A DNA stretch of 64,000 nucleotides from Metabacillus rhizolycopersici. GTDB lineage: Bacteria; Bacillota; Bacilli; Bacillales; Bacillaceae. Below the pieces are notes generated by a model. The model had not been told where the DNA came from, made no database searches, and saw nothing but the letters and a program-made list of their open reading frames with translations. The position numbers and the translations under genes were made by a program. Positions 1-64,000 of the stretch are shown one piece after another; positions within the stretch are counted from its first letter, which is position 1; each line of letters begins with the position of its first letter. The stretch spans positions 5,841 through 69,840 of the forward strand of contig NZ_JAIQUM010000020.1 of the NCBI RefSeq assembly GCF_020075705.1. The letters run 5' to 3'.

Positions 1-90
1 GTCTAAAATTCGAAATGTTAGGTATACTCCAAGAGCCATTATCGCATAGATTAATCCTGACTCTACTGATCCAAATACGGCTGTAAACAT
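1..90 (-). CDS. ABC transporter permease, N-terminal part (runs off window)
   Basis: Reverse-strand frame open from an ATG at 90 to the window edge, 30 residues starting MFTAVFGSVESGLIYAIMAL. The hydrophobic, glycine-rich start fits the branched-chain type permease (BPD_transp_2) normally partnered with an ABC_sub_bind lipoprotein. A ribosome site AAAGGTGAG overlaps the stop of the lipoprotein gene upstream, 12 bp away, so the two are co-transcribed. An ATPase would be expected further left. Family inferred from a short segment and its neighbour. Confidence 0.6.
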   Translation of the reverse strand, partial: MFTAVFGSVESGLIYAIMALGVYLTFRILD

Positions 91-102
91 AAATTCTCAC
101 CT

Positions 103-1110
103 TTATTCAATAATTTCTGCTGCTTCTTTCCATTCTTCTTTAATCTCAATGCCCATGTCAGCTGCTGCTTTTGCGTTAATCTGCAGTTTTAGATTTTGTG
201 GATATTGCACTGGAATCTCACTAACCTTTTTCTCACCTGTTAAAATACTAACGGCCATTTCTCCCGCTTCAAATCCGATATCATAGTAGTCAAATCCGTA
301 GGCTGCAAAACCACCACGTTTAACTGAGTCTAATTCACCGACAAATAACGGAATATCTGAATCACTTGCAACGCCAATGACACTTTCAAGTGCTGAAACA
401 ACTGTGTTATCTGTAATAATATAGAGAGAATCTACCTGGCCTACTAATGATTCAGCAGCTTGTTTTACCTCTGCTGATGTTGAAACAGATGCTTCAACAA
501 CCTCTAAATCAGTACCTTCCATTGCCTTTTTAGCAAGGTTAATTTGTGCAACAGAGTTTTGTTCACCTGAGTTATAAATCATCCCTACTTTATTTCCATC
601 AATATTTTCGGCAATGAATTTAACGGTATTCGGAATTGCATCCGGATGGTTATCCGTTGTTCCTGTAATGTTTGCGCCTGGTTCCTCAAAGCTTTTTACT
701 AATCCACCACCAACTGGATCTGTTACAGATGTAAAGACAATCGGAATTTCACTTGTTGCATTTAATGCACTTTGAGCACTTGGTGTTGAGTTTGCAAAGA
801 TTAAATCAACACCATCGCCAGCAAAATTATTTGCAATTGTTTGGCTATTATTTTGATCACCTTGTGCGATTTGGACATCATATTCTACATCTAAGCCCTT
901 TTCTTCTAACGCTGCCTGGAATCCTTCTAAAGCTGTATCAAGTGAAGGATGCTCAACAAGTTGATTTACACCTACTTTATATGTTTTTTCCCCTTCTGAA
1001 CCTGAACCCTTATTAGCTTCATCTGAAGTACCTTCACTATTACCACAACCGGCTAATGCTACAAAACTAGCTAACATCATACTTGCTCCTAATTTCCAAC
1101 CCTTTTTCAT
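103..1110 (-). CDS. ABC transporter substrate-binding lipoprotein (ABC_sub_bind / TrpX-like)
   Basis: 335 residues with a lipoprotein signal peptide: basic start, hydrophobic stretch and lipobox LAGC, with the lipidated cysteine at residue 22. The mature part reads as a periplasmic-binding fold of the PF04392 ABC_sub_bind type, for example YKVGVNQLVEHPSLD near the mature start and a hinge region NIDGNKVGMIYNSGEQ. In this family the lipoprotein captures a small solute, in some species an aromatic amino acid, and delivers it to a two-gene permease/ATPase. The substrate here cannot be read from the sequence. It is first in the operon, followed at 12 bp by the permease. A promoter with a good -10 lies just upstream and no riboswitch or T-box is visible. 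Confidence 0.85.
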   Translation of the reverse strand: MKKGWKLGASMMLASFVALAGCGNSEGTSDEANKGSGSEGEKTYKVGVNQLVEHPSLDTALEGFQAALEEKGLDVEYDVQIAQGDQNNSQTIANNFAGDGVDLIFANSTPSAQSALNATSEIPIVFTSVTDPVGGGLVKSFEEPGANITGTTDNHPDAIPNTVKFIAENIDGNKVGMIYNSGEQNSVAQINLAKKAMEGTDLEVVEASVSTSAEVKQAAESLVGQVDSLYIITDNTVVSALESVIGVASDSDIPLFVGELDSVKRGGFAAYGFDYYDIGFEAGEMAVSILTGEKKVSEIPVQYPQNLKLQINAKAAADMGIEIKEEWKEAAEIIE

Positions 1111-1130
1111 TTCTTTATCCCCCTTTTTAT

Positions 1131-1162
1131 CGCTTTTACGCTTTTATGCTTCTACGCTTTTA
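1131..1162. repeat. Four tandem copies of an 8-bp unit in the 5' leader
   Basis: On the plus strand the unit CGCTTTTA occurs at 1131, 1139 and 1155, with a variant TGCTTCTA at 1147, giving an uninterrupted period of 8 bp. It lies between the -10 box and the ribosome site of the lipoprotein gene, so it is transcribed as part of the untranslated leader. It could be slippage-prone. Confidence 0.7.
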
Positions 1163-1170
1163 TTGATTAA

Positions 1171-1198
1171 ATTATACAAGAAAATAAAATTAATTCAA
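1171..1198 (-). promoter_or_regulatory. Predicted sigma-A promoter of the ABC importer operon
   Basis: Read on the minus strand, TTGAAT (1193-1198) is followed after 16 bp by a consensus TATAAT (1171-1176). The start codon of the lipoprotein gene is about 60 bp downstream. Confidence 0.6.
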
Positions 1199-1451
1199 TA
1201 TTATTCGAATATTTATCTTGTATTTTCTCTCCCTTCTTAAATCAAAACACTGATAGAATACGGTTATTTACGTTTACAACATTGTTATTTTATCGGATTT
1301 GCATTCTATCAAAATACTATCCTTGTAAAATATGGATTTATGCCCCGATAATGTAATTGTAACTGCCAAAATTCAGTTTGTAAACGATGTCATTTCAGTT
1401 GTGGTAAGATAACTTTCCTATACACTCACTCGCATGAAATGGTGATGCTTT

Positions 1452-1498
1452 ATAACAAAAAGGAGTCCTCGATATACGATGGACTCCTTTTTGTTATA
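1452..1498 (-). terminator. Intrinsic terminator of the ssu operon
   Basis: Inverted repeat with arms AAAAAGGAGTCC and GGACTCCTTTTT around a 12-nt loop, extended by ATAAC/GTTAT. It lies about 100 bp past the stop of the last ssu gene and has T-runs in both directions, so it may be bidirectional. Confidence 0.85.
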
Positions 1499-1599
1499 TA
1501 TATTTAGATCGTTTTGCTATGGCCACTTTAATACTATTTTCCACTGGGATGCATCTAAAAATGGATAACTTTCTGATCAAAACTTACTAGCTGTATGAA

Positions 1600-2370
1600 T
1601 TATTTTGTAAGTGATAAATCTGCTACATGGTTTCTTTTTTCACCCATTATCCTATTCAAAATTTGACTGACTAATTTTGAATACAAAGGATTATCTCTTT
1701 GCCGCGGGTAAGGTAAACGAATCGGCAGATCTAACACAATTTCACCCGCTTCAACCAGGAGCACTCTATTTGCTAGAGCAACTGCTTCCTCCACATCGTG
1801 TGTAACAAGAATCGCAGTTAATTGCTTTTCTCTCCAAAGATTTTCTATTAATTCATGCATTTCAATTCTTGTTAAAGCGTCAAGAGCCCCTAGTGGTTCA
1901 TCCAATAAAAGTAGTTGCGGTTCATGGATGAGAGCTCTCGCAAGTGCCACTCTTTGTTTTTGCCCACCAGATAATACAGATGGCCAATCTTGTGCACGTT
2001 CGGATAAACCGACCTGATCAAGTACTTTGGGAATCTGCTTCTTCTGCCAATCGAGCTTTAAGCCTAGCCCTACATTGTCATAAACCTTTTTCCACGGAAG
2101 AAGGCGACCATCTTGAAACATCATTTTTGCTAGTTTATTCCTGCCATTAAGTTCTTGACCGTTAACAGTCACACTTCCTGAACTTATTGCTTCTAGCCCA
2201 GCAATAATTCGCAATAATGTACTTTTCCCGCAACCACTTTTCCCTACAACCGCAATAAAATCTCCCTTATTAACTTGTAAATCTATTTTCCTTAAAACTT
2301 CCTTATTATCAAATGACTTACTGATATTTGAAAGCTTTAGAATCAGATCAGTTCCGCTTTCCTTTGCCAT
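1600..2370 (-). CDS. ssuB: Aliphatic sulfonate ABC transporter, ATP-binding protein
   Basis: 256 residues. Walker A GKSGCGKST at residues 43-51, signature LSGGQKQRVALARAL, Walker B LLLLDEPLGALDA and a downstream TILVTHD switch histidine define an ABC importer ATPase of the nitrate/sulfonate/taurine class. It powers uptake of organosulfonates through SsuC with the lipoprotein SsuA. The ATG at 2370 is preferred over the TTG one codon earlier because GGAGGTG lies at proper spacing. It is last in the operon, 16 bp after ssuC, and is followed by the operon terminator. The assignment to sulfonates rests mainly on the adjacent ssuD. Confidence 0.9.
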   Translation of the reverse strand: MAKESGTDLILKLSNISKSFDNKEVLRKIDLQVNKGDFIAVVGKSGCGKSTLLRIIAGLEAISSGSVTVNGQELNGRNKLAKMMFQDGRLLPWKKVYDNVGLGLKLDWQKKQIPKVLDQVGLSERAQDWPSVLSGGQKQRVALARALIHEPQLLLLDEPLGALDALTRIEMHELIENLWREKQLTAILVTHDVEEAVALANRVLLVEAGEIVLDLPIRLPYPRQRDNPLYSKLVSQILNRIMGEKRNHVADLSLTK

Positions 2371-2386
2371 CAATTACACCTCCGAA

Positions 2387-3145
2387 TCATTTTTGATGGC
2401 TTGGATGCCATTTTAAAAATCTTTTTTCTGCTACTTTTGCAGCTACATCAGATAGTTTTCCTAATAATGCATAGAGAATAATACTTAACACAACGACATC
2501 AAGTTGCATAAATTCTCTTGCGTTCATAGCCATATAGCCAATTCCAGAATTTGCAGCAATCGTTTCTGCTACAATTAACGTGACCCATGTGATTCCTAGG
2601 GCGTATCTAACTCCAACAAGAATTGAAGGTAGAGCTGCTGGAAATATAATATGCCAAAACAATGAAAATCCTTTTAGTTCATATACATGCGCCATTTCGA
2701 TTAGAGATTTGTCTACAGACCGAATCCCGTGAAACGTATTTAAGTAAATCGGAAAAAAGGTACCTAAGGCTACAAGAAATAATTTTGCTTCTTCTTCTAT
2801 TCCAAACCAAAGAATAACAATTGGTATCAAAGCCAAGTGTGGAATATTTCGAATCATTTGGATGGAAGTGTCGAGTAAACTTTCTGATATTTTTGAAAGT
2901 CCATTCACCAATCCTAAAATAAAGCCAATTCCTCCACCAATGACAAATCCCCAGAAAGCTCGTTTCGTACTTATCCACACATCAGATGGTAATTGCCCAC
3001 TTTGTGTTAATTCTACAGCAGCCGTAAAAATATTCAGTGGATTAGGCAGCACTTTTGTAGATAGAATGCCAAGTGATGAAAATAACTGCCAAGACCCTAT
3101 CAAAATAATTGGAATAACCCAAGGTAAAATTCGTTTATATATCAT
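2387..3145 (-). CDS. ssuC: Aliphatic sulfonate ABC transporter, permease
   Basis: 252 residues, about six membrane segments, of the BPD_transp_1 family. The cytoplasmic loop that docks with the ATPase is seen as EMAHVYELKGFSLFWHIIFP (about residues 150-169). It forms the membrane channel for sulfonate uptake. The ribosome site GAGGTAGC overlaps the stop of ssuD, and the intergenic gap is 5 bp, so translation is probably coupled. Confidence 0.9.
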   Translation of the reverse strand: MIYKRILPWVIPIILIGSWQLFSSLGILSTKVLPNPLNIFTAAVELTQSGQLPSDVWISTKRAFWGFVIGGGIGFILGLVNGLSKISESLLDTSIQMIRNIPHLALIPIVILWFGIEEEAKLFLVALGTFFPIYLNTFHGIRSVDKSLIEMAHVYELKGFSLFWHIIFPAALPSILVGVRYALGITWVTLIVAETIAANSGIGYMAMNAREFMQLDVVVLSIILYALLGKLSDVAAKVAEKRFLKWHPSHQK

Positions 3146-3150
3146 TTTCG

Positions 3151-4299
3151 CTACCTCGTTGCATTTAATTTCTTTGGTAATAGTCCGTTCGCAACAATTT
3201 CTCCAAATGGGCTAACAATATTTGATTGCTTAGAATCATTTATTGTCTCTTCTAAATTTAAATGAGGAAATAATAATTCGGACACACGGTATGCCTCTTC
3301 TAAATGAGGATAACCTGACAAAATGAATGATTCTATTCCAATTTCTTCGTATTCCTTCATACGTTTCGCAACAGTTTCCGGATCACCAACAAGAGCTGTA
3401 CCGGCACCCCCTCTGACAAGACCAACACCAGCCCAAAGATTCGGACTAATTTCTAAATTTTCTGTTCTGCCATTGTGAAGTTCTGACATTCTTCTTTGTC
3501 CAACAGAGTCAAAACGCGAAAAAACCTTTTGTGATTCCGCAATCAAATCATCGTCCACATACTTAATTAAACGATTAGCAGCATCCCAAGCTTCTTGTTC
3601 AGTTTCTCTCACGATGACATGGAGACGGATTCCAAATCGTACCGTTCTTCCTCTTTCTGCTGCTAATTGCTTCACTTTCTTAATTTTTTCCTCTACTTGC
3701 TTAGGCGGTTCCCCCCATGTTAAATACACATCAACGTGATCGGCAGCAATTTGTTGCCCTATTTCTGAAGACCCTCCAAAATACAGTGGCGGGTATGGAC
3801 TTTGAACAGGAGGATATAGTTGTTTTCCATCTGTTACAGTTAAATAGTTACCCGAATAATTTGATTCTCCATTTTCTAATAGTTCCTTCCAAATTGTTAG
3901 AAACTCATCTGTCAGTTCATAACGTTCCTGATGAGATAAATGCACCCCATCTCCAGCTAGCTCAACAGGGTCTCCACCAGTAACCACATTGATTAACAAT
4001 CGCCCGTTAGATAATCTATCAAATGTTGCTGCCATTCTTGCAGCTTGAGACGGAGAAGTGATGCCAGGTCTAACTGCCACAAGAAATTTCATACGCGAAG
4101 TCAACGGGATTAATGATGATGCAACGACCCATGCATCTTCACAAGATCTTCCAGTAGGTAGCAAAGCCCCGGTAAAGCCTAAACTATCGACAGCCTGTGC
4201 GACTTGTTGTAAATAGGGTAAATTTACTGCTCTCCCCCCAGTTGTTACACCTAAATATCGTGAATCACCATGCGTCGGAATAAACCAAAAAACGTTCAT
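3151..4299 (-). CDS. ssuD: FMNH2-dependent alkanesulfonate monooxygenase
   Basis: 382 residues, the usual SsuD length. A bacterial luciferase-like TIM barrel: N-terminal [20 protein letters not shown], then [19 protein letters not shown] and [13 protein letters not shown], characteristic of SsuD. It cleaves C1-C14 alkanesulfonates to the aldehyde and sulfite using reduced flavin and O2, releasing sulfur for cysteine synthesis in the cytosol. A flavin reductase (SsuE) is not encoded in the window and must act from elsewhere. It lies between ssuA (15 bp upstream) and ssuC (5 bp downstream). Confidence 0.95.
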
Positions 4300-4314
4300 T
4301 TTTTTCCTCTCCTT

Positions 4315-5298
4315 TTATTTTTCAGATTTTAATACAGCATCTTTCGTAGCAATTTCTTTAGGAATTAACTTCAGATCATAAAATTGATTTGCAATTTGTT
4401 GCTGATCACTAACGACTTCATTCGTGATCTTTTCGATTCCGTAAGCTCTTCTTTTTAGGACAACTTCTAATGTTTCTTTATCCATACCAATTTGCGGAGC
4501 TAAAAATTCTGCTGCCTCCAATTGATTTTCATTAACCCACTGTTCTGCTTTTTCAATTTCCTTATAAATAATGTCTAAAACATCAGAATGATCTTTTGCA
4601 AATTGTTCAGAGGCTAAGAAAAACTCTCTGTTATTGACTAAATCTGTCCCATCAACTAATATACGTGCACCCGTTTTTCTCTCAGCCTCTGCTAAAAATG
4701 GATCCCAAATCACCCATGCATCAACAGCACCTTTTTCAAATGCAGCCCTGGCATCTGCTGGTGGTAAGAAGACTGTTTCAATCTCTTCATATTGAACACC
4801 ATATTTTTCTAAAGCTTTTACGAGTAAATAATGAACATTTGATCCTTTATTTAAAGCGATTTTCTTACCTTGTAAATCTTCAACACTATTAATGGAGGAA
4901 CCCTTCGGAACAATGATCGCCTCCCCCCTTGGATTCGATGGCTCATTTGCATAATAGATCAACGGAGCATCAGCTGATTGAGCGAATATTGGGGGAGCCT
5001 CACCGGTATGACCGAAATCTAAGCTACCTACATTTAAAGCCTCTAACAGTTGTGGACCACCAGGAAACTCTGTCCATTTCACTGTGAATCCATGCGGCTC
5101 TAACTCCTTTTCCAATGTTTCTTGAGCTTTAAGAAAATTTAGCGTACCAAATTTTTGATAACCAATTTGAATCGTTTTTTGCTCATCTTTTGACGAAGCT
5201 TCTTCATTTGATGTTGAAGTGTTACATGCACTTAAAACAAATAAAAAAGTTAAAGATAATAATAGAATCCATGTTTTATTCTTTACATTAGTTAACAA
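4315..5298 (-). CDS. ssuA: Aliphatic sulfonate-binding lipoprotein (TTG start)
   Basis: 327 residues from the TTG at 5298, chosen because GGAGGAGAGG lies directly upstream and the product then opens with a clean lipoprotein signal, lipobox LSAC with Cys25. An upstream in-frame ATG at 5358 would put a 20-residue hydrophilic stretch before the signal and has no well-spaced ribosome site. The mature part carries the NMT1/SsuA fold: IQIGYQKFGTLNFLKAQ, GSLDFGHTGEAPP and KKIALNKGSNVHYLL. It captures sulfonates outside the membrane for SsuC-SsuB. It is the first structural gene of the ssu operon and is preceded by a roughly 300-nt leader with a terminator and a short leader ORF. Confidence 0.9.
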   Translation of the reverse strand: MLTNVKNKTWILLLSLTFLFVLSACNTSTSNEEASSKDEQKTIQIGYQKFGTLNFLKAQETLEKELEPHGFTVKWTEFPGGPQLLEALNVGSLDFGHTGEAPPIFAQSADAPLIYYANEPSNPRGEAIIVPKGSSINSVEDLQGKKIALNKGSNVHYLLVKALEKYGVQYEEIETVFLPPADARAAFEKGAVDAWVIWDPFLAEAERKTGARILVDGTDLVNNREFFLASEQFAKDHSDVLDIIYKEIEKAEQWVNENQLEAAEFLAPQIGMDKETLEVVLKRRAYGIEKITNEVVSDQQQIANQFYDLKLIPKEIATKDAVLKSEK

Positions 5299-5376
5299 TT
5301 CCCTCTCCTCCAAACATGATTTGATTGACTGGCTGATCTTTTTTACTTTTGGTTTCATCCTTTGAACATATAGGTG

Positions 5377-5412
5377 TTAGCCTAAAAACAAATGCTTGTG
5401 ATGTTTTTTCAT
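5377..5412 (-). CDS. Putative 11-residue leader peptide upstream of ssuA
   Basis: Short ORF encoding MKKHHKHLFLG, preceded by a good ribosome site AAGGGAGTGAG at about 4 nt. It lies between the leader terminator and the ssuA ribosome site. It has three histidines and three lysines and no cysteine or methionine beyond the start. It could tune ssuA translation or be an unused start. No homologue is known to me. Confidence 0.35.
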   Translation of the reverse strand: MKKHHKHLFLG

Positions 5413-5477
5413 GTGCTCACTCCCTTGGTTAATCCCTCACTTAACCAACTGATTTAGTGTGTTTAATAATCACAAAA

Positions 5478-5532
5478 AACAAAAAGAGATCCAACAAAGA
5501 GTATGGCCTAGGCTACTCTTTATTGAATCTCT
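5478..5532 (-). terminator. Terminator-like hairpin inside the ssu leader
   Basis: Long imperfect inverted repeat, arms AGAGATTCAATAAAGAGTA and TACTCTTTGTTGGATCTCT (minus-strand order around a short GC-rich loop), followed on the minus strand by a T-run. It lies about 60 nt after the predicted transcription start and 180 nt before ssuA, so it would stop ssu transcription unless read-through is controlled. No SAM (S-box) or T-box conserved core is visible in front of it. Confidence 0.6.
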
Positions 5533-5583
5533 GGTCGTCCAGTTGATTCATTTCATTTTTTAAATTTGACTATGTCTTAACGC

Positions 5584-5631
5584 AGATTATTTTATAAAAT
5601 AATCTTAACAGAAATCTAAATAATCAGTCAA
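5584..5631 (-). promoter_or_regulatory. ssu promoter with a perfect 22-bp palindromic operator
   Basis: Minus-strand -35 TTGACT (5626-5631) and -10 TAAGAT (5602-5607) are separated by 18 bp. A perfect 22-bp palindrome with half-site AGATTATTTTA spans 5584-5605 and overlaps the -10 box and the expected start point, the classic place for a repressor. CymR would be the usual Bacillus regulator of sulfur genes, but I cannot assign the protein from this sequence. Confidence 0.55.
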
Positions 5632-5710
5632 TTGTTTTTTGATTATTCCTATGTATTTAATAAGAATTAAACATTAACCATTTACTATTTCCAACAACCT
5701 AAAAATGTAA

Positions 5711-5895
5711 AGTGACAATAAAGTTATTTAATTTTAAAACCTCAAACAAGCATAGCCCCTTACTAAATTAGGACGGGGTTAAAATATAGTTGTTTAATTT
5801 TTGATGTAAATGCTTCTATGCACTTAAAAATATAACAATAAAGTCATTTAAACCTAAGCGTTCTACCACAATCGCGCCCTTTAGCTGAAGAAGGA
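5711..5895. repeat. Dispersed repeat family 1, copy A
   Basis: About 180 bp that match a second copy at 60985-61162. The two share a 24-nt identity (5723-5746 here) and a GGGG/CCCC-flanked hairpin, then diverge gradually towards a common end near CAATCGC.CCCTTTA. It occupies the gene-free stretch between the ssu promoter and the next gene. Confidence 0.6.
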
Positions 5896-5903
5896 GTTAC
5901 CTT

Positions 5904-6245
5904 TTATTTCCCGTTTAATTGCTTTAACCACTCTATAAACCAATCTTGAGGTAACTTTACTTTTGAGAGGTCTAAGTTCTGCAATTCTTCTAATGAGTAA
6001 GTATTCACCAAAAATAAATCCCATTGACATTCAATATCTTGTGCTATCCCAAACGCTATGTTATCAAATTCATTCAATTCTTCAGTCTCATCATCGTCGA
6101 AAGCCATTGTGAGGTTATCACACCACTTCGCGAACTCATATTGTGAGAATTTATTTTCTTTTCTACATATGATATTTAACAATTCCTTTAAGTTTTCAAA
6201 TGAATGCGGAAGGTCAATCGAGGTTTCATTCCAGTTCCAATTCAT
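5904..6245 (-). CDS. Hypothetical acidic protein
   Basis: 113 residues from the ATG at 6245 (GGGGAT ribosome site 8 nt upstream). An earlier in-frame ATG at 6266 lacks a ribosome site. The product is acidic and tryptophan-rich (MNWNWNETSIDLP, DDDETEELNEFDN, PQDWFIEWLKQL) with no signal peptide or membrane segment. The size and composition resemble immunity or antitoxin-like proteins, but there is no recognisable motif or toxin next door, so no function is assigned. It stands alone between two repeat-rich spacers. Confidence 0.55.
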   Translation of the reverse strand: MNWNWNETSIDLPHSFENLKELLNIICRKENKFSQYEFAKWCDNLTMAFDDDETEELNEFDNIAFGIAQDIECQWDLFLVNTYSLEELQNLDLSKVKLPQDWFIEWLKQLNGK

Positions 6246-6633
6246 ATAAACATCCCCTATTATCAACTGTAATTACTTACTACACTTGTTCAACTAAACT
6301 GCATCCATTAATTTAAGAGAAACCTTCACAATCTCATCTAAACTTTAACATAGACATCCAATTTTCTTAAAGGGTATTGCTCCACAATCTGGCCCTAAAA
6401 TGAAAATAAGCGCTATTCCTTTTTTGCAGGAAAGCGCCCTATTCTTGAATATCCAGTAGAAAACATCCTTCTTTTATTCAAGAAAGGCGCCTGATTATAA
6501 TATAAGGGTAGCCAAAATATTTATCCAAGAGCTAAATTTTTAAAAACCTAATAATAACGAGTAAATTTATATTATTCATGACTTCACATATTCTTAAATA
6601 ATCTTTTAACTGATCTGTTAATAGAGTTTTGAT
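6246..6633. other. Gene-free spacer
   Basis: About 390 bp with no supported ORF. The only structure I see is the inverted repeat at 6434-6491 and a smaller one around 6409-6436. Confidence 0.5.
6434..6491. repeat. Large imperfect inverted repeat
   Basis: Arms GCGCCCTATTCTTGAAT (6434-6450) and ATTCAAGAAAGGCGCC (6476-6491) pair with few mismatches around a 25-nt loop. There is no downstream T-run, so it is not a typical terminator. GCGC-ended hairpins of this type are common interspersed elements in Bacillaceae. Confidence 0.5.
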
Positions 6634-7494
6634 TTAATCAATCAATCCTAAAAAGTTTTTTCCAAGTATATATTCCTTTTGGTTATCAGGAATTTGAAGT
6701 AAATCAATCCAACTTTTCTTTGCCGAATAGTCATATTTATTAAATTTTTTCATTCCATATGGTCCGTCGCAACCATAAAGAACTTTACGATATCCTAAAG
6801 ATTCCACTGCCTTTTTTACAATAGATGGATTAAGATAATCACTTGATGTGTCAACAAATACATTTGGTTGATCCTTAATGTATTTCCATAGTTTTTTCCA
6901 AAAAGGAAGACCCGCGTGAGCATAAATCAATTTAAGTTTAGGGTAATTTTCAGGTAAATATTTATAGGATTCTGGTTCTGAAGATAGATGAATAATCATA
7001 GGTATGCCTTTTGATTCACACATAGCCGCAACTGGATCGAGTGCCTTAATACTATATTCATGCATGAACGGATGAGCTTTCACTCCAATAAAACTAGGTT
7101 TATTAAGATATAATTCTACCTCTTCTACTGATACAGGAATCATTGGATTCACAGCTACCCAGCCTAGAAACCGGTCTGGAAATCTATCAATTGCAGTAGC
7201 AACAATATCATTGCTCGGCTTGGTAAAAATCTTGTATGAATTGCCATAAAGTTTCAAATAGCCACCTTTTACTAGACCATCATAAATTTTGAGCCCAATT
7301 TGAGGTGCATTTAGTATTAGGCAACGGAATAAGTGTTGTAAATTTTGTTGAAAAGTGCTATCCAATTCAAACATTGTTTCGTTCATGGGGGCGATTAGTG
7401 CTGTTTTAGTTATATCATTTTTATCCATACCCTCTATCATTTTTTCTAGAGTCAGCATTGTTTCATCCACATGAAAATGGCAATCAACAATCAT
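6634..7494 (-). CDS. Amidohydrolase-family (Amidohydro_2) metal-dependent hydrolase
   Basis: 286 residues, the usual length of PF04909 TIM-barrel hydrolases/decarboxylases. Metal ligand motif VDCHFHVDE at residues 3-11, a central histidine in IGVKAHPFMHEY, IIHLSSEPES, YAHAGLPFWKK, and the late aspartate in VLYGCDGPYGMKKF all match the family. It would hydrolyse or decarboxylate a small carboxylic substrate in the cytosol; the substrate is unknown. The ATG at 7494 has GGAGG upstream (AAGGGAGGATTAAA). It lies about 75 bp after a degraded alpha/beta hydrolase gene on the same strand, and the two may once have formed a degradative pair. Confidence 0.8.
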   Translation of the reverse strand: MIVDCHFHVDETMLTLEKMIEGMDKNDITKTALIAPMNETMFELDSTFQQNLQHLFRCLILNAPQIGLKIYDGLVKGGYLKLYGNSYKIFTKPSNDIVATAIDRFPDRFLGWVAVNPMIPVSVEEVELYLNKPSFIGVKAHPFMHEYSIKALDPVAAMCESKGIPMIIHLSSEPESYKYLPENYPKLKLIYAHAGLPFWKKLWKYIKDQPNVFVDTSSDYLNPSIVKKAVESLGYRKVLYGCDGPYGMKKFNKYDYSAKKSWIDLLQIPDNQKEYILGKNFLGLID

Positions 7495-7568
7495 TTTAAT
7501 CCTCCCTTCGAATTACTATCTTATTTGTATTATCAAACCACTAAATTGTATCTCCCGTCTAGCAGAGT

Positions 7569-8156
7569 TCAACTAATTACTTTCCTTTCTTTTGGTATAC
7601 TCCCTTCATATATCCATGCTTCAATCATATGATTAAAGAAGTCAGGCTTTGCCAAAGGAATTCCATGGCCAAAGTTAGATATAATCACCCCTTTACAATT
7701 CGGGTTACTTTCTACTATATCAATTGACGACTTTTTCATCACAGCTTTTTCTCTTTCTCCTACAGTAACTAGTATCTTTCCATTTGCTTTTTTTAAATGG
7801 TCAGGTATTTCAAATAACATGTTCTCTTCTAATATTCTAACAAGAGTATCTGATTTCATTTGACAACTATCTTTATATTATTTTTCAAAATAGTCTTTAT
7901 GTACATATAGTGTTTTTGCTTGAACTTTTGAAAATGACTTATTTTTAGTTAATGGAAATGTTAATCTAATAGAGGGTCTAATCAACTTTTTTGCAAATGA
8001 AATTGGTCTCACTCTGGCAAACCTGGAACAACGCAATGGTAATGGGTGAAATTATTGAATTTGCTTATCCCACATCCAACCACTCACTCCTCCGCCATGT
8101 AAAAATAGCATCAATGAAGCATTCTTATCTCCATATTCTTGATAGTTCAAAACCAA
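7569..8156 (-). pseudogene. Decayed alpha/beta hydrolase
   Basis: The N-terminus can be read from a TTG near 8156 (AAAGGTG upstream) as LNYQEYGDKNASLMLFLHGG, with the oxyanion motif HGG, then VSGWMWDKQ. A frameshift follows near 8050, then FTHYHCVVPGLPE. The next homologous block starts at AKKLIRPSIRLTFPL, so the middle of the protein, including the nucleophile elbow, is deleted. A TAA interrupts the frame just before the open C-terminal part 7569-7859, which ends with the catalytic-histidine region NFGHGIPLAKPDFFNHM. It therefore carries a frameshift, an internal deletion and a nonsense codon and cannot make an active hydrolase. Confidence 0.75.
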
Positions 8157-8285
8157 ACAAATCACCTTTCTTTTTATATAATCATTTTATCGTTTTTTGT
8201 TAAATACCGGATATTTTTTTTCAATTAAATGGCCCGATTGTTGAATAGCATGACGGGCGTTTTTTAAACAACTTTATTATCATGA

Positions 8286-8337
8286 AACCAAAAATACTTG
8301 ACGATCATTCAGCTCATCGTCAAGTATTTTTGGTTTA
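8286..8337 (-). terminator. Intrinsic terminator of yhfI-lplJ
   Basis: Perfect stem AAAAATACTTGACGAT / ATCGTCAAGTATTTTT around a 10-nt loop, immediately past the lplJ stop at 8343. T-runs on both strands make it potentially bidirectional. Confidence 0.9.
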
Positions 8338-8342
8338 TTTCT

Positions 8343-9335
8343 TTAATAAAGAAGATTTATAAAATCTGCCTTTTCAATATTTCCGAAGTATTTCTTCACA
8401 TTTATTTCATTAAGTGCTTTTTCAAGCTCTTCCTTTTCATAACGAGTCCCAAGCAAAGCTTGTTCAACCTCTTCTACATCGCCAACTCCAAAAAAGTCGC
8501 CATATATTTTACAATTATGAATGCTGCCTTTTTGGACCTCAAGACGCACATCAATTTGACCAACTGGGAATCGATGTGAATGCTGGTAGTTGAATTTTGG
8601 TGATTTCCCATAATTCCAATCCCAATTTTGGTAGCGTTCCTGCGAGATTTCATTGATTTTTTTCCAGTCGTCCTCTTTCAGTTCATAGGTTGGGATCGGT
8701 TCGGTGCCATCGAAGATATTATGAAGCAATAATTCTCTAAATTGTTCAATCGTGATTTTTTCTTCTAAGTATTCACTAATATTCGCAACACGACTTCTAA
8801 CTGATTTAATCCCTTTTGATTCAATTTTGTCTTTTTTAACTTTTAAAGCTGAAACAACACTGTCAATCTCTGAGTCAAATAACAATGTCCCATGTGAAAA
8901 CATTCGCCCTCTTGTAGAAAATTGGGCATTTCCTGAAATCTTTCGGCCGTCACTTGTCATAATATCATTTCTTCCACTCATCTCGGCTTTCACTCCAAGC
9001 TTTCCGAGTGCTTGAACAACTGGCTCTGTGAATTTCTTAAAGTTGTGAAAGCTTTCCCCATCATCCTTCGTAATAAAACTGAAATTCAAATTCCCTTTAT
9101 CGTGGTAAACAGCACCACCACCGGAAAGTCTTCTCACAACATGAATATTTTGTTCTTCAACATAAGCAGTATTTATCTCTTCAATTGTGTTTTGATTTTT
9201 ACCGATGATAATCGATGGTTCATTTATGTAAAATAATAAATAAGATTCGCTTGAATCTAAATACTTAAGTGCATATTCTTCAATCGCCAAGTTCATTCTT
9301 GGGTCTGTTATTCCTTTATTATCAATAAAAAGCAT
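8343..9335 (-). CDS. lplJ: Lipoate-protein ligase LplJ
   Basis: 330 residues from the ATG at 9335, which has GGAGG at good spacing; a ten-residue upstream extension is ignored. Family motifs are present: RRLSGGGAVYHDKGNLNFSF (residues about 69-88), the catalytic lysine in RKISGNAQ, and the HGTLLFD strand. It activates lipoate with ATP and attaches it to a lysine of lipoyl domains (GcvH and the E2 subunits) in the cytosol. It follows yhfI with an overlap of the upstream ORF region, as in B. subtilis, where yhfI and lplJ are also neighbours. Confidence 0.93.
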   Translation of the reverse strand: MLFIDNKGITDPRMNLAIEEYALKYLDSSESYLLFYINEPSIIIGKNQNTIEEINTAYVEEQNIHVVRRLSGGGAVYHDKGNLNFSFITKDDGESFHNFKKFTEPVVQALGKLGVKAEMSGRNDIMTSDGRKISGNAQFSTRGRMFSHGTLLFDSEIDSVVSALKVKKDKIESKGIKSVRSRVANISEYLEEKITIEQFRELLLHNIFDGTEPIPTYELKEDDWKKINEISQERYQNWDWNYGKSPKFNYQHSHRFPVGQIDVRLEVQKGSIHNCKIYGDFFGVGDVEEVEQALLGTRYEKEELEKALNEINVKKYFGNIEKADFINLLY

Positions 9336-9349
9336 GTAAATTCCTCCAA

Positions 9350-10087
9350 TTAATGATTGCTCCACGCATATCCTGAACTCGCAAGGACAACCTGTCCTTC
9401 GAATTCCTGTGCGGCTTCTTTGACTAAATTTTCGTGATCCCCGTAATGTGGTAAATGCGTTAATAACAGTTGTTTTACCTCAGCATGCTGAGCAATACGT
9501 GCCGCTTCCTTGCTATTCATATGTCCAGCATTTGTTCCATCCTGATTACCATAAAAGCTCGATTCAGCGATAAGAAGATCTGCTCCTTTTGAAAAAGGAA
9601 TAAATTCCTCTTGAAAGCTTGAATCAGCAGTATAAATAATTGTTGAACGCTGATCTGATATCCTCATAGCAAAGCATGGAGCAGGATGGATCGTGCGTAA
9701 AAATGTAATAGTAAATGGTCCAATTGTTAAGGTTTGATTAGGGTCATACTCGATTCCTTTTGTTGCCTCTTTATAGGATAGCTTGTTAAAAGCTTCTTGA
9801 TCTATGCCATGACCATAGATTGGCAAAGCCTTTTTTACACCTTTCAAAATCGATGTAACATAGCATCCATATTGTAAAGGTCCAATATCGGCAATATGAT
9901 CATGATGATAATGAGATAAAATAACGGCATCCAATTCGTCTAGCTCAATCGTCTCCTGAAGCTTTGACAAAACAGCACTACCACAATCAACTAATAATCG
10001 AAAGCCCTTTGATTCTAGTAAATAACCTGATGTGGCTTCATTCGCTGCTGGAAAACCACCCCAAAACCCGATAACCTTTAGTTTCAT
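9350..10087 (-). CDS. yhfI: MBL-fold metallohydrolase YhfI
   Basis: 245 residues. The metallo-beta-lactamase signature LSHYHHDHIADIGPL is at about residues 57-71. Further metal ligands are seen in YTADSSFQEE and the C-terminal LLLTHLPHYGDH, with histidine in GHMNSKEAARIA. It is the ElaC/YhfI-like branch, of unknown substrate; phosphodiester hydrolysis is likely. It is directly upstream of lplJ and near yhfH, matching B. subtilis order. The ATG at 10087 has AAAGGATG upstream. Confidence 0.88.
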   Translation of the reverse strand: MKLKVIGFWGGFPAANEATSGYLLESKGFRLLVDCGSAVLSKLQETIELDELDAVILSHYHHDHIADIGPLQYGCYVTSILKGVKKALPIYGHGIDQEAFNKLSYKEATKGIEYDPNQTLTIGPFTITFLRTIHPAPCFAMRISDQRSTIIYTADSSFQEEFIPFSKGADLLIAESSFYGNQDGTNAGHMNSKEAARIAQHAEVKQLLLTHLPHYGDHENLVKEAAQEFEGQVVLASSGYAWSNH

Positions 10088-10195
10088 GAACTCTTCATCC
10101 TTTCGAATTCTCCATTTCCTGCACTTTTAAACTATCTCCATTATACAAAATAAATATGTCGTATTCTAGAAAAGCGCTGGAGAAAAACATTAGAC

Positions 10196-10229
10196 AAAAA
10201 AAGAAGCTAGTACCCAACTAACTTCTTCC
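10196..10229 (-). terminator. Terminator of copC-copD
   Basis: Minus-strand stem AGAAGTTAGT / ACTAGCTTCT around a 5-nt loop, followed by seven T residues. It lies about 20 bp past the copD stop. Confidence 0.8.
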
Positions 10230-10246
10230 ATCAAAATTCAATTCCA

Positions 10247-11320
10247 TTACAAGCTTGGCGTAATCGAAAGCAATAACGCCAAAAATATTACCAAGACTAA
10301 CACTAAACTTAAAACTAAGAATAAATATGGATTTCTTCCTGTAATAAAAGTTATTAACTGAACAATTAGTAAGACAACGGCTAGAACAAATAATGGAATA
10401 GAATTTGAGGTTCCTTGTAAAGCTACAGACATTTCTGGTACCCATGCACCTTGATAAAACTTTTCGAATAAAGGTGAAATTCCCCCGTGTTCAATTGTTT
10501 CTGCCACAATATAAGGTGGAGATGAATTAGTCATAAAGCCAGTTATAATTAAAACAATTACGATGATGATCGCTTCCGCTCTAAGCCAGCCCAACTTCAT
10601 GTCCTTTTTCAACAGAAAACCATTTATACAACCAAATAGGATAATCACAAAGTAAAGTAAGTGCTTCAGCAAAAGAGCTTCACCATATGGCAATAACCAC
10701 GAGCTTTGATATTCAGGAACAGTATATTTCATCATCACTAGCCCTGAGACTGCGATGATTACGATTGCTATGATCGATAAAGGTGTGAACCAAGATCGAA
10801 ATGTTTTCCAATTTTCTTTCTTAATTGAAAAAAAGCTAATCACAATAAGAACGCCAAACCAAACAGCCATTAAGAAGAAATGAAGAGTTTGTGAGAGAAG
10901 CCCTATTGTTTTACTATGCGATGCTATATGACCGCTCAAGCTTACAAGGATAATCAAAAAGAACGTAACGCCTAGCCCAATGATGCTATTTACTCGATCT
11001 AACGGAACAAAATACAAAAATAGAGATAGAACAATTGAAATCAGGAAAGTTATTAACCAAACTCTTCCAGAATCTGTCGTAAGGATCAGTGTATGAACTA
11101 ATGTTAAGAAATCCCTTTTCCCATAAAAGAAAACAAATAACTGGAGAAGTGGGCCAAATGAAAGAATTCCAATTAATAATGCCAAAAAACTTATTAATCT
11201 TTTGGGCATTTTTATTTCTGGCTTATAGCCATTGGGAATTGCATGCAATAGAAGTGCTCCAACTACAATGGCAAAACAGATGTAGAGAAGCGTATCTATC
11301 ACAGTTGTTACCAAAATCAT
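10247..11320 (-). CDS. CopD-family copper-handling membrane protein
   Basis: 357 residues with about nine hydrophobic segments. The PF05425 CopD domain is recognisable in the second half (SLSGHIASHSK, LHFFLMAVWFGVLIVI, TGFMTNSSP), with the conserved histidines in HIASHS and in LLKHLLYFVIILFG. It probably moves or binds copper at the membrane together with the adjacent CopC-domain protein. The start ATG at 11320 shares a base with the copC stop, so translation is coupled. In B. subtilis the same two domains are fused in YcnJ; here they are separate. No CsoR or other copper regulator is adjacent. Confidence 0.82.
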   Translation of the reverse strand: MILVTTVIDTLLYICFAIVVGALLLHAIPNGYKPEIKMPKRLISFLALLIGILSFGPLLQLFVFFYGKRDFLTLVHTLILTTDSGRVWLITFLISIVLSLFLYFVPLDRVNSIIGLGVTFFLIILVSLSGHIASHSKTIGLLSQTLHFFLMAVWFGVLIVISFFSIKKENWKTFRSWFTPLSIIAIVIIAVSGLVMMKYTVPEYQSSWLLPYGEALLLKHLLYFVIILFGCINGFLLKKDMKLGWLRAEAIIIVIVLIITGFMTNSSPPYIVAETIEHGGISPLFEKFYQGAWVPEMSVALQGTSNSIPLFVLAVVLLIVQLITFITGRNPYLFLVLSLVLVLVIFLALLLSITPSL

Positions 11321-11883
11321 TATTTTTTCTTCCTTCTAGCAATAAGTACAAATAATAAAATGACGATTATGACAGCACCAATTAATAATACACCTACATT
11401 ACCTTGACTTTCGTCCGTTTTTGTTTCTGTCTTTGAATTCAAGCCATTTTCTACTTGATCACTCGTTGATTCTTGATCTGTTATTTCGTCTTGATTCGTA
11501 TCTGCTTCCTCAAGAGGAGTTTCTTGCTCAACTTCTTCCACATTTACAGTAAAAGAATATTCACCTGAGACAGGATGACTGTCAGCACTAATGATATCCC
11601 ACTTTACCTTATATTCCCCATTTGAAAGTGGTTGTTCGAAATAAACATTAAGGATATTATCATGAATTTCAATGCTTTTTACAGGTGTTTCTTGGCCACT
11701 TTCGTCAATTACTGTGACAATGCTTCCTTGTTGAATAGATGAATTAAAGTTTAACTCAATACTATCTAGCTTTTCTATCACTTCTGAGCCTTCCGCTGGA
11801 TTGGAGGATTCTAATCCTGTGTGAGCAAATACCAAAGTAGGTACAAGCATCAGGATTGCAAATAAAAACATCATTTTTTTCAT
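11320..11883 (-). CDS. CopC-domain copper-binding protein, membrane-anchored
   Basis: 187 residues. The signal peptide is cut after VFA to give a mature N-terminal histidine (HTGLESSNPAEGSEV), the Cu(II) ligand of CopC proteins. SADSHPVSGEYSFTV carries the second conserved histidine and aspartate. An acidic, glutamine-rich linker (about residues 115-160) leads to a C-terminal membrane helix VLLIGAVIIVILLFVLIA and a basic tail, so the domain is held on the outer face of the membrane. It is the first gene of the copC-copD pair. Confidence 0.85.
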   Translation of the reverse strand: MKKMMFLFAILMLVPTLVFAHTGLESSNPAEGSEVIEKLDSIELNFNSSIQQGSIVTVIDESGQETPVKSIEIHDNILNVYFEQPLSNGEYKVKWDIISADSHPVSGEYSFTVNVEEVEQETPLEEADTNQDEITDQESTSDQVENGLNSKTETKTDESQGNVGVLLIGAVIIVILLFVLIARRKKK

Positions 11884-12205
11884 TTCATTTCACCTCATAC
11901 ATTTTCATGGTTATCTCTCTATACGAAAAAACGTCCCTGCTCGGGAATTTCTCTCAAATAAACCTTTTTTATGTTAGTCTTTTCGAAACTTTACCAGCAG
12001 TTTATTTGCGATTAAACCTTTAAGAGGTACCTACAACATTCTAGTTTTCATTTATAGTATAGTCAACAAGTAGGAATTTCTGTCATGGAAATGTCAATAG
12101 GACGTGAACTTTATATGACCATCCACTAAAAAGTGGGTAACTTATTCTTTCAATTTAAAATACAAATTTTTTTCAATCTAACCACCAGTTGTTACAAAAC
12201 AACTG
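11884..12205. other. Gene-free spacer between copC and yhfH
   Basis: About 320 bp between divergent genes. I see no supported ORF. A weak hairpin and the ribosome site of copC are at the left end; the yhfH promoter is at the right end. Confidence 0.4.
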
Positions 12206-12234
12206 TTGACATATACCATCTGTTATAATACAAT
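12206..12234 (+). promoter_or_regulatory. yhfH promoter
   Basis: TTGACA (12206-12211), a 17-bp spacer and TACAAT (12229-12234). A second TATAAT-like box overlaps at 12224. It sits about 35 bp upstream of the yhfH start. Confidence 0.65.
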
Positions 12235-12266
12235 AAAAACAATAAATGACATGGAGGCGATTCCAA

Positions 12267-12401
12267 ATGATCATGAAAATTAATGACTTTTTTAGAAACT
12301 TGCCAAAAAAACAGTGCAAAGAGTGTGGAAATGAAATTGAAGAGCAACATGAGTGCTATGGCAACACATGCGATGAGTGCCAACATGTAACAGATATTTA
12401 A
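12267..12401 (+). CDS. yhfH: YhfH family zinc-ribbon-like small protein
   Basis: 44 residues beginning MIMKINDFFRNLPKKQC. The motif CKECGNEIEEQHECYGNTC (residues 17-35) followed by DECQH gives two CxxC-type pairs, typical of the YhfH family of tiny metal-binding proteins in Bacillaceae. The ribosome site GGAGG precedes the ATG at 12267. It lies between its own promoter and a strong terminator, near yhfI as in B. subtilis. The function is unknown. Confidence 0.85.
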   Translation: MIMKINDFFRNLPKKQCKECGNEIEEQHECYGNTCDECQHVTDI

Positions 12402-12460
12402 AAATCATTGATAATTTACGTTCTGTACTATTACACATAATTCCCATTAAAACTTTTCTT

Positions 12461-12502
12461 CACACAAAAAGGATGACGAAACATCGTCATCCTTTTTGTG
12501 TA
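12461..12502. terminator. Bidirectional terminator between yhfH and the LacI gene
   Basis: Perfect 18-bp stem ACACAAAAAGGATGACGA with a 4-nt loop and its complement, with A/T-runs on both sides. It serves convergent yhfH (+) and the LacI-family gene (-). Confidence 0.9.
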
Positions 12503-12570
12503 GAAAGATAAAATATTTTTTAGACTTATCCGACCGTCTTCAGCTGAACAAGACTGATGGAAGTCCTATT

Positions 12571-13590
12571 TTAAGATGTCGCTACTAGCTTCCTTTTCTT
12601 CATTGTTGATCCACGGATAGCTAGTTTCATAGAGAATATATGTTTTTCGGTAGAACGAAATTGTCTTTTATGTATTTTTTCAAAGGCGACCTCTATTGAT
12701 TTTATAGCCATTTCCTCAACTGGCTGTACCACTGTAGTAATCTTTGGGTCAAATAGCTCTGAAATTTCCATGTTGTCAAAACCAACAACAGCAAAGTCTT
12801 CAGGAATATTCCATCCATGTTTTTTTGCTTCCGAAATGAAACCAGCTGCGACAGAATCTCCACCAGTAAAAATTGCTGTTGGTTTGATTTTCATCTCCGT
12901 TATCTTTCTGAAAATTTGTTTTCCATCTTCAATACTAGCAACATTTTCAAAGTGGAAATTCTCATCAAAGGTACAACCAGACTCTAATAATGCCCTTTTA
13001 AATCCTTTCTCCCTCGCCTTCATTCCTTCGCTTACGATACCGTTAGAACAATAAGCAATCTGTCTATGGCCCATTTCAAGTAAATGCTTTGCCACGTTAT
13101 AGCCGCTTGAAGCTTGATTCATATACACCATTGGAATTTGAGCATGCTCAATCATTTCATTGCAAAGCACGATTGGACCATAATTTAAATAAGCATCAAT
13201 GATAGACCAATCATTTTCAATCGAAGTCATAATTACTCCATCCACCTGCTTGGTTTTAAGGAGATTTAAGTAATTTAGTTCCTTCTGTTTGGAGAATTGT
13301 GTTTGACAAATAATTAGCTGATAGCCTTTTGCAGATGCAGCCATTTCAAGTATTTCGATAAGCTGACTAAAAAAAGGCGTCGATATTTTCGGAATTAAGA
13401 CAGCTATGATCCCTGTCTTATTATTTCTTAAACTTCTTGCCGCAGAATTTGGAACATACCCCAATTGCTCCATCGCCTGCTGAACAAGCTTTTTTTTCTC
13501 CACTGATACATATGGATGGTCATTTAAAACTCGGGATACAGTCGTTCTTGATAATCCTGCTAACTTCGCAACATCTTTTATGGTAGACAA
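12571..13590 (-). CDS. LacI-family transcriptional regulator
   Basis: 339 residues. The N-terminal helix-turn-helix STIKDVAKLAGLSRTTVSRV (residues 2-21) and hinge helix NSAARSLRNN are followed by a periplasmic-binding-like effector domain (GIIAVLIPKISTPFFSQL, GHRQIAYCSN, DFAVVGFDN). It should repress one or more catabolic genes and be released by a sugar-like ligand. No sugar genes are next to it, so its target is elsewhere or only itself. A cre-like operator lies between its promoter and start codon. Confidence 0.88.
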   Translation of the reverse strand: MSTIKDVAKLAGLSRTTVSRVLNDHPYVSVEKKKLVQQAMEQLGYVPNSAARSLRNNKTGIIAVLIPKISTPFFSQLIEILEMAASAKGYQLIICQTQFSKQKELNYLNLLKTKQVDGVIMTSIENDWSIIDAYLNYGPIVLCNEMIEHAQIPMVYMNQASSGYNVAKHLLEMGHRQIAYCSNGIVSEGMKAREKGFKRALLESGCTFDENFHFENVASIEDGKQIFRKITEMKIKPTAIFTGGDSVAAGFISEAKKHGWNIPEDFAVVGFDNMEISELFDPKITTVVQPVEEMAIKSIEVAFEKIHKRQFRSTEKHIFSMKLAIRGSTMKKRKLVATS

Positions 13591-13638
13591 TGTTCTCCCT
13601 CCCCATTAGTTCTTTGTTGTCGCCCATCTCATCTTATA

Positions 13639-13656
13639 TATGGAAACGTTTTCATT
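13639..13656. promoter_or_regulatory. cre-like operator in front of the LacI gene
   Basis: The 18 bp centred on TGGAAACGTTTTCA match the Bacillus cre consensus WWTGNAARCGNWWWCAWW at every defined position. It lies just downstream of the predicted promoter, suiting a roadblock or autorepression by CcpA or by the LacI protein itself. Confidence 0.7.
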
Positions 13657-13663
13657 TATTTTA

Positions 13664-13692
13664 ATTATATGAAACTATCACAATAAATTCAA
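13664..13692 (-). promoter_or_regulatory. Promoter of the LacI-family gene
   Basis: Minus-strand TTGAAT (13687-13692), a 17-bp spacer and consensus TATAAT (13664-13669). Confidence 0.65.
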
Positions 13693-13732
13693 TCCCCTTT
13701 TACAAAAATAGTTAATTAACATTGAGAGTAGA

Positions 13733-13774
13733 ACACATGTAAGGGAAAGAATTATCTCTTTCCCTTACATGTGT
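13733..13774 (-). terminator. Strong hairpin after yhgE
   Basis: Perfect 18-bp inverted repeat, arm ACACATGTAAGGGAAAGA with a 6-nt loop, 9 bp past the yhgE stop. It lacks a T-run in either direction, so it may be a weak terminator or an mRNA 3'-end stabiliser. Confidence 0.6.
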
Positions 13775-13782
13775 CAATAGTA

Positions 13783-16008
13783 TTAAGCAGGTATATCTTC
13801 ATTTAGAATATGTCTTTCCTTCTTCACCTTCAACGTAAAGTAGACAATTGTTCCGATTACCGCACAAACTAAAAATCCAACTAAAACGAGTGCTTGTGAC
13901 CACATATCAGTAAAATCTCCACTTGAGATAATTGCTTTAAATCCAGCAACTGAATATGTCATTGGTAACCATTGATTTATTTTCTGAAATATATTTGGAA
14001 TTAACTCTAACGGAAACGTTCCAGCACTTGTTGTTAATTGCAAAATTAATACAATAATTGCAACAAAACGACCAGGATCAGCCATCGTTGTCACCAAAAA
14101 TTGAACAATTGCCATAAATGTTAAACTAGTTAATATACTGAACAAGATAAACAATTCTACACTTTTCACTTCAATACCTAATCCAAATAAAAGAATGACA
14201 TCTGCTAGAATTGCTTGAACGACTGCAACAAAGAATAAAACACTGAATTTGCTTAAAAACCATGTAAATCCTGATTTTGGGATCCCTGATGATTCTCTTA
14301 GTGGAAAGACTACAGTTAATAGTAATGCTCCAACAAATAATGCTAGCGACAAGAAGTATGGCGCAAGACCAGTTCCATAGTTTGGCACTTCATGTAATTC
14401 TTCGGTATGAAGATCAACTGGATTGGCAACCATATCGAATAATTCATTAGAACCTTGAGTCTCTTTCGTTTCCTCAGATGCTTCTCCTAGCTTCGTCGAA
14501 AGCTCACTTGTTCCATCAGATAACACTGTTAATCCGTTATTGATTTGATCAGCTCCATTTGCTAGTTCCGTTGATCCGGCTTCTAAAGCAACAGACCCAT
14601 CAGCTAGCTGGCTGATCCCTTTTTCGAGCGCTATTCCACCGTCTTTTAGCTGTTTCGTTCCTACTTTCGCTTCCGTAATTTTGTCGCCGAAAACACTTAA
14701 GCCAGATGTAATTTTGGATTGTCCCTCATTCACCTGAACTGCACCATTGTATAGCTTTTCTTGACCAGCTGCTAATTGATCGATCGTATCTTGAACTATA
14801 ACAGTACCATTATAAATTTTTTCAGTACTTGCTGGTAACTCGGCTACGTTTTTGGTAAGCTCACTAGCTCCCGCTGCCAATTGATTAAGATTTGAAGCTA
14901 ATTGTTTTCCTCCTTGATCTAAAGAGCTGAGAGCTTCAGCTAACTTTTGTAACTCCTGTTTATTTTGTTCAGGTAGAGGCATTGCTTGCAATTCTGTCAT
15001 CATGTCATTTACGTCTGTCATCACTTGCGATAAATTTTGTGACAGCTTAGCTGCTCCCACACTTGCATCAATACTTCCATCTGCAAGCTGATTAGTGCCA
15101 GCGACTAGTTTTGAAGCACTATTTTTCAACGTCTCTGTTCCACTTGTTAAACTTGGTAGCGATTTTTGTAATTCCTGCATTCCTAATCGTGACTCATTTA
15201 AGCCTGTTACTAATGCTGATGTGCCAGCTTCAGCCTTCACTGAACCATTATATAATTCATCTTGACCTTGCTTCATGGTAGCTAATCCTTCATCTAAACT
15301 ACTAACGCCATTTGCTAGCTCTGATGAACCTGTTGATGCTTCCTGTAAACCATCTTTGAATGTGACTGAACTTTTCACCAGCTCATGAAGACTCTCATCA
15401 AGAGTGCTAGAGCCTTTCTTTAGCTCGCCGACTCCATCGTTAATTTTATTCGCACCGTCACTTGCTTCACCAATTCCATCTGCCATTAATTCGATATTGT
15501 CAAAAATACTTTCTGCATATGTCTTTGTTAGCGACGACGCAACCTCTTCTTTTATTTTCGTAACAGCACTTTCACCAATTTGTCCCGAAATAAAGTTATA
15601 AGCTTTATTCGTTTTAAAAGAAAGTTCTAAATGCTGTGGTTGAGCGTCTTGTAATGTTGTTGCATTGCTAGAGAAGTTTTCAGGAATTTCAATCACCATG
15701 TAATAATCATGGTTTTCAAGCCCTTTATCTGCATCTTCTTTATCAACAAAATTCCAGTCAAAGCTAGCATTTTCCTTTAAATTTCCAACGAGTTCATTCC
15801 CAACGTCTAACTCTTTTCCTTCATATGTTGCACCACGATCATTATTCACAACAGCTACGGGTAACTCATCAAGTTTTCCATAAGGATCCCAAAAAGCACT
15901 AAGATAACCACCGCTATACATTAACGGGATAAACAACACTCCAATTACTGCAATGAGAACCTTTTTATTTTTAAATAATGCTTTCCATTCTTGTTTTATT
16001 AAAGACAT
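13783..16008 (-). CDS. yhgE: YhgE/Pip-family membrane protein
   Basis: 741 residues. There is one membrane segment near the N-terminus (VLIAVIGVLFIPLMYSGGYL), a large extracytoplasmic region (about residues 40-540) of repeated L.DG...L-type turns forming a long coiled coil, then about five membrane helices in the last 190 residues. This is the layout of YhgE and lactococcal Pip (phage infection protein), related to ABC-2 permeases and type VII-associated proteins. The natural role is unclear; Pip acts as a phage receptor. It is transcribed after yhgD, with its own copy of the operator (16035-16057) between promoter region and start. Confidence 0.9.
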   Translation of the reverse strand: MSLIKQEWKALFKNKKVLIAVIGVLFIPLMYSGGYLSAFWDPYGKLDELPVAVVNNDRGATYEGKELDVGNELVGNLKENASFDWNFVDKEDADKGLENHDYYMVIEIPENFSSNATTLQDAQPQHLELSFKTNKAYNFISGQIGESAVTKIKEEVASSLTKTYAESIFDNIELMADGIGEASDGANKINDGVGELKKGSSTLDESLHELVKSSVTFKDGLQEASTGSSELANGVSSLDEGLATMKQGQDELYNGSVKAEAGTSALVTGLNESRLGMQELQKSLPSLTSGTETLKNSASKLVAGTNQLADGSIDASVGAAKLSQNLSQVMTDVNDMMTELQAMPLPEQNKQELQKLAEALSSLDQGGKQLASNLNQLAAGASELTKNVAELPASTEKIYNGTVIVQDTIDQLAAGQEKLYNGAVQVNEGQSKITSGLSVFGDKITEAKVGTKQLKDGGIALEKGISQLADGSVALEAGSTELANGADQINNGLTVLSDGTSELSTKLGEASEETKETQGSNELFDMVANPVDLHTEELHEVPNYGTGLAPYFLSLALFVGALLLTVVFPLRESSGIPKSGFTWFLSKFSVLFFVAVVQAILADVILLFGLGIEVKSVELFILFSILTSLTFMAIVQFLVTTMADPGRFVAIIVLILQLTTSAGTFPLELIPNIFQKINQWLPMTYSVAGFKAIISSGDFTDMWSQALVLVGFLVCAVIGTIVYFTLKVKKERHILNEDIPA

Positions 16009-16034
16009 CTATTTCAACCTCCTACATTTCAAAG

Positions 16035-16057
16035 TGACCAATATATCAATTTGGTCA
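16035..16057. promoter_or_regulatory. YhgD-type operator in front of yhgE
   Basis: 23-bp inverted repeat TGACCA-N10-TTGGTCA, 27 bp upstream of the yhgE start. Its half-sites are the same as those of the site at 16681-16703 in front of yhgD. Confidence 0.7.
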
Positions 16058-16083
16058 TATTTTCGCAAAAAAGAAGAGGATCA

Positions 16084-16656
16084 TCAGATCGACAATCCTT
16101 TTAATACATACAACTCAAGTAGCTGAGCAATTTTTTCTTTTTCAAGTGGTTCGTGATTTTTTTCCCAATCAAATATGAGTGATACATAAAGCTTTAAGAA
16201 GATAAATGACGTAAGCTCTGGATCACATGCTCTAATCTCCTTGTTGTCAATTGCTAGGATGATTTTTTGTTTAATATAGTTTAAAACCATCTCTTCAACT
16301 TTTTGCACGCCTTCTTTTACCGCTTTTGTTCCTAATTCATTACTTTCTTGATAAATTTTTATCGTTAGTAGATGTGTTTTGCGAAATTCTAAAATACGAT
16401 AAATCGCTCGATGCACATTTTCAAAAAAAGATTGCTGTGGTTCAAACGCTTCATCCGCTGCTTCCTTCATATCAGCTAGTAATCTTTCTATGATTTCAGA
16501 AAATAAGTCTTCCTTGTTTTTATAAAAGGTATAAATGGTACCCTTTCCAACATTCGCCAGACGGGAGACTTGATCCATTGTTGTCGCTTTGTAACCAAAT
16601 TGAGTAAAAGATCTGGTTGCGGCATCGAGAATATGTTGCTTTCGGTTGCTACTCAA
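16084..16656 (-). CDS. yhgD: TetR-family regulator YhgD (TTG start)
   Basis: 190 residues from the TTG at 16656 (AGGAGTGG six nt upstream), giving MSSNRKQHILDAATRSF, which lines up with TetR proteins. The longer ATG reading starts inside the operator. The HTH is seen in TTMDQVSRLANVGKGTIYTF (about residues 24-43). The C-terminal helical domain would bind an unknown lipophilic ligand. It most likely represses itself and yhgE through two matching 23-bp inverted repeats. Confidence 0.88.
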   Translation of the reverse strand: MSSNRKQHILDAATRSFTQFGYKATTMDQVSRLANVGKGTIYTFYKNKEDLFSEIIERLLADMKEAADEAFEPQQSFFENVHRAIYRILEFRKTHLLTIKIYQESNELGTKAVKEGVQKVEEMVLNYIKQKIILAIDNKEIRACDPELTSFIFLKLYVSLIFDWEKNHEPLEKEKIAQLLELYVLKGLSI

Positions 16657-16680
16657 TACGACCACTCCTGCTCTTAAAAA

Positions 16681-16703
16681 TGACCAAATGATCATTTTGG
16701 TCA
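16681..16703. promoter_or_regulatory. YhgD-type operator in front of yhgD
   Basis: 23-bp inverted repeat beginning TGACCAAATGATCA and ending TTGGTCA, flanked by AAA/TTT. It ends 25 bp upstream of the TTG start, suiting autorepression. Confidence 0.7.
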
Positions 16704-16836
16704 TTTAGTATGAATGTAATATAACATAATGCTTCTGTCTTTTCAATAAATGTCTTCCTTTTCATCACGGAATTCATTCTGAAGTTCTGGCCACTCATTA
16801 TTCTGCCGAATAGTAAAATTGAGTTTGCTCTCTGGC

Positions 16837-16880
16837 TAACAAAGAACCTCTAGCTTTGATCAGCTAGAGGTTCTTTGTTA
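16837..16880 (-). terminator. Terminator of the CNNM/CorC gene
   Basis: Stem TAACAAAGAACCTCTAGCT with a 6-nt loop and its complement, directly after the stop at 16898. Flanking T-rich sequence on the minus strand supports termination. Confidence 0.85.
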
Positions 16881-16897
16881 TCTTTTAATTGTCCTAC

Positions 16898-18229
16898 TTA
16901 TTGAAAAGCTAGTACATCTGTATGAAGCTTTTTCTCTATTTTTATTTTTTCTAGACGATTATCTTTAATCGTTTGAACTGTAAATGTAAATTGGTCATAT
17001 TCTAGCACAGTATTTTCCCCTTCTTCAGGGATGGTACCGATGTGGTTAAGAATAAAACCAGCAATTGTATCAATACTAGGGACTTCTATATTCATTTGAA
17101 ATTGTTCATTAAAGTCATCAATTAATAATGATCCGCTTGCAATAAATGTGTTCTCATTAATCCGAGTAAGCTCTCCTTGTATTTCATCATACTCGTCATC
17201 AATTTCGCCAACGATTTCTTCAATCAGATCTTCAAATGTCGCAATTCCAGAAAATCCACCGTATTCATCAATTAGGATCGCAATATGATTCTGTGTCGCT
17301 TGTAATTCTTTTAACAAGTCATCAATATATTTTGTTTCAGGTACAAGATAAGGGACACGTAATAAATGGATGATATCGACATTTTCAAAGCCCACTTTAC
17401 GTGCTTCCGCAAAATAATCTTTTATATTAAGGATTCCAATGATCGTATCATAATCTTCTTGATACACTGGAATTCGTGTATAATTTTCAGATAAGAGTAA
17501 ATCAGCAACTTTCTCCTTTGGAGTATTCACGTCAATCGCAAATGTAGCTGTACGAGGTGTCATTATTTCCCTAGCAATTTTGTCATCAAGTTGGAATACA
17601 CCTTTAATCATCTCAAGTTCCTCAGCGTTGATAGTACCATCTGCTTGCCCAGCTTGAGCTAACATTTTTATTTCTTCACGAGAAACTTTCTCCTCTTGAT
17701 TATTTCCTAGCCTTGTTAACTTGACTAAAATATTAGTCGAGAACGATAATAATTTCACAAATGGCATCACAATTTTGTTAATAAACAAAATAGGCTTAAC
17801 CGAAAACATCGCAATTCGTTCGGCGTTTTGTAAGGCAACCCGTTTAGGAAATAACTCACCAAATACGAGTGTGGTATAGGATAATATGATGGTGATAGCA
17901 ACCACTGATATTTCGTTAGCATACGGGATGTCCCCTAAAATACCAGAAAAATATTTAGCTAATCCTGTTGCAGCCGAAGCACTTGAAAAGAACCCAGCAA
18001 GTGTAATACCTACCTGTATTGTTGCGATAAAGCTACTTGGATCTGCTATGAGTTTTTCGAGGAGAATTGCTTTTTTATTTCCTTCTCCCGCTAAATGTGC
18101 GATGCGGTTTTTGTTCAGTGAGACTAATGCCATCTCAGAAGCTGCAAAAAACGCATTCAATAAAGTTAAAAACGCAATTAAGATCAGTTGACCAATAATA
18201 AAACTATCGGGGTCAGCAGAACTGTTCAT
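16898..18229 (-). CDS. CNNM/CorC-type transporter (hemolysin C family)
   Basis: 443 residues. An N-terminal CNNM/DUF21 domain with about four membrane segments (LLNAFFAASEMALVSLNKNR; IATIQVGITLAGFFSSASA; residues 1-200) is followed by a CBS pair (REIMTPRTATFAIDVN...YTRIPVYQEDYDTIIGILNI) and a C-terminal CorC_HlyC domain (DDLLKELQATQNHIAILIDE; GGFSGIATFEDLIEEIVGEI). The architecture equals B. subtilis MpfA (YhdP) and paralogues; MpfA exports Mg2+. Which paralogue this is cannot be decided. It is monocistronic, with no Mg2+ riboswitch visible upstream. Confidence 0.88.
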   Translation of the reverse strand: MNSSADPDSFIIGQLILIAFLTLLNAFFAASEMALVSLNKNRIAHLAGEGNKKAILLEKLIADPSSFIATIQVGITLAGFFSSASAATGLAKYFSGILGDIPYANEISVVAITIILSYTTLVFGELFPKRVALQNAERIAMFSVKPILFINKIVMPFVKLLSFSTNILVKLTRLGNNQEEKVSREEIKMLAQAGQADGTINAEELEMIKGVFQLDDKIAREIMTPRTATFAIDVNTPKEKVADLLLSENYTRIPVYQEDYDTIIGILNIKDYFAEARKVGFENVDIIHLLRVPYLVPETKYIDDLLKELQATQNHIAILIDEYGGFSGIATFEDLIEEIVGEIDDEYDEIQGELTRINENTFIASGSLLIDDFNEQFQMNIEVPSIDTIAGFILNHIGTIPEEGENTVLEYDQFTFTVQTIKDNRLEKIKIEKKLHTDVLAFQ

Positions 18230-18451
18230 TCAGTAAATCTCTCCCTTTTTTTAAGTTATTACTATTATACTATAGTTCAGGATGAAAATATAAGATTACG
18301 AACTAAATTCACTTGCGAGATACATGCATTTACAATCAGGTCCTGGTTGTTGAACTAATTTACAAAATATTACTTTCCACAAATTAAAATAATCATATTA
18401 TAATAGAAGAAACTTGATAATTACTTTATTTATGTTAGGGGCGTGTAAAAT

Positions 18452-18697
18452 ATGGCTAAATCAAAGGCAAGAAAAAGTAGGGAAAAACTGGTCAGAGAAG
18501 GAAAAATCGATGTAACAATCAGACGTGGAAGCTGGGGAGTTTTGAATCCAAATAGTCGTCAAACAAAATCAAAAAAAGAAACAATAACTCGAATGCAAAC
18601 AAAACACCGAAAGAACCATTCTCACGCACATTATGATGAGAATGGTTCTTTTATTATTAATAATCTCATAGTGAACTCTTTGTTACCCAATTTTTGA
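18452..18697 (+). CDS. Small basic protein whose C-terminus runs through a terminator
   Basis: 81 residues. The first 45 (MAKSKARKSREKLVREGKID, IRRGSWGVLNPNSRQTKSKK) are strongly basic and resemble a small conserved Bacillaceae family of unknown role. The ribosome site GGGGCGTG precedes the ATG. The codons after about residue 54 lie inside a terminator hairpin (18611-18652) and read NHSHAHYDENGSFIINNLIV, unlike a natural tail. A frameshift or lost stop near residue 50-55 is likely; the functional gene may end just before the hairpin. Confidence 0.6.
   Translation: MAKSKARKSREKLVREGKIDVTIRRGSWGVLNPNSRQTKSKKETITRMQTKHRKNHSHAHYDENGSFIINNLIVNSLLPNF
18611..18652 (+). terminator. Terminator overlapping the end of the small basic ORF
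   Basis: Stem AGAACCATTCTC / GAGAATGGTTCT around a 14-nt loop, then TTTTATTATT on the plus strand. Confidence 0.75.
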
Positions 18698-18721
18698 ACA
18701 TCTTTGTTTAATTTTCTTCTA

Positions 18722-19699
18722 TCATTCTTTAATGAATTCTTTTGTACTTCTTACAGTATCAATCGGACGAACTAATTTCTCGATTTGTTCACGTTTTGGT
18801 TCTAAGAATGGAGGTAAAGATAATTTTTCTCCAAGAGTTTCATATGGTTCGTCTCCCATAAATCCTGGACCATCTGTTGCAAACTCAAATAATATTTGTG
18901 GTGCAACTCTTGCGTACAATGATCCAAAGAAATGACGATCAACATAGCCAGACGTTTGGAAGTGGAAGCTTTCTAGACGTTTCATCCATTCTTCTAAAAC
19001 AGATTTGTCTTCAACGCGGAATGCTGCATGGTGAACTGTACCAAAGCCTTGTCGTGCCTGAGGAAGAACTGCATTGTATTCCACAACAACTTGCGCACCA
19101 TTTCCGCCTTCAGCAACTTCAAATAAATGGAATGCTCCTTCTTGCGCTATTTCTTTAAATAATAGAACTTTTTCCAGCATTTCTTTAAAATAATCAAAAT
19201 TTGCAATCCGAACAAAGATTGGTCCTAATCCTGTAATAGCATACTCTAATGGGATTGGTCCCTTTTTCCATGGTGTACCAGCTGCAACACCTGTATTGTT
19301 TTCATCTGAGATTAATTGATATTGTTGATCATCAAAGTCAGCAAAAGAAAGTGTCTTTTTACCAAATTGTTCTTTTACACCTGTATGTTTTACCTCTAGT
19401 CGATCAAAACGGTTTACCCAATAGTCAATCGCTGCATCACTTGGTACACGAAAAGATGTTTTTGAAATCTCATTAGTACCATGCACACCTTTAGGAATAC
19501 CAGGGAAATCGAAGAAAGTCATATCTGTACCTGCGTTACCTTCATCATCCGCAAAAAATAAGTGATATGTCTGAATATCATCTTGGTTAACGGTTTTCTT
19601 TACTAAACGCATACCTAAAATATAAGTGAAAAATTCATAGTTTTTTTCTGCGCTACTTGTAATGGCTGTTACATGATGGATTCCTTTTAATTCATTCAT
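18722..19699 (-). CDS. Ring-cleaving dioxygenase, MhqO-like (glyoxalase/VOC fold)
   Basis: 325 residues from the ATG at 19699 (GGAGG upstream). Two tandem VOC modules with iron-ligand positions in GIHHVTAITSS (His near residue 6), the central TVHHAAFRVED and ILFEFATDGPGF (Glu). This is the extradiol-dioxygenase-like family of B. subtilis MhqO/MhqA/MhqE, which helps degrade quinones and hydroquinones. In B. subtilis such genes answer to MhqR; no mhqR-like gene or obvious operator is adjacent here. It is a single-gene unit. Confidence 0.85.
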   Translation of the reverse strand: MNELKGIHHVTAITSSAEKNYEFFTYILGMRLVKKTVNQDDIQTYHLFFADDEGNAGTDMTFFDFPGIPKGVHGTNEISKTSFRVPSDAAIDYWVNRFDRLEVKHTGVKEQFGKKTLSFADFDDQQYQLISDENNTGVAAGTPWKKGPIPLEYAITGLGPIFVRIANFDYFKEMLEKVLLFKEIAQEGAFHLFEVAEGGNGAQVVVEYNAVLPQARQGFGTVHHAAFRVEDKSVLEEWMKRLESFHFQTSGYVDRHFFGSLYARVAPQILFEFATDGPGFMGDEPYETLGEKLSLPPFLEPKREQIEKLVRPIDTVRSTKEFIKE

Positions 19700-19986
19700 A
19701 ATTGTTTCCTCCAATTGATCATTATTTTATGCTCGCTTCTTTTGTGTAGATTTACTACTCGAGTCACTAATCTATTTTCCTATATGTTGTATTGACTAAT
19801 TGTTTTTTAAACAGATTCCCTTATCTCAAATTAAAATATCTTTAATTCGAAATAAATATATCATGGATAGCATTTGCTGTCAATTGTAAGAATAACGCCT
19901 GCACTTAAAACTACTTCTATTTTTTGTTCATAAATATAGTAATTTGATGGGAGATTAATTAGTAATAAATAGTGTTGGGGGCAATT

Positions 19987-21123
19987 ATGCTTGAAAAGGG
20001 AAAAATAAACTCTGGTGAATTTCTTATATTAGTCATCGCATTTACAATTGGAAGTACGATACTTGATCTACCTTCCTTACTTATAGGCATATCAAGACAG
20101 GATGCATGGATTGCTTCCGCATTAACGACTTTTTTTAGTTTATCTTTTATCTTCATCTATAACCAAATAGCCACACTCTATTCATCCGGGACTTATGTCG
20201 AAATTAATGAAAAAGTATTCGGAAAATGGATTGGTAAAATCCTAGTACTTTTCTATCTTTTTTATTTCTATTATCTTTCTGCAGGTATGATTAGAGATAT
20301 CGGGAATTTTTTTACTTCGGATATATTGGTTGATACACCTATTGAAGTAGTTATGATTCTTTTTTTATTAATTAGCTTATTCGGTGTCCAATTAGGATTA
20401 GAGGTCATCAGTCGGACTGCGTTAATTTTTTTCCCTTGGATAATAGCTTTGCTTTCCATATTAATCTTATTTCTTATCCCAGAAACAAGCTGGAAAATAT
20501 GCAACCTATTTTAGGAGACGGATTGAAACCAATTATTAAGAGCGTATATCGCAATTTAGGACTTCCCTATTTAGAGCTTGTCATCATTTTAATGATCACA
20601 CCTTATGTTTCAGAAAAAACAAAAAATAAATAAAGCCTTTTATATAGGAACATTAATTGGAGGAATCGTCTTAACCATCTTGGTTATTTTCAGCATTTTA
20701 ATTTTGGGTACTGAAACTTCCTCAATAAATGCCTATCCTTCTTATGCATTAGGGCAAAGAATTAGCATTGGCGGCTTTCTAGAACGGATTGAAGTCATTG
20801 TAGCAATTATTTGGGTATTAACAATCTATTTTAAGGTGACGCTTTGCTATTATGGGCTCTCGATTGGATTAGCTCAAGTCCTTGGATTGAAAAGTTATAA
20901 AATCTTGCTTTTCCCATTAGCGTTTTTAATCCTTACTTTTTCTATCTTTGCCCATCCAAATATAGTGCATTTTAATGACTTTACTTCTTTAACGTGGACA
21001 CCTTACTCCTTAACGGTCTGTTTTTTTCTTCCGCTGTTATTATTAATAGTGGGAAAAGTGAGACAAAAACGTTCTGCTTCCAGTGTAACTAAACAGACAG
21101 ATAAACAAGATTCCAAAATATGA
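19987..21123 (+). pseudogene. Spore germination permease GerB family, two frameshifts
   Basis: The GerAB/GerKB-type amino-acid permease-like family is clear: KINSGEFLILVIAFTIGSTI at the start, LGDGLKPIIKSVYRNLGLPY in the middle, and about ten membrane segments. The frame breaks twice: near 20493 (a G appears missing in the run after TCW, SWK read instead of SWENMQPIL) and in the A-rich run 20610-20632, where the original frame is regained. The total length of about 379 codons fits an intact GerB. No gerA or gerC partner is present. Homopolymer sequencing errors could mimic this, but two independent lesions favour a true pseudogene. Confidence 0.75.
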
Positions 21124-21413
21124 TTTACATATCATTTATTCAGAAATTAATTGGTTACTGATCTACCTATTTCTTATTAGTTTTCTAGATAACTGACTTG
21201 CTTCATTATGTAGATAGCATCTTATCAGTTAAACATTTTAGTTTATATTGTACTTATTCTAATGAATTAACGCCTTGTTTTTGGCATCCTTTACTATACA
21301 TGTTCGTCCAATAGACACTGTCAACTTTGAAAGATTCACGCAAACATTGTATAAAATTCTGAATTTTCGTTCATCATACTACTAAAGAATAGTATTTAGG
21401 AGAGGTGAAAATC

Positions 21414-21632
21414 ATGCTAAGTCAATCAAAAGGATTGTCAGCTGAATTACTAAAAGAATACAACCATTTACAATTAATGTGGATTAGAGGAAAAGGCTAT
21501 TTAGCTTACAATACAAAGAACATTGAGGCCACAAACTTAGTGCGATTTGGTGAAGATAAAGAAAACGCACTAAAAGAGTTTGACCTTTTGGTTTTTAATC
21601 ATCTTAAGGAACAATATAAAAGCGATGGATAA
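21414..21632 (+). CDS. Small hypothetical protein
   Basis: 72 residues from the ATG at 21414 (AGGAGAGGTG upstream at good spacing). It has no membrane segment or signal; it contains LNLQLMW-like aromatic and charged stretches (LKEYNHLQLMWIRGKGYLAY, FGEDKENALKEFDLLVFNHL). The good ribosome site and its position before a hairpin support a real gene, but I do not recognise the family. It converges with hemH. Confidence 0.6.
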   Translation: MLSQSKGLSAELLKEYNHLQLMWIRGKGYLAYNTKNIEATNLVRFGEDKENALKEFDLLVFNHLKEQYKSDG

Positions 21633-21655
21633 TATATATGGATCTTTTCAAAAAA

Positions 21656-21702
21656 CGCAAAAAAGCGACCATGTTCATTTCATGAAAATAACGTGGTCGC
21701 TT
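21656..21702 (-). terminator. Terminator of hemE-hemH (dispersed hairpin family 3, copy 1)
   Basis: Stem AGCGACCATGTT / AACGTGGTCGCT, about 12 bp past the hemH stop, followed on the minus strand by a T-run. Closely matches the hairpin at 38061-38103, including flanking TTACA.TATTT. Confidence 0.85.
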
Positions 21703-21713
21703 ACACTATTTCA

Positions 21714-22676
21714 CTACACTTGGTAACTGTTTTCGTTCATAATTGAATTGCTTACATTCAACTGCTTTAAAACAACAGATGCAAGGCAATCAATAAATTC
21801 TGGTTTTGCATTCGGCATTTCTGGTCGGTAATAGCCCGCTCCAAGTTCATCTGTAATTACCTTACATTCATAATCATTGTCATATAACACTTCAAGGTGA
21901 TCTGCGACAAATCCAACAGGGATATATACAAAGGTTTTATGACCTTTGTTAAATAACTCTTTTGTTAAGTCTTGGACATCTGGCCCTAACCACGTTTCTG
22001 GTGTATTTCCAGCACTTTGCCAACCGATAGCATAATCGCTTACTCCAGCAGCTTCAGCAATTAGGTTAGCTGTGTCTTGTAATTGCTGTGGATATGGATC
22101 ACCACTTGCAATAATTTTTTCTGGAAGGCTATGAGCAGAAACAACTAGTATAGCCGTTTCTCTCTCTTCGGCGGTCATGTGGTCATATGTTTCTTTCACA
22201 CGGTTCGCCCAATATGTGATAAATTTCGTCTCTGTGTACCAGCTTTCAACAGAGGTCATTGTTATCCCAAACTTTTCTGCTTCTTCTTTAGCTCGTCCAT
22301 TATAGGACTTAACACTAAATGTTGAAAAATGGGGTGCTAATACGATACTCACTGCCTCAGTTAGGCCATCTTCATGCATTTGCTTTACCGCGTCTTCGAT
22401 AAATGGCTCAATATGTTTTAAGCCAATATATAAGGTAAATTCAATTTCGTCTTGAATTTCATTTAAATGTTGCTCAAGCTTCTTGCCTTGCTCCATTGTA
22501 ATTTTTGCAAGTGGGGAGATTCCACCAATTGCTTTGTAACGATTTTTCAAATCCTGAAGCATTTCCGGTGTAGGTTTGCGACCACGACGTATATGAGTAT
22601 AATAGCGTTCAATATCCTCTTCTTTGTAAGGCGTTCCATACGCCATGACTAATAATCCCACTTTTTTCTTACTCAA
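21714..22676 (-). CDS. hemH: Coproporphyrin/protoporphyrin ferrochelatase
   Basis: 320 residues, slightly longer than the usual 310 because of a short C-terminal tail. Family landmarks: [20 protein letters not shown] at the N-terminus, the catalytic histidine in [11 protein letters not shown] and the glutamate in [16 protein letters not shown]. In Gram-positive bacteria it inserts Fe2+ into coproporphyrin III (CpfC) before HemQ makes haem. It lies 95 bp downstream of hemE on the same strand. The hemY gene that follows it in B. subtilis is missing here. Confidence 0.95.
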
Positions 22677-22771
22677 AATGCATTCACCTCTGGTTGCTTT
22701 ATTTCTATTTCATTAAAATGATTTTCCCACCTTTAAGGTTTCACTAGCAGTTAATCTGATACACTTTTCAT

Positions 22772-23824
22772 TTAAGCATATACCCTTGCTTTTTTTGAAT
22801 AATCATGAATAAACGCAGTTAGTCTCTTTAACGTCTCTGGATTCACATCAGGGAAAACCCCATGCCCTAAGTTGAAAATATAACCACCATGTTCCATCCC
22901 TTGATCTAAAATGGCTTTTGCTCTTTCTTCGATCACTTCCCAAGGCGAAAGTAAAATCGCTGGGTCCAGATTACCTTGGAGTGTTTTCGTTAAGCCTATT
23001 GCACGCGCTTCTTTAATTTGCAATCTCCAATCAAGACCGACAACATCTATAGGAAGATCATGCCATTCCTTCGCTAAGTGGCTAGCTCCTACTCCGAACA
23101 TAATTAAAGGCACATTTTCCTTTTTTAATTCGCTAAAAATTCTTTCCATTGTTGGCTTAATATAAAAACGATAATCTGCTACGTTAAGAGCACCTACCCA
23201 TGAATCAAATATTTGAATCGCTTTTGCACCTGCATGAATTTGCGCTTTTACATAAGTAATGCTCATTTCGGCAAGTTTGTCCATAAGTGCAAACCACGCT
23301 TTTGGTTCTGAATACATGAAGGCTTTTGTTTTGTTATAACTTTTAGAAGGTCCACCTTCAATCATATAACTAGCTAATGTAAATGGAGCTCCAGCAAAAC
23401 CAATAAGTGGAACTTCAAGCTGTTCCTGAGTAAGAAGCTTTATCGTATCTAACACATATGGAACATCACTTTCTGGATCTATTTCGCCTAATTTTTCAAC
23501 GTCGCTTAATGAGCGAATTGGGTCATCAATAACCGGACCGATTCCTGGTTTGATTTCAACATCTACGCCAATCGCTGGCAATGGTGTCATAATATCTTTG
23601 TAAAGAATTGCAGCATCTACATCATACTGTTCCACTGGCAATCTCGTTACATATGCACATAGCTCAGGCTGATGTGTAATTTCAAATAGGCCGTACTTTT
23701 CCTTTATCTTACGATATTCAGGTTGTGAACGACCTGCTTGTCTCATATACCAAACTGGAACATAGTCCGTCTTTTCTCCACGACACGCTTTTAAAAACGT
23801 ATCATTGATTTTTTTTTCAGCCAT
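22772..23824 (-). CDS. hemE: Uroporphyrinogen decarboxylase
   Basis: 350 residues from the ATG at 23824 (AAAGGTGG upstream); 16 in-frame codons before it are ignored. Signature regions are intact: the substrate-binding [17 protein letters not shown] near residue 22 and [17 protein letters not shown] near the C-terminus; the catalytic aspartate lies in LYKDIMTPL. It decarboxylates uroporphyrinogen III to coproporphyrinogen III in the cytosol. It is the first gene of hemE-hemH. Confidence 0.96.
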
Positions 23825-24061
23825 CCAAAAAGTCCACCTTTCTATATAAAAAGAGGAAACCTCTGTCATCAAATAATATTAATTACAATATAATAACTAT
23901 TCTATATTAAAGCTTCATCCCTTTCAACTATAACGTTTTCATGGGACGATGTATAGCTAAGAGGAGCAAATGTCGAAAAATAGACGAAATCAATGATATC
24001 AAAGTGTTAAGCTAGTTGTCTAACGGTTATTACAAGGTTTTATTCTTCTGATTAGATATGG

Positions 24062-26200
24062 TTAATTACTGCTAAACAAGCTAGGCTTTATGAATTCTGT
24101 TGCCACACCTTCTTCATTCGTTTGAACATTAAACGGTGCCACTTTATACGTACTTTCAGAAAAAACATTTATATACGGAATTTCATAAAACCCCGTTCCA
24201 GTTACTGTGCCAACTAACTTTTGTTCATTTTCTGTTTGTTCATAGATCCGGTACTCCACTCGGTCATCATTTTGTGCTTCCCATTCAAGTGTTAACGTAA
24301 TTAAACCAAGAGGCTTAAACGTATATTTTGAATTAACTTTCTTGATATCCTCAATTCTTATTGGGCTCTCTAAATCATTGACTCCATCTGGAATAGAAAA
24401 TGCCACATTTTGCTCCCACTTCGCAGTCGTTAAAATATCTTTAAATAGTTTTGTTGGATACGAGCTTCCATGCTTTAAATAATGTTGTTTATTTGTCTGA
24501 TCATAGCCCATCCATAGCGCCCCAACGACATTTTCTGTAAAACCAACAAACCACGCATCCTTTGTCGCTCCTTCTATACCAGTAAAAGACGTTGAACCTG
24601 TTTTACCAGCTAGTTCTCCTTGAAACAGCCCATTTTGCGCGGTACCGTCACTTACAACATGTTGAAGCATTCTTGTCATATCCCAAGCAGTTTGTGGCGA
24701 ATACACTTGTTTTATTTCTGGAAGGTTTTCAGCAATCACTTCACCAGCTTGATTTGTTATTTTTTGAATAAGATGATACTCACTATAATTCCCATCTGTT
24801 GTAAATGTTCGATAGGCATTCGCCATTTGTGTAGGAGTTACCCCTTCCGATAAACCACCTAATGCAATTGCTAAGCCCTGATCGTTAATCGGCATGCCAA
24901 CTTCTTGTAAATATTCCTTACTTTCCGTAATCCCTATCTCAGATAACGTCCATACAGCTGCGGCATTTTTAGAAGCAACAATCGCATCAAACATTGAGAC
25001 CTCACCAACATATTGATTATCATAGTTTTCCGGTGTGTAATCCCCGTACGTGAGCTTCTCATCCTTAAGCAAAGAATAGGGCTGAAACTGCTTTGACTCA
25101 ATTGCTGGTGCATATACTGCTATTGGCTTGAAAGTAGAACCTGGTTGTCTTGGCACATTTAGGCGATTAAGCCCTTTTGGAACATAGTCTCGTCCCCCGA
25201 TTGCTGCTAGAACTCCCCCTGACTGATTATCCATCAGAATAAACGCACCTTGTGCTAATTCATCTGTACCTGGAAAATACTCATTCCTTTGAAATAAATC
25301 ATAAGCCGATTTTTGAAGCTTGACTTGAAGAGGTACGGTTATTGTATACCCACCTCTTAACAATTCCTCATTAGAAAGCGCATATTTTTCCTCTGCTTCA
25401 TCAAAAACCATATCAATATATGTCGATAACCACGGGCTCTCTTGCTTTTTATTTACCTGTAATTTCACAGTTTTCCCTTGTGTTCTGACTACTTCATCAT
25501 AGGTAATATATTTCTGGTCACCCATTAAACTTAAAATGACATCTCTCCGTTCCTTACTTTTTTCTACATTTGTAATGGGCGAATAAGTAGAAGGGGCCTT
25601 TGGTATTCCTGCTAGTAACGCTCCTTCTTCCAATGTTAGCTCGGAAACATCTTTGTTAAAATACAATTTAGCTGCCGACTTAATTCCATATGCACCATGC
25701 CCAAAGTAAACCTGGTTTAAATACATTTCTAGTAATTTCTTTTTACTATAACGCTTCTCCAAATTAATCGCGATAATGGCCTCTTTTGTTTTACGAAGGA
25801 ATGTTTTATCATTTGTAAGAAAGATATTTTTCGCTAACTGCTGAGTAATGGTACTTCCACCCTCTACCTTACTACCAGCAATCATATCCTTATAAATTGC
25901 TCGTCCTATCGCTTTCATATCAATGCCATGATGCTCATAAAAGCGTTGGTCCTCGACAGAAACAAACGCCTGTTGAACATAATCTGGTACTTCAGATAGA
26001 TCAACAAGTTCCCTATTCTCTACATAAATCTTTGTTAGTTCATTACCATCTATGTCAACTAGCTTTGAAGCCGTATTCATGACTAATTTTTCTTCATCAA
26101 TGACGTAATCCCCTATAAAAATAATAAATAAATATCCGATAAAAGCGAAGATTACGGCCAATAGAAATATAAGTCCTGATAAAAGAAGTTTCTTTTTCAA
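24062..26200 (-). CDS. pbpF: Class A penicillin-binding protein PbpF (PBP2c)
   Basis: 712 residues, against 714 in B. subtilis. There is one N-terminal membrane anchor (residues 5-30). The GT51 transglycosylase domain follows: EDQRFYEHHG, GGSTITQQLAKN, KRYSKKKLLEMYLNQVYFGH. The transpeptidase has SxxK as STFK in RQPGSTFKPI, SxN as SKN, and KTGST in LAGKTGSTSF. A short beta-rich C-terminal extension ends the protein. It polymerises and cross-links peptidoglycan; in B. subtilis it is expressed mainly in vegetative cells and the forespore. Synteny hmoB-pbpF-hemE is conserved. Confidence 0.94.
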   Translation of the reverse strand: MKKKLLLSGLIFLLAVIFAFIGYLFIIFIGDYVIDEEKLVMNTASKLVDIDGNELTKIYVENRELVDLSEVPDYVQQAFVSVEDQRFYEHHGIDMKAIGRAIYKDMIAGSKVEGGSTITQQLAKNIFLTNDKTFLRKTKEAIIAINLEKRYSKKKLLEMYLNQVYFGHGAYGIKSAAKLYFNKDVSELTLEEGALLAGIPKAPSTYSPITNVEKSKERRDVILSLMGDQKYITYDEVVRTQGKTVKLQVNKKQESPWLSTYIDMVFDEAEEKYALSNEELLRGGYTITVPLQVKLQKSAYDLFQRNEYFPGTDELAQGAFILMDNQSGGVLAAIGGRDYVPKGLNRLNVPRQPGSTFKPIAVYAPAIESKQFQPYSLLKDEKLTYGDYTPENYDNQYVGEVSMFDAIVASKNAAAVWTLSEIGITESKEYLQEVGMPINDQGLAIALGGLSEGVTPTQMANAYRTFTTDGNYSEYHLIQKITNQAGEVIAENLPEIKQVYSPQTAWDMTRMLQHVVSDGTAQNGLFQGELAGKTGSTSFTGIEGATKDAWFVGFTENVVGALWMGYDQTNKQHYLKHGSSYPTKLFKDILTTAKWEQNVAFSIPDGVNDLESPIRIEDIKKVNSKYTFKPLGLITLTLEWEAQNDDRVEYRIYEQTENEQKLVGTVTGTGFYEIPYINVFSESTYKVAPFNVQTNEEGVATEFIKPSLFSSN

Positions 26201-26228
26201 ATGAGATCACCCCTTTGTCCTTCTTTAA

Positions 26229-26335
26229 AAGATAAGAAAGTATAAATTTTTTTGACTTAGTTTTCGTGTCCAGCGCAAGCGCCTAGCCCCTCTTGGGTCT
26301 AAGCCTGAGGCTGAACAAGGCGCTTGCGCTTTTCT
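26229..26335. repeat. Dispersed repeat family 2, copy 1 (short form)
   Basis: About 107 bp starting ATAAGAAAGTATAAATTTTT, through TTGACTTAGTTTTCG.GTCCAGCGCAAGC and ending CGCTTGCGCTTTTC. It shares ends with copies at 46549 and 48192 but lacks their internal hairpin. It fills the spacer between pbpF and hmoB. Confidence 0.8.
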
Positions 26336-26454
26336 TAGTATTGTTAATAATAGGAAGGTATATGTGTTAAAAACAATAAAAATGGAAATAATTTTTAATT
26401 TTTTGGTATACTAAATCGATCTGATAGCATATTTAATGATGAGGTGATGAAAAG

Positions 26455-26928
26455 ATGATGCTTTACATAACCTATGGAACTGTTGATTATTTAGCTAAAC
26501 TTGTGAAAGCGCATAACGATAAAAGGCTACGACTTATGGCGAATAATGATACAGCAGTCTTATTTCACGAAACTGATGGAGCCTCCATCTTTAATGTCCC
26601 AAAAAGATATGAAGTATTAGAATCTACCGGCAATTTGTTGCATGGAAAATTCGCTGTAGTAAACAATATTCCTGTTTCGTATGAAGGAAGACCTCTTTAT
26701 GAAAAACGGTTTAGTGATCGAGCACGCCTACTTGAAAAACAACGTGGAATTACAGCTATTCGAGTACTACGTCCTGAGAAAAGTGATACATACATCATTC
26801 TAACATTATGGGAAAACGAGCAATTCTTCAAGGCTTGGCAGGATTCACTCGCGGGAATTGAGCAGCAACATACCTTCCCACGTCCATCCTATATCACAAC
26901 ATACTCTTCAATCGACATTGAAGACTAA
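26455..26928 (+). CDS. hmoB: Haem-degrading monooxygenase HmoB (YhgC)
   Basis: 157 residues. The C-terminal half is an ABM (antibiotic biosynthesis monooxygenase) ferredoxin-like domain: NNIPVSYEGRPLYEKRFSDR, LRPEKSDTYIILTLWEN, FKAWQDS. HmoB in B. subtilis binds haem, breaks it open and releases iron. A ribosome site GAGGTGATG precedes two successive ATGs at 26455 and 26458; either may be used. It is divergent from pbpF and next to yhfA, as in B. subtilis. Confidence 0.9.
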   Translation: MMLYITYGTVDYLAKLVKAHNDKRLRLMANNDTAVLFHETDGASIFNVPKRYEVLESTGNLLHGKFAVVNNIPVSYEGRPLYEKRFSDRARLLEKQRGITAIRVLRPEKSDTYIILTLWENEQFFKAWQDSLAGIEQQHTFPRPSYITTYSSIDIED

Positions 26929-26936
26929 AAACACTC

Positions 26937-26968
26937 CACTCCCTTGCAGAAATTGCAGGGGATTTTTT
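26937..26968 (+). terminator. hmoB terminator
   Basis: Imperfect stem TCCCTTGCA / TGCAGGGGA around GAAAT, then seven T residues. Confidence 0.75.
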
Positions 26969-27654
26969 TAATAGAAAGCTTTATACGATACCTACCTCTT
27001 CAATCATCATTACTCCTAAAAGGACCATATTGCTTCTCCAATATTTTGACAGCATGTGCATAATTGACAATATTTCCATGGAAATGACATCGTCTTTCTA
27101 CATAATGAAGAATTATTCTAAACCTGTTGTTCCATAGATTGCATTGAATAAATTTTTTTCACACTTCTCACCTCTAATTACTCTCATTCATACAGTAATA
27201 ATAAAACCCACCATGGGCTTTGTTGAGGAGTGATGAAATTGGAAGTATCACTTACACTCATACATTGGATCTATTTAGTATTCATCGTAGCCATCATCGG
27301 TTTTATGCTCTTTCGTCGCGATACAACCATTGTATGTATAGTTGGCATTCTTTCACTAGCTGCAGTATCTACATTGTCCATCAGTGATTCTGTTAGTAGT
27401 CTTTTTAATAGCTTTATCTTTGCGATAACAGAACTATTACCAACCATTCTTGTCATTTCAATTATTGTCGCAATGAGTAAAATATTAACGATATCAGGAA
27501 TCAATGAGGTGATGATTTCACCTTTCGCAAAAGTCATTAAAAATCCTACAACAGCTTTCTGGACAGTCGGAATTTTAACAGTTTTCCGAAAGAAGTCCCC
27601 TTCCTCAAGGAACGAAGTGAGTAGGGATGGGATGAATTTCGGTTAGGCGTTAGC

Positions 27655-28923
27655 CTAAAGATTCTCGACATATTGCCAGTTATTATTGTGACTGAGAAAC
27701 TCGCAATCTTTTAGGTTGACCTGTTTGTACGACTTATTAGGCTTCGTGATGTAGCTCCCATGAATATCTTTGATATACCCCATACCTGTCCCAGTAAATC
27801 CTGTAATATATCCAATTTGCCCATATACTCGTACTCGGTCATTCAGATAAAATCCTTTCAGTTGTTTCACATTCTTTTTGTTTCGCTTGCTCTCGATATT
27901 CTTTGTCTTCCGGCCTTTTCTAGCTGTGGCTTCATGCAACGAACGTTTTTTCTTACGAAATTGCTTGATATAGAAGACGGATTTACTCATTTGCTGAATC
28001 GTTTCTATTCTACTTATCGCAACCGCATCATTCGCATGAGTTTTTTCTAGTCCTAACTCTTTTCTTCGTGGTGTAGTGACTGACCCATACGTCACGTTAG
28101 CCTCCGGGTACTTTGTAAATACCCGTTTACGGAAGATATTCATGAACGTTCCCTCTTTGTATGACGGTAATTTTTTGCCTTCTTCCATCCACTTCCATAA
28201 GATTGCACCCTTTTGATGATTCTCATGCGTATGGCAATCTGTACATACTGTAATGAGGTTATCAGCTCGATCACTGCCTCCATGTGAACGATAAACAATA
28301 TGATGCGTATTCAAAATACCGCCCTTTTTCTTACACACTTGACACGTATAATGGTCCCTTTCGAATACAAAATAACGGACATCGTGATAGCCAAGTGTTT
28401 GCCCTTGTTGATACTCTTCACCTTGTATCTCAGGATTCATCATCTTCTGAATATCGAACTTACCTACTTCTATCGTTAACAGAGGATTGGATACAAGAGA
28501 TAAAAACGTATCGATCCAGTGAAACGTGTTATCTAGGCGACATTGTATACTTGGTGGTAGCCAGTTTTCGTGGCGCTTACGGTTGCCAAATCGCGGCTTT
28601 CGATATCGGCATTTTCGGTTACGTCTACTTCTTCGGTAAATACGTCTTGTTTCTAATAAACTCTTAACATCTTGACGTACTTCTACCTCTCCTTTGGCAA
28701 GTACCTTGTCATTGGTCGTAACCGCTATCCCTGTGTGTTTAGCACCTAAATCTACACCAACATTAATAGGTTGTTTGTAGCCACTACTTCCATATAGAAG
28801 TTGGATCGTAAATGGTTGATAGCTTACGATCTTTGCTTTCTTTTGTTTGAGCAAGAGTCTCGCTTTTCTTGGTTTGCATGGCATTAAGGCTTTCCCATGC
28901 TTATTAAGTACGAATACGAACAT
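27655..28923 (-). CDS. iscB: RNA-guided endonuclease IscB
   Basis: 422 residues, typical IscB length. Order of parts: PLMP-type N-terminus (GKALMPCKPRKARLLLKQKK, residues 10-29), RuvC-I GVDLGAKHTGIAV (Asp near 57), arginine-rich bridge helix RRIYRRSRRNRKCRYRKPRF, RuvC-II LLTIEVGKFD (Glu), HNH insert with CQVCKKKGG, NTHHIVYRSHGGSDRADNL and CTDCHTHEN, then RuvC-III THANDAVAI (Asp). All expected catalytic residues are present. IscB uses an omega-RNA encoded just upstream to cut DNA next to a target-adjacent motif; it is the family from which Cas9 evolved. GGAGGG precedes the ATG. The gene looks intact and could be active. Confidence 0.93.
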   Translation of the reverse strand: MFVFVLNKHGKALMPCKPRKARLLLKQKKAKIVSYQPFTIQLLYGSSGYKQPINVGVDLGAKHTGIAVTTNDKVLAKGEVEVRQDVKSLLETRRIYRRSRRNRKCRYRKPRFGNRKRHENWLPPSIQCRLDNTFHWIDTFLSLVSNPLLTIEVGKFDIQKMMNPEIQGEEYQQGQTLGYHDVRYFVFERDHYTCQVCKKKGGILNTHHIVYRSHGGSDRADNLITVCTDCHTHENHQKGAILWKWMEEGKKLPSYKEGTFMNIFRKRVFTKYPEANVTYGSVTTPRRKELGLEKTHANDAVAISRIETIQQMSKSVFYIKQFRKKKRSLHEATARKGRKTKNIESKRNKKNVKQLKGFYLNDRVRVYGQIGYITGFTGTGMGYIKDIHGSYITKPNKSYKQVNLKDCEFLSHNNNWQYVENL

Positions 28924-29181
28924 GACGTATTCCCTCCTTTTGGAGTTCGTTTCCCTTCGCCAATGTTGGAATGGCTTTGCGGTAAAACCGCCAAACTAGG
29001 TTGACCGTTCCTACCCATTTAGAACTATTACAGAGCCTACACAGAGCAACGGACTAGGGAATCATCCGAGGGTGTGATAACCATCCCAACGTAGTTCTCG
29101 TAAAACTTAGGCTAGACAACTAAAGGCTTTTTCAAGCCCCCACTTCAAGATTCGTTAGAATCTAAGTGGTGGGTAGTTGAC
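28924..29181 (-). ncRNA. Omega-RNA (HEARO) region of the IscB element
   Basis: 258 bp without an ORF between iscB and the element end, where HEARO/omega-RNA scaffolds are encoded in IscB loci. Minus-strand order: end sequence GTCAACTACCCACCACTT, a bulged hairpin (CCACTT..AGATTC-TAAC-GAATCT..AAGTGGGGG), several smaller helices, then TTTGGCGGTTTTACCGCAAA close to the iscB ribosome site. The guide should come from the flank just beyond 29181. The RNA call is by position and partial structure; no covariance search was possible. Confidence 0.7.
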
Positions 29182-30093
29182 TGATGTTCATCTCTTTGTT
29201 CTTTTGGCCATCACCAGCTGTTGCATTAATCGAAGCTGTCTTATTACCTGTTGCCATTCGAGCAGGTCTCCCTGCTTTAGGTGTTGCCATTGCAATGAAC
29301 TTGTTCGGTCACGGAATCGCTCTTTCTGGTGATTTCATTATTCAAGCTGCTCCAAAGCTTACGGCAGATGCTGCTGGAATTCCTGTAGATGACGTTATCA
29401 CTGCGAGTATTCCTCTTGTACTTACAATGGGGCTCGTGACGACAATCACTGCGTATTTCATTTTAATGAGAGAGAGTAAGCTAAAAAAGACATTTCCAAC
29501 TGTAGCCATTGCATCACCTGTACAAGAAATAGATGAGAAATTGTTATCTCCAACTTCTAAGAAAATCCTCGCTATCATGATCCCAATTATTTTTCTAGGA
29601 GATGTTGTTATCATGTCCACACTAAACTTATAAGGTGGGGACGCAACAGCATTGATCGGAGGTACTGCGTACTCATTTTAATTATAACAATCTGTTTAGC
29701 ACACAAGAAGCAAGGATTTGAGCAATCAACTAACTATCTAATCGAAGGATTTCAGTTTGACTTTAAGGTATTTGGACCTGTCATTCCAATTGCAGCATTT
29801 TTCTATTTAGGGGATGCTGGTTTCTATACTATTATTAGAGAATATTTACCGCAAAACTCGGAAGGAATTGTCAATGATTTAGGAGTAGCACTTGCAACGA
29901 TTGTGCCGTTAACACCAGAAGTTGAGGCAATCACATTAACAGGTGTTGGGATTTTAACAAGGCTTGATGGCTCAGGATTTTCAGGTATTTCCCTTGCTGG
30001 GTCGATTGGGCTTGTTGTAACGACGATTGTTGCGATGTTCTTGATTTAGGGATTTCCTCTACAAGATAACTCGCATGCATAACCTCAAAAAAA

Positions 30094-30143
30094 GTAAATC
30101 TAACAGTTCCTCCATTTAATGAGTCCTTGTTAGATTTACTCGT
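30094..30143 (-). terminator. Terminator of the GntR-ABC operon
   Basis: 13-bp arms AGTAAATCTAACA / TGTTAGATTTACT, followed on the minus strand by seven T residues. Confidence 0.8.
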
Positions 30144-30190
30144 ACTACTTATTTATTCAGATTATAATGTTTCACACGGTTACAAATTGA

Positions 30191-30910
30191 TTATTCCGTT
30201 ACAAATTGGACTGCTCCCTCTACTTCTACATTCTTAGGAACACGAATATAAAGGACATTTTCTCCACCGATGCGATTCACATCAGAAAATAGATCGATGC
30301 CATTTCTTGATGTGAATTGGGAAATCGTAAATTCCTTAGCAAATTTGCCAACATGAATATCTATCATATTAGTATCACTAATTGTTAATCGCTCTTCTTC
30401 TAATTCTATCGTAAAGGGGACAATATCATCAGTTAGTTCAATATTCTCGATAATTGTTCTTGTATAATATTGTGTGACCTCTACCTGATTATCCTCTACA
30501 TCTTTTCTCTCTACCAATATAAAAGCACTACTATATTGCTCGTCTACTTGAGTGATTTCAAGCTGCTTCCCTTCATAAGGAAAATCCCACTGCTTCTTAA
30601 TTAAAACACCGTCTATGTTTTCTTTCTCTATTTGCTTTCCTTCAGATGCAGCATTGATTAACAAGTGGCCTGCCCGCTCTGCTTTTGCTAATTCCTCCTG
30701 ATTTTCAACAACCTTATTTAGAGATTCCTCAATCGGAAGTAGATAAAATAATACAACGGCTACAAGCAATAACGCTCCGTATACACCTAACACCAATTTC
30801 AAGTTAAGTTTTTGTAAAAGCGTCCCTCTCTTAATCGCATTCACACCTTTATAAATGATTGCAATAATAATGATAAGGAGCAAAATTTGGATAAGTGAAC
30901 CTATAATCAT
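30191..30910 (-). CDS. Membrane-anchored protein of the GntR-ABC operon
   Basis: 239 residues. Two membrane helices at the N-terminus (IQILLLIIIIAIIYKGV; VLGVYGALLLVAVVLFYLL) precede an extracytoplasmic domain of about 170 residues, acidic, with beta-strand-like alternation. I do not recognise the domain. It overlaps the upstream permease gene by 4 bp and is the last gene of the operon, so it probably acts with the ABC exporter, as an accessory or sensor subunit. Confidence 0.7.
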   Translation of the reverse strand: MIIGSLIQILLLIIIIAIIYKGVNAIKRGTLLQKLNLKLVLGVYGALLLVAVVLFYLLPIEESLNKVVENQEELAKAERAGHLLINAASEGKQIEKENIDGVLIKKQWDFPYEGKQLEITQVDEQYSSAFILVERKDVEDNQVEVTQYYTRTIIENIELTDDIVPFTIELEEERLTISDTNMIDIHVGKFAKEFTISQFTSRNGIDLFSDVNRIGGENVLYIRVPKNVEVEGAVQFVTE

Positions 30911-31656
30911 TGTCTCACCTCCATTTTATTTGCTAGAATAATAGAACCGTAAAACAAGATACTAGCTGTCACAATAACCTTCAATACAAAGAATAATAAA
31001 GAGGTCTCTTTTACAAAAAATTTAACCGTCTCAAGTATAATAGGTGCTTCCTCATTCTTGTTTATACTCAAAAACAAATAACCAAAAAATACTGCCGGAA
31101 GTAACACACTGAACCATTTACTTATTTGAACGAGCACTCCAACTAAATATCCTAGAGAAGCTACTAATAAAACGTAAAAGGTGCTAACAATCATTCCTAA
31201 AAGCAATTCTTGAAAACTAATGATTGTTCCCATCACATTTCCATCATCTAAAATAAAGTACATCACAACCTTTAATAAGATTCCGGAAAGCATTGCTGTG
31301 ACCCCACCAATGATACTTGCAAATACTAAAAAACAGATATTGGAAAGGTTGCTGCTAAATCGATTTGCTACAAACACAAAATCATCATTTCGATACGCCT
31401 TCGTTGTGATAATAATCGCACTGATAAAGGACCAAATCATTGTAAATATAATGATGATATCCCCTGTGTAATAGCTAATATTCAATGAGTAACCATCAGA
31501 ACTCGTCCCCATTGAGCCACTTCCATTCATCGATAGGAGCATGCCAACAACTTGAATAATGAGCAGTGAACTAAAAATACTTAAATGCGCTTTTAGCTTA
31601 TACAGAAACTGGTTCTTCACGACGGCGAATAACTTAACCTCTGCTAAATACATCAT
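30907..31656 (-). CDS. ABC transporter permease of the GntR-ABC operon
   Basis: About 249 residues with six hydrophobic segments (FSSLLIIQVVGMLLSMNG; ITTKAYRNDDFVFVANRFSS is the first cytoplasmic loop), similar in layout to YtrC/YtrD-type permeases. Either of two consecutive ATGs (31656, 31653) can be served by the GGGAGG site; the start overlaps the ATPase gene end. It forms the membrane part of an exporter with the ATPase upstream. The substrate is unknown; in B. subtilis YtrA-controlled systems respond to cell-wall antibiotics. Confidence 0.78.
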   Translation of the reverse strand: MMYLAEVKLFAVVKNQFLYKLKAHLSIFSSLLIIQVVGMLLSMNGSGSMGTSSDGYSLNISYYTGDIIIIFTMIWSFISAIIITTKAYRNDDFVFVANRFSSNLSNICFLVFASIIGGVTAMLSGILLKVVMYFILDDGNVMGTIISFQELLLGMIVSTFYVLLVASLGYLVGVLVQISKWFSVLLPAVFFGYLFLSINKNEEAPIILETVKFFVKETSLLFFVLKVIVTASILFYGSIILANKMEVRQ

Positions 31657-32536
31657 CAATTCCTCCCTTCGTTTTACTCGTTAAATATGTACACAGGTCA
31701 TCTGCAGCGACTGATGTCATTTCAACACCTCTATAGCTAGCATGTTCTTTCTCTGAATCTGTAAAATTATTTTTCACAACAATATAAGCACTGTCTAACC
31801 CTATCCGCTTTTCATAAAGGATTTCTCTGTTTCCTACGATTTCATTCACAGCATCTTCTTGCCCATTTAAACCAATCGCATATTCCTTCAGATCCGCAAT
31901 CGACATATGCAGAGTCATTTCACCTTCCTTTATAAGGAGAACATCTTCTAACAGATCCTCGATTTCATTTAATAGATGACTAGATAAAATAATCGTCCGG
32001 GGATGCTCAAGATATTCCTTTAGCAAAGCTCGGTAAAAGTCTTTTCGTACCGCTGAATCCATTCCTGTCGTCGGTTCATCCAGGATCGTTAACGGACATC
32101 TTGCCGATAAAGCGAGAATCATATGAAACGTACTTTTCATTCCTTTGGATAAATGTTGATGACGCTGTTTTGGGTGAAAAGAAAAATAATCGAAAAGACG
32201 TTCAGCTAACTCTTGGTTCCAATTTGCATAAAATGTCCCTGCAGTGTGAAGGATATCTTTCAACGTTAATGAGCTTGGAAAACTCATTTGGTCATCAATA
32301 TAAATTCTATTTGCGGACACCTTTAAATTGTTAAATGGTTTTTCTGAAAATACTTGTACGTCTCCAGCTGTTTCATGTAAAAATCCAGCTAATACTTTTA
32401 AAAGCGTTGTTTTTCCAGCTCCATTTCTTCCAATGAGCCCTGTTATTTTATTTTCCTGAATCGTAAAACTTAGTTCATTTAGCGCCTTTTTCTTGCCATA
32501 CACTTTTAATAGCTTATTGCAAACAACAACATTCAT
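31634..32536 (-). CDS. ABC transporter ATP-binding protein (YtrB-like)
   Basis: About 300 residues from one of two consecutive ATGs. Walker A GRNGAGKTT, a degenerate signature HLSKGMKSTFHM, Walker B LTILDEPTTGMDS and the switch histidine in IILSSHLLNEIEDL. The long C-terminal tail (about 90 residues) is common in exporter ATPases of this type. It overlaps the gntR gene by a few bases (ATGA type) and the permease by about 20, so the operon is translationally coupled. Confidence 0.88.
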   Translation of the reverse strand: MNVVVCNKLLKVYGKKKALNELSFTIQENKITGLIGRNGAGKTTLLKVLAGFLHETAGDVQVFSEKPFNNLKVSANRIYIDDQMSFPSSLTLKDILHTAGTFYANWNQELAERLFDYFSFHPKQRHQHLSKGMKSTFHMILALSARCPLTILDEPTTGMDSAVRKDFYRALLKEYLEHPRTIILSSHLLNEIEDLLEDVLLIKEGEMTLHMSIADLKEYAIGLNGQEDAVNEIVGNREILYEKRIGLDSAYIVVKNNFTDSEKEHASYRGVEMTSVAADDLCTYLTSKTKGGIDDVFSRG

Positions 32537-32916
32537 CATACTTCCCCCTTACCTTTGTTTGCTTCTTTAATCATCTGTAGCAATTCATTTTCACTAACAC
32601 TCAATCGTTCTGCTTCCAAAACAATTTCTCTTACTAAACGCTTCAATGTTTGATTTTTTCTTTTAGTAAGAATCATCTCTTTTGCATCAGTTGAAACAAA
32701 CATCCCCAGTCCTCGCTTTTTATATAAAATTGATTCATCGGCTAATATATTTAATCCCTTTGCTGCAGTTGCCGGATTTATATTAAACATGTCCGCGAGC
32801 TGATATTGTGAATAGATCTTTTCATCTTGTTTGATACGCCCACTCAAGATTTCTGTTTCTAGCCATTCTGCAATTTGCACATAAATTGGTTTTGTACCAT
32901 CTGTATTCAGAATCAA
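32536..32916 (-). CDS. GntR-family regulator, YtrA subfamily (TTG start)
   Basis: 126 residues from the TTG at 32916, which has AAAGGAGG seven nt upstream; the longer ATG reading would overlap the operator. The winged-helix domain reads PIYVQIAEWLETEILSGRIK then SQYQLADMFNINPATAAKGL (residues about 10-75). The short C-terminal helical tail is typical of YtrA-type proteins that govern a downstream ABC operon. A near-perfect inverted repeat right upstream (32944-32977) is its likely operator. Confidence 0.88.
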   Translation of the reverse strand: MILNTDGTKPIYVQIAEWLETEILSGRIKQDEKIYSQYQLADMFNINPATAAKGLNILADESILYKKRGLGMFVSTDAKEMILTKRKNQTLKRLVREIVLEAERLSVSENELLQMIKEANKGKGEV

Positions 32917-32943
32917 GCGAAAACCTCCTTTCACACACCCTGT

Positions 32944-32977
32944 AACATAGTGCATTACTGTTGTAATGCACTATGTT
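32944..32977. promoter_or_regulatory. Palindromic operator of the GntR-ABC operon
   Basis: Perfect 15-bp arms, left arm AACATAGTGCATTAC, with a TGTT spacer. It sits between a TATAAT-like -10 (minus strand, 32987-32992) and the gntR start, so a bound repressor would block early transcription. Confidence 0.75.
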
Positions 32978-33107
32978 GTAATTCCCATTATAATACATCT
33001 ATGGTATGGAAGTCCATATAGAAAAACAACCCTATCACATTTCCAAAGTCCAACAGAAAAGCGCCTATTACATAACTAAAACAAAAAGGCTTGATCAGAT
33101 AATTCTC

Positions 33108-33149
33108 ATAAAAAATGAGCTTGGAAGGAATTCCCCAAGCTCATTTTTG
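33108..33149 (-). terminator. Terminator of the lipoprotein gene
   Basis: Stem AAAATGAGCTTGG / CCAAGCTCATTTTT around an 8-10-nt loop, about 80 bp past the stop at 33229, with a T-run. Confidence 0.7.
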
Positions 33150-33228
33150 AGTAATCTATTTCTTATTTTCTCGTTCCTTCAATAAATCTTCTGTAACAAC
33201 TAAAAAAAACACCTACTCCCCATTGATT

Positions 33229-33675
33229 TTATTCCATCATATCCTCTATCTTCCCAGAATCTTTGTACACATAATACCAACCATAAGTAGCTGTATGTGA
33301 ACTATCCTCATGATTTACAATCTCATACATATGGACAACATACTTATTCCCTTCTTCATGATCAACCTCAACATGCAAAAAATGATTATCCCCAAGGCCA
33401 AGGTGCTCACGAACTAATGACTCCGCATCTACTTTATTTATGGATATGGTATTTTCGTTTTCTAATTCTCTTTGATTACTTTGAATATCGCCCGTAGATG
33501 TCACTTCTTGAACTTGACCATTTTCGTCTTTTGTTTCCTTTTCTATCTTATCGGTTTGTTTCATTTCTACTTGCTCACTTTTTTCCTCCAATGGCAGCAC
33601 AGTTAGTTTAGAAGAACACGCAACAACACTAAGTAATAAAACGAATAGGCCGAAAAGAATCAAAAATTTCTTCAT
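33229..33675 (-). CDS. Putative lipoprotein
   Basis: 148 residues from the ATG at 33675, giving a compact lipoprotein signal with lipobox VVAC and Cys20; an 11-residue upstream extension lacks signal character. A low-complexity acidic linker (residues 25-75) leads to a small C-terminal domain with ESLVREHLGLGDNHFLHVEV and YVVHMYEIVNHEDS.HTATYGWYYV, a PepSY-like alternation. It is attached to the outer face of the membrane. The function is unknown. It lies 50 bp downstream of the PAP2 gene with a terminator-like hairpin between. Confidence 0.72.
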   Translation of the reverse strand: MKKFLILFGLFVLLLSVVACSSKLTVLPLEEKSEQVEMKQTDKIEKETKDENGQVQEVTSTGDIQSNQRELENENTISINKVDAESLVREHLGLGDNHFLHVEVDHEEGNKYVVHMYEIVNHEDSSHTATYGWYYVYKDSGKIEDMME

Positions 33676-33714
33676 GAAGTGACCATCCCCTCTCTTACAA
33701 TTAACCAACCTTTA

Positions 33715-33752
33715 AGCGAAAAACGACGTTAAAAAGAAACGTCGTTTTTTAC
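33715..33752 (-). terminator. Terminator overlapping the PAP2 stop codon
   Basis: Stem AAAAACGACGTT / AACGTCGTTTTT around a short loop. The last codons of the PAP2 gene lie in the right arm. Confidence 0.7.
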
Positions 33753-34373
33753 TTTTCTTTGTTCTATTTTCGTCCGTACTAGCTGATCTACTGTGATCAT
33801 CGCAATTAATACAAGGCCCCCAGCTATGAAACCACCGATTACGTCAGTGAAAAAATGCTCCCCTTCTACTAGCCTGCTAAAACCGATAAAAATAAGTAAA
33901 ACGCTAGTACTCGTGATCACTATTTGTTTCATTTTTTGGGTTTGACTTGCCTTTACTACATAATATGTAATCATTCCAAATAGTAGTAGTCCGACCATCA
34001 CATGTCCACTTGGAAAACTAAAGCTATCTTCTATATGTTCTGGAAAGGATGGGCGCTCCCTTTCAACTATTGCTTTTAGCACCTTGTTACCAACATTTCC
34101 AATAAGAACGGATAAAAACAAGATAGCTGCCGCGAGAAAGTTTTTCTGAATAATGATAAATAATAGCATTGATAAAAAAAGAATTGCAATAATTCCTACA
34201 GTTGACCCAAGCATTCCAATCCATTCTAGGACCAGAATTAAAGATTGGTCATGTAAGGTATACATTCCCTTACCAATAGATGTGTCGAACTCATTAATAC
34301 CATTCGTTTTAATTAACATGACTAAAACGATAAATAGAAAAGTTAACAACAATGATAAATTAATCCTTTTCAC
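33729..34373 (-). CDS. PAP2-family membrane phosphatase
   Basis: 214 residues, six membrane segments. The three phosphatase motifs are complete: KAIVERERP (about 105-113), FPSGH (about 124-128) and SRLVEGEHFFTDV (about 167-179) with the catalytic histidines and aspartate. Likely an undecaprenyl-pyrophosphate or phosphatidylglycerophosphate phosphatase acting at the outer face of the membrane. The exact lipid substrate is not readable from sequence. Confidence 0.87.
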   Translation of the reverse strand: MKRINLSLLLTFLFIVLVMLIKTNGINEFDTSIGKGMYTLHDQSLILVLEWIGMLGSTVGIIAILFLSMLLFIIIQKNFLAAAILFLSVLIGNVGNKVLKAIVERERPSFPEHIEDSFSFPSGHVMVGLLLFGMITYYVVKASQTQKMKQIVITSTSVLLIFIGFSRLVEGEHFFTDVIGGFIAGGLVLIAMITVDQLVRTKIEQRKVKNDVSF

Positions 34374-34544
34374 ACTTTTCCTCCTAATCAGACTAAATTC
34401 TTGAATTTTTTAAACTTTACAACTACAATCTAGCTAATGTGAACCCATTTTTATTTTAAACTATTTTAATTGTTATGCCATACCCTTATTACATAGCGTT
34501 TATCTATCTGACTTTTACTAGTACCACTCAAGAGGAGGAAAACT

Positions 34545-35747
34545 ATGCTTGATCATCTATGGTCATTACTTGATACCCATTATTCAGAAATGGTAGAAAT
34601 TCGTCGCTATTTACATATGCATCCTGAGGTTTCCTTTAAGGAAGTAAAAACGGCAAGCTATATTGTCAATTATTATGAGAAGCTTGGAGTTGACGTAAGA
34701 TCAAATGTAGGTGGGAACGGTGTTGTCGCAACAATAAAAGGTGATTTACCCGGACCAACTGTTGCTTTACGAGCAGATTTTGATGCACTTCCGATTCAAG
34801 ACGAAAAGGATGTCGAATACAAATCAACTGTACCAGGTGTAATGCATGCATGTGGTCATGATGGTCATACAGCAACATTGCTTGTTCTAGCGAAGGTTCT
34901 CTTTAATAATCGACATCTTCTGAACGGAAATATTGTCCTTATTCACCAGCATGCTGAGGAATATGCTCCAGGCGGGGCGTTGGCTATGATTAACGATGGT
35001 TGTTTAGATGGCGTCGATGTGATCTTTGGTACCCACCTTTGGGCAACTTTGCCGGTTGGAAAAATTGAATACCGAGTTGGTCCGATAATGGCCGCCGCAG
35101 ATCGATTTGAAATTACAATCCTTGGGCAGGGGGGCCATGGAGCACAGCCTCATCAAACAAAGGATGCCATCTTGATTGGTTCCCAAGTCGTCAGTAATTT
35201 ACAGCAAATCGTTAGCCGGAAGGTCGATCCCGTTGAAACAGCGGTCGTAACAGTCGGTTCATTCGTTGCGGAAAATGCTTTTAATATCATTGCTGATTCT
35301 GCAAAATTAATCGGCACTGTACGGACATTTGATGAAGATGTACGAACGCAAATTGAACAGGAAATTGAGCATGTTATAAAAGGAACTTGCTTAATGAATG
35401 AAGCTCAATACGACTATCAATTCTTAAGAGGTTACCCACCTGTTGTAAACCATCCGAATGAAACGGAATTTCTTAAAAACGTCTCCGCGCACGTTCCTGG
35501 AATTCATACGATTGAAGAAAGTCCGTTACAAATGATTGCGGAGGATTTCGGTTATTATTTGCAGCATGTGAAAGGAACATTCTTTTTCACCGGTGCAATG
35601 CCAGCAAATGAAAAACACGCCTATCCTCATCATCATCCAAAGTTTGACATTGATGAAAAATCACTACTTATCGCTGCAAAAACACTATGTAAAGCAGCTA
35701 TTCAGTATCAGCTCGATTCAGTGAACGGTAATCAGGTCTCATTATAA
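34545..35747 (+). CDS. yhaA: M20-family amidohydrolase (YhaA-like)
   Basis: 400 residues. Metal-site motifs MHACGHDGHTATLLVLAK and HQHAEEYAPGGALAMI, with the dimerisation (lid) domain GGHGAQPHQTKDAILIGSQV; C-terminal metal histidine in HHHPKFDIDE. The family hydrolyses N-acyl amino acids or similar amides in the cytosol. In B. subtilis yhaA sits between ecsC and yhfA; here it also lies between the yhfA remnant and the ecs cluster, supporting the name. The ATG at 34545 has GAGGAGG upstream. Confidence 0.87.
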   Translation: MLDHLWSLLDTHYSEMVEIRRYLHMHPEVSFKEVKTASYIVNYYEKLGVDVRSNVGGNGVVATIKGDLPGPTVALRADFDALPIQDEKDVEYKSTVPGVMHACGHDGHTATLLVLAKVLFNNRHLLNGNIVLIHQHAEEYAPGGALAMINDGCLDGVDVIFGTHLWATLPVGKIEYRVGPIMAAADRFEITILGQGGHGAQPHQTKDAILIGSQVVSNLQQIVSRKVDPVETAVVTVGSFVAENAFNIIADSAKLIGTVRTFDEDVRTQIEQEIEHVIKGTCLMNEAQYDYQFLRGYPPVVNHPNETEFLKNVSAHVPGIHTIEESPLQMIAEDFGYYLQHVKGTFFFTGAMPANEKHAYPHHHPKFDIDEKSLLIAAKTLCKAAIQYQLDSVNGNQVSL

Positions 35748-35756
35748 GAATGAACA

Positions 35757-35811
35757 CAGATCCCCAGAATAATGGACCTTTAACGTATCCATAATTCTGG
35801 GGTCTTTTTAT
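35757..35811 (+). terminator. Terminator of the M20 amidohydrolase gene
   Basis: Stem GATCCCCAGAAT / ATTCTGGGGTC around an internal loop, followed by TTTTTATTT. Confidence 0.85.
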
Positions 35812-36240
35812 TTAATAGACTGGCTTTTTATTTTTAATATTACCGATTTTACTTTCACCCATGTCAATATCTCCGAAAAATCGTAATAAGTGAAAATGGA
35901 TATTCCTTATATAGAAAGAAATCTATCATTACTAAAATGTCTGATGGCATCCAGCCCATTACTTCAGAGTCATCTATCACTTCAATCAAAAGGATTTCAC
36001 GGAAATTCCCTCATGACCAGCAAAAATGGTTCATCTCGTCAGAACCCTTATTACTTACATGAAATATCTTCTCACTTTTCTGAAAATAATCCACTTATAC
36101 GATATATTCAGATAATATTACTAGGTAGATAATTAGATATTCATTCTAGTGTAATTCCAGAAATTATTTTCAAAAAACCATTGCATAATAATGCACATTA
36201 ATACATAATTATGTCGATGTTATTTCATGTACATTATTTT
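35812..36240. other. Gene-free spacer before nhaC
   Basis: About 430 bp. An 80-codon ORF at 35890-36132 has no ribosome site or recognisable motif and I do not call it. The ribosome site AGGAGGA of the antiporter gene closes the region. Confidence 0.4.
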
Positions 36241-36254
36241 AGGAGGACATCAGG

Positions 36255-37775
36255 ATGGAACATCTAGGATGGGTGTCATTGATACCGCCATTATTAGCAA
36301 TTGTGGCGGCGCTTGTGACAAAAAACGTTATTATTTCATTATTTTTAGGTACTTTTTCTGGAGTTTTAATTTTAGCTAGTGGGATGCCACTGACTGCAAC
36401 TAAAACGATGATTGGCGAATATTTATTTGTTCAATTAACAGACGGTTACAACGCAGGAGTACTTGTTCTACTTGTGTTTATCGGTGGGTTTGTGGCCCTA
36501 ATGGAAAAATCAGGTGGAGCCGCTGCTTTTGCTGAAAAGGTCATCAAATTTTTAAATACAAAGGCGAAAACACAACTTGCCGCTTGGTTTGGCGGTATTA
36601 TTATATTTTTCTCAGATCTCGGTACACCACTTTTAGTAGGACCTATTTTTGAAAAGGTATTTGATAAGGCAAAAATTTCTAGAGAAAAATTAGCGTGGAT
36701 TATTGATTCAACTTCTTCCCCTGTAGCCGTTCTTATCCCATTCATAGGCTGGGGCGTTTATATCATGGGACTTATTCAAAAAGAGTTCGATAGTTTAAAA
36801 ATTACTGAAACAGATTGGGATGCTTTCATGCAAGCTATTCCATTTCAATTCTATCCAATCTTAGCGGTATTATTGGTACCACTTGTTGCATTAACAAAAC
36901 TCGAGTTTGGCGCGATGGCCAGAGCTGAAAAGCGTGTACAAGAAACAGGCGCTATATTTTGGCCAAACTCCAAACCAATGAGAAAACCCGACAATATGGT
37001 AGAACTGCAGAATACAAAGAGCAAGGCAAGCTTAATATTGGTTCCGCTCTTAGTATTACTCGTGACTTTATTCGGAATGCTAATTCCTCTTGGATTTCCA
37101 TTTGAAAAAATTGATGGCAGTGCCTTCCGTGTCGCTTTAACAACTGCTTACTTATTCGCAGCAATCGTACTAATTGTCATGATGGTTGTCTATAAAGTTA
37201 AAAAATTTGGGGAAGTCTTCGATATTTATTTATCAGGTATGCAAAGAATGATGACTGTCGCTGCTATTCTTGTCCTTGCTTGGTCACTAGGAACCGTGAT
37301 GAAAAACTTAGGAACGGCCAATTATGTAGTCGAAATCATGGATGGAAATATCCCTGTTTACTTGATCCCTGCTATTCTTTTTGTGGGTGGCGCATGTATG
37401 TCATTTGCAACTGGTACATCATGGGGTACGTTTGCTATCATGATGCCACTTGCAATTCCAATGGCTGTTCACCTCGATGCTTCAATCTATATCTGTATTG
37501 GGGCCGTGTTATCAGGAGGAATCTTCGGGGACCACTGTTCACCAATCTCTGATACTTCAATCCTATCTTCAACTGGAGCTGGGACCGACCATATGGATCA
37601 CGTAAAAACACAACTTCCATATGCTCTGATGAACGGAGCTTCAGCACTTGCTGCTTTCTTAATTGCTGGTATGACTTCAAGCGTCCTATCCCTTGGAGCG
37701 GCTATTATCTTCATGATTGTAGCGGTTTTCGTTATTTCGAAATGGCAGAGAAAAAACAGTGTTAGTGTTCAATAA
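36255..37775 (+). CDS. Na+/H+ antiporter, NhaC family
   Basis: 506 residues with 11-13 hydrophobic segments. PF03553 family landmarks: KSGGAAAFAEKV, the intramembrane FSDLGTPLLVGPIF, IDSTSSPVAVLIPFIGWGVY and GDHCSPISDTSILSSTGAG. It exchanges Na+ or an organic acid pair against protons at the membrane; close relatives include YheL and the malate/lactate antiporter MleN, so the substrate is uncertain. Monocistronic, with AGGAGGACATC upstream and terminators following. Confidence 0.88.
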   Translation: MEHLGWVSLIPPLLAIVAALVTKNVIISLFLGTFSGVLILASGMPLTATKTMIGEYLFVQLTDGYNAGVLVLLVFIGGFVALMEKSGGAAAFAEKVIKFLNTKAKTQLAAWFGGIIIFFSDLGTPLLVGPIFEKVFDKAKISREKLAWIIDSTSSPVAVLIPFIGWGVYIMGLIQKEFDSLKITETDWDAFMQAIPFQFYPILAVLLVPLVALTKLEFGAMARAEKRVQETGAIFWPNSKPMRKPDNMVELQNTKSKASLILVPLLVLLVTLFGMLIPLGFPFEKIDGSAFRVALTTAYLFAAIVLIVMMVVYKVKKFGEVFDIYLSGMQRMMTVAAILVLAWSLGTVMKNLGTANYVVEIMDGNIPVYLIPAILFVGGACMSFATGTSWGTFAIMMPLAIPMAVHLDASIYICIGAVLSGGIFGDHCSPISDTSILSSTGAGTDHMDHVKTQLPYALMNGASALAAFLIAGMTSSVLSLGAAIIFMIVAVFVISKWQRKNSVSVQ

Positions 37776-37856
37776 GAGAGATTATTTCAAAGTGGCTTCT
37801 AGGCCCTTACTTCTCTTATGATGTATTAACATAGAAAAAGACATCTCTAGTAGCAA

Positions 37857-37905
37857 AAATGAAAGCAGTGGAATTCGCCAATCGAATCTCACTGCTTTTC
37901 ACATT
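37857..37905 (+). terminator. Hairpin/terminator after nhaC
   Basis: Stem GAAAGCAGTGGAATTCG / CGAATCTCACTGCTTTTC with a 5-nt loop, then T-rich sequence. Confidence 0.7.
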
Positions 37906-38060
37906 TTACAAGTTGAAAAAATATAACCATTTTTTCAATTTTTTAACTAAAGAGGCCCTTATTTTTTTCCCAAAAACCCTTCAACAAATGATTTTGTCGT
38001 TTCATTTGTTACAACATCTTCATAACTACTTAGGCGCATTTGCTTGCTTTTAGAAAAACC

Positions 38061-38112
38061 AAAAAGCGACCTTGTCAATTAAATGAACATAACAAGGTCG
38101 CTTACATTATTT
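38061..38112 (-). terminator. Terminator (dispersed hairpin family 3, copy 2)
   Basis: Stem AGCGACCTTGT / ACAAGGTCGCT, with a T-run on the minus strand. Same layout as the hemH terminator at 21656-21702. Confidence 0.8.
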
Positions 38113-38148
38113 CCTCACTCATAACTTTTTACCCTTTCAGTTTATTAA

Positions 38149-38292
38149 CTAGTTAATATATTGTTTTTCCATTTTTGTTTCCGACTGTTCCCGTGCATCC
38201 TCATTAAACTGATTGAATAAATAAGTTAAATACGAATTTAATTCAAAACGATCTCCATTAACAAAGTCAGTTAAAATCAGTTTATTCTTCAT
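38149..38292 (-). CDS. Small hypothetical protein
   Basis: 47 residues from the ATG at 38292 (GGTGGGG upstream), starting MKNKLILTDFVNGDRFELNS and ending in an acidic, glutamine-rich tail. No membrane segment. It lies about 90 bp downstream of the IDEAL-domain gene on the same strand and before a terminator, consistent with a two-gene unit. Family not recognised. Confidence 0.55.
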   Translation of the reverse strand: MKNKLILTDFVNGDRFELNSYLTYLFNQFNEDAREQSETKMEKQYIN

Positions 38293-38380
38293 TGACACTT
38301 TCCCCACCCTTACAATTATTTTTATCTTCATCCTTTCCAAACTATCAATCTCTTATACATCCATAACAATTTTTCTAGAT

Positions 38381-38590
38381 TTAGGTAGTAATGTAACTCT
38401 TTAGTTCCTCAGTTAATCGGAGGAACTCTTGCTTATTTCGATCTTTTAACGAGCGGTCAATTTCCTTAAGAATTTGATCTTTCCGGTAATCACGAGAAAC
38501 TTTATCTAACACCATTTCAACATATAAAGAATTAACAGTTTCTGTATCTACTTTAGGTTGTTGTGACGCACTACGTAAAAATTTCCCCAT
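38381..38590 (-). CDS. IDEAL-domain protein
   Basis: 69 residues. The IDEAL domain spans about residues 22-65: LYVEMVLDKVSRDYRKDQIL, EIDRSLKDRNKQEFLRLTEE. The domain is short and helical and occurs in several Bacillus small proteins and adaptor-like factors (for example at the ComK-degrading adaptor's tail). GGAGATGG lies upstream of the ATG. The function is unknown. Confidence 0.8.
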   Translation of the reverse strand: MGKFLRSASQQPKVDTETVNSLYVEMVLDKVSRDYRKDQILKEIDRSLKDRNKQEFLRLTEELKSYITT

Positions 38591-39012
38591 TGGAAACCAT
38601 CTCCTTACTCTTTTTTTTTACAGACTAATAAGCTTATCTTTTCCCTGGATCGGTTCCACCTACCACAAAAGCTGTGACGGCCATTAATGCTATGCTATCC
38701 TATCTATCTTTAATTGTAACTGAAAACGCTTACAATTACAAATGATATTGAAAAAATTCTTATTAAAGGAAAATAAAGGAATATCCATTTTCTAATATCC
38801 CCTTAGTAATATTCCATTAAATTTATCAAAAACGCTTAAATTATAGTGTTAATAAGCTTCAGTTCGTTCGATAATCTTTCAGTTAATAACAAAACTGACG
38901 TATGTCAACTTACACGTCAGTTTTGAAGTTGTTTTATCGTTTAGCACCTATACTTACTTGATATAAAAGAAAGGTGACCTTCTGTGAGAATTGCTTTAAT
39001 GCATCCTAGAAG
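38591..39012. other. Spacer with one terminator
   Basis: About 420 bp. The only clear structure is the hairpin at 38889-38926 after the small membrane protein gene. No ORF is supported. Confidence 0.4.
38889..38926 (-). terminator. Terminator after the small membrane protein
   Basis: Stem AAAACTGACGT / ACGTCAGTTTT with a 12-nt loop; T-rich on both sides. Confidence 0.7.
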
Positions 39013-39219
39013 TTAGCTTTTATTATCTTTTCTCTTCATTATTTCCCTTATGCAAAGCATGATTAATACAATGATTAAACAAATAGTAATGATATTTAAC
39101 CAAAATAAATGGAACAAAAGGTTATTTAAGCTATCCATTACTATTAAAACGATTAATACATTCCATAATCGTGTTTGAGCCTTACTTTGACTACTCGATT
39201 TTTCAAAAAACAGGCCCAC
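39013..39219 (-). CDS. Small membrane protein (GTG start)
   Basis: 68 residues from a GTG at 39219 with GGGGTGG upstream. Two hydrophobic helices (LWNVLIVLIVMDSLNNLLF; LNIITICLIIVLIMLCI) and a basic C-terminus REIMKRKDNKS. Unrecognised; supported by the ribosome site and the terminator downstream. Confidence 0.5.
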   Translation of the reverse strand: MGLFFEKSSSQSKAQTRLWNVLIVLIVMDSLNNLLFHLFWLNIITICLIIVLIMLCIREIMKRKDNKS

Positions 39220-39358
39220 TCTGAGGCCACCCCGATTCCAAAAAAGCCAAATTAATAAAATGATATTATTCCATTTTCACCCATTTAAATTTACCCTTCA
39301 AATAATTATTTGAACATAGCCTAAACTAAACTGCTACTAAAATGTCCATTCTTGAATT

Positions 39359-40864
39359 TTACACTAACTCACTTACGAACTCTTCCTTATTAGTTTTTTC
39401 ATCGACCTTGCCATGATCTAATCGAATCTCAGGTGTATTTGTCATCGTACCTTGATTAGTAAATCCATTCGACCTTGAAGCGTATGACTTTACTAATTCT
39501 GCTACATCAATACCTATCATTTCTTTCAATGGCTCTTGCATTTCAACCATTGTTTTTGTAATGCTCCTTCCAAAAGATGGGACACCTTGCCCGTTACCCG
39601 AATCAATAATTTTTACCGATTCAATATTGTTAAGTGGTTGGGCAATTTTCTCAGCAAATACTGGGAGCATTTCAATTAATTTCTCAGTAATAATGACATC
39701 ACCGTGTTTTTCCATCGCTTCAGCTAATAGCTTACGAGCTTCCGCTTCAGCCTTACCTCGTTCGCGAATAACATCAGCTTCAGCAGAACCTTCCTCCCTG
39801 CGAATCTTAGCCTTTGCTTCCCCATCAATCTCAAGCTTACGCGCCTCTGCTTCCGCTTTACGTGTAGTTTCATAGTATTCAGCATCAGCTTTTGCTTTAC
39901 GAACTTTACTTTCCTCTTCCTCTAACTTAACAGCTCGTTCCCGTTCTAGAAATTGAAGTGTTAATTCCTCTTCTTTTACTTCTTTCGCCAGTTTTGCCTT
40001 TTCTAACTCATAGGACTGTTCTGATTTCGCTCGAGCACGCTCCGTTTCTTCTTTGAAGGCAGCGTCTTTAATATCCTTTTCCTTTTTTGACTCTGCAATG
40101 GCAATTTGACGTTTGTATTCTTCCTCTTTGGCCTCTTGGTCAGTTTGTGCTTTATGAATACGAGTTTCACGCTCATTGTTAGCTTCTGCAATTTCTGCTA
40201 GTTTACGAACTTCAGCAATACGGGGTCTCCCTAAGTTTTCTAAGTAACCATTCTCCTCATCAGCATCACGTAAATCAGTAAGACCTAAGGACGTAATTTT
40301 GAACCCCATTAAGTCCAGTTGTTTTTGTGCTATTTCAGATACATCATAATTGAATTTTTCTCGATCACTGTTAATATCTTCTACCGTCATTTTAGAAAGA
40401 ATTGCACGAAGGTTACTACCTAACACCTCAATGATTTCAGCTTCAATCTCATCTTGGTCTTTCCCTAAGAACTGCTCCGCATAGTTTGCAATCCCGTTTA
40501 ATGTATCTGCTACCTTAACCATTGCTACAGCATCAGCAACAATTGGCACACCACCATTTGTGTAAACTCTTGGCGTTGATAACTTCAACTGAAATGATGT
40601 AAGATTTACAGGTGTTGATGTTTGGAATCGTCTTAATTGATAGCCCCCACCTCTGATGATCTTCATTGAACGTCCTTCTTGGTCAGAGAAAATATTGGAC
40701 TCTTTCTCAGGATCACCTAACTTCGGTCCTGTAATAACTAAAGCTTCGTTGGACTTCGCTGTTCGGTAACGATATCTTACCCAAAAGAAATACCCAACAC
40801 CTCCTAATGCAGCAACAATCAACACTGGAATTAAAAATATAAGTGCTCCAAAAAAATTGAACAT
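39359..40864 (-). CDS. floT: Flotillin-like protein FloT (YuaG)
   Basis: 501 residues from the ATG at 40864 (GGAGGGG upstream); an in-frame 36-residue upstream extension is ignored. An N-terminal membrane hairpin (residues 3-27) is followed by the SPFH/band-7 domain (about 30-220) and a flotillin coiled-coil region rich in EAEARK / AKAE repeats (about 230-410). It organises membrane microdomains and fluidity. In B. subtilis floT follows yuaF (an NfeD-like gene); no NfeD gene is adjacent here. Confidence 0.92.
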   Translation of the reverse strand: MFNFFGALIFLIPVLIVAALGGVGYFFWVRYRYRTAKSNEALVITGPKLGDPEKESNIFSDQEGRSMKIIRGGGYQLRRFQTSTPVNLTSFQLKLSTPRVYTNGGVPIVADAVAMVKVADTLNGIANYAEQFLGKDQDEIEAEIIEVLGSNLRAILSKMTVEDINSDREKFNYDVSEIAQKQLDLMGFKITSLGLTDLRDADEENGYLENLGRPRIAEVRKLAEIAEANNERETRIHKAQTDQEAKEEEYKRQIAIAESKKEKDIKDAAFKEETERARAKSEQSYELEKAKLAKEVKEEELTLQFLERERAVKLEEEESKVRKAKADAEYYETTRKAEAEARKLEIDGEAKAKIRREEGSAEADVIRERGKAEAEARKLLAEAMEKHGDVIITEKLIEMLPVFAEKIAQPLNNIESVKIIDSGNGQGVPSFGRSITKTMVEMQEPLKEMIGIDVAELVKSYASRSNGFTNQGTMTNTPEIRLDHGKVDEKTNKEEFVSELV

Positions 40865-41053
40865 TCTCGCTTCCCCTCCTGTATGTATTATTTTATAAAA
40901 CCCTACAATTGTAGAGTATTTAACAAAGATCGTTATAAGCGCTTTAAATTCACCTTTAAGTAAACCCTTCATAACTACTTACATGTTCATATACCTAATA
41001 CGAATAGGAGCGCTTAAAGTTTCAAAACTTTGGAAATTATAATAGTTATTAAA
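40865..41053. other. Spacer between floT and the ecs terminator
   Basis: About 190 bp holding the floT ribosome site and promoter region. No ORF supported. Confidence 0.4.
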
Positions 41054-41109
41054 AAATAGAAGCAGTGTCATTTCATCAAATTGTGAAATACACTGCTTCT
41101 ATTTTTTTC
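41054..41109 (-). terminator. Terminator of the ecsABC operon
   Basis: Long stem AAAATAGAAGCAGTG...CACTGCTTCTATTTT with a partly paired TCATTTCA/TGAAAT inner part and T-runs on both sides. Confidence 0.9.
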
Positions 41110-41184
41110 CTTGTATAAAGTGAGACTTCTAATATCTGGGTTTTGCTGCACTTTAATCTGCAATAAAAATGATTCAGTCGAATT

Positions 41185-41895
41185 TCAACGACTAGAAAAA
41201 ATCCTTAATCGATAGCAATTCATTGCACATTCACCAAGATGCTGAACAAGGTGGTAATTAGCCACTCCTCCAACGACCGCGCCAATACCAGGAAGAAATT
41301 GCAGTAGCTTCACAAGATCGATATAGTCCCTGTACTCCTGTTGGAAGATTTGCCAATCTAAATCCTTCACTTCATGTTTTTTCGTTTCCCAATGTTCAAT
41401 CTTATCAAGGGTTTCTTCTTTATATGTCTCACTTGAAAATGCTAATTGAAATACATATAAAAGAAATAACCGTTCTTCGTACTCCCTCGTGCTGTAGCCA
41501 TAAATACTTGCTACTTCGAATAAAAACTTCATTTTTATACTTAAAAACAGTGGAAAATCCGCCAATCCTAAGAAAATACCACCAGCACCGGTTGATGCAC
41601 CTTCGATCGCTGCTGTTTTTTTATATGTCTCGATCGATTTCTTTACTAGATTTTCGCGTTCTTCAAAGGAAAGGTTTTCAATTTCCTTAGGCTGTGTCGT
41701 AATATTTGATCCTACTAGTGTTGCCTGAACCATTTTCTTAATACTCTCAGTAATCGTATTGTGGACCTTTTCAGGAATCAATTGATTAATCTTACCTTGG
41801 GCCTTTTTTGAAGAACGTTCAAAAAAGGATGGCCTTCTTAATTGTTTATGCTTCCAGCGCCTTGCATCTTCTGACATTTGTGTTTCATAACTCAT
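41185..41895 (-). CDS. ecsC: EcsC protein
   Basis: 236 residues, the PF12787 EcsC family: PFEKLINQ-like N-terminal amphipathic stretch, a central IEGASTGAGGIFLGLADFPLF and a C-terminal FLPGIGAVVGGVANYHLVQH. The role is unknown. It is the third gene of the ecs operon, 3 bp after ecsB. Confidence 0.93.
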   Translation of the reverse strand: MSYETQMSEDARRWKHKQLRRPSFFERSSKKAQGKINQLIPEKVHNTITESIKKMVQATLVGSNITTQPKEIENLSFEERENLVKKSIETYKKTAAIEGASTGAGGIFLGLADFPLFLSIKMKFLFEVASIYGYSTREYEERLFLLYVFQLAFSSETYKEETLDKIEHWETKKHEVKDLDWQIFQQEYRDYIDLVKLLQFLPGIGAVVGGVANYHLVQHLGECAMNCYRLRIFSSR

Positions 41896-41898
41896 CCC

Positions 41899-43125
41899 TT
41901 AAACACCCTTTTCACTCTTCTTTAATCGATTTCTCATATAAACAAGAACGAACAAACTAACAAATATCGCATTGACACTTAAAGTCACGATAAATATGGC
42001 AATTGTGGATAATAACAATGTAACGATCGCAAAAATAATGACTTGCGCTAGTAGAATACGGAATATTATCTTCAAGAAACTATTTAGCTTATACTTTTCT
42101 GCGGTTGGATAAAGATTCGGTAGTTCCAATAATTCAAAATGCTTATATAAGCTCATAATCTGAATCCCCGTTAAAAACGTAAAAACAATAACAACGATGA
42201 CATTTCCAACCAGTTGATTATTGATAAAGGTTAGAATGACACTGCCAATCATTGTAAGCCTAATAACGATTCCAAAATAATCGCCTGAACGAAGAAACCC
42301 TCGTACATATAAATATTCATATACACTCTTTTGATGATACTTTACTTGCTGCAATATCCAGTCGAGGTACTTCCGGCGTTTTGCTGCTTTTTTCAATTTT
42401 GGTACATCTGTAAACAGATTTGCAATTTTATAAAAAGATTGCTTCTTTTCTTCTTCCTTTTTGATTAGTTGGTCCCACTTTATTCCTTTGGACTTTACAA
42501 GTTTTGAAAAATAAACATCATATGCCGTCATAAGTAGGAATACGATCAAGACAAAAAGATATTGCTCGGAAAAAATAAAAAAGATCGCAGAAGCATTCAA
42601 GGCAAATCGAACAAAAAAATCACTCCACTTAGCCGATGCCTCTGTAAAAAACCCCATTTTCCAGCTTATGCGTAAATTCCAATATTTTACGAGTAGAAGC
42701 AAAATTAAGCTATAGAGTAACACACTTCCGTTCGCAGAAATAACTTTAACATATAGTGGTGCAAACAATATGATGGCAACAATGATCACGAAGCTTTGCG
42801 TAATCATACTGTAGGAAAAAGCTTTTTGAAAATAATTGTTTAACTTATATTCCATCGGAAGCAGGAACATCATATCCGCTTCTTTCAACAATGTACGGAC
42901 ATTTGAGCTAATGACAATAAATGAAAACACAATCGTCATAATGATAATTGCTGGGAAATCCGGTGATATTGTTTCCAGCCATTTTGAGTAAGTTAATGCT
43001 CCACCTGCTGCTAAGAAGATAAACACAAAAAGAAGATGGTCATTTAACATATACTTCAGGTAAGCTCTTGTTTCATTTATATGATGATTAACCCTCTTTT
43101 TCCAAATTTCATCAATGCTCTTCAT
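41899..43125 (-). CDS. ecsB: ABC transporter permease EcsB
   Basis: 408 residues with about six to eight membrane segments (LLFVFIFLAAGGALTYSKWL; FPAIIIMTIVFSFIVISSNV and others), matching EcsB. With EcsA it forms an ABC exporter required for normal exoprotein processing, sporulation and competence in B. subtilis, and for RasP intramembrane protease function. It overlaps ecsA by 14 bp. Confidence 0.94.
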   Translation of the reverse strand: MKSIDEIWKKRVNHHINETRAYLKYMLNDHLLFVFIFLAAGGALTYSKWLETISPDFPAIIIMTIVFSFIVISSNVRTLLKEADMMFLLPMEYKLNNYFQKAFSYSMITQSFVIIVAIILFAPLYVKVISANGSVLLYSLILLLLVKYWNLRISWKMGFFTEASAKWSDFFVRFALNASAIFFIFSEQYLFVLIVFLLMTAYDVYFSKLVKSKGIKWDQLIKKEEEKKQSFYKIANLFTDVPKLKKAAKRRKYLDWILQQVKYHQKSVYEYLYVRGFLRSGDYFGIVIRLTMIGSVILTFINNQLVGNVIVVIVFTFLTGIQIMSLYKHFELLELPNLYPTAEKYKLNSFLKIIFRILLAQVIIFAIVTLLLSTIAIFIVTLSVNAIFVSLFVLVYMRNRLKKSEKGV

Positions 43126-43858
43126 CTTGATCTTCCTTTGTTAACTGAATATAAAGATCATCTAAAGTTGCATCCTTCATTCTAAACTGTTCCCTTAGCT
43201 GCATCAATGTTCCTTTAGCTCGAATTTCTCCATTATGTAAAATAATAAACGAATCACAGTATCGTTCAGCTGTAGCAAGAATATGCGTTGACATAAGGAT
43301 TGCCGATCCTTGTGTTTTTGCCTTTTCCATCATTTCTAATAATGAATTTATGGCAAGTGGATCCAACCCAACGAATGGTTCGTCAATGATATATAGTGCA
43401 GGCTCAATTAAAAATGCACACATGATCATAACCTTTTGCTTCATCCCTTTTGAAAAATGAGCTGGAAACCATTTTAACCTTTTCTCCATTCTAAATTCCT
43501 TTAGTAACGGTTGAAGTCGTTTTTCGAACATTTCTTTATTTAAGCCATAGGCCATTGCCGTTAATTCAAGATGCTCATAAAGCGTTAACTCATCATATAA
43601 AATAGGTGTTTCAGGAATAAAGCTAAACTTCGAGCGATAAGCTGCTGGATCATCCGCAAATGTTTTTCCATTGATTGAAATAAGGCCTTTTTGCGCTTCC
43701 ATTAATCCGATGATATGTTTAATAGTTGTACTTTTCCCTGCTCCATTTAACCCAATCAGTCCGACGATTTGACCATTATCTACTTCAAATGAAATATCCT
43801 TTAAAACAGGATTTCGTGAATATCCACCTGTTAAGTGATCTATTTTTAACAACGTCAT
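43112..43858 (-). CDS. ecsA: ABC transporter ATP-binding protein EcsA
   Basis: 248 residues. Walker A GLNGAGKST (about residues 36-44), signature HFSKGMKQKVMIMC, Walker B LYIIDEPFVGLDP and switch histidine in LMSTHIL. It drives EcsB. It is the first gene of the operon, divergent from hit across the 0.9-kb repeat region. Confidence 0.95.
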   Translation of the reverse strand: MTLLKIDHLTGGYSRNPVLKDISFEVDNGQIVGLIGLNGAGKSTTIKHIIGLMEAQKGLISINGKTFADDPAAYRSKFSFIPETPILYDELTLYEHLELTAMAYGLNKEMFEKRLQPLLKEFRMEKRLKWFPAHFSKGMKQKVMIMCAFLIEPALYIIDEPFVGLDPLAINSLLEMMEKAKTQGSAILMSTHILATAERYCDSFIILHNGEIRAKGTLMQLREQFRMKDATLDDLYIQLTKEDQDEEH

Positions 43859-44002
43859 TTTTTGTGGATCTCCTTTTTCTTTTTATCTTATCAAAATCAA
43901 ATACACTTGTCCTAATTGAGATTATTTTTTTTCGTATAAAAGACGATAAACGGGACATCATAATTAGTGAGGAAGGGATAGCTTGTCAAAACGAAAACCT
44001 TA

Positions 44003-44530
44003 AAATGAGGTGTTTGTCCCAGACAACTTTTTTGACTCAAAGGGAGTTAATTATTCTAAACCATTGAATGCGAAATGAGGTGTCTACGGGCCGCAATTCT
44101 CTGAATTAGACGCTCGCATTTTACATCATATTGTAAATGCAAAGACAACAACCTTTTATTCCTATTTATTGTTAGGCTTATTTAAACACTTAACAAGGGG
44201 ATGGTCGTTTTGGACAATGGTGATTATCACATCAGATAGCATTTAAATAAATGTTAAATGAGGTGTTTATCAAACGCAGGTAACCTTTTCTAAAAAATAG
44301 ACTAGTGTAACCATTCATTACGAAATGAGGTGTCTACGGGCCGTAATTCTCTGAATTAGACGCTCGCATTTTACACATTTTGTAAATGAGGTGTTTGTCA
44401 AAGACAAAGACATTTTCTCTATATTGTTAGGCTAAATAACACTTAACAAGGGGATGGTCGCATTGAACAATGGAGATTTCACATCAAATAGCATTTATAA
44501 CAAATGTTAAATGAGGTGTTTATCAAAGAT
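44003..44530. repeat. 253-bp tandem repeat, two full units and a partial third
   Basis: The 11-mer AAATGAGGTGT occurs at 44003, 44073, 44256, 44323, 44384 and 44509. Corresponding positions are exactly 253 bp apart (44003, 44256, 44509), defining units 44003-44255 and 44256-44508 and a partial third. Shared blocks include TCTACGGGCC, AATTCTCTGAATTAGACGC and AACAAGGGGATGGTCG. Unit 1 lacks about 10 bases at the place of the fifth 11-mer. Many copies are followed by a tiny hairpin such as TTTGTC-AAA-GACAAA. No ORF of note on either strand. Confidence 0.9.
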
Positions 44531-44568
44531 AATATCCCATAAACTTGAGTTTTAACTTCCCTTCTTCA

Positions 44569-44607
44569 GGAACAGGGTGATCATCCGATTCACCCTGTTC
44601 TTTTTTT
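44569..44607 (+). terminator. Plus-strand terminator between the tandem repeat and hit
   Basis: Perfect stem GAACAGGGTGA / TCACCCTGTTC with a 9-nt loop, then TTTTTTT on the plus strand only. Confidence 0.9.
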
Positions 44608-44751
44608 CGTTTATTATGGTAAAATACGGTTAACACTAGTAAAGTGAGACTCCTATCAATGGGTGTTTCTACCAATTAATAAGGAATAAACATGCACTAC
44701 AAATGATGCTGAAAATAGTTCTTTGAAAATTTTTTGGAGGTATGTAAGAAA

Positions 44752-45174
44752 ATGAGTGATTGTATTTTTTGTAAAATAGTTAATGGTGAAATTCCAAGTG
44801 CTAAGGTGTTTGAAAACGAGCATGTCTTTGCATTTCTTGATCTTAGCCAAGTAACAAAAGGTCATACGCTTGTCATTCCAAAAGTACATAAAGAAAATAT
44901 TTTTGAATTAACACCTGAAATTGCAAGTAAAGTATTTGAGGTTGTCCCACAAATTGCAAATTCAATAAAAAAGCAATTTCAACCTGAAGGATTGAACTTA
45001 CTGAACAATAATGGTGCACTTGCAGGACAATCTGTCTTTCATTATCACATGCACATCATCCCAAGATACGGAAAAGGTGACGGATTTGGCGCTGTTTGGA
45101 AATCCCATGAAGATCAATACACACCTGAAAAGCTACAAGAGATTGCCACTGCGATAAAAGATGGGTTGGAATAA
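44752..45174 (+). CDS. hit: HIT-family protein Hit
   Basis: 140 residues from the ATG at 44752 (GGAGG upstream); six earlier in-frame codons are ignored. Zinc-site cysteines in SDCIFCKIVNGEIPSAKV and the histidine triad in SVFHYHMHIIPRY are complete. It hydrolyses AMP-linked nucleotides such as AMP-NH2-type compounds. Neighbour of ecsA, divergent, as in B. subtilis. Confidence 0.94.
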   Translation: MSDCIFCKIVNGEIPSAKVFENEHVFAFLDLSQVTKGHTLVIPKVHKENIFELTPEIASKVFEVVPQIANSIKKQFQPEGLNLLNNNGALAGQSVFHYHMHIIPRYGKGDGFGAVWKSHEDQYTPEKLQEIATAIKDGLE

Positions 45175-45177
45175 CGT

Positions 45178-45220
45178 CTAAAAAACCAAAGGTGCATTTT
45201 ATTGCAATTTTGGTTTTTTT
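45178..45220 (+). terminator. hit terminator
   Basis: Imperfect stem AAAACCAAAGGTGCA / TGCAATTTTGGTTTT with a 6-nt loop and a T-run. Confidence 0.75.
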
Positions 45221-45406
45221 CTGTAGAATTTCGCCAGCTTATCGTAAAAGCAAGATTTTATCGAATCGGATTTCCTACCATTTAATCTGCTGACCAACTT
45301 TTTTTACGGCTGTCACAAACATGAAAATATTCAGTCTATATTTCCTTCTCTTTTCATGGTAGGATATGAGTATTATTTTACGAACAAAATCAAGGAGGAC
45401 ACTACA

Positions 45407-46483
45407 TTGCGTGCTTATAATTTTAATGCAGGACCAGCAGCTGTTCCATTACCAGTGCTTGAACAAGCGCAAAAGGAACTAGTAAATTTCAAAAATACAG
45501 GAATGTCTGTTATGGAGCTTAGCCACCGTAGCAAAGAATATGAAGAAGTCCACAATCGTGCGATTACTTTACTAAGAGAGCTTATGAACATCCCTGATAC
45601 GTATGAAGTATTATTTTTGCAAGGTGGGGGTAGTTTACAATTTTCAATGATCCCGATGAATTTTCTTCAAGAAGGCAAAACAGCTCATTATATTTTGTCA
45701 GGCGCTTGGTCTGAAAAAGCCTTAAAAGAGGCGAAGGATTTTGGCGAAACTCGTGTTTTAGCTTCAAGTAAAGATGCTAACTATACTCATATCCCTACGG
45801 ATTACTCTTTAGAAGACATTAAAGATGGGGCATACTTACACATTACAACGAATAATACAATTTATGGGACTCAGTGGAACGAATACCCTACTAGTCCAAT
45901 TCCATTAATCGCTGATATGTCTAGTGATATTTTATTCAAAGAAATAGATGTTGAGAAGTTTTCACTTATTTATGCTGGTGCTCAAAAAAACCTAGGTCCT
46001 TCAGGTGTAACTGTTGTGATTATTAAAAAGGACTTTTTAGAAACAGCTCGGACAAATGTTCCAACAATGCTCAGCTATTCAACTTATGCGGAAAATAACT
46101 CTTTATATAACACACCACCTACCTTCGCAATTTATATGCTTTCACTTGTATTAGAATGGGTGAAAGAACAAGGTGGAGTTAAGAGTATACAAAAAAACAA
46201 TGAAGAAAAGGCTAAGTATATTTATGATGCCATTGACAATAGTGAAGGTTTTTATAAAGCACACGCTACTGAAGACAGCCGTTCATTAATGAATATTACA
46301 TTTACACTACCTAATGAAGAGTTAACGAAAAAGTTCCTTCAAGAAGCAAAAGAGCGTCAATTTATTGGTCTTGCAGGTCATCGCTCTGTAGGCGGCTGCA
46401 GAGCTTCAACATACAATGCAGTACCTAAAGAAGCATGTGAAGCATTAGCTAACTTCATGACTGAATTTAAAAATCAAAATTAA
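45407..46483 (+). CDS. serC: Phosphoserine aminotransferase (TTG start)
   Basis: 358 residues from the TTG at 45407 (AAGGAGG nine nt upstream), giving MRAYNFNAGPAAVPLPVLEQ. An ATG at 45356 has no ribosome site. PLP lysine in IYAGAQKNLGPSGV (about residue 197); C-terminal AGHRSVGGCRASTYNAVP is the substrate-binding motif. It converts 3-phosphohydroxypyruvate and glutamate to phosphoserine in serine synthesis. Confidence 0.95.
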   Translation: MRAYNFNAGPAAVPLPVLEQAQKELVNFKNTGMSVMELSHRSKEYEEVHNRAITLLRELMNIPDTYEVLFLQGGGSLQFSMIPMNFLQEGKTAHYILSGAWSEKALKEAKDFGETRVLASSKDANYTHIPTDYSLEDIKDGAYLHITTNNTIYGTQWNEYPTSPIPLIADMSSDILFKEIDVEKFSLIYAGAQKNLGPSGVTVVIIKKDFLETARTNVPTMLSYSTYAENNSLYNTPPTFAIYMLSLVLEWVKEQGGVKSIQKNNEEKAKYIYDAIDNSEGFYKAHATEDSRSLMNITFTLPNEELTKKFLQEAKERQFIGLAGHRSVGGCRASTYNAVPKEACEALANFMTEFKNQN

Positions 46484-46548
46484 TCTGATGACCCTTCCTT
46501 AAGGGTCTAATTCTTTACTTTAAAAAATCTGTACGTTTTTTTCTAAAA

Positions 46549-46704
46549 ATAAGAAAGTATAAATTTTTTGACTTAGTTTTCGTATCCAGCGCAAGCGTCC
46601 ATCTCCTCTTGGGTCTACAGCCACTCTTGAATTGAAGGCAAAGAACACCTTCTATTCAAGAGCGTCTTATTTACTCGAGACTGATTAAGGCGCTTGCGCT
46701 TTTC
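46549..46704. repeat. Dispersed repeat family 2, copy 2
   Basis: 156 bp with the same ends as copies 1 and 3. It contains an internal hairpin CTCTTGAATTGAAGG (46624-46638) / CCTTCTATTCAAGAG (46648-46662). Its right end CGCTTGCGC overlaps the likely -35 of trpP. Confidence 0.85.
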
Positions 46705-46721
46705 ATATTACCTGCTATAAT
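46694..46721 (+). promoter_or_regulatory. trpP promoter (extended -10)
   Basis: TGCTATAAT, an extended -10 with consensus TATAAT at 46716-46721. A poor -35, TTGCGC (46694-46699, 16-bp spacer), falls inside the end of the dispersed repeat. Confidence 0.6.
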
Positions 46722-46777
46722 ATAAAATAACTTCTCTCGCAATAGGAAAATAGTTCACTATTGGAGGGAAATATTAA

Positions 46778-46802
46778 GAGTTTAGAAGAGGAGAGTTGAG
46801 AA
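46778..46802 (+). promoter_or_regulatory. TRAP (MtrB) binding site over the trpP ribosome site
   Basis: Five (G/T)AG triplets at 46778, 46783, 46788, 46793 and 46798, each separated by exactly 2 nt, end directly before the trpP start. This is the RNA target pattern of tryptophan-activated TRAP, which represses trpP translation in B. subtilis by covering the ribosome site. Here the ribosome site GAGGAGAG is part of the triplet array. Confidence 0.75.
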
Positions 46803-47330
46803 ATGAAGACAAAAGTTTTAGTTACACTATCGTTGTTTGCTGCAATTGGGGCCGTGCTCCATATGATCATGCCGCCCGTTTACAATGGAATGAAGCCAGA
46901 TATGATGCTTATTATGATGTTTATTGGAATTATTTTATTTCCTAGTATAAAAAATGTAACCTTACTTGGGATTGTAACAGGGATACTATCTGCATTAACA
47001 ACTACGTTTCCAGGTGGACAAATTCCTAATGTTATCGATAAAATTATTTCAGCATTCGTGTTCTATGGTTTATTCTTAGTTGTAAAGAAAATTGCACAAA
47101 AAGTCGCAGTAGCTACGATTCTAGCAGTTATTGGTACAATTGTTTCCGGAACAATCTTTTTATCAACAGCTTTATTAATTGTTGGATTACCAGGTGGTGC
47201 CGCATTCACAACACTGTTCTTACTTGTTGTACTTCCAGCAACATTGTTTAATGGAGCTGCGATGATTATCATTCTACCAATTGTGAAAACGATTTTTAAG
47301 CGATCTAAACTAACAACAACTACTATTTAA
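46803..47330 (+). CDS. trpP: Tryptophan transporter TrpP (YhaG)
   Basis: 175 residues, five to six membrane segments (VLVTLSLFAAIGAVLHMIMP; MLIMMFIGIILFPSIKNV; STALLIVGLPGGAAFTTLFL). Family and length match B. subtilis TrpP (172). It imports tryptophan. The TRAP-like leader and position between serC and yhaH confirm the identity. Confidence 0.93.
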   Translation: MKTKVLVTLSLFAAIGAVLHMIMPPVYNGMKPDMMLIMMFIGIILFPSIKNVTLLGIVTGILSALTTTFPGGQIPNVIDKIISAFVFYGLFLVVKKIAQKVAVATILAVIGTIVSGTIFLSTALLIVGLPGGAAFTTLFLLVVLPATLFNGAAMIIILPIVKTIFKRSKLTTTTI

Positions 47331-47343
47331 TCATATAATCATG

Positions 47344-47373
47344 CCAACCCGATCAATTTGTGATCGGGTTTTT
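47344..47373 (+). terminator. trpP terminator
   Basis: Stem ACCCGATCA / TGATCGGGT with a 5-nt loop and TTTTTC. Confidence 0.85.
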
Positions 47374-47415
47374 CTGTCAAACTTTCATTCATTCAAACTC
47401 CGCCTACCGCTTTCC

Positions 47416-47607
47416 TTATTGAAAATTGGTGAGGAAAATTCCTAGTAATAGTGCAACCCCTCCTGCTGAAGCAAGAAGCAACACCTTTTGCTTTATAATC
47501 TTTTTAGGTGGATAAGATGCTGATTGCTGCAAAAGTTTAAAATAATGAAAAGCTCCGATAAAAAATAATAAACTTATTAAAAAAAATAAAAAGATAACAC
47601 CTGCCAT
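47416..47607 (-). CDS. Small membrane protein
   Basis: 63 residues from the ATG at 47607 (GGAGGGTGAG upstream). Two helices: MAGVIFLFFLISLLFFIGAF and VLLLASAGGVALLLGIFL. The type is seen in many Bacillaceae between trpP and yhaH. The function is unknown. Confidence 0.65.
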   Translation of the reverse strand: MAGVIFLFFLISLLFFIGAFHYFKLLQQSASYPPKKIIKQKVLLLASAGGVALLLGIFLTNFQ

Positions 47608-47820
47608 GCTCACCCTCCTTTTAAACAATTAACTATTATCTGGACATCGTTCAATAGTACTACAAAAAAACTCTCCTAAATCTATACCCATACTTATGCG
47701 AACAAATATTTATCTATGTATAATGTTTAATAAGGACTTCTCTGGTTAGGTTGTTAAGAAGGACATTTAATTGTTAATGTAGAATTTTACAAATATCTCA
47801 TATTAAATGGAGTGATGATT

Positions 47821-48174
47821 GTGTCAAAAAATAATGCATTATTATGCGGACTATTAGTAGGGGGAATAATTGGAGGAATAACCACTTTATTAGCTACCCC
47901 ATCTTCTGGAAAAGAACTTCGCGGGCAGTTACAAATTAACCGTAAGAAGCTTGAAGAAACTTTACAACAAATAAAAGATGAGAGCATTGCTTTAAAGGAC
48001 CAAATAGTAATTACTGCTAAAGAAAGCACAGGAGTATTACAAGATGTCTCTGCTGATTTAAAGAAAACAATCAATCAGTTTCAACAAGAAATTGAACCTC
48101 ATAAAAAGGATTTACAAAAAGAATTTGAAGAGGTAGAGCTTAAATTAAAGCAACTAGAGAAAGCGTTACAATAA
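47821..48174 (+). CDS. yhaH: YhaH, YtxH-like protein (GTG start)
   Basis: 117 residues from a GTG at 47821 with GGAGTG upstream. An N-terminal glycine-rich membrane segment NALLCGLLVGGIIGGITTLL then ATPSSGKELRGQL, the signature of YtxH-domain proteins, and a long charged coiled coil to the C-terminus. Membrane-associated, of unknown role; YtxH proteins are often stress-linked. Position next to trpP and scoC matches B. subtilis yhaH. Confidence 0.85.
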   Translation: MSKNNALLCGLLVGGIIGGITTLLATPSSGKELRGQLQINRKKLEETLQQIKDESIALKDQIVITAKESTGVLQDVSADLKKTINQFQQEIEPHKKDLQKEFEEVELKLKQLEKALQ

Positions 48175-48191
48175 CTCCTTCCCTTCTTTTT

Positions 48192-48352
48192 TAGAAGATA
48201 AGAGTATGCAGTTTTTGACTTAGTTTTCGTGTCCAGCGCAAGCATCCATCCCCTCTTGGGTCTACAGCCACTCAGGAATTGAAGGTAAAGAACACCTTCT
48301 AATTCCTGAGCGTCTTATTTCCCCGAGTCTGAACAAGGCGCTTACGCTTTCC
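48192..48352. repeat. Dispersed repeat family 2, copy 3
   Basis: 161 bp, same ends as copies 1 and 2, with the internal hairpin CTCAGGAATTGAAGG (48271-48285) / CCTTCTAATTCCTGAG (48295-48310). The stem differs from copy 2 by matched changes on both arms. It fills the yhaH-scoC spacer. Confidence 0.85.
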
Positions 48353-48545
48353 TTAGACAAAATGTTTTTCTTATCTAGCAAAAAAGTGTGTTTGGAAAAA
48401 TCCCTTCACACTTTTTTTGCGCCCTAAACTATTGGTAAATAAGGAATTATGAAAATATTTAAAAATTTCGTAAACTTTATCTTTATTAATCTTTATTTTA
48501 TTGGCATAATAGAGAATAATACATTCGGGAAAGCAGGGGTAACCG

Positions 48546-49139
48546 ATGATGAAGCATAATGAAAAGGAATATACGGTAAAAGAGGCGTTATTATTTAGTC
48601 AACGAGTTGCGCAGCTGAGTAAAGCCTTATGGAAGACAATAGAGAAGGATTGGCAGCAATGGATTAAACCTTATAACTTGAATATCAACGAGCACCATAT
48701 TCTCTGGATTGCCGATCATTTAGATGGTGCTTCGATTTCAGAGATTGCTAAATTTGGAGTTATGCATGTATCTACTGCGTTCAACTTTTCAAAAAAGTTG
48801 GAGGAAAGAGGCTTTTTAGAATTCTCAAAAAAGGCTAATGATAAGCGAAATACGTATATTAAGCTTACAAAGCAAGGGGAAGATATTCTTTCAAAACTCT
48901 ATGAAGATTTTAGTCCAGACAGAACCTCCATTTTGAAAGGGTCCCTTCCCCTTCAAAATTTGTATGGCAAATTCCCTGAAATGATGGAGATGATGATTGT
49001 CATTCGCAACATTTATGGAGATGACTTTATGGAGATTTTCGAACACTCCTTTAATAACATAGAGGATACGTTATATGAGGATAATGGACGCCTTACAAAA
49101 AAGCAACCTAAGTCAGAAAAGTTATTATCCTCGAGTTGA
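48546..49139 (+). CDS. scoC: MarR-type transition-state regulator ScoC (Hpr)
   Basis: 197 residues. The MarR winged helix: [40 protein letters not shown], then the wing [18 protein letters not shown]. Length and sequence match ScoC/Hpr, which represses exoprotease, sporulation and peptide transport genes in late growth. Start ATG at 48546, or 48549 directly after it. It is convergent with yhaI. Confidence 0.94.
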
Positions 49140-49142
49140 CAT

Positions 49143-49487
49143 CTACCTGAGTGATTCCTTTATTATAAAAAGGAAATCTTTCATTAGGGAGCTATACAAA
49201 CCTTGTTTTGACATTGCATAAACAGTTTCATCTATTTCAAGCTTTGCATTTAATTGACCAGCAAACTGCGTAAGGAGATTAGTAAAGATAACTAATCCTT
49301 GCGCTTTTTGTTCTTCATGGAGAAAGCTTAAGTCATTACATAACGAATATAATTCTTCTATTTCCTCTCTTGTTAATCTTTTTTCCATGACTAAACGATA
49401 GAAAGGAAAACGATTTGGTTCAATCATTTGCAATAATAACGTTTGATAATACTCCAAAGTCTCCAAACGCTTTTCTAAGGAATTCAT
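49143..49487 (-). CDS. yhaI: DUF1878 protein YhaI
   Basis: 114 residues, starting MNSLEKRLETLEYYQTLLLQ, all helical, the DUF1878 family (113 residues in B. subtilis). Unknown function. Its stop is 3 bp from the convergent scoC stop. GGTGCGG-type ribosome site upstream of the ATG. Confidence 0.87.
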   Translation of the reverse strand: MNSLEKRLETLEYYQTLLLQMIEPNRFPFYRLVMEKRLTREEIEELYSLCNDLSFLHEEQKAQGLVIFTNLLTQFAGQLNAKLEIDETVYAMSKQGLYSSLMKDFLFIIKESLR

Positions 49488-49746
49488 ACCGCACCTTCTT
49501 TCCCTTTACACTTCATAGTTCTTAATTGTATAGTATTTCCTGCATTTATGAAAGGTATCATTTCTAAAGCAAGCTCTTTAAATCATTTCACTGAACAATT
49601 ATTTTTAGTCAAAAACGTTGTTTCCACCTAAATCAATTTATTCCTTTATATTTAAGCGTTTCCACCATATTTTCTTATTGATTTTTTCTTCACAACGTCG
49701 TAAAGTATGGTTGTAGTCAAGACTGACACTAAATTTGGACGGTGAG

Positions 49747-50286
49747 ATGATGAATTGCTGGAAAACCATAAACCTTTCAAAGGACGTTGGTCAACACAGA
49801 ATCCTATTTATATCAATGCTAACGATGGTCTTTATCTTTATTTTAACCTATTTACCTATTAATTTACTATTACCAAACGTTCATCTTAAAGACGAACATT
49901 TTTTCATGTTTGTACTATTGTTACTTAGCATGTTCCCAATTCATAAATTATTACATGCAATTCCATTGCTTATAAGCGGAAATCGCGTTTCCATGAAAAT
50001 AAAATTTTTCTACTTGCTTCCTGTCATCCAAATGAAAGCAAGTCAAAGTATTAAAAAGAGAAACATGCTCATATCTCTCATGAGTCCTTTTTTAATTCTT
50101 ACAATTGCCCTTTTTTCAGGTAGCATGTTTTTCCCAGATTATGTGCATTATTTCTGTATCGCAATGGCCCTTCATATTGGCATTTGTGTACCAGATTTTA
50201 TAATTAGTAAGCATATACTACTTGCACCTAAAATGAGTTTTATAGAGGAATTTGATGATGGATATGAAGTACTTGTCCAACGATAA
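49747..50286 (+). CDS. DUF3267-type membrane protein (YhaJ-like)
   Basis: About 179 residues from one of two successive ATGs following GGTGAG. Four hydrophobic segments (LFISMLTMVFIFILTYLPI; MFVLLLLSMFPIHKLLHAI; MLISLMSPFLILTIALFS; IAMALHIGICVPDFII). HKLLH occupies the place of the HExxH zinc motif of DUF3267 proteins, with the glutamate replaced, so peptidase activity is doubtful. Context resembles B. subtilis yhaJ near scoC/yhaI; the name is tentative. Confidence 0.7.
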   Translation: MMNCWKTINLSKDVGQHRILFISMLTMVFIFILTYLPINLLLPNVHLKDEHFFMFVLLLLSMFPIHKLLHAIPLLISGNRVSMKIKFFYLLPVIQMKASQSIKKRNMLISLMSPFLILTIALFSGSMFFPDYVHYFCIAMALHIGICVPDFIISKHILLAPKMSFIEEFDDGYEVLVQR

Positions 50287-50296
50287 CATGATCGTA

Positions 50297-50331
50297 AAAA
50301 AAAGGTGATAAGGTCCTTATCACCTTTTTTA
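50297..50331 (+). terminator. Terminator of the DUF3267 gene
   Basis: Perfect stem AAAAAAGGTGATAAGG with its complement and almost no loop, ending in T6. Confidence 0.85.
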
Positions 50332-50552
50332 TGTTAATCACAACTAATCCCCAGAAGTCAGGTTTACTCCTAAAAAACGATAATTCCTAAAGTTATTGAT
50401 TGGTTTCCATCATTCAAATCTGATTACCTATTTTAATGTAGAGATGTATTCATTACCACTTTTAAATGTTAATTTTTATCAGTAGTCAATGCTATCTTTT
50501 TCATAAATAGTTTGGTAATGTAATATGTATAATGAAGGAAGGGGGATCTCAA

Positions 50553-50732
50553 ATGTTAATTTTCTTCATTTTGTTTGCAGTCTTTATCTTGTTTTATATA
50601 AACAAGCTTACAAATGCTTTATGCCTAGTTCGCGAGATTCCTGAAGACCGCCAAACAAATGTTTTTAGAACAATAAATGTGCTTATTACTATTTTACTCA
50701 TCTCCTCATATATAGAAATCTTATTTACGTAG
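50553..50732 (+). CDS. Small membrane protein
   Basis: 59 residues from the ATG at 50553 (GGAAGGGGGA upstream). Two hydrophobic stretches flank CLVREIPEDRQTNVFRTINV. A terminator follows. Unrecognised. Confidence 0.6.
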   Translation: MLIFFILFAVFILFYINKLTNALCLVREIPEDRQTNVFRTINVLITILLISSYIEILFT

Positions 50733-50779
50733 ATTACTATTAAGAGAATTGAAACTACTTTATAGTCATTAAGTATGAT

Positions 50780-50815
50780 TGCTGACAGGTATCCCTGTCA
50801 GCTATTTTTTTATCT
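50780..50815 (+). terminator. Terminator of the small membrane protein gene
   Basis: Stem GCTGACAGG / CCTGTCAGC with a 3-5-nt loop and T7. Confidence 0.85.
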
Positions 50816-50870
50816 ACCGGAATTTACCTGCGATTGATTTCATCCCTATAGATAAGTCACTTTTTTCATT

Positions 50871-50957
50871 TTATAACCATGCTGCACCAACAATGATTAA
50901 CAAAATGAAAAGTACAACGATCAACGCGAATCCACCTGCGTATGCTCCTCCACCCAT
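50871..50957 (-). CDS. YjcZ-family sporulation miniprotein
   Basis: 28 residues: a glycine-rich start MGGGAYAGGF and a single membrane helix ALIVVLFILLIIVGAAWL. This is the tiny-TM family (YjcZ type) found in Bacillus and related spore formers, many copies of which are expressed during sporulation. AAAGGAGGTGG at ideal spacing supports translation. Confidence 0.82.
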   Translation of the reverse strand: MGGGAYAGGFALIVVLFILLIIVGAAWL

Positions 50958-51363
50958 TTCGCCACCTCCTTTACTTATTATTTATGTTATCCTATGCATC
51001 AACGCCTATCTTTGATTAGGCATTTATCCTATGGATAGAAAATTTATGATTTCCTTTACCTATTCACTGTATCTTATGGACACTTTTATCTTATGATTGG
51101 ACTTTTACCCAATTTAAACCTCATTCTAAGTGTTGTCATTCAACGCGATGTCCTTAACCAATAATGTTCCGAAATATGAAGTGGCCAAGACCAAAACGAA
51201 ACAGAAACTCCGTTGTCATAATACAGAATACTTAGAACTTGCTGCTCGTGTGACTTTGATAAACAGCGGCAGACTTGAAAAAACTTTTTGCCCATGCCAC
51301 ATTATGGTATAGTATTACATGTGAAAATTTCCCAAAAACAGAAAGTAGGAGTTGTACGAAAAG
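50958..51363. other. Spacer before prsA
   Basis: About 400 bp. I see the YjcZ promoter region, short ATCCTATG/ATCTTATG direct repeats (about 50991-51095), and a likely prsA -10 TATAGT near 51306. An ORF at 51130-51312 has no ribosome site and is not called. Confidence 0.4.
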
Positions 51364-52212
51364 ATGAAAAAGCTAGCAATTATCCTTACTGTAGCAAGCC
51401 TTTTTATATTAAGTGCTTGTAACAAGGCTGATTCTGAAGTTGTTGTCGAAACGACAGCAGGCAATATTACGAAAGAGGAATTTTACGAAGCAATGAAGGA
51501 CAGATTCGGTGAGGACGTTTTAACTTTGCTTGTTAATGAGAAGGTGTTAAGTAAAAAATACACACTATCAGATGAAGAAATTCAAACTGAATTTGATAAC
51601 TTTAAAACACAATTTCCTGAGCAATTTGCAAATGTTGTTGAAGTTCAAGGTGAAGATGTAGTTAAGCAAATGATCAAAGTTGATTTATTACGAATGAAAG
51701 TCGCTGAAGCAGAAGTTGAAGTGACAAATGAGGATTTAAAATCTTACTATAAGACACTTGATGGTAAAGTCCATGCTAGCCATATTTTAGTGCCAGATGA
51801 AACGAAAGCTAAAGAAGTAGCGGACAAGCTTGCAAAAGGTGAGAACTTTGAAGACCTTGCAAACGAATATTCAATAGATCCAAGTGCAGCGCAAAATAGT
51901 GGAGATTTAGGTTGGTTTGGTAAAGATGAAATGGTTCCGGAATTTGACAAAGTCGTTTTTACGTTAAAGGAAGGCGAAGTAAGCGAACCAGTTAAGACTA
52001 AATTCGGCTATCATATAATAAAAGTAACAGAAACTGTTAAGCCATTCAATGAAATGAAAGAATCTTTAAAAGAGACAGTTCACAAGCAAAAAATCCAACA
52101 ACCTGACATCATTCAAACTGCGGTTGATAAGGCGTTAAAAGACGCGAATGTTGAGGTGAAGGATCAGGAGTTCAAAGACCTCTTTAAGCCTCACGAAACA
52201 GAAAAAGAGTAA
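51364..52212 (+). CDS. prsA: Foldase lipoprotein PrsA
   Basis: 282 residues from the ATG at 51364. Lipoprotein signal MKKLAIILTVASLFILSAC, Cys19. A parvulin-type PPIase domain (residues about 135-225) reads VHASHILVPDETKAKEVADK, SGDLGWFGKDEMVPEF, FGYHIIKVTE. It folds exported proteins at the outer face of the membrane. A TTG 4 codons earlier is a less likely start. Confidence 0.95.
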   Translation: MKKLAIILTVASLFILSACNKADSEVVVETTAGNITKEEFYEAMKDRFGEDVLTLLVNEKVLSKKYTLSDEEIQTEFDNFKTQFPEQFANVVEVQGEDVVKQMIKVDLLRMKVAEAEVEVTNEDLKSYYKTLDGKVHASHILVPDETKAKEVADKLAKGENFEDLANEYSIDPSAAQNSGDLGWFGKDEMVPEFDKVVFTLKEGEVSEPVKTKFGYHIIKVTETVKPFNEMKESLKETVHKQKIQQPDIIQTAVDKALKDANVEVKDQEFKDLFKPHETEKE

Positions 52213-52279
52213 TTAATTCCTAAACGAACGAGGAGAACAAAAGAGTAGGTGCCTTGATCAGCCTCAGATACGGCATAAT

Positions 52280-52318
52280 AAGACGCGCATGCCCCCGAGG
52301 GGGTTAGGCGCGTCTTGT
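52280..52318 (+). terminator. prsA terminator
   Basis: GC-rich nested stem AAGACGCGC..CCCCC-GAG-GGGGG..GCGCGTCTT, then TGTGTTT. Confidence 0.85.
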
Positions 52319-52518
52319 GTTTATCCACAGTACATAAATTTTGGTGATTACGGTGGCTTCCTTGGTATTTGATGATAATCTATCGACTTTGAACGAAAAT
52401 CTATCAACTTTTTGGATTTATCTATCATTCAGCAAATTTCGGCATCCACTCCTGAGGTTAATATTCCAATAAAAGGAAGAAACCCAACTTGCACTTTCGC
52501 AATCCGGATTGCTTCCTT

Positions 52519-52849
52519 TTAAGATAATTTAGAGCATAAGAACGCATCGATAAATGGATCTAAATCTCCGTCCATGACAGGGATGCACGTTACCGATTTC
52601 TGTGTTTGTACGGTGATCTTTTACCCTTGAATATGGGTGGGATACATAGAATCGCATTTGACTTCCCCAGCCAATGTCCTTTTACTCACCATAAATTTCA
52701 GCTAGTTCAGCTTCTAGCTCTTCAATTCTCTTTTGATAGAGCTTTGCTTTAAGCATTTTCATCGCATGTTAACGGTTTTTAATTTGTGAACGCTCTGTTT
52801 GGCATATGACAACGACATTTGTTGGAATGTGGGTAATCCGAACAGCAGA
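52519..52849 (-). pseudogene. Remnant of a release factor 2 (prfB) C-terminal part
   Basis: Minus strand reads AVRITHIPTNVVVICQTERS then QIKNR, a stop, AMKMLKAKLYQKRIEELEAE, a stop, [15 protein letters not shown] and [13 protein letters not shown], a frameshift, and [13 protein letters not shown]. These blocks follow RF2 from just after the GGQ loop to the C-terminus, with stops and a frameshift. The start and middle are missing. It cannot be functional; the real prfB must be elsewhere. Confidence 0.75.
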
Positions 52850-52863
52850 GATAGTTTCCTATA

Positions 52864-52912
52864 ACAAAAAAGAAGGGCCCACTTACCTGAGTAGTGGTAC
52901 CCTTCTTTTTTT
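52864..52912 (-). terminator. Terminator of yhaL
   Basis: Stem AAAAAAGAAGGG / CCCTTCTTTTTTT with an internal ACTTA.TAGT part; T-runs on both strands. Confidence 0.8.
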
Positions 52913-52932
52913 GATGAACGTCATTTAGAAAA

Positions 52933-53151
52933 TCAGCTCACTGATTGATCATTTTGAAGATGTTGCTGTGGTTCAATCATTTCTCGTTTCTTTTGCCGTT
53001 CCTGTTCAATTCGATCAAGATATACTTGTCCTTCTTGCTCAATAAACTCATTATCAATTATCTTGTCCTCACGAGATGTTTTAAACGCCATATACCCGCT
53101 AACAAGTATTCCAATTATACAAACATAAATCCACCATGGTAATAAAAACAT
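52933..53151 (-). CDS. yhaL: Sporulation protein YhaL
   Basis: 72 residues. One N-terminal membrane helix LLPWWIYVCIIGILVSGYMA, then a charged tail FIEQEGQVYLDRIEQERQKK, matching YhaL of B. subtilis (expressed in the forespore). Located next to prsA, as in B. subtilis. Confidence 0.85.
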   Translation of the reverse strand: MFLLPWWIYVCIIGILVSGYMAFKTSREDKIIDNEFIEQEGQVYLDRIEQERQKKREMIEPQQHLQNDQSVS

Positions 53152-53261
53152 CTATGCTTCCCCCTTTATCACTTTTATCAAATGATTGCTGACAAGCCCT
53201 TTTACAGAAGCTTATGACAGGAAAGCAAAGAATATACCAAAGAAGTCGTTCTTACTTTTGA

Positions 53262-54206
53262 TCACTCATGAAAGGTTGGTTTATAGAAAGAGCGATTATC
53301 AAGTGCAAATACTCTCTCCGTATATTCACCTGGCTTAACACGCTCAAGCGCGCGATCCAGCATATTCATTTTCGCATCAAGGTTATCGATATAATGAAGA
53401 ATTTCTGCCTCTTTTATCATTGGTGGTTTGGGACTACCCCACTCAGCTTTCCCATGATGGCTTAGAACTAAATGCTGAAGCACGATCACTTCTTCTCCTT
53501 CAATTTGCAAATGCTCAGCTGCTTTAGCAATTTCATTTACCATAATTGAAATATGTCCTAATAAATTACCTTCCACAGTATATGTCGTACTTATTGGACC
53601 AGATAACTCAATTACTTTTCCTAAATCATGCAGGATGACGCCAGAATAAAGAAGGTCTGTATCAAGACTAGGATATAAAGTAGCAATTGATTTCGCTAAA
53701 TCGAGCATCGACACCACGTGGTATGCTAATCCTGAAACAAATTCATGATGATTTTTAGTGGCCGCTGGATACTCGATAAAGGCAGCACCATGTTTTTTCA
53801 TTAAATGTCTCGTTAGACGTTGGATATTTGGATTTTTCATATCGAATATATATTGCGTAATCTTATTATTCATTTCGTCTTTTGGAATTGGGGCAGTTTC
53901 TAAAAGGTCTGCTATATCAATCGATTCTTCTGCATTCTTTGGACGAATGTTACGAATTTTTAATTGATTGCGACCACGATAATGATGAATATCACCAAAG
54001 ACTTTCACGATACTTTGAGGTGCATAGGTGCCTTCATCTTCTTGTGAAGCATCCCAAAGCTTTGCTTCAATTTCACCAGATGTGTCCTGTAGGATTAGTG
54101 TTAAAAATGCCTTTCCGTTACTTGCGATCCCCTTTGTAGAAGACTTAATTAGCAAATGTACATCTACTTGTTCACCAACATCATATTGTAGTATTCCTTT
54201 AGCCAT
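53262..54206 (-). CDS. yhaM: 3'-5' exoribonuclease YhaM
   Basis: 314 residues from the ATG at 54206 (GGAGC upstream), equal to B. subtilis YhaM. N-terminal OB fold (residues about 10-95: [20 protein letters not shown]) and a C-terminal HD domain ([36 protein letters not shown]). It degrades RNA and single-stranded DNA from the 3' end with Mn2+ or Co2+. Confidence 0.95.
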
Positions 54207-54433
54207 AAACAAAGCTCCTCTCATTTTTAAAAAGATTCTATTGGGTGATTTCATCATGTAGTTTTGAATGTGCCATCAACATTTTTTAAGAATAGTATAG
54301 CATAGTTACTGTAGCTCCGGTTTTATAATAGATCAAATCGTAACAGCCACACACCTTAACTTCAATTACACACCCTGTCATTCAAATCTAATCACGGAAT
54401 ATGCTTTCTTGTCATTTGAAAAACTCATTCCCA

Positions 54434-57415
54434 TTAACTAACGTGCTCTGACAGGTTGACGGTATTTTCTTTATGATAAGTAGTAGCAATATGCTGATGA
54501 CATGTAAAGTAAATAACCTGATTCTCCTTCTTTAGCTCCTGTAAAAGCTGCATAATATTAGCTGTTCGTTGATGGTCGAAATGAACAAAGCTATCATCAA
54601 TCATAATCGGTAAGTTCATTTGATCATTAATTGTTTTTACTAATGCTAACCGTATAGATAAATACAGCTGCTCAGCCGTTGCTTGGCTTAGCTCTTCAGC
54701 AAAAAATCTCATTCCATCTTTTCGTTCAACAATAAATGTTTGCTTATGATCCGGCAAAAATACATGATGATATTGATTAGATGTTAGTTTTTTAAAGTAG
54801 CTCTCGATATAAGCGAGTAAAGCTGGTAGCCTCGTTTCTCGATGTCGTTCAACTGTTTGATTTAATAAATCCTTAGCTAATGCTCGAATCACCCAATTTT
54901 CAGCATACTCTCTTATAACTGTCTTTTCCGTTTCAAACGAGTGGAGAAGCTTTGAGTACGTTCCGCTCTGTTCAATTTGTTGAATCTGAACGATTACACT
55001 TGAGTACTCCTGTTGTGTTTCCTTTTCGCGCTGTTCATTCATAGCTATCATTTTCTCAAGCTCAAGCAATTCTCCTTCAATATCCACATTCTTTTCCAGA
55101 TTGAATGAGACAAGATCAATATTTTTTTCTGTCGTAAGCTGCTTTTCAACCCAGAGTTTCTGTTTGGTCATTTCCTCTCTTTGGTGATGAATTTTTGCAT
55201 ATTTACGAAATTCATCTTCATTCTCTACACCAACATTTCCAAGTAATTTATCCTTTGCTCGTTTCAAGAAATTTATTTTATCAGCTAATGCTTTGATCGC
55301 TTCTTCAGCTTCATTTTTTCGTTCCATTACGTTTGATAGCTTTTCACTCTTTGTTACTTCTCCACTTGAAAGCTTGAATAACTCATAGACAGCTTCCTCA
55401 ACTGATCCGCTTTTAACCCCACAGGCATCCATTGTCTTATTCACTACATTTTCATACTGAACTAGCTCTTGTTTTATTACCTGAAGCTCTGTTAGCTCTT
55501 GCTGTCTTTTCAAAATTAACTGTTGGATATGCTGTATCAAATCAAAAGCTTCTAACAAAGCTTCTGCTGTTATATGTTTGTCTATTTGCAGTTGCTCAGC
55601 TATTCGTGAGGTCTTTTCCGTACTTTGAAAATGATCTTCCTCCCATTCTTCGTAATGTTTTAGAATTTGATCATATGCTCTCTCTTGTTGTTTATGCATA
55701 AGCTGCTCGTGATGATATGCTTGCTTTATCTTATTGTCTTTTTCGAGTTTAATCATTAATTCTGGCAATGAGTGGTCACTAGCCATGTTCTCCTCCAACA
55801 AAGTTATTTCCTGTTCAAGCATTTGTCTTCTCCTCAATAAATGTGCGATAAGAGGATCTTCCTTTGCTAGAACCTGTTTAACTTGCAGGAAAGAAAAAAT
55901 GCTCCCAGCTATTAGGATAAAAACGATCAACCAATTTTGTTCGCTGATAAACCATACAGTACCTAGTAATAATAGCAACGTTAAACAACCGAAAAGAAGC
56001 GCTCGTTGTTTGCTTTCTTGTTTATGTTCTTTTTTTCTACTTTGAATCTGCGATAATAGTTGCTGATGCTCTGCCTTTACATGTAATGGATTTAGTGATT
56101 CTCTTTTAGAGACTTCGGTGGCCAAAGATGTTCTGTCCTCATCAGATAATGCTTCGTTCTGAAGCTCGCCTATTTTCCATTCAGTTTCTTCTAAAGAACT
56201 TTTCGCTTGCTCAAATTGGTCATCTAAGATTTTCTTTCTTTGTTTTAAATTCTGTTCCTCTGCTAATACTTTCTTAATCGCCTCTTTTATTGGCACCGTT
56301 GCATGAATCTTTATGATTTCGTCATCTTTTAAATGCGGATATACCCTTTGTTTATACAACATAATTTCATGTTGTAGCTGTTCAATCCTTTGCTCCTTTT
56401 GTTGACTACTTTTCACTCTTTCTTTATATAGAGGAAGCTGCTCTTTTAATGCCTGAATAGTATGCAGCCTATGTATGACGTCATGATTGACAGCAAGCTC
56501 TTCTTCCTCGAGTTGATGCTGCCCGTTTTTACTTTGTAATGAATGCAGTTGTGCTTCCATCGGTTGGAGCGTTACGACATATTGATCAAGTTGTTGTAAA
56601 CCATCTTCTGGAAACCCGGTTGTATCTGGGAGAAACTGCAATTGTTCGATACACCAGTCTCTTTCTCTAATCAGTGGAAGAACCGTCTGTAACTTTTCAA
56701 GCTCCCTTTGCTTTGCTAGCGAGTGCTTTCTAGTCAAAGAGAGCGATGTAAGTTTTTCTTCTAGAGAGGCACGCATCGTTACAAGCTGTTGATACTCATT
56801 GTTTTTCCGCTTTGCCTCAAGCAATTGTCCATTGCTCTCTTTAAGCTTTGAAAGTGCTTCATTTAATATCGGTCTTTTGCCGCTTGGCTTAAAGAGGATA
56901 TCTTGTTGTTTCATCAACGTATTTTCAATTGTAAACAGAGCATCTGCTCCATAAATACTAGAAAGAAAAAGAAATTTCCCAATTTGATCTGCGTTCATTT
57001 TTTGTATTTCTTGAAGCCCATGAACATCGAATGAGAAAATAGATCGATATGTTTCGCGATCTACTCCACCGAATAATGCTTGTAAATACTCCTCACCCTC
57101 CGCCCGTCCACCTTCTACTTCAACTTTTACATCTCCACCAGCTTTTCCAGGAAGTCGCTCTATTTTTAACAGATTGTTATCTTCTGTACGAATTAAAAGA
57201 TACCCGCCATATGCAGTTCCTATTTTAGGTTCATACCGATTTTCTGGTTGTTGCTTCGTAGGAAAGCCGAATAAAATGCTATGGATAAATGACATAATCG
57301 TGGATTTCCCAGCTTCATTTTCGCCATAAATAACCTGGAGTTGTGAATCAGCTAGTTCAATGCTTTGATTTTCAAACTTTCCATAGCCATAGATCATTAG
57401 CTTTTCAATCTTCAC
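54434..57415 (-). CDS. yhaN: SMC/Rad50-like ATPase YhaN
   Basis: 993 residues. N-terminal Walker A YGENEAGKST (about residues 30-39); C-terminal ELSQATAEQLYLSIRLAL signature and Walker B IMIDDSFVHFD; long coiled coils between. A hydrophobic hairpin (about residues 470-515: ALLFGCLTLLLLLGTVWFIS, LIVFILIAGSIFSFL) sits in the coiled-coil apex, suggesting membrane attachment. Partner of the nuclease YhaO, overlapping by 4 bp; a second SbcCD-like complex in DNA repair. Confidence 0.93.
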   Translation of the reverse strand: MKIEKLMIYGYGKFENQSIELADSQLQVIYGENEAGKSTIMSFIHSILFGFPTKQQPENRYEPKIGTAYGGYLLIRTEDNNLLKIERLPGKAGGDVKVEVEGGRAEGEEYLQALFGGVDRETYRSIFSFDVHGLQEIQKMNADQIGKFLFLSSIYGADALFTIENTLMKQQDILFKPSGKRPILNEALSKLKESNGQLLEAKRKNNEYQQLVTMRASLEEKLTSLSLTRKHSLAKQRELEKLQTVLPLIRERDWCIEQLQFLPDTTGFPEDGLQQLDQYVVTLQPMEAQLHSLQSKNGQHQLEEEELAVNHDVIHRLHTIQALKEQLPLYKERVKSSQQKEQRIEQLQHEIMLYKQRVYPHLKDDEIIKIHATVPIKEAIKKVLAEEQNLKQRKKILDDQFEQAKSSLEETEWKIGELQNEALSDEDRTSLATEVSKRESLNPLHVKAEHQQLLSQIQSRKKEHKQESKQRALLFGCLTLLLLLGTVWFISEQNWLIVFILIAGSIFSFLQVKQVLAKEDPLIAHLLRRRQMLEQEITLLEENMASDHSLPELMIKLEKDNKIKQAYHHEQLMHKQQERAYDQILKHYEEWEEDHFQSTEKTSRIAEQLQIDKHITAEALLEAFDLIQHIQQLILKRQQELTELQVIKQELVQYENVVNKTMDACGVKSGSVEEAVYELFKLSSGEVTKSEKLSNVMERKNEAEEAIKALADKINFLKRAKDKLLGNVGVENEDEFRKYAKIHHQREEMTKQKLWVEKQLTTEKNIDLVSFNLEKNVDIEGELLELEKMIAMNEQREKETQQEYSSVIVQIQQIEQSGTYSKLLHSFETEKTVIREYAENWVIRALAKDLLNQTVERHRETRLPALLAYIESYFKKLTSNQYHHVFLPDHKQTFIVERKDGMRFFAEELSQATAEQLYLSIRLALVKTINDQMNLPIMIDDSFVHFDHQRTANIMQLLQELKKENQVIYFTCHQHIATTYHKENTVNLSEHVS

Positions 57416-58659
57416 CTATCCCTCACCCCACTTTGCTTGAGCAGTTCGTTATGCAACAGTCGTTCTGCTTCCTTCAGAAGTTGCTGTTGTTCTTCTAATG
57501 TAAACTCTTCTATGTATTTCCTATAGATAGGGTGCTGCATAAGCGGCTGCGTCACCTCTGCAAATGAATGATAATTTTCAACAGTTGTATGTAAATCAGT
57601 AAAGAAAGACGTGAGCTTCGGATTGTTTTCATTATGTTGATGCGTTTTATTAAGAATTTTCACTACCCAGACAAATCGACTGCTATCATCTTCATCATCA
57701 TTGAGAGCATCCATTATATCTTGAACCGTCTGTGATGTTTCTAAAGAAGTTGCCAAGTCGCCTGTCTCGGTGAATTCAATTGTTAAACAAGTTGAGCGTC
57801 GATCTTGACGAATTTCTCCAATAATTTCTTCACATTGCTGTATTAATTCTGATACATTATGCAGTCCCTCAACTGACACTTCGACATCTGCCCAAATCAC
57901 TTCTTCTGCAGAAATAAATGATGCAGTAGAAGCCTCTTCGTTCATTTCCACTAGATAAAACCCTTTTTCACCAGATTCTTTACGATGACGTCCTTGAATA
58001 TTACCGGAATACGCAATAATAGGATTGTTTTCATGTAAAAGCTGGCGTTTATGAATATGTCCTAACGCCCAGTAATCAAAATCTTTATTGATTAGCTCAT
58101 TTACTTTAAATGGACAATACACATCATGCTCTTTATTTCCTTCAATCGAACCATGGAGCATTCCTATATGGTACACAGATGCATTATCTTGTTTTACATA
58201 ATGTGCTGTCATATTTTCTGTAACGGAACGGGCGGGATAGCTATATCCATAAATATAGGCAAGCGGAGCCCCGTTTTTAAGAAATACTTTCATCTCTACA
58301 TGTTCACTAGAAAAAACATGAACATTGTCGGGCCACTCCAGATCAAGCCATTTCCCACCCAGATGATCATGATTTCCATGAATCACATAAACCTCTATTC
58401 CCGCTGCATGCAATCGATCAAATTCCTTTTTCAACCTCAATTGAGCCTTTAAACTTCGTTCCTCCCCGTCGTATAGATCTCCAGAGAGCAACACGAAATC
58501 TACCTGCTCTTTTATCGCAAACGTAATTAATCTTGAAAACGCTAAAAACGTGCTTTCTCTCATTTTTTCAAACAATTGAGTCGGCAAATATTTTAAACCA
58601 ACAAACGGACTATCTAAATGCAAGTCTGCTGCATGGATAAATGTCATTGAGTTCTTCAT
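57412..58659 (-). CDS. yhaO: Metallophosphoesterase YhaO
   Basis: About 415 residues from the ATG at 58659 (AAAGGATGGG upstream). Mre11/SbcD-type motifs HAADLHLDSPF, LLSGDLYDG, VIHGNHDHLGG, GHIHKRQ, with the di-metal ligands intact. It should act as the nuclease with YhaN. It precedes yhaN with a 4-bp overlap. Confidence 0.93.
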   Translation of the reverse strand: MKNSMTFIHAADLHLDSPFVGLKYLPTQLFEKMRESTFLAFSRLITFAIKEQVDFVLLSGDLYDGEERSLKAQLRLKKEFDRLHAAGIEVYVIHGNHDHLGGKWLDLEWPDNVHVFSSEHVEMKVFLKNGAPLAYIYGYSYPARSVTENMTAHYVKQDNASVYHIGMLHGSIEGNKEHDVYCPFKVNELINKDFDYWALGHIHKRQLLHENNPIIAYSGNIQGRHRKESGEKGFYLVEMNEEASTASFISAEEVIWADVEVSVEGLHNVSELIQQCEEIIGEIRQDRRSTCLTIEFTETGDLATSLETSQTVQDIMDALNDDEDDSSRFVWVVKILNKTHQHNENNPKLTSFFTDLHTTVENYHSFAEVTQPLMQHPIYRKYIEEFTLEEQQQLLKEAERLLHNELLKQSGVRDR

Positions 58660-58668
58660 TAATCCCAT

Positions 58669-59003
58669 CCTTTGATTATTAAAAAGGTCATCAGAACCTT
58701 CCTAAATCAATTCTTTAAGAAAAGTAGCTGCTTTTTCTCTTTATACACTACATTCATTTTACCATTCTTAAAATACGAATTCACGTTCTCCACTATGATA
58801 GATTAGCTAATTATTCTAAAGACGTTGGGTTTAGTATTTTATTATTAAATTTTCACCCAATAATCGCCTAGAACTGATGCTCCATCCTCAATTGTGCCAG
58901 AATAGGGTGAAGAAAAGTGTCTGGCGTTCATATCAGCATTGAAATCAATGTTAAACTATTTTCTAAAATGAACTTTATTACCCTGCTATTACTCTTATAA
59001 AGG
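58669..59003. other. Spacer between yhaO and the ECF sigma gene
   Basis: About 340 bp between divergent genes. No ORF or clear ECF-type promoter seen. Confidence 0.4.
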
Positions 59004-59015
59004 AGAGGTGAAAAA

Positions 59016-59567
59016 ATGAATGTGGTTCGATTAGCGAAAAAAGCAAAAAAGGGCAATAAAGAAGCGTTACTTCAATTAATCATGGCTGAAAAAGCTGCTT
59101 ATTATAAGCTTGCTCTCACGTATATGGAAAACACACACGATGCGATGGATGCCTTGGATGAAATGATTGTTGTTTTATATGAAAAGATCGGTCAGCTTCA
59201 GAAAGAAGAAGCTTTTTATAGTTGGAGTAAAACGATTTTGGCTAATAATTGTAGAGCTTTGCTTCGTAAGCAAAAAAAGCTAGTATTCATCGATGAGTGG
59301 GAGATAAAAAATGAGCGAGAGCCTAGAGAAGATTTGACGAGTGATCCTTATCGTAGCAGTGAACAGCTCATGGATATTCAAGTGTCGTTTGAACATTTAA
59401 ATGTCTATCAAAAAGAAGCCATCCAATTAAAATATTTTCATGACCTCGATTATGAGACCATCGCTACTATGACAAATGTTTCGATTGGAACCGTTAAATC
59501 AAGGATCTTTCATGGATTGAAAAAGCTAAGAGAACATTATGGAGGTGAAGTTGATGAAACGAATTGA
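59016..59567 (+). CDS. ECF-type RNA polymerase sigma factor
   Basis: 183 residues. Region 2 in KKGNKEALLQLIMAEKAAYY and YMENTHDAMDALDEMIVVLY; region 4 HTH in YQKEAIQLKYFHDLDYETIA, NVSIGTVKSRIFHGLKKLRE. It would redirect RNA polymerase to a small regulon when released by its anti-sigma factor. GGAGAGG precedes the ATG. The downstream gene overlaps it by 14 bp. Confidence 0.9.
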   Translation: MNVVRLAKKAKKGNKEALLQLIMAEKAAYYKLALTYMENTHDAMDALDEMIVVLYEKIGQLQKEEAFYSWSKTILANNCRALLRKQKKLVFIDEWEIKNEREPREDLTSDPYRSSEQLMDIQVSFEHLNVYQKEAIQLKYFHDLDYETIATMTNVSIGTVKSRIFHGLKKLREHYGGEVDETN

Positions 59568-60840
59568 GGAACGATTGATAGACGAAAAGAAACGTTTAGA
59601 CGCGGTAACAGTCCCCGAAGATCTAGAAGCTAGGTTAAGAACTGCTTTAAACAATACGCCCAAAAGAACGAAACGTAGAGCACCGATTTGGGTGATAGCT
59701 GCAATCGCACTATTATTCATGTCTATTGCCGGATACAACTACAAGGCTTTTGCTTATTATGGTAAGAAGATATTCGGATTTGATGAAGTGATGACGGACA
59801 CATTAAATGAACTAAACAATGACGGTATGGGACAAATCATAGAGAAACAAACAAAACTAGAGGATGGAACAGATTTTATCATCAACGGAATCATAACAGA
59901 TGCCAATCAATTGATTTTGTATTATACATTAATAAATCCTAATGGAATCGATGAACACACTAGAATGTCTTTTAGCCTTTCAAAAGTGACCGGTTTTTTA
60001 ACGAACTCTTATGCAGAATTTGGCTCATCATTAATGAATGATGACCAAACTGAATTAAAGGGTACAATGTCATTTGAGCCTGTCAATCCATTTTCAAAAA
60101 AATTGACGTTACATTATGATCAACAGCTTGAAAATAGCCAAATGATCGAACGAAGCATTTCATTTTCTTATCATCCTAACGAGGCATTACAGACGGAGAT
60201 GAAGCAGTCGTTAAAGAAGAAATTTACAGTCGACAAAGGTACTTTTACATTCAACTCGATTACAGCTACACCAGCATCAACAGTTATTGATGGTACGTTG
60301 AATGTTGAGAACTTTGACAGAGTCGCGTCAGCATTACACGGTATCGAATTAATTGCTAATGGAAGGCCCGTACAATTAATGGGTAGTGGCAACCAATCAT
60401 CACTGAAAGGTCAAGAATTTGAGGTTCGCTATGATGCATTACCAAAGCAGTTAGATTCACTCCAATTAGTCATTAACGAGTTTGTCGGCTATGAAAAGCT
60501 TGAAGAAAACATTGCTCTCGCTACAATAAAGAATGAGCCGATTCCAATTGAAAGTAAGGAACTGTGGGTAAAAGATGTGTCAACGACTGTACAAGGGGTT
60601 GAAATCACAATTGCAACAGAAAATGATGTGATGCTCGATCGTGTATCAATAAAAACGCATAATGAGGTAATTCCTTTAAAAACAACAGTAAATCAAACCC
60701 ATACAGAGCTAGAAGATGGTCGAATAATGAAAGAACGTACATTATTGTTTGATACAACCGAAGAGCCAGAATATCTTTTGATACAAGGTATGCACTATAT
60801 GAAACAATACAACCATACACTTGAAATTCGAGTTGATTAG
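59554..60840 (+). CDS. DUF4179 membrane protein, probable anti-sigma factor
   Basis: 428 residues from the ATG at 59554 (GGAGGTG upstream), inside the end of the sigma gene. A cytoplasmic N-terminal part (residues 1-45, MKRIEERLIDEKKRLDAVTV) that could bind the sigma factor, one membrane helix (APIWVIAAIALLFMSIAGYN), and a large extracytoplasmic DUF4179 region with beta-rich repeats. Typical anti-sigma/sensor layout; the signal is unknown. Confidence 0.85.
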   Translation: MKRIEERLIDEKKRLDAVTVPEDLEARLRTALNNTPKRTKRRAPIWVIAAIALLFMSIAGYNYKAFAYYGKKIFGFDEVMTDTLNELNNDGMGQIIEKQTKLEDGTDFIINGIITDANQLILYYTLINPNGIDEHTRMSFSLSKVTGFLTNSYAEFGSSLMNDDQTELKGTMSFEPVNPFSKKLTLHYDQQLENSQMIERSISFSYHPNEALQTEMKQSLKKKFTVDKGTFTFNSITATPASTVIDGTLNVENFDRVASALHGIELIANGRPVQLMGSGNQSSLKGQEFEVRYDALPKQLDSLQLVINEFVGYEKLEENIALATIKNEPIPIESKELWVKDVSTTVQGVEITIATENDVMLDRVSIKTHNEVIPLKTTVNQTHTELEDGRIMKERTLLFDTTEEPEYLLIQGMHYMKQYNHTLEIRVD

Positions 60841-60984
60841 GAAGCTAGAATTGTTTTTAAAATGAAAGGTCATATGAAATTTATTCAAGATTCAAAGCTA
60901 CTTGAAGCAAAATTATGCGAATATCGTTTTGAAGAAATATATCACCGAACAAAGCAGCTCCCACTTACATTATAACAATATGAA

Positions 60985-61162
60985 CCAGGTGATAATAACG
61001 TTATTTAATTTTAAAACCTCAAAAACTCATTACCCCGTTCTGATTTTGAACGGGGTTAAAGTAAAGTTTGTTAATTTTAATTGTAAAATCTTCACAGCAC
61101 TTAATCCATCTAACAAAAAATTCGTTTAAATCTCAGTGTTATTCAGCAATCGCTCCCTTTAA
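60985..61162. repeat. Dispersed repeat family 1, copy B
   Basis: Matches copy A at 5711-5895. Contains the shared 24-mer (61000-61023) and a perfect hairpin ACCCCGTTC-TGATTTT-GAACGGGGT (61032-61056). Confidence 0.65.
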
Positions 61163-61210
61163 CAAAATAACAATATACTTTTAATTCTTTGTTAAAAGTT
61201 GTTTTCTTTA

Positions 61211-61648
61211 CTATTTTTTATAATACAAAAACAAAGCGAATAACAGCAAAAGGATGGCAATCATTTTCTTTAGATCGATTGGAAAGCGATTTCCACCAAA
61301 TAGACCGAAATGATCAATTATTGCTCCAATCAGAATTTGTCCCACAATGACGGCCATTAAAGTGGCGGAAACACCAATCTTAGGAACAGCAATCACTTGA
61401 ACTATTACAAAAAAAGCTCCCAACAAGCCACCTATCAATTGCCACTTTGGAACGGTTGATATCGCTGAAATATCACCGTTGCCAAAAAATAATAAAATAA
61501 ATAATAAAGCCAATGTCCCCACTGAAAAACTAATAAACGAACCCTCGATAACGCCGACTTTTTTACCTAATCCCCCATTAATTTGACTTTGGACCGCTAG
61601 TGCCATACCACCGATCAACGCTAGCAATGGAAAAATAAGTTTCACCAT
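61211..61648 (-). CDS. YdcZ-family (DUF606) membrane protein
   Basis: 145 residues, five membrane segments. DMT-type half-size transporter: LALIGGMALAVQSQINGGLG at the N-terminus, LIGGLLGAFFVIVQVIAVPK, LMAVIVGQILIGAIIDHFGL. Such proteins often act as pairs or dimers; only one copy here. Substrate unknown. GGGAGATTTGGG-type ribosome site upstream. Confidence 0.85.
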   Translation of the reverse strand: MVKLIFPLLALIGGMALAVQSQINGGLGKKVGVIEGSFISFSVGTLALLFILLFFGNGDISAISTVPKWQLIGGLLGAFFVIVQVIAVPKIGVSATLMAVIVGQILIGAIIDHFGLFGGNRFPIDLKKMIAILLLLFALFLYYKK

Positions 61649-62037
61649 ATCCCAAATCTCCCTACATTCCTTATATTTGCCAAAGGATGATATTAATCCT
61701 TCTCTCCTTTTGATACATATCGTTTCGTATCATCTATCATTAGTATAATATATTAAAAATATTTTTGTATCTATCTAATTTGAATACTAAAATAATACAA
61801 ATTACAATTATCACTACTAAAAGATAGAATGGCAAAGCGCACTTTAATAAAACAATTAAAATCTGACCTCACTCATAAAATCAATTTAATTCTTCAACTA
61901 ACGCACTCCTTATCTACAGTATGTTTTTCCGCCGTATTCAACGTATTTTATGATAACAAAAATGGTACTTTTCTATCTTTACGGAAGATTATATACAGTA
62001 ATTATTTATAGTTTTGAATTACCAGTATAAAAAGAAA

Positions 62038-62098
62038 AATGATCTTCGATTGGAAGATCATTTCAGGCTGTCGACAAAGTCGATAGCCGTTTTTTATA
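62038..62098 (+). terminator. Double hairpin, terminator-like
   Basis: AATGATCTTC-GATTG-GAAGATCATT followed by GGCTGTCGAC-AAA-GTCGATAGCC and T6. The second resembles the ends of some IS1182-type elements, so it may be an IS remnant rather than the terminator of a gene. Confidence 0.5.
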
Positions 62099-62171
62099 AT
62101 TACTAACTCATCAATATATGGTGCTGTTTCGCAACAGGAACAACCAAATATGTAACTAAAAAAGAAACAAA

Positions 62172-62213
62172 ACCCCTTTTTCTTCAGATGAATTTTTGAA
62201 AAAGGAGTTTGTC
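62172..62213 (-). terminator. Terminator of the small zinc-finger-like gene
   Basis: Minus-strand arms CAAACTCCTTTTTC and GAAAAAGGGGTTTTG with a 14-nt loop and T-rich tail. Confidence 0.7.
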
Positions 62214-62243
62214 TACACTCTGGCTCCTTGTTATGTACAAGGA

Positions 62244-62480
62244 TTAATCTATATATTCAATAATTTTTAGGTTTTGATTATAAGCTTCTTTTAGAAGTTG
62301 CTTAATTTTCACTCGAGTTAACTGGGCCATTTTTACATGATTTGATAAACATTCATATGTCGGGACATTTACTACAGTGATATATGTGTCTTTAAACTTA
62401 GTCGTTATATTTATTAAATATAACTTAGCCTCACGTCCGCACACACATTTATAGGATTTTGGATATTTTAAATTCTCCAT
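62244..62480 (-). CDS. Small protein with a YgiT-like zinc-finger start
   Basis: 78 residues. CVCG (residues 12-15) and VVNVPTYECLSNH (about 36-48) resemble the split metal site of YgiT-type proteins, some of which are antitoxin DNA-binding partners, but the second CxxC is incomplete and no toxin is adjacent. GAGGGATGAG lies upstream. Assignment is weak. Confidence 0.5.
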   Translation of the reverse strand: MENLKYPKSYKCVCGREAKLYLINITTKFKDTYITVVNVPTYECLSNHVKMAQLTRVKIKQLLKEAYNQNLKIIEYID

Positions 62481-62759
62481 AAGCTCATCCCTCTTTGTAT
62501 CGATAATTTATAGTTACTCCTAATAAAAATATGTCATCATTATAAATTTATTATAAATAATATCACATTTATTGAAATAAACTCTAATAACACGGAGAGT
62601 GTAAACATAACTAAATCGTATTTTAAAATCGCCAAGGATTAATAGTTCTTTGTTTAAAAGAACGCGAAGATGTAGGATTGGTTAAGAGAATACTGCTAAA
62701 AATGAATGGTGTTTTTTATACATTTATAAGGCCATATAGCGAACAGGGAAGTGAATTGA

Positions 62760-63338
62760 TTGAAAAAAATAAAAACAATTCAAAGTAAGGATGGAATCGA
62801 GTATAACCTAACTATATTTGAAGATATTATAACTTTAAATGAAGGACAAATTTCATTAATAGAGGAGCAAATTCAGAGCATTGAATCTTCAGAAGTAGAA
62901 AACTTTATAGGAGTTCCTATTAATGCTGTTACAGATGAACAAAGTGCTCAAGTAATAAAGTTAATTTCTAATATTTTGGATGATTTTTCCTCTGTAGATG
63001 AAATAGTAAAATTAGAGGTTATTGATATCACTTTTCATGTAGATAAAGATAAATTAAATGATGTTGAGATTTATATTGAAAGAGATTGGGATTATGAAAA
63101 CATGGATTATGAAATTGCTGAATGCTTAAAAAGATCATTCAGATTGGAGCAATTAAGAATCCGGTTTGATCCTAAATCTAAGGATAGTTGGCCTCATTTT
63201 GGATTTACAGTTCGTGGTTTTAAGGGAGGAAAAGGGATTTACGATCAAACTGAACAAATTGTAATCTTTTTTAATGAAGATCCCCTCAAAAAAGGAAAAA
63301 CAATACTGGTAATTACAATTCTTACGCCAGATTATTAA
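62760..63338 (+). CDS. Hypothetical protein (TTG start)
   Basis: 192 residues from TTG at 62760 (GGGAAGTGA upstream). Acidic, no signal or membrane segment; starts MKKIKTIQSKDGIEYNLTIF; C-terminal FGFTVRGFKGGKGIYDQTEQ. Size and composition resemble immunity proteins of polymorphic toxin systems, but no toxin is visible before the IS element. Unrecognised. Confidence 0.55.
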   Translation: MKKIKTIQSKDGIEYNLTIFEDIITLNEGQISLIEEQIQSIESSEVENFIGVPINAVTDEQSAQVIKLISNILDDFSSVDEIVKLEVIDITFHVDKDKLNDVEIYIERDWDYENMDYEIAECLKRSFRLEQLRIRFDPKSKDSWPHFGFTVRGFKGGKGIYDQTEQIVIFFNEDPLKKGKTILVITILTPDY

Positions 63339-63759
63339 AAAGGATAAATAAATCTATTAAACTACGATAACATATCTCAAAAGAGAAAAATCGATATAAA
63401 TGATACACGTTAGGTGTTATTTAGTTCGTACAAGATAGCCACGGATATGTATATGGGAAATTACTCCTACACCTGGAAAAGAATCAACAATACCATGTAA
63501 TTGTTGTAAGATATGTCGATTGACTACTTAATGGATTAAGGTTGTCATTATACATCTATAGCAAGCACCATTTTTTATTTGGCTCTGTTAAATAACTATG
63601 TTGATAATTGAATGAAATGAAGTCTTGATAATCAATTAAATAATTAAAAAGGGTAGAGGGGGATCTATACTTCCCCTCCATAGCATAAATATAATGGATA
63701 GGCTACAGAAAAATTAAGGTCAAGTAGACTACAGTAAATACTATTGGGGAGAATCTACT
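63339..63759. other. Spacer before the transposase gene
   Basis: About 420 bp. On the minus strand a short open segment near 63420-63525 (HILQQLHGIVDSFPGVG, ending VRTK) might be a decayed gene end; not called. The left end of the IS should lie in the last 100 bp. Confidence 0.35.
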
Positions 63760-64000
63760 ATGACACGTCAACGTCGAACTTTTACACCCGAATTTAAACT
63801 TCAATTAGTGAAGCTTTATGAAAATGGCAAATCTCGCGCAGATATTGCCAGAGAATATGATATTACACCATCCGCTTTAGATCGTTGGATTAAAAACTAT
63901 GGTGAATCTGGTTCGTTCGCTGCGAAAGATAATCGAACAGAAGAAGAAAACGAACTTGCTCGATTACGTAAGGAAAACCAGCGTTTACTGATGGAGAACG
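63695..64000 (+). mobile_element. Left part of an IS3-type insertion sequence
   Basis: Contains the start of orfA; the left terminal repeat probably lies around GGATAGGCTACAG (63695-63710), but the other end is outside the window so the boundary is unproven. Confidence 0.5.
63760..64000 (+). CDS. IS3-family transposase OrfA, N-terminal part (runs off window)
   Basis: Starts MTRQRRTFTPEFKLQLVKLY, HTH in GKSRADIAREYDITPSALDR, then the leucine-zipper start EENELARLRKENQRLLMEN cut by the window edge. This is the HTH_Tnp_1 protein that is fused by frameshifting to OrfB in IS3 elements. GGGGAGAATCT lies upstream. Confidence 0.85.
   Translation, partial: MTRQRRTFTPEFKLQLVKLYENGKSRADIAREYDITPSALDRWIKNYGESGSFAAKDNRTEEENELARLRKENQRLLMEN

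Follow-up and report, generated by a model that had tools for sequence, protein, structure and literature searches.

What is encoded in the repeat-filled gap between ecsA and hit? In the 64-kb stretch of Metabacillus DNA analysed here (the window), an earlier note had described an 11-mer that recurs in this gap ahead of a plus-strand terminator. The reading we favor is that the gap carries an enlarged ortholog of a forespore RNA of Bacillus and that this RNA might act on ribosomes through Shine-Dalgarno-like modules. We assign this explanation as a whole, ortholog identity together with ribosome mechanism, a probability of roughly 0.42.

A predicted repeat-containing RNA between ecsA and hit

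The gap is bounded by ecsA on the minus strand (43112–43858; assigned from its ORF and EcsA comparison, the closest protein being that of Metabacillus bambusae, 92%) and by hit (hinT) on the plus strand (44752–45174 from its ATG; assigned from its ORF and synteny). The exact 11-mer AAATGAGGTGT begins at 44003, 44073, 44256, 44323, 44384, and 44509, always on the plus strand, confirming the six copies previously counted; they fall within 517 bp (44003–44519), and none occurs elsewhere in the 64 kb. The exact 11-mer appeared 0.05 times on average, and at most once, in 100 dinucleotide shuffles. Allowing one mismatch still yielded six copies, a number reached by 4 of 100 shuffles (mean 2.05). The significance of the repeat therefore lies in its exactness and clustering.

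A period of exactly 253 bp had been proposed. This spacing holds for the copies at 44003, 44256, and 44509 and for a repeat at 44185/44438 but not for a 67-nt repeat at 44059/44309, which recurs after 250 bp, and we thus state the period as 250–253 bp. There are two units, each consisting of a type-B M module, a type-A M module, a G module, and a further type-A M module, where M denotes the 11-mer (AAAUGAGGUGU) and G a second conserved element. Along the plus strand, M copy 1 (44003–44013) is followed by the type-B copy 2 (44073–44116; AAATGAGGTGT-CTACGGGCC...TAGACGCTCG, a possible pseudoknot), G module 1 (44195–44212), M copy 3 (44256–44266), the type-B copy 4 (44323–44366), M copy 5 with a small triloop hairpin (44384–44407), G module 2 (44448–44465), and M copy 6, also with a small triloop hairpin (44509–44532). 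Comparison of the units indicates that unit 1 has lost one M copy, which would have been the seventh: TTGTAAATGCAAAGACAA at 44131–44148 (+) corresponds to TTGTAAATGAGGTGTTTGTCAAAGACAA of unit 2 minus 10 nt.

Upstream of these modules lies a sigma-F/sigma-G-like promoter (43934–43962, +), composed of GTATA (43934–43938), a 17-nt spacer, and CATCATA (43956–43962), as judged from the sequence and a logo of relatives. The arrangement GNATA - 17 nt - GGA-CATNNTA-AT is common 5′ of the first M, occurring in 59 of 75 RNAs (59 gaps after removal of redundancy, counting the window, and a further 16 loci that were fetched). Since the CATNNTA core served to find these promoters, only the flanking bases of the logo are informative; the logo leaves out 16 of the 75 RNAs (15 without a promoter match, one without M) and includes sites that by eye are misplaced (L011, L057, L059, L070, L083, L100, L101, L108). 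We take these sites to resemble the sigma-G consensus.

The strong plus-strand terminator reported earlier is borne out: a stem at 44570–44600 is followed by seven T (44570–44607 in all; −21.4 kcal/mol, z −5.5). It is absent from the output of a simple terminator scanner, probably owing to a loop beyond the scanner's size limit. With its start inferred from the promoter, the predicted plus-strand transcript spans 43966–44607 (~640 nt), and a 647-nt version (43966–44612) folds with z −7.5 relative to 20 shuffles. Promoter, terminator, terminal helix, and overall fold, together with orthologs that are experimentally known RNAs, strongly support the repeat-containing plus-strand RNA that had been postulated. 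The label "non-coding" is about right, with the reservation that the two G modules resemble starts of 9- and 15-codon ORFs, so that the RNA may not be strictly non-coding.

Orthology to S357/ncr1670/Bvs196

The earlier note knew of no described element of this form, a statement that does not hold, since orthologs have been published (PMC9147052, PMC3574147). As far as the available text of these papers goes, Bvs196 of B. velezensis is a 294-nt RNA from the hinT–ecsA gap with a reported terminator; it is forespore-specific, depends on sigma-F and mainly sigma-G, alters spore resistance when deleted, and is homologous to B. subtilis S357, written S547 at one place in the discussion (PMC9147052). 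The accessible parts of other sources describe ncr1670 of B. subtilis as a 256-nt hinT–ecsA RNA with 2.77-fold Hfq enrichment (PMC3574147), equate it with S357 (PMC4410918), and name Bvs196 once (PMC12456014). The window RNA is almost certainly the Metabacillus ortholog of this forespore sRNA, S357/ncr1670 in B. subtilis and Bvs196 in B. velezensis. Like them, it occupies the gap shared by hit and ecsA and has the same orientation as hit, and by sequence it has a sigma-F/G-like promoter and an intrinsic terminator. It also shares sequence modules with the Bacillus orthologs, namely the 11-mer, found in 57 of 59 gaps once near-duplicates are removed, and the terminal helix P1; a promoter-like site, M modules, and P1 are likewise present at subtilis-group loci.

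Length is the point on which they differ: ~640 nt predicted in the window versus 256 or 294 nt in the Bacillus orthologs. Among Metabacillus relatives the repeat number varies, an outcome the earlier note had proposed checking, with one unit in L005 and two in L003 and L007; across the aligned part, the L005 unit shares 100% (rounded) identity with the second unit of L003 and of L007. Because length tracks unit number in these relatives, we do not treat it as defining and regard the window RNA as a long form. Judged by sequence comparison, the Metabacillus RNA is enlarged relative to its orthologs by an internal 250–253-bp duplication. The subtilis-group gaps L025 and L031 further differ from the window in having three M-like copies each and no exact G module.

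In the literature found on these RNAs, a search that largely excluded subscription papers, the accessible text makes no mention of a repeated module, a terminal helix, or module expansion. No Rfam 15 family reached its gathering score on the window RNA (best, Aar, 29.6 vs 60), and the low-score matches were taken as chance. Forespore expression of the window RNA is predicted by analogy with B. velezensis, the sole place of sigma-F/G measurement in the text available (PMC9147052).

Conservation and copy-number growth

From 564 confirmed ecsA loci we retained 80 on genome contigs; 75 of these contain the exact 11-mer, always on the strand opposite ecsA. Exact M copies number 1–7 in 75 of 78 ecsA–hit gaps (77 loci plus the window; L002, L077, and L078 are left out, hit not being found on the contig). 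The three gaps without an exact copy are L062, L072 (gap length 0, mis-parsed), and L076, which has the variant AAATGGGGTGT instead. The L062 gap (Bacillus chungangensis) lacks an M module, an apparent loss. Tandem copies in variable number could suggest a functionless satellite or mobile repeat, an idea that we find scarcely credible: position and strand are constant in 75 of 80 loci, the core is near-invariant, and the terminal helix shows compensatory changes. Synteny and strand constancy rule it out.

Beyond these loci, the pattern AAATGAGGTGTNTNNNNNAG matched 126 of 299 genomes of the order, some single matches being chance (reversed control, 6 matches), and 12 of 161 genomes in a class-wide sample (reversed control, 2). 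All six of the latter with at least two matches have a sigma-G above the family cut-off, as do 108 of 161 overall; among the six with a single match this was so for four, the exceptions being G362 and G409. We used the cut-off alone here, given that the sigG-family search at E ≤ 0.001 matches all 161 genomes.

Fifteen of 23 fetched loci lie between hit and ecsA. Five similar ones (L096–L099, L110) have 5–9 M copies, nine being the maximum among the matches listed (two relatives). The ecsA–hit gap of L097 (1663–3537) holds nine M in three tandem S357-like genes, each having by eye a start-like site and a terminator; AAGGAGATGGT stands there where AAGGGGATGGT is expected. Second loci occur outside the ecsA–hit gap beside other genes in L081 (3175–3360), L083 (2900–3210), L102, L107, L111, and L112, and L105 has two copies, whereas the dispersed match in L106 is probably chance. 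Neobacillus and Priestia genomes are among those with second loci, and in L081 and L083 the second locus includes a G module as well. On these comparisons, module number is judged to have changed by three routes: internal duplication, as in the window, tandem genes, and dispersed paralogs.

A predicted terminal helix

P1 is predicted to form between a purine stretch directly 3′ of the promoter (GAAGRGGRA) and a run of pyrimidines immediately ahead of the terminator. In the window the two plus-strand segments are TGAGGAAGGGA (43968–43978) and TCCCTTCTTCA (44558–44568), located by folding and cross-species pairing. Across 48 of the 75 RNAs (L096, L097, L098, and L110 were omitted as having several genes, and the remainder lacked a promoter match or M), the 5′ and 3′ ends of the same RNA paired with a mean energy of −16.4 kcal/mol, compared with −10.6 for shuffled 5′ ends (8% of shuffles as good on average) and −12.1 kcal/mol for 3′ ends of other species. 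An RNA's own 3′ end had a median rank of 4 of 48, near relatives being among the 48. Compensatory pairs are seen across genera (GAGGUAGG/CCUACCUC, GAAGAAAU/AUUUCUUC, GAGGAAGGAGUU/AACUCCUUCCUC). P1 is weak in L010, L054, and L101, for which at least 40% of shuffles are as good, and middling in several other RNAs. We had considered the purine stretch as a stabilizing Shine-Dalgarno (STAB-SD) sequence, an interpretation that P1 replaced; its affinity for the anti-Shine-Dalgarno (anti-SD) sequence is ordinary (on average 32% of shuffles as good, 41 RNAs).

The M module and its possible partners

The M consensus is AAAUGAGGUGUYURYNNNAGRC. Tiny hairpins had been said to follow several copies; these can be drawn at 44003, 44384, and 44509 but are weak when folded in isolation (z −0.7, −1.2, and +0.2). 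Their conservation in relatives is also weak, with 67% of cells paired in 180 distinct copies versus 64.7% in shuffles. Changes on both sides of the hairpin numbered 52 versus 36.6, and none of 500 shuffles matched either figure, although the rows are related. A strongly conserved hairpin is thus unsupported, and RNAalifold, applied to 46 M-G-M segments taken from the non-redundant gaps, gave no convincing shared fold. In type-B copies, the sequence ACGGGCC ... GCUCG could form a pseudoknot: 18 copies average 9.1 of 10 pairs versus 7.4 when shuffled, and for 5 of the 18 at least 20% of shuffles are as good.

One explanation for M is an RNA site for a conserved forespore protein, which would make the RNA a multivalent scaffold or titrator. 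The near-invariance of the whole of AAAUGAGGUGU, including residues that anti-SD pairing leaves unexplained, and the small hairpin 3′ of many copies argue in this direction, as does the 2.77-fold enrichment of ncr1670 with Hfq. Given that the hairpin is weakly conserved (67% of cells paired) and that this enrichment is modest, near the bottom among the entries listed in the accessible part of PMC3574147, we consider such a site unlikely.

Substitutions in M point toward the 3′ end of 16S rRNA. The 39 one-mismatch variants with hairpin context comprise A0>G (15), A1>G (8), A5>G (7), T10>C (6), T3>C (1), and A>T (2); A>G accounts for 30 of these, at three of the four A's positioned opposite U in the anti-SD, and no variant falls on G4, G6, G7, T8, or G9, the five G/U residues of GAGGUG. 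GAGGUG is a 6-nt complement of the anti-SD, and AAA can pair past one mismatch. The A>G pattern fits a duplex with CACCUC-C-UUU and would equally fit any partner with U's at those positions. Counter to a ribosomal partner, the 18 variants without hairpin context (A5>G 7, G9>A 4, A0>G 2, A1>G 2, G4>A 1, G7>A 1, T3>C 1) have a G of GAGGUG replaced by A in 6 cases, versus the 7 A>G at index 5. All such counts for M and G take related species and paralogs as rows and are not independent.

Against 16S and ~2.9 kb of 23S rRNA of one genome (G006), the anti-SD was the top site for M (−9.5; next −8.6), and 2.25% of 2000 mononucleotide shuffles equaled M in pairing with it. A further point against a ribosomal partner is that the predicted unpaired probability of GAGGUG was low, 0.19–0.31, and no better than in flank-shuffled controls. 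A reading of M as a micro-ORF (AUG AGG UGY YUR) was rejected: the third base of AGG shows no change among the variants with hairpin context, and there is no Shine-Dalgarno sequence upstream (G 0–6% at −10 to −5).

M might alternatively be the repeated seed of an antisense sRNA acting in trans on spore mRNAs. Multi-target sRNAs usually have repeated conserved seeds. Bvs196 binds spo0A and sspN–tlp RNAs, its proposed targets, in vitro, and spores formed without it differ in resistance (PMC9147052); the binding sites published there (Bvs196 nt 74–131 and 109–124) fall off M, however, between M1 and M2, as estimated from the promoter of the related L031. In six subtilis-group genomes, the M complement ACACCTCATTT occurs 2–4 times per genome outside the RNA's own two copies, versus 1–5 for the reversed sequence, and full-length M-complement targets were dismissed as no different from control. 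A near-invariant 11-nt seed over many genera would also exceed the usual constraint from mRNA targets. We therefore regard antisense action through M as rather improbable.

A further explanation is that the Shine-Dalgarno-like modules protect the RNA itself, with parked ribosomes blocking RNases. According to a review, transcripts of Bacilli can be stabilized by a strong Shine-Dalgarno sequence that lacks a start codon, and M has GAGGUG with, by eye, no start codon at a usable spacing, much as the Shine-Dalgarno-like sequences of STAB-SD leaders (ermC, atpE, cryIIIA type) work without one. Those are mRNA 5′ leaders, whereas the window RNA is closed and stand-alone, with its own terminator and many internal copies; M is scattered along it rather than at the 5′ end, which P1 already sequesters. 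Such protection is quite unlikely to be the purpose of the modules.

The G module and putative micro-ORFs

The G module is AAGGGGAUGGU-N4-[U/A]UG-AAC; both window copies read AAGGGGATGGT-N4-TTG. The distance between module and start codon resembles that used in translation. The first would open a micro-ORF of 9 codons plus stop (44210–44239, +) and the second one of 15 codons plus stop (44463–44510, +). A search allowing up to two mismatches at any position and a start-like NTG at +15 yielded 80 copies, 44 of them exact. Their changes are confined to four positions: 21 at index 0, one at index 1, 13 at index 4 (G>A), and, at index 9, seven G>A and three G>T. The two G's opposite U in the anti-SD are those at indices 4 and 9, where G>A turns a G-U into an A-U pair; the four G's opposite C show no changes. 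The G>T changes at index 9 do not fit anti-SD pairing. By eye and without a tree, the index-4 change is found in about four lineages (Litchfieldia/PS06, V59.32b, C. stercorigallinarum, and one further group) and G>A at index 9 in about five (M. malikii, PS06, V59.32b/P. cavernae, B. dakarensis, and one further genome).

Without a start filter, and permitting changes at 0, 1, 4, and 9 only, the codon at +15 was TTG in 74, ATG in 6, TTT in 1, and GAA in 1 of 82 copies from 48 of the 75 RNAs. The ORFs after the 80 G copies specify 75 different peptides. A stop nonetheless falls 2–15 codons past codon 2 in 96% of them, versus 58 ± 6% in dinucleotide shuffles (0 of 200 as high), and in the same 96% when one copy is taken per RNA (47 RNAs), a statistic less decisive than its number since the rows are related. 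The micro-ORF product is evidently not conserved; initiation and early termination, that is, length and not sequence, seem to be constrained.

The affinity of G for the anti-SD is ordinary (36% of shuffles as good), and its 12 best separate sites in rRNA do not include the anti-SD; for variant forms the anti-SD ranked fourth (AAGGAG) or tied second (AAGGGGATGATC). Each module has one residue that lies opposite C in the anti-SD and is therefore unable to pair: in M the U preceding GAGGUG, which is nearly fixed, and in G the A at index 6, which does not change. In both modules this internal mismatch creates a nearly fixed AUG within the Shine-Dalgarno-like stretch.

The modules could also let the RNA act as a sponge that titrates a C-rich sRNA. 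The leading candidate is CsfG, which is co-expressed and which our sources describe as a forespore sRNA with C-rich regions under the same sigma factors (sigma-F/G). G modules pair with CsfG at −10.5 to −13.1 kcal/mol, no better than shuffles (15–66% as good), and M pairs poorly (−5.7; 71–85% as good); better-than-chance pairing was thus lacking at the six loci compared, leaving a CsfG sponge very unlikely. The RoxS sponge RNA, presumably RosA/S345, offers a precedent. It is a Bacillus RNA that acts on a non-mRNA RNA, in that case a C-rich sRNA, in the accessible text of PMC8216469; M, by contrast, does not fit CsfG.

CsfG presumably lies at ylbG–ylbH, where the RF00516 match is also located. 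At L084, L086, L087, L089, L093, and L095, the "ylbH leader" strand of RF00516 starts with an A-run and hairpin, and the opposite strand ends with a hairpin and T-run; transcription of the RNA at these loci, presumably CsfG, thus seems to run against the orientation of the Rfam model.

A possible ribosome-directed role

Among the functions raised for this RNA, the earlier note had named a structured RNA, a protein target, and a sponge; the role most favored by the sequence is one it had not proposed, directed at ribosomes. Most internal substitutions in M and G preserve pairing with the 16S 3′ end, and the substitution patterns are best matched by a mechanism that targets ribosomes, with protein binding and mRNA targeting as alternatives. 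In such a mechanism, the closed RNA would present several imperfect Shine-Dalgarno-like sites to the 16S rRNA 3′ end. The G sites might load ribosomes onto throw-away micro-ORFs, and the M sites might pair with the anti-SD without a usable start codon. In the forespore, 30S subunits could thereby be engaged or retained by the RNA, so that translation capacity would be tuned or stored toward dormancy; on this view, modules would have been gained repeatedly under selection for additional binding sites. We hold 30S engagement through Shine-Dalgarno mimics only tentatively, at somewhat less than an even chance. The subtilis-group RNAs L025 and L031, which lack an exact G module, count against it.

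Doubtful, at this stage, is a broader generalization in which the S357 family would be a widespread class of endospore RNAs, closed and long-lived, whose 1–9 Shine-Dalgarno mimics capture 30S subunits by the anti-SD tail and silence or store them, the modules having been expanded by several routes in Bacillales. A 2024 ribosome-profiling paper terms the adaptation mechanisms "not well understood" in its accessible text (PMC11339384). For the shutdown and preservation of translation in developing spores, a forespore RNA that is conserved across Bacillaceae and carries repeated modules resembling ribosome sites would be a directly testable candidate. M, G, and P1 also provide a sequence signature for finding the S357 family in new genomes, where no Rfam model matched.

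Elsewhere in the window, a HEARO RNA (RF02033, 109 bits) at 28945–29181 on the minus strand lies directly upstream of a 422-aa ORF on the same strand (27655–28923). By eye the ORF resembles an HNH-type protein, which together with the RF02033 match suggests a HEARO RNA–ORF unit.
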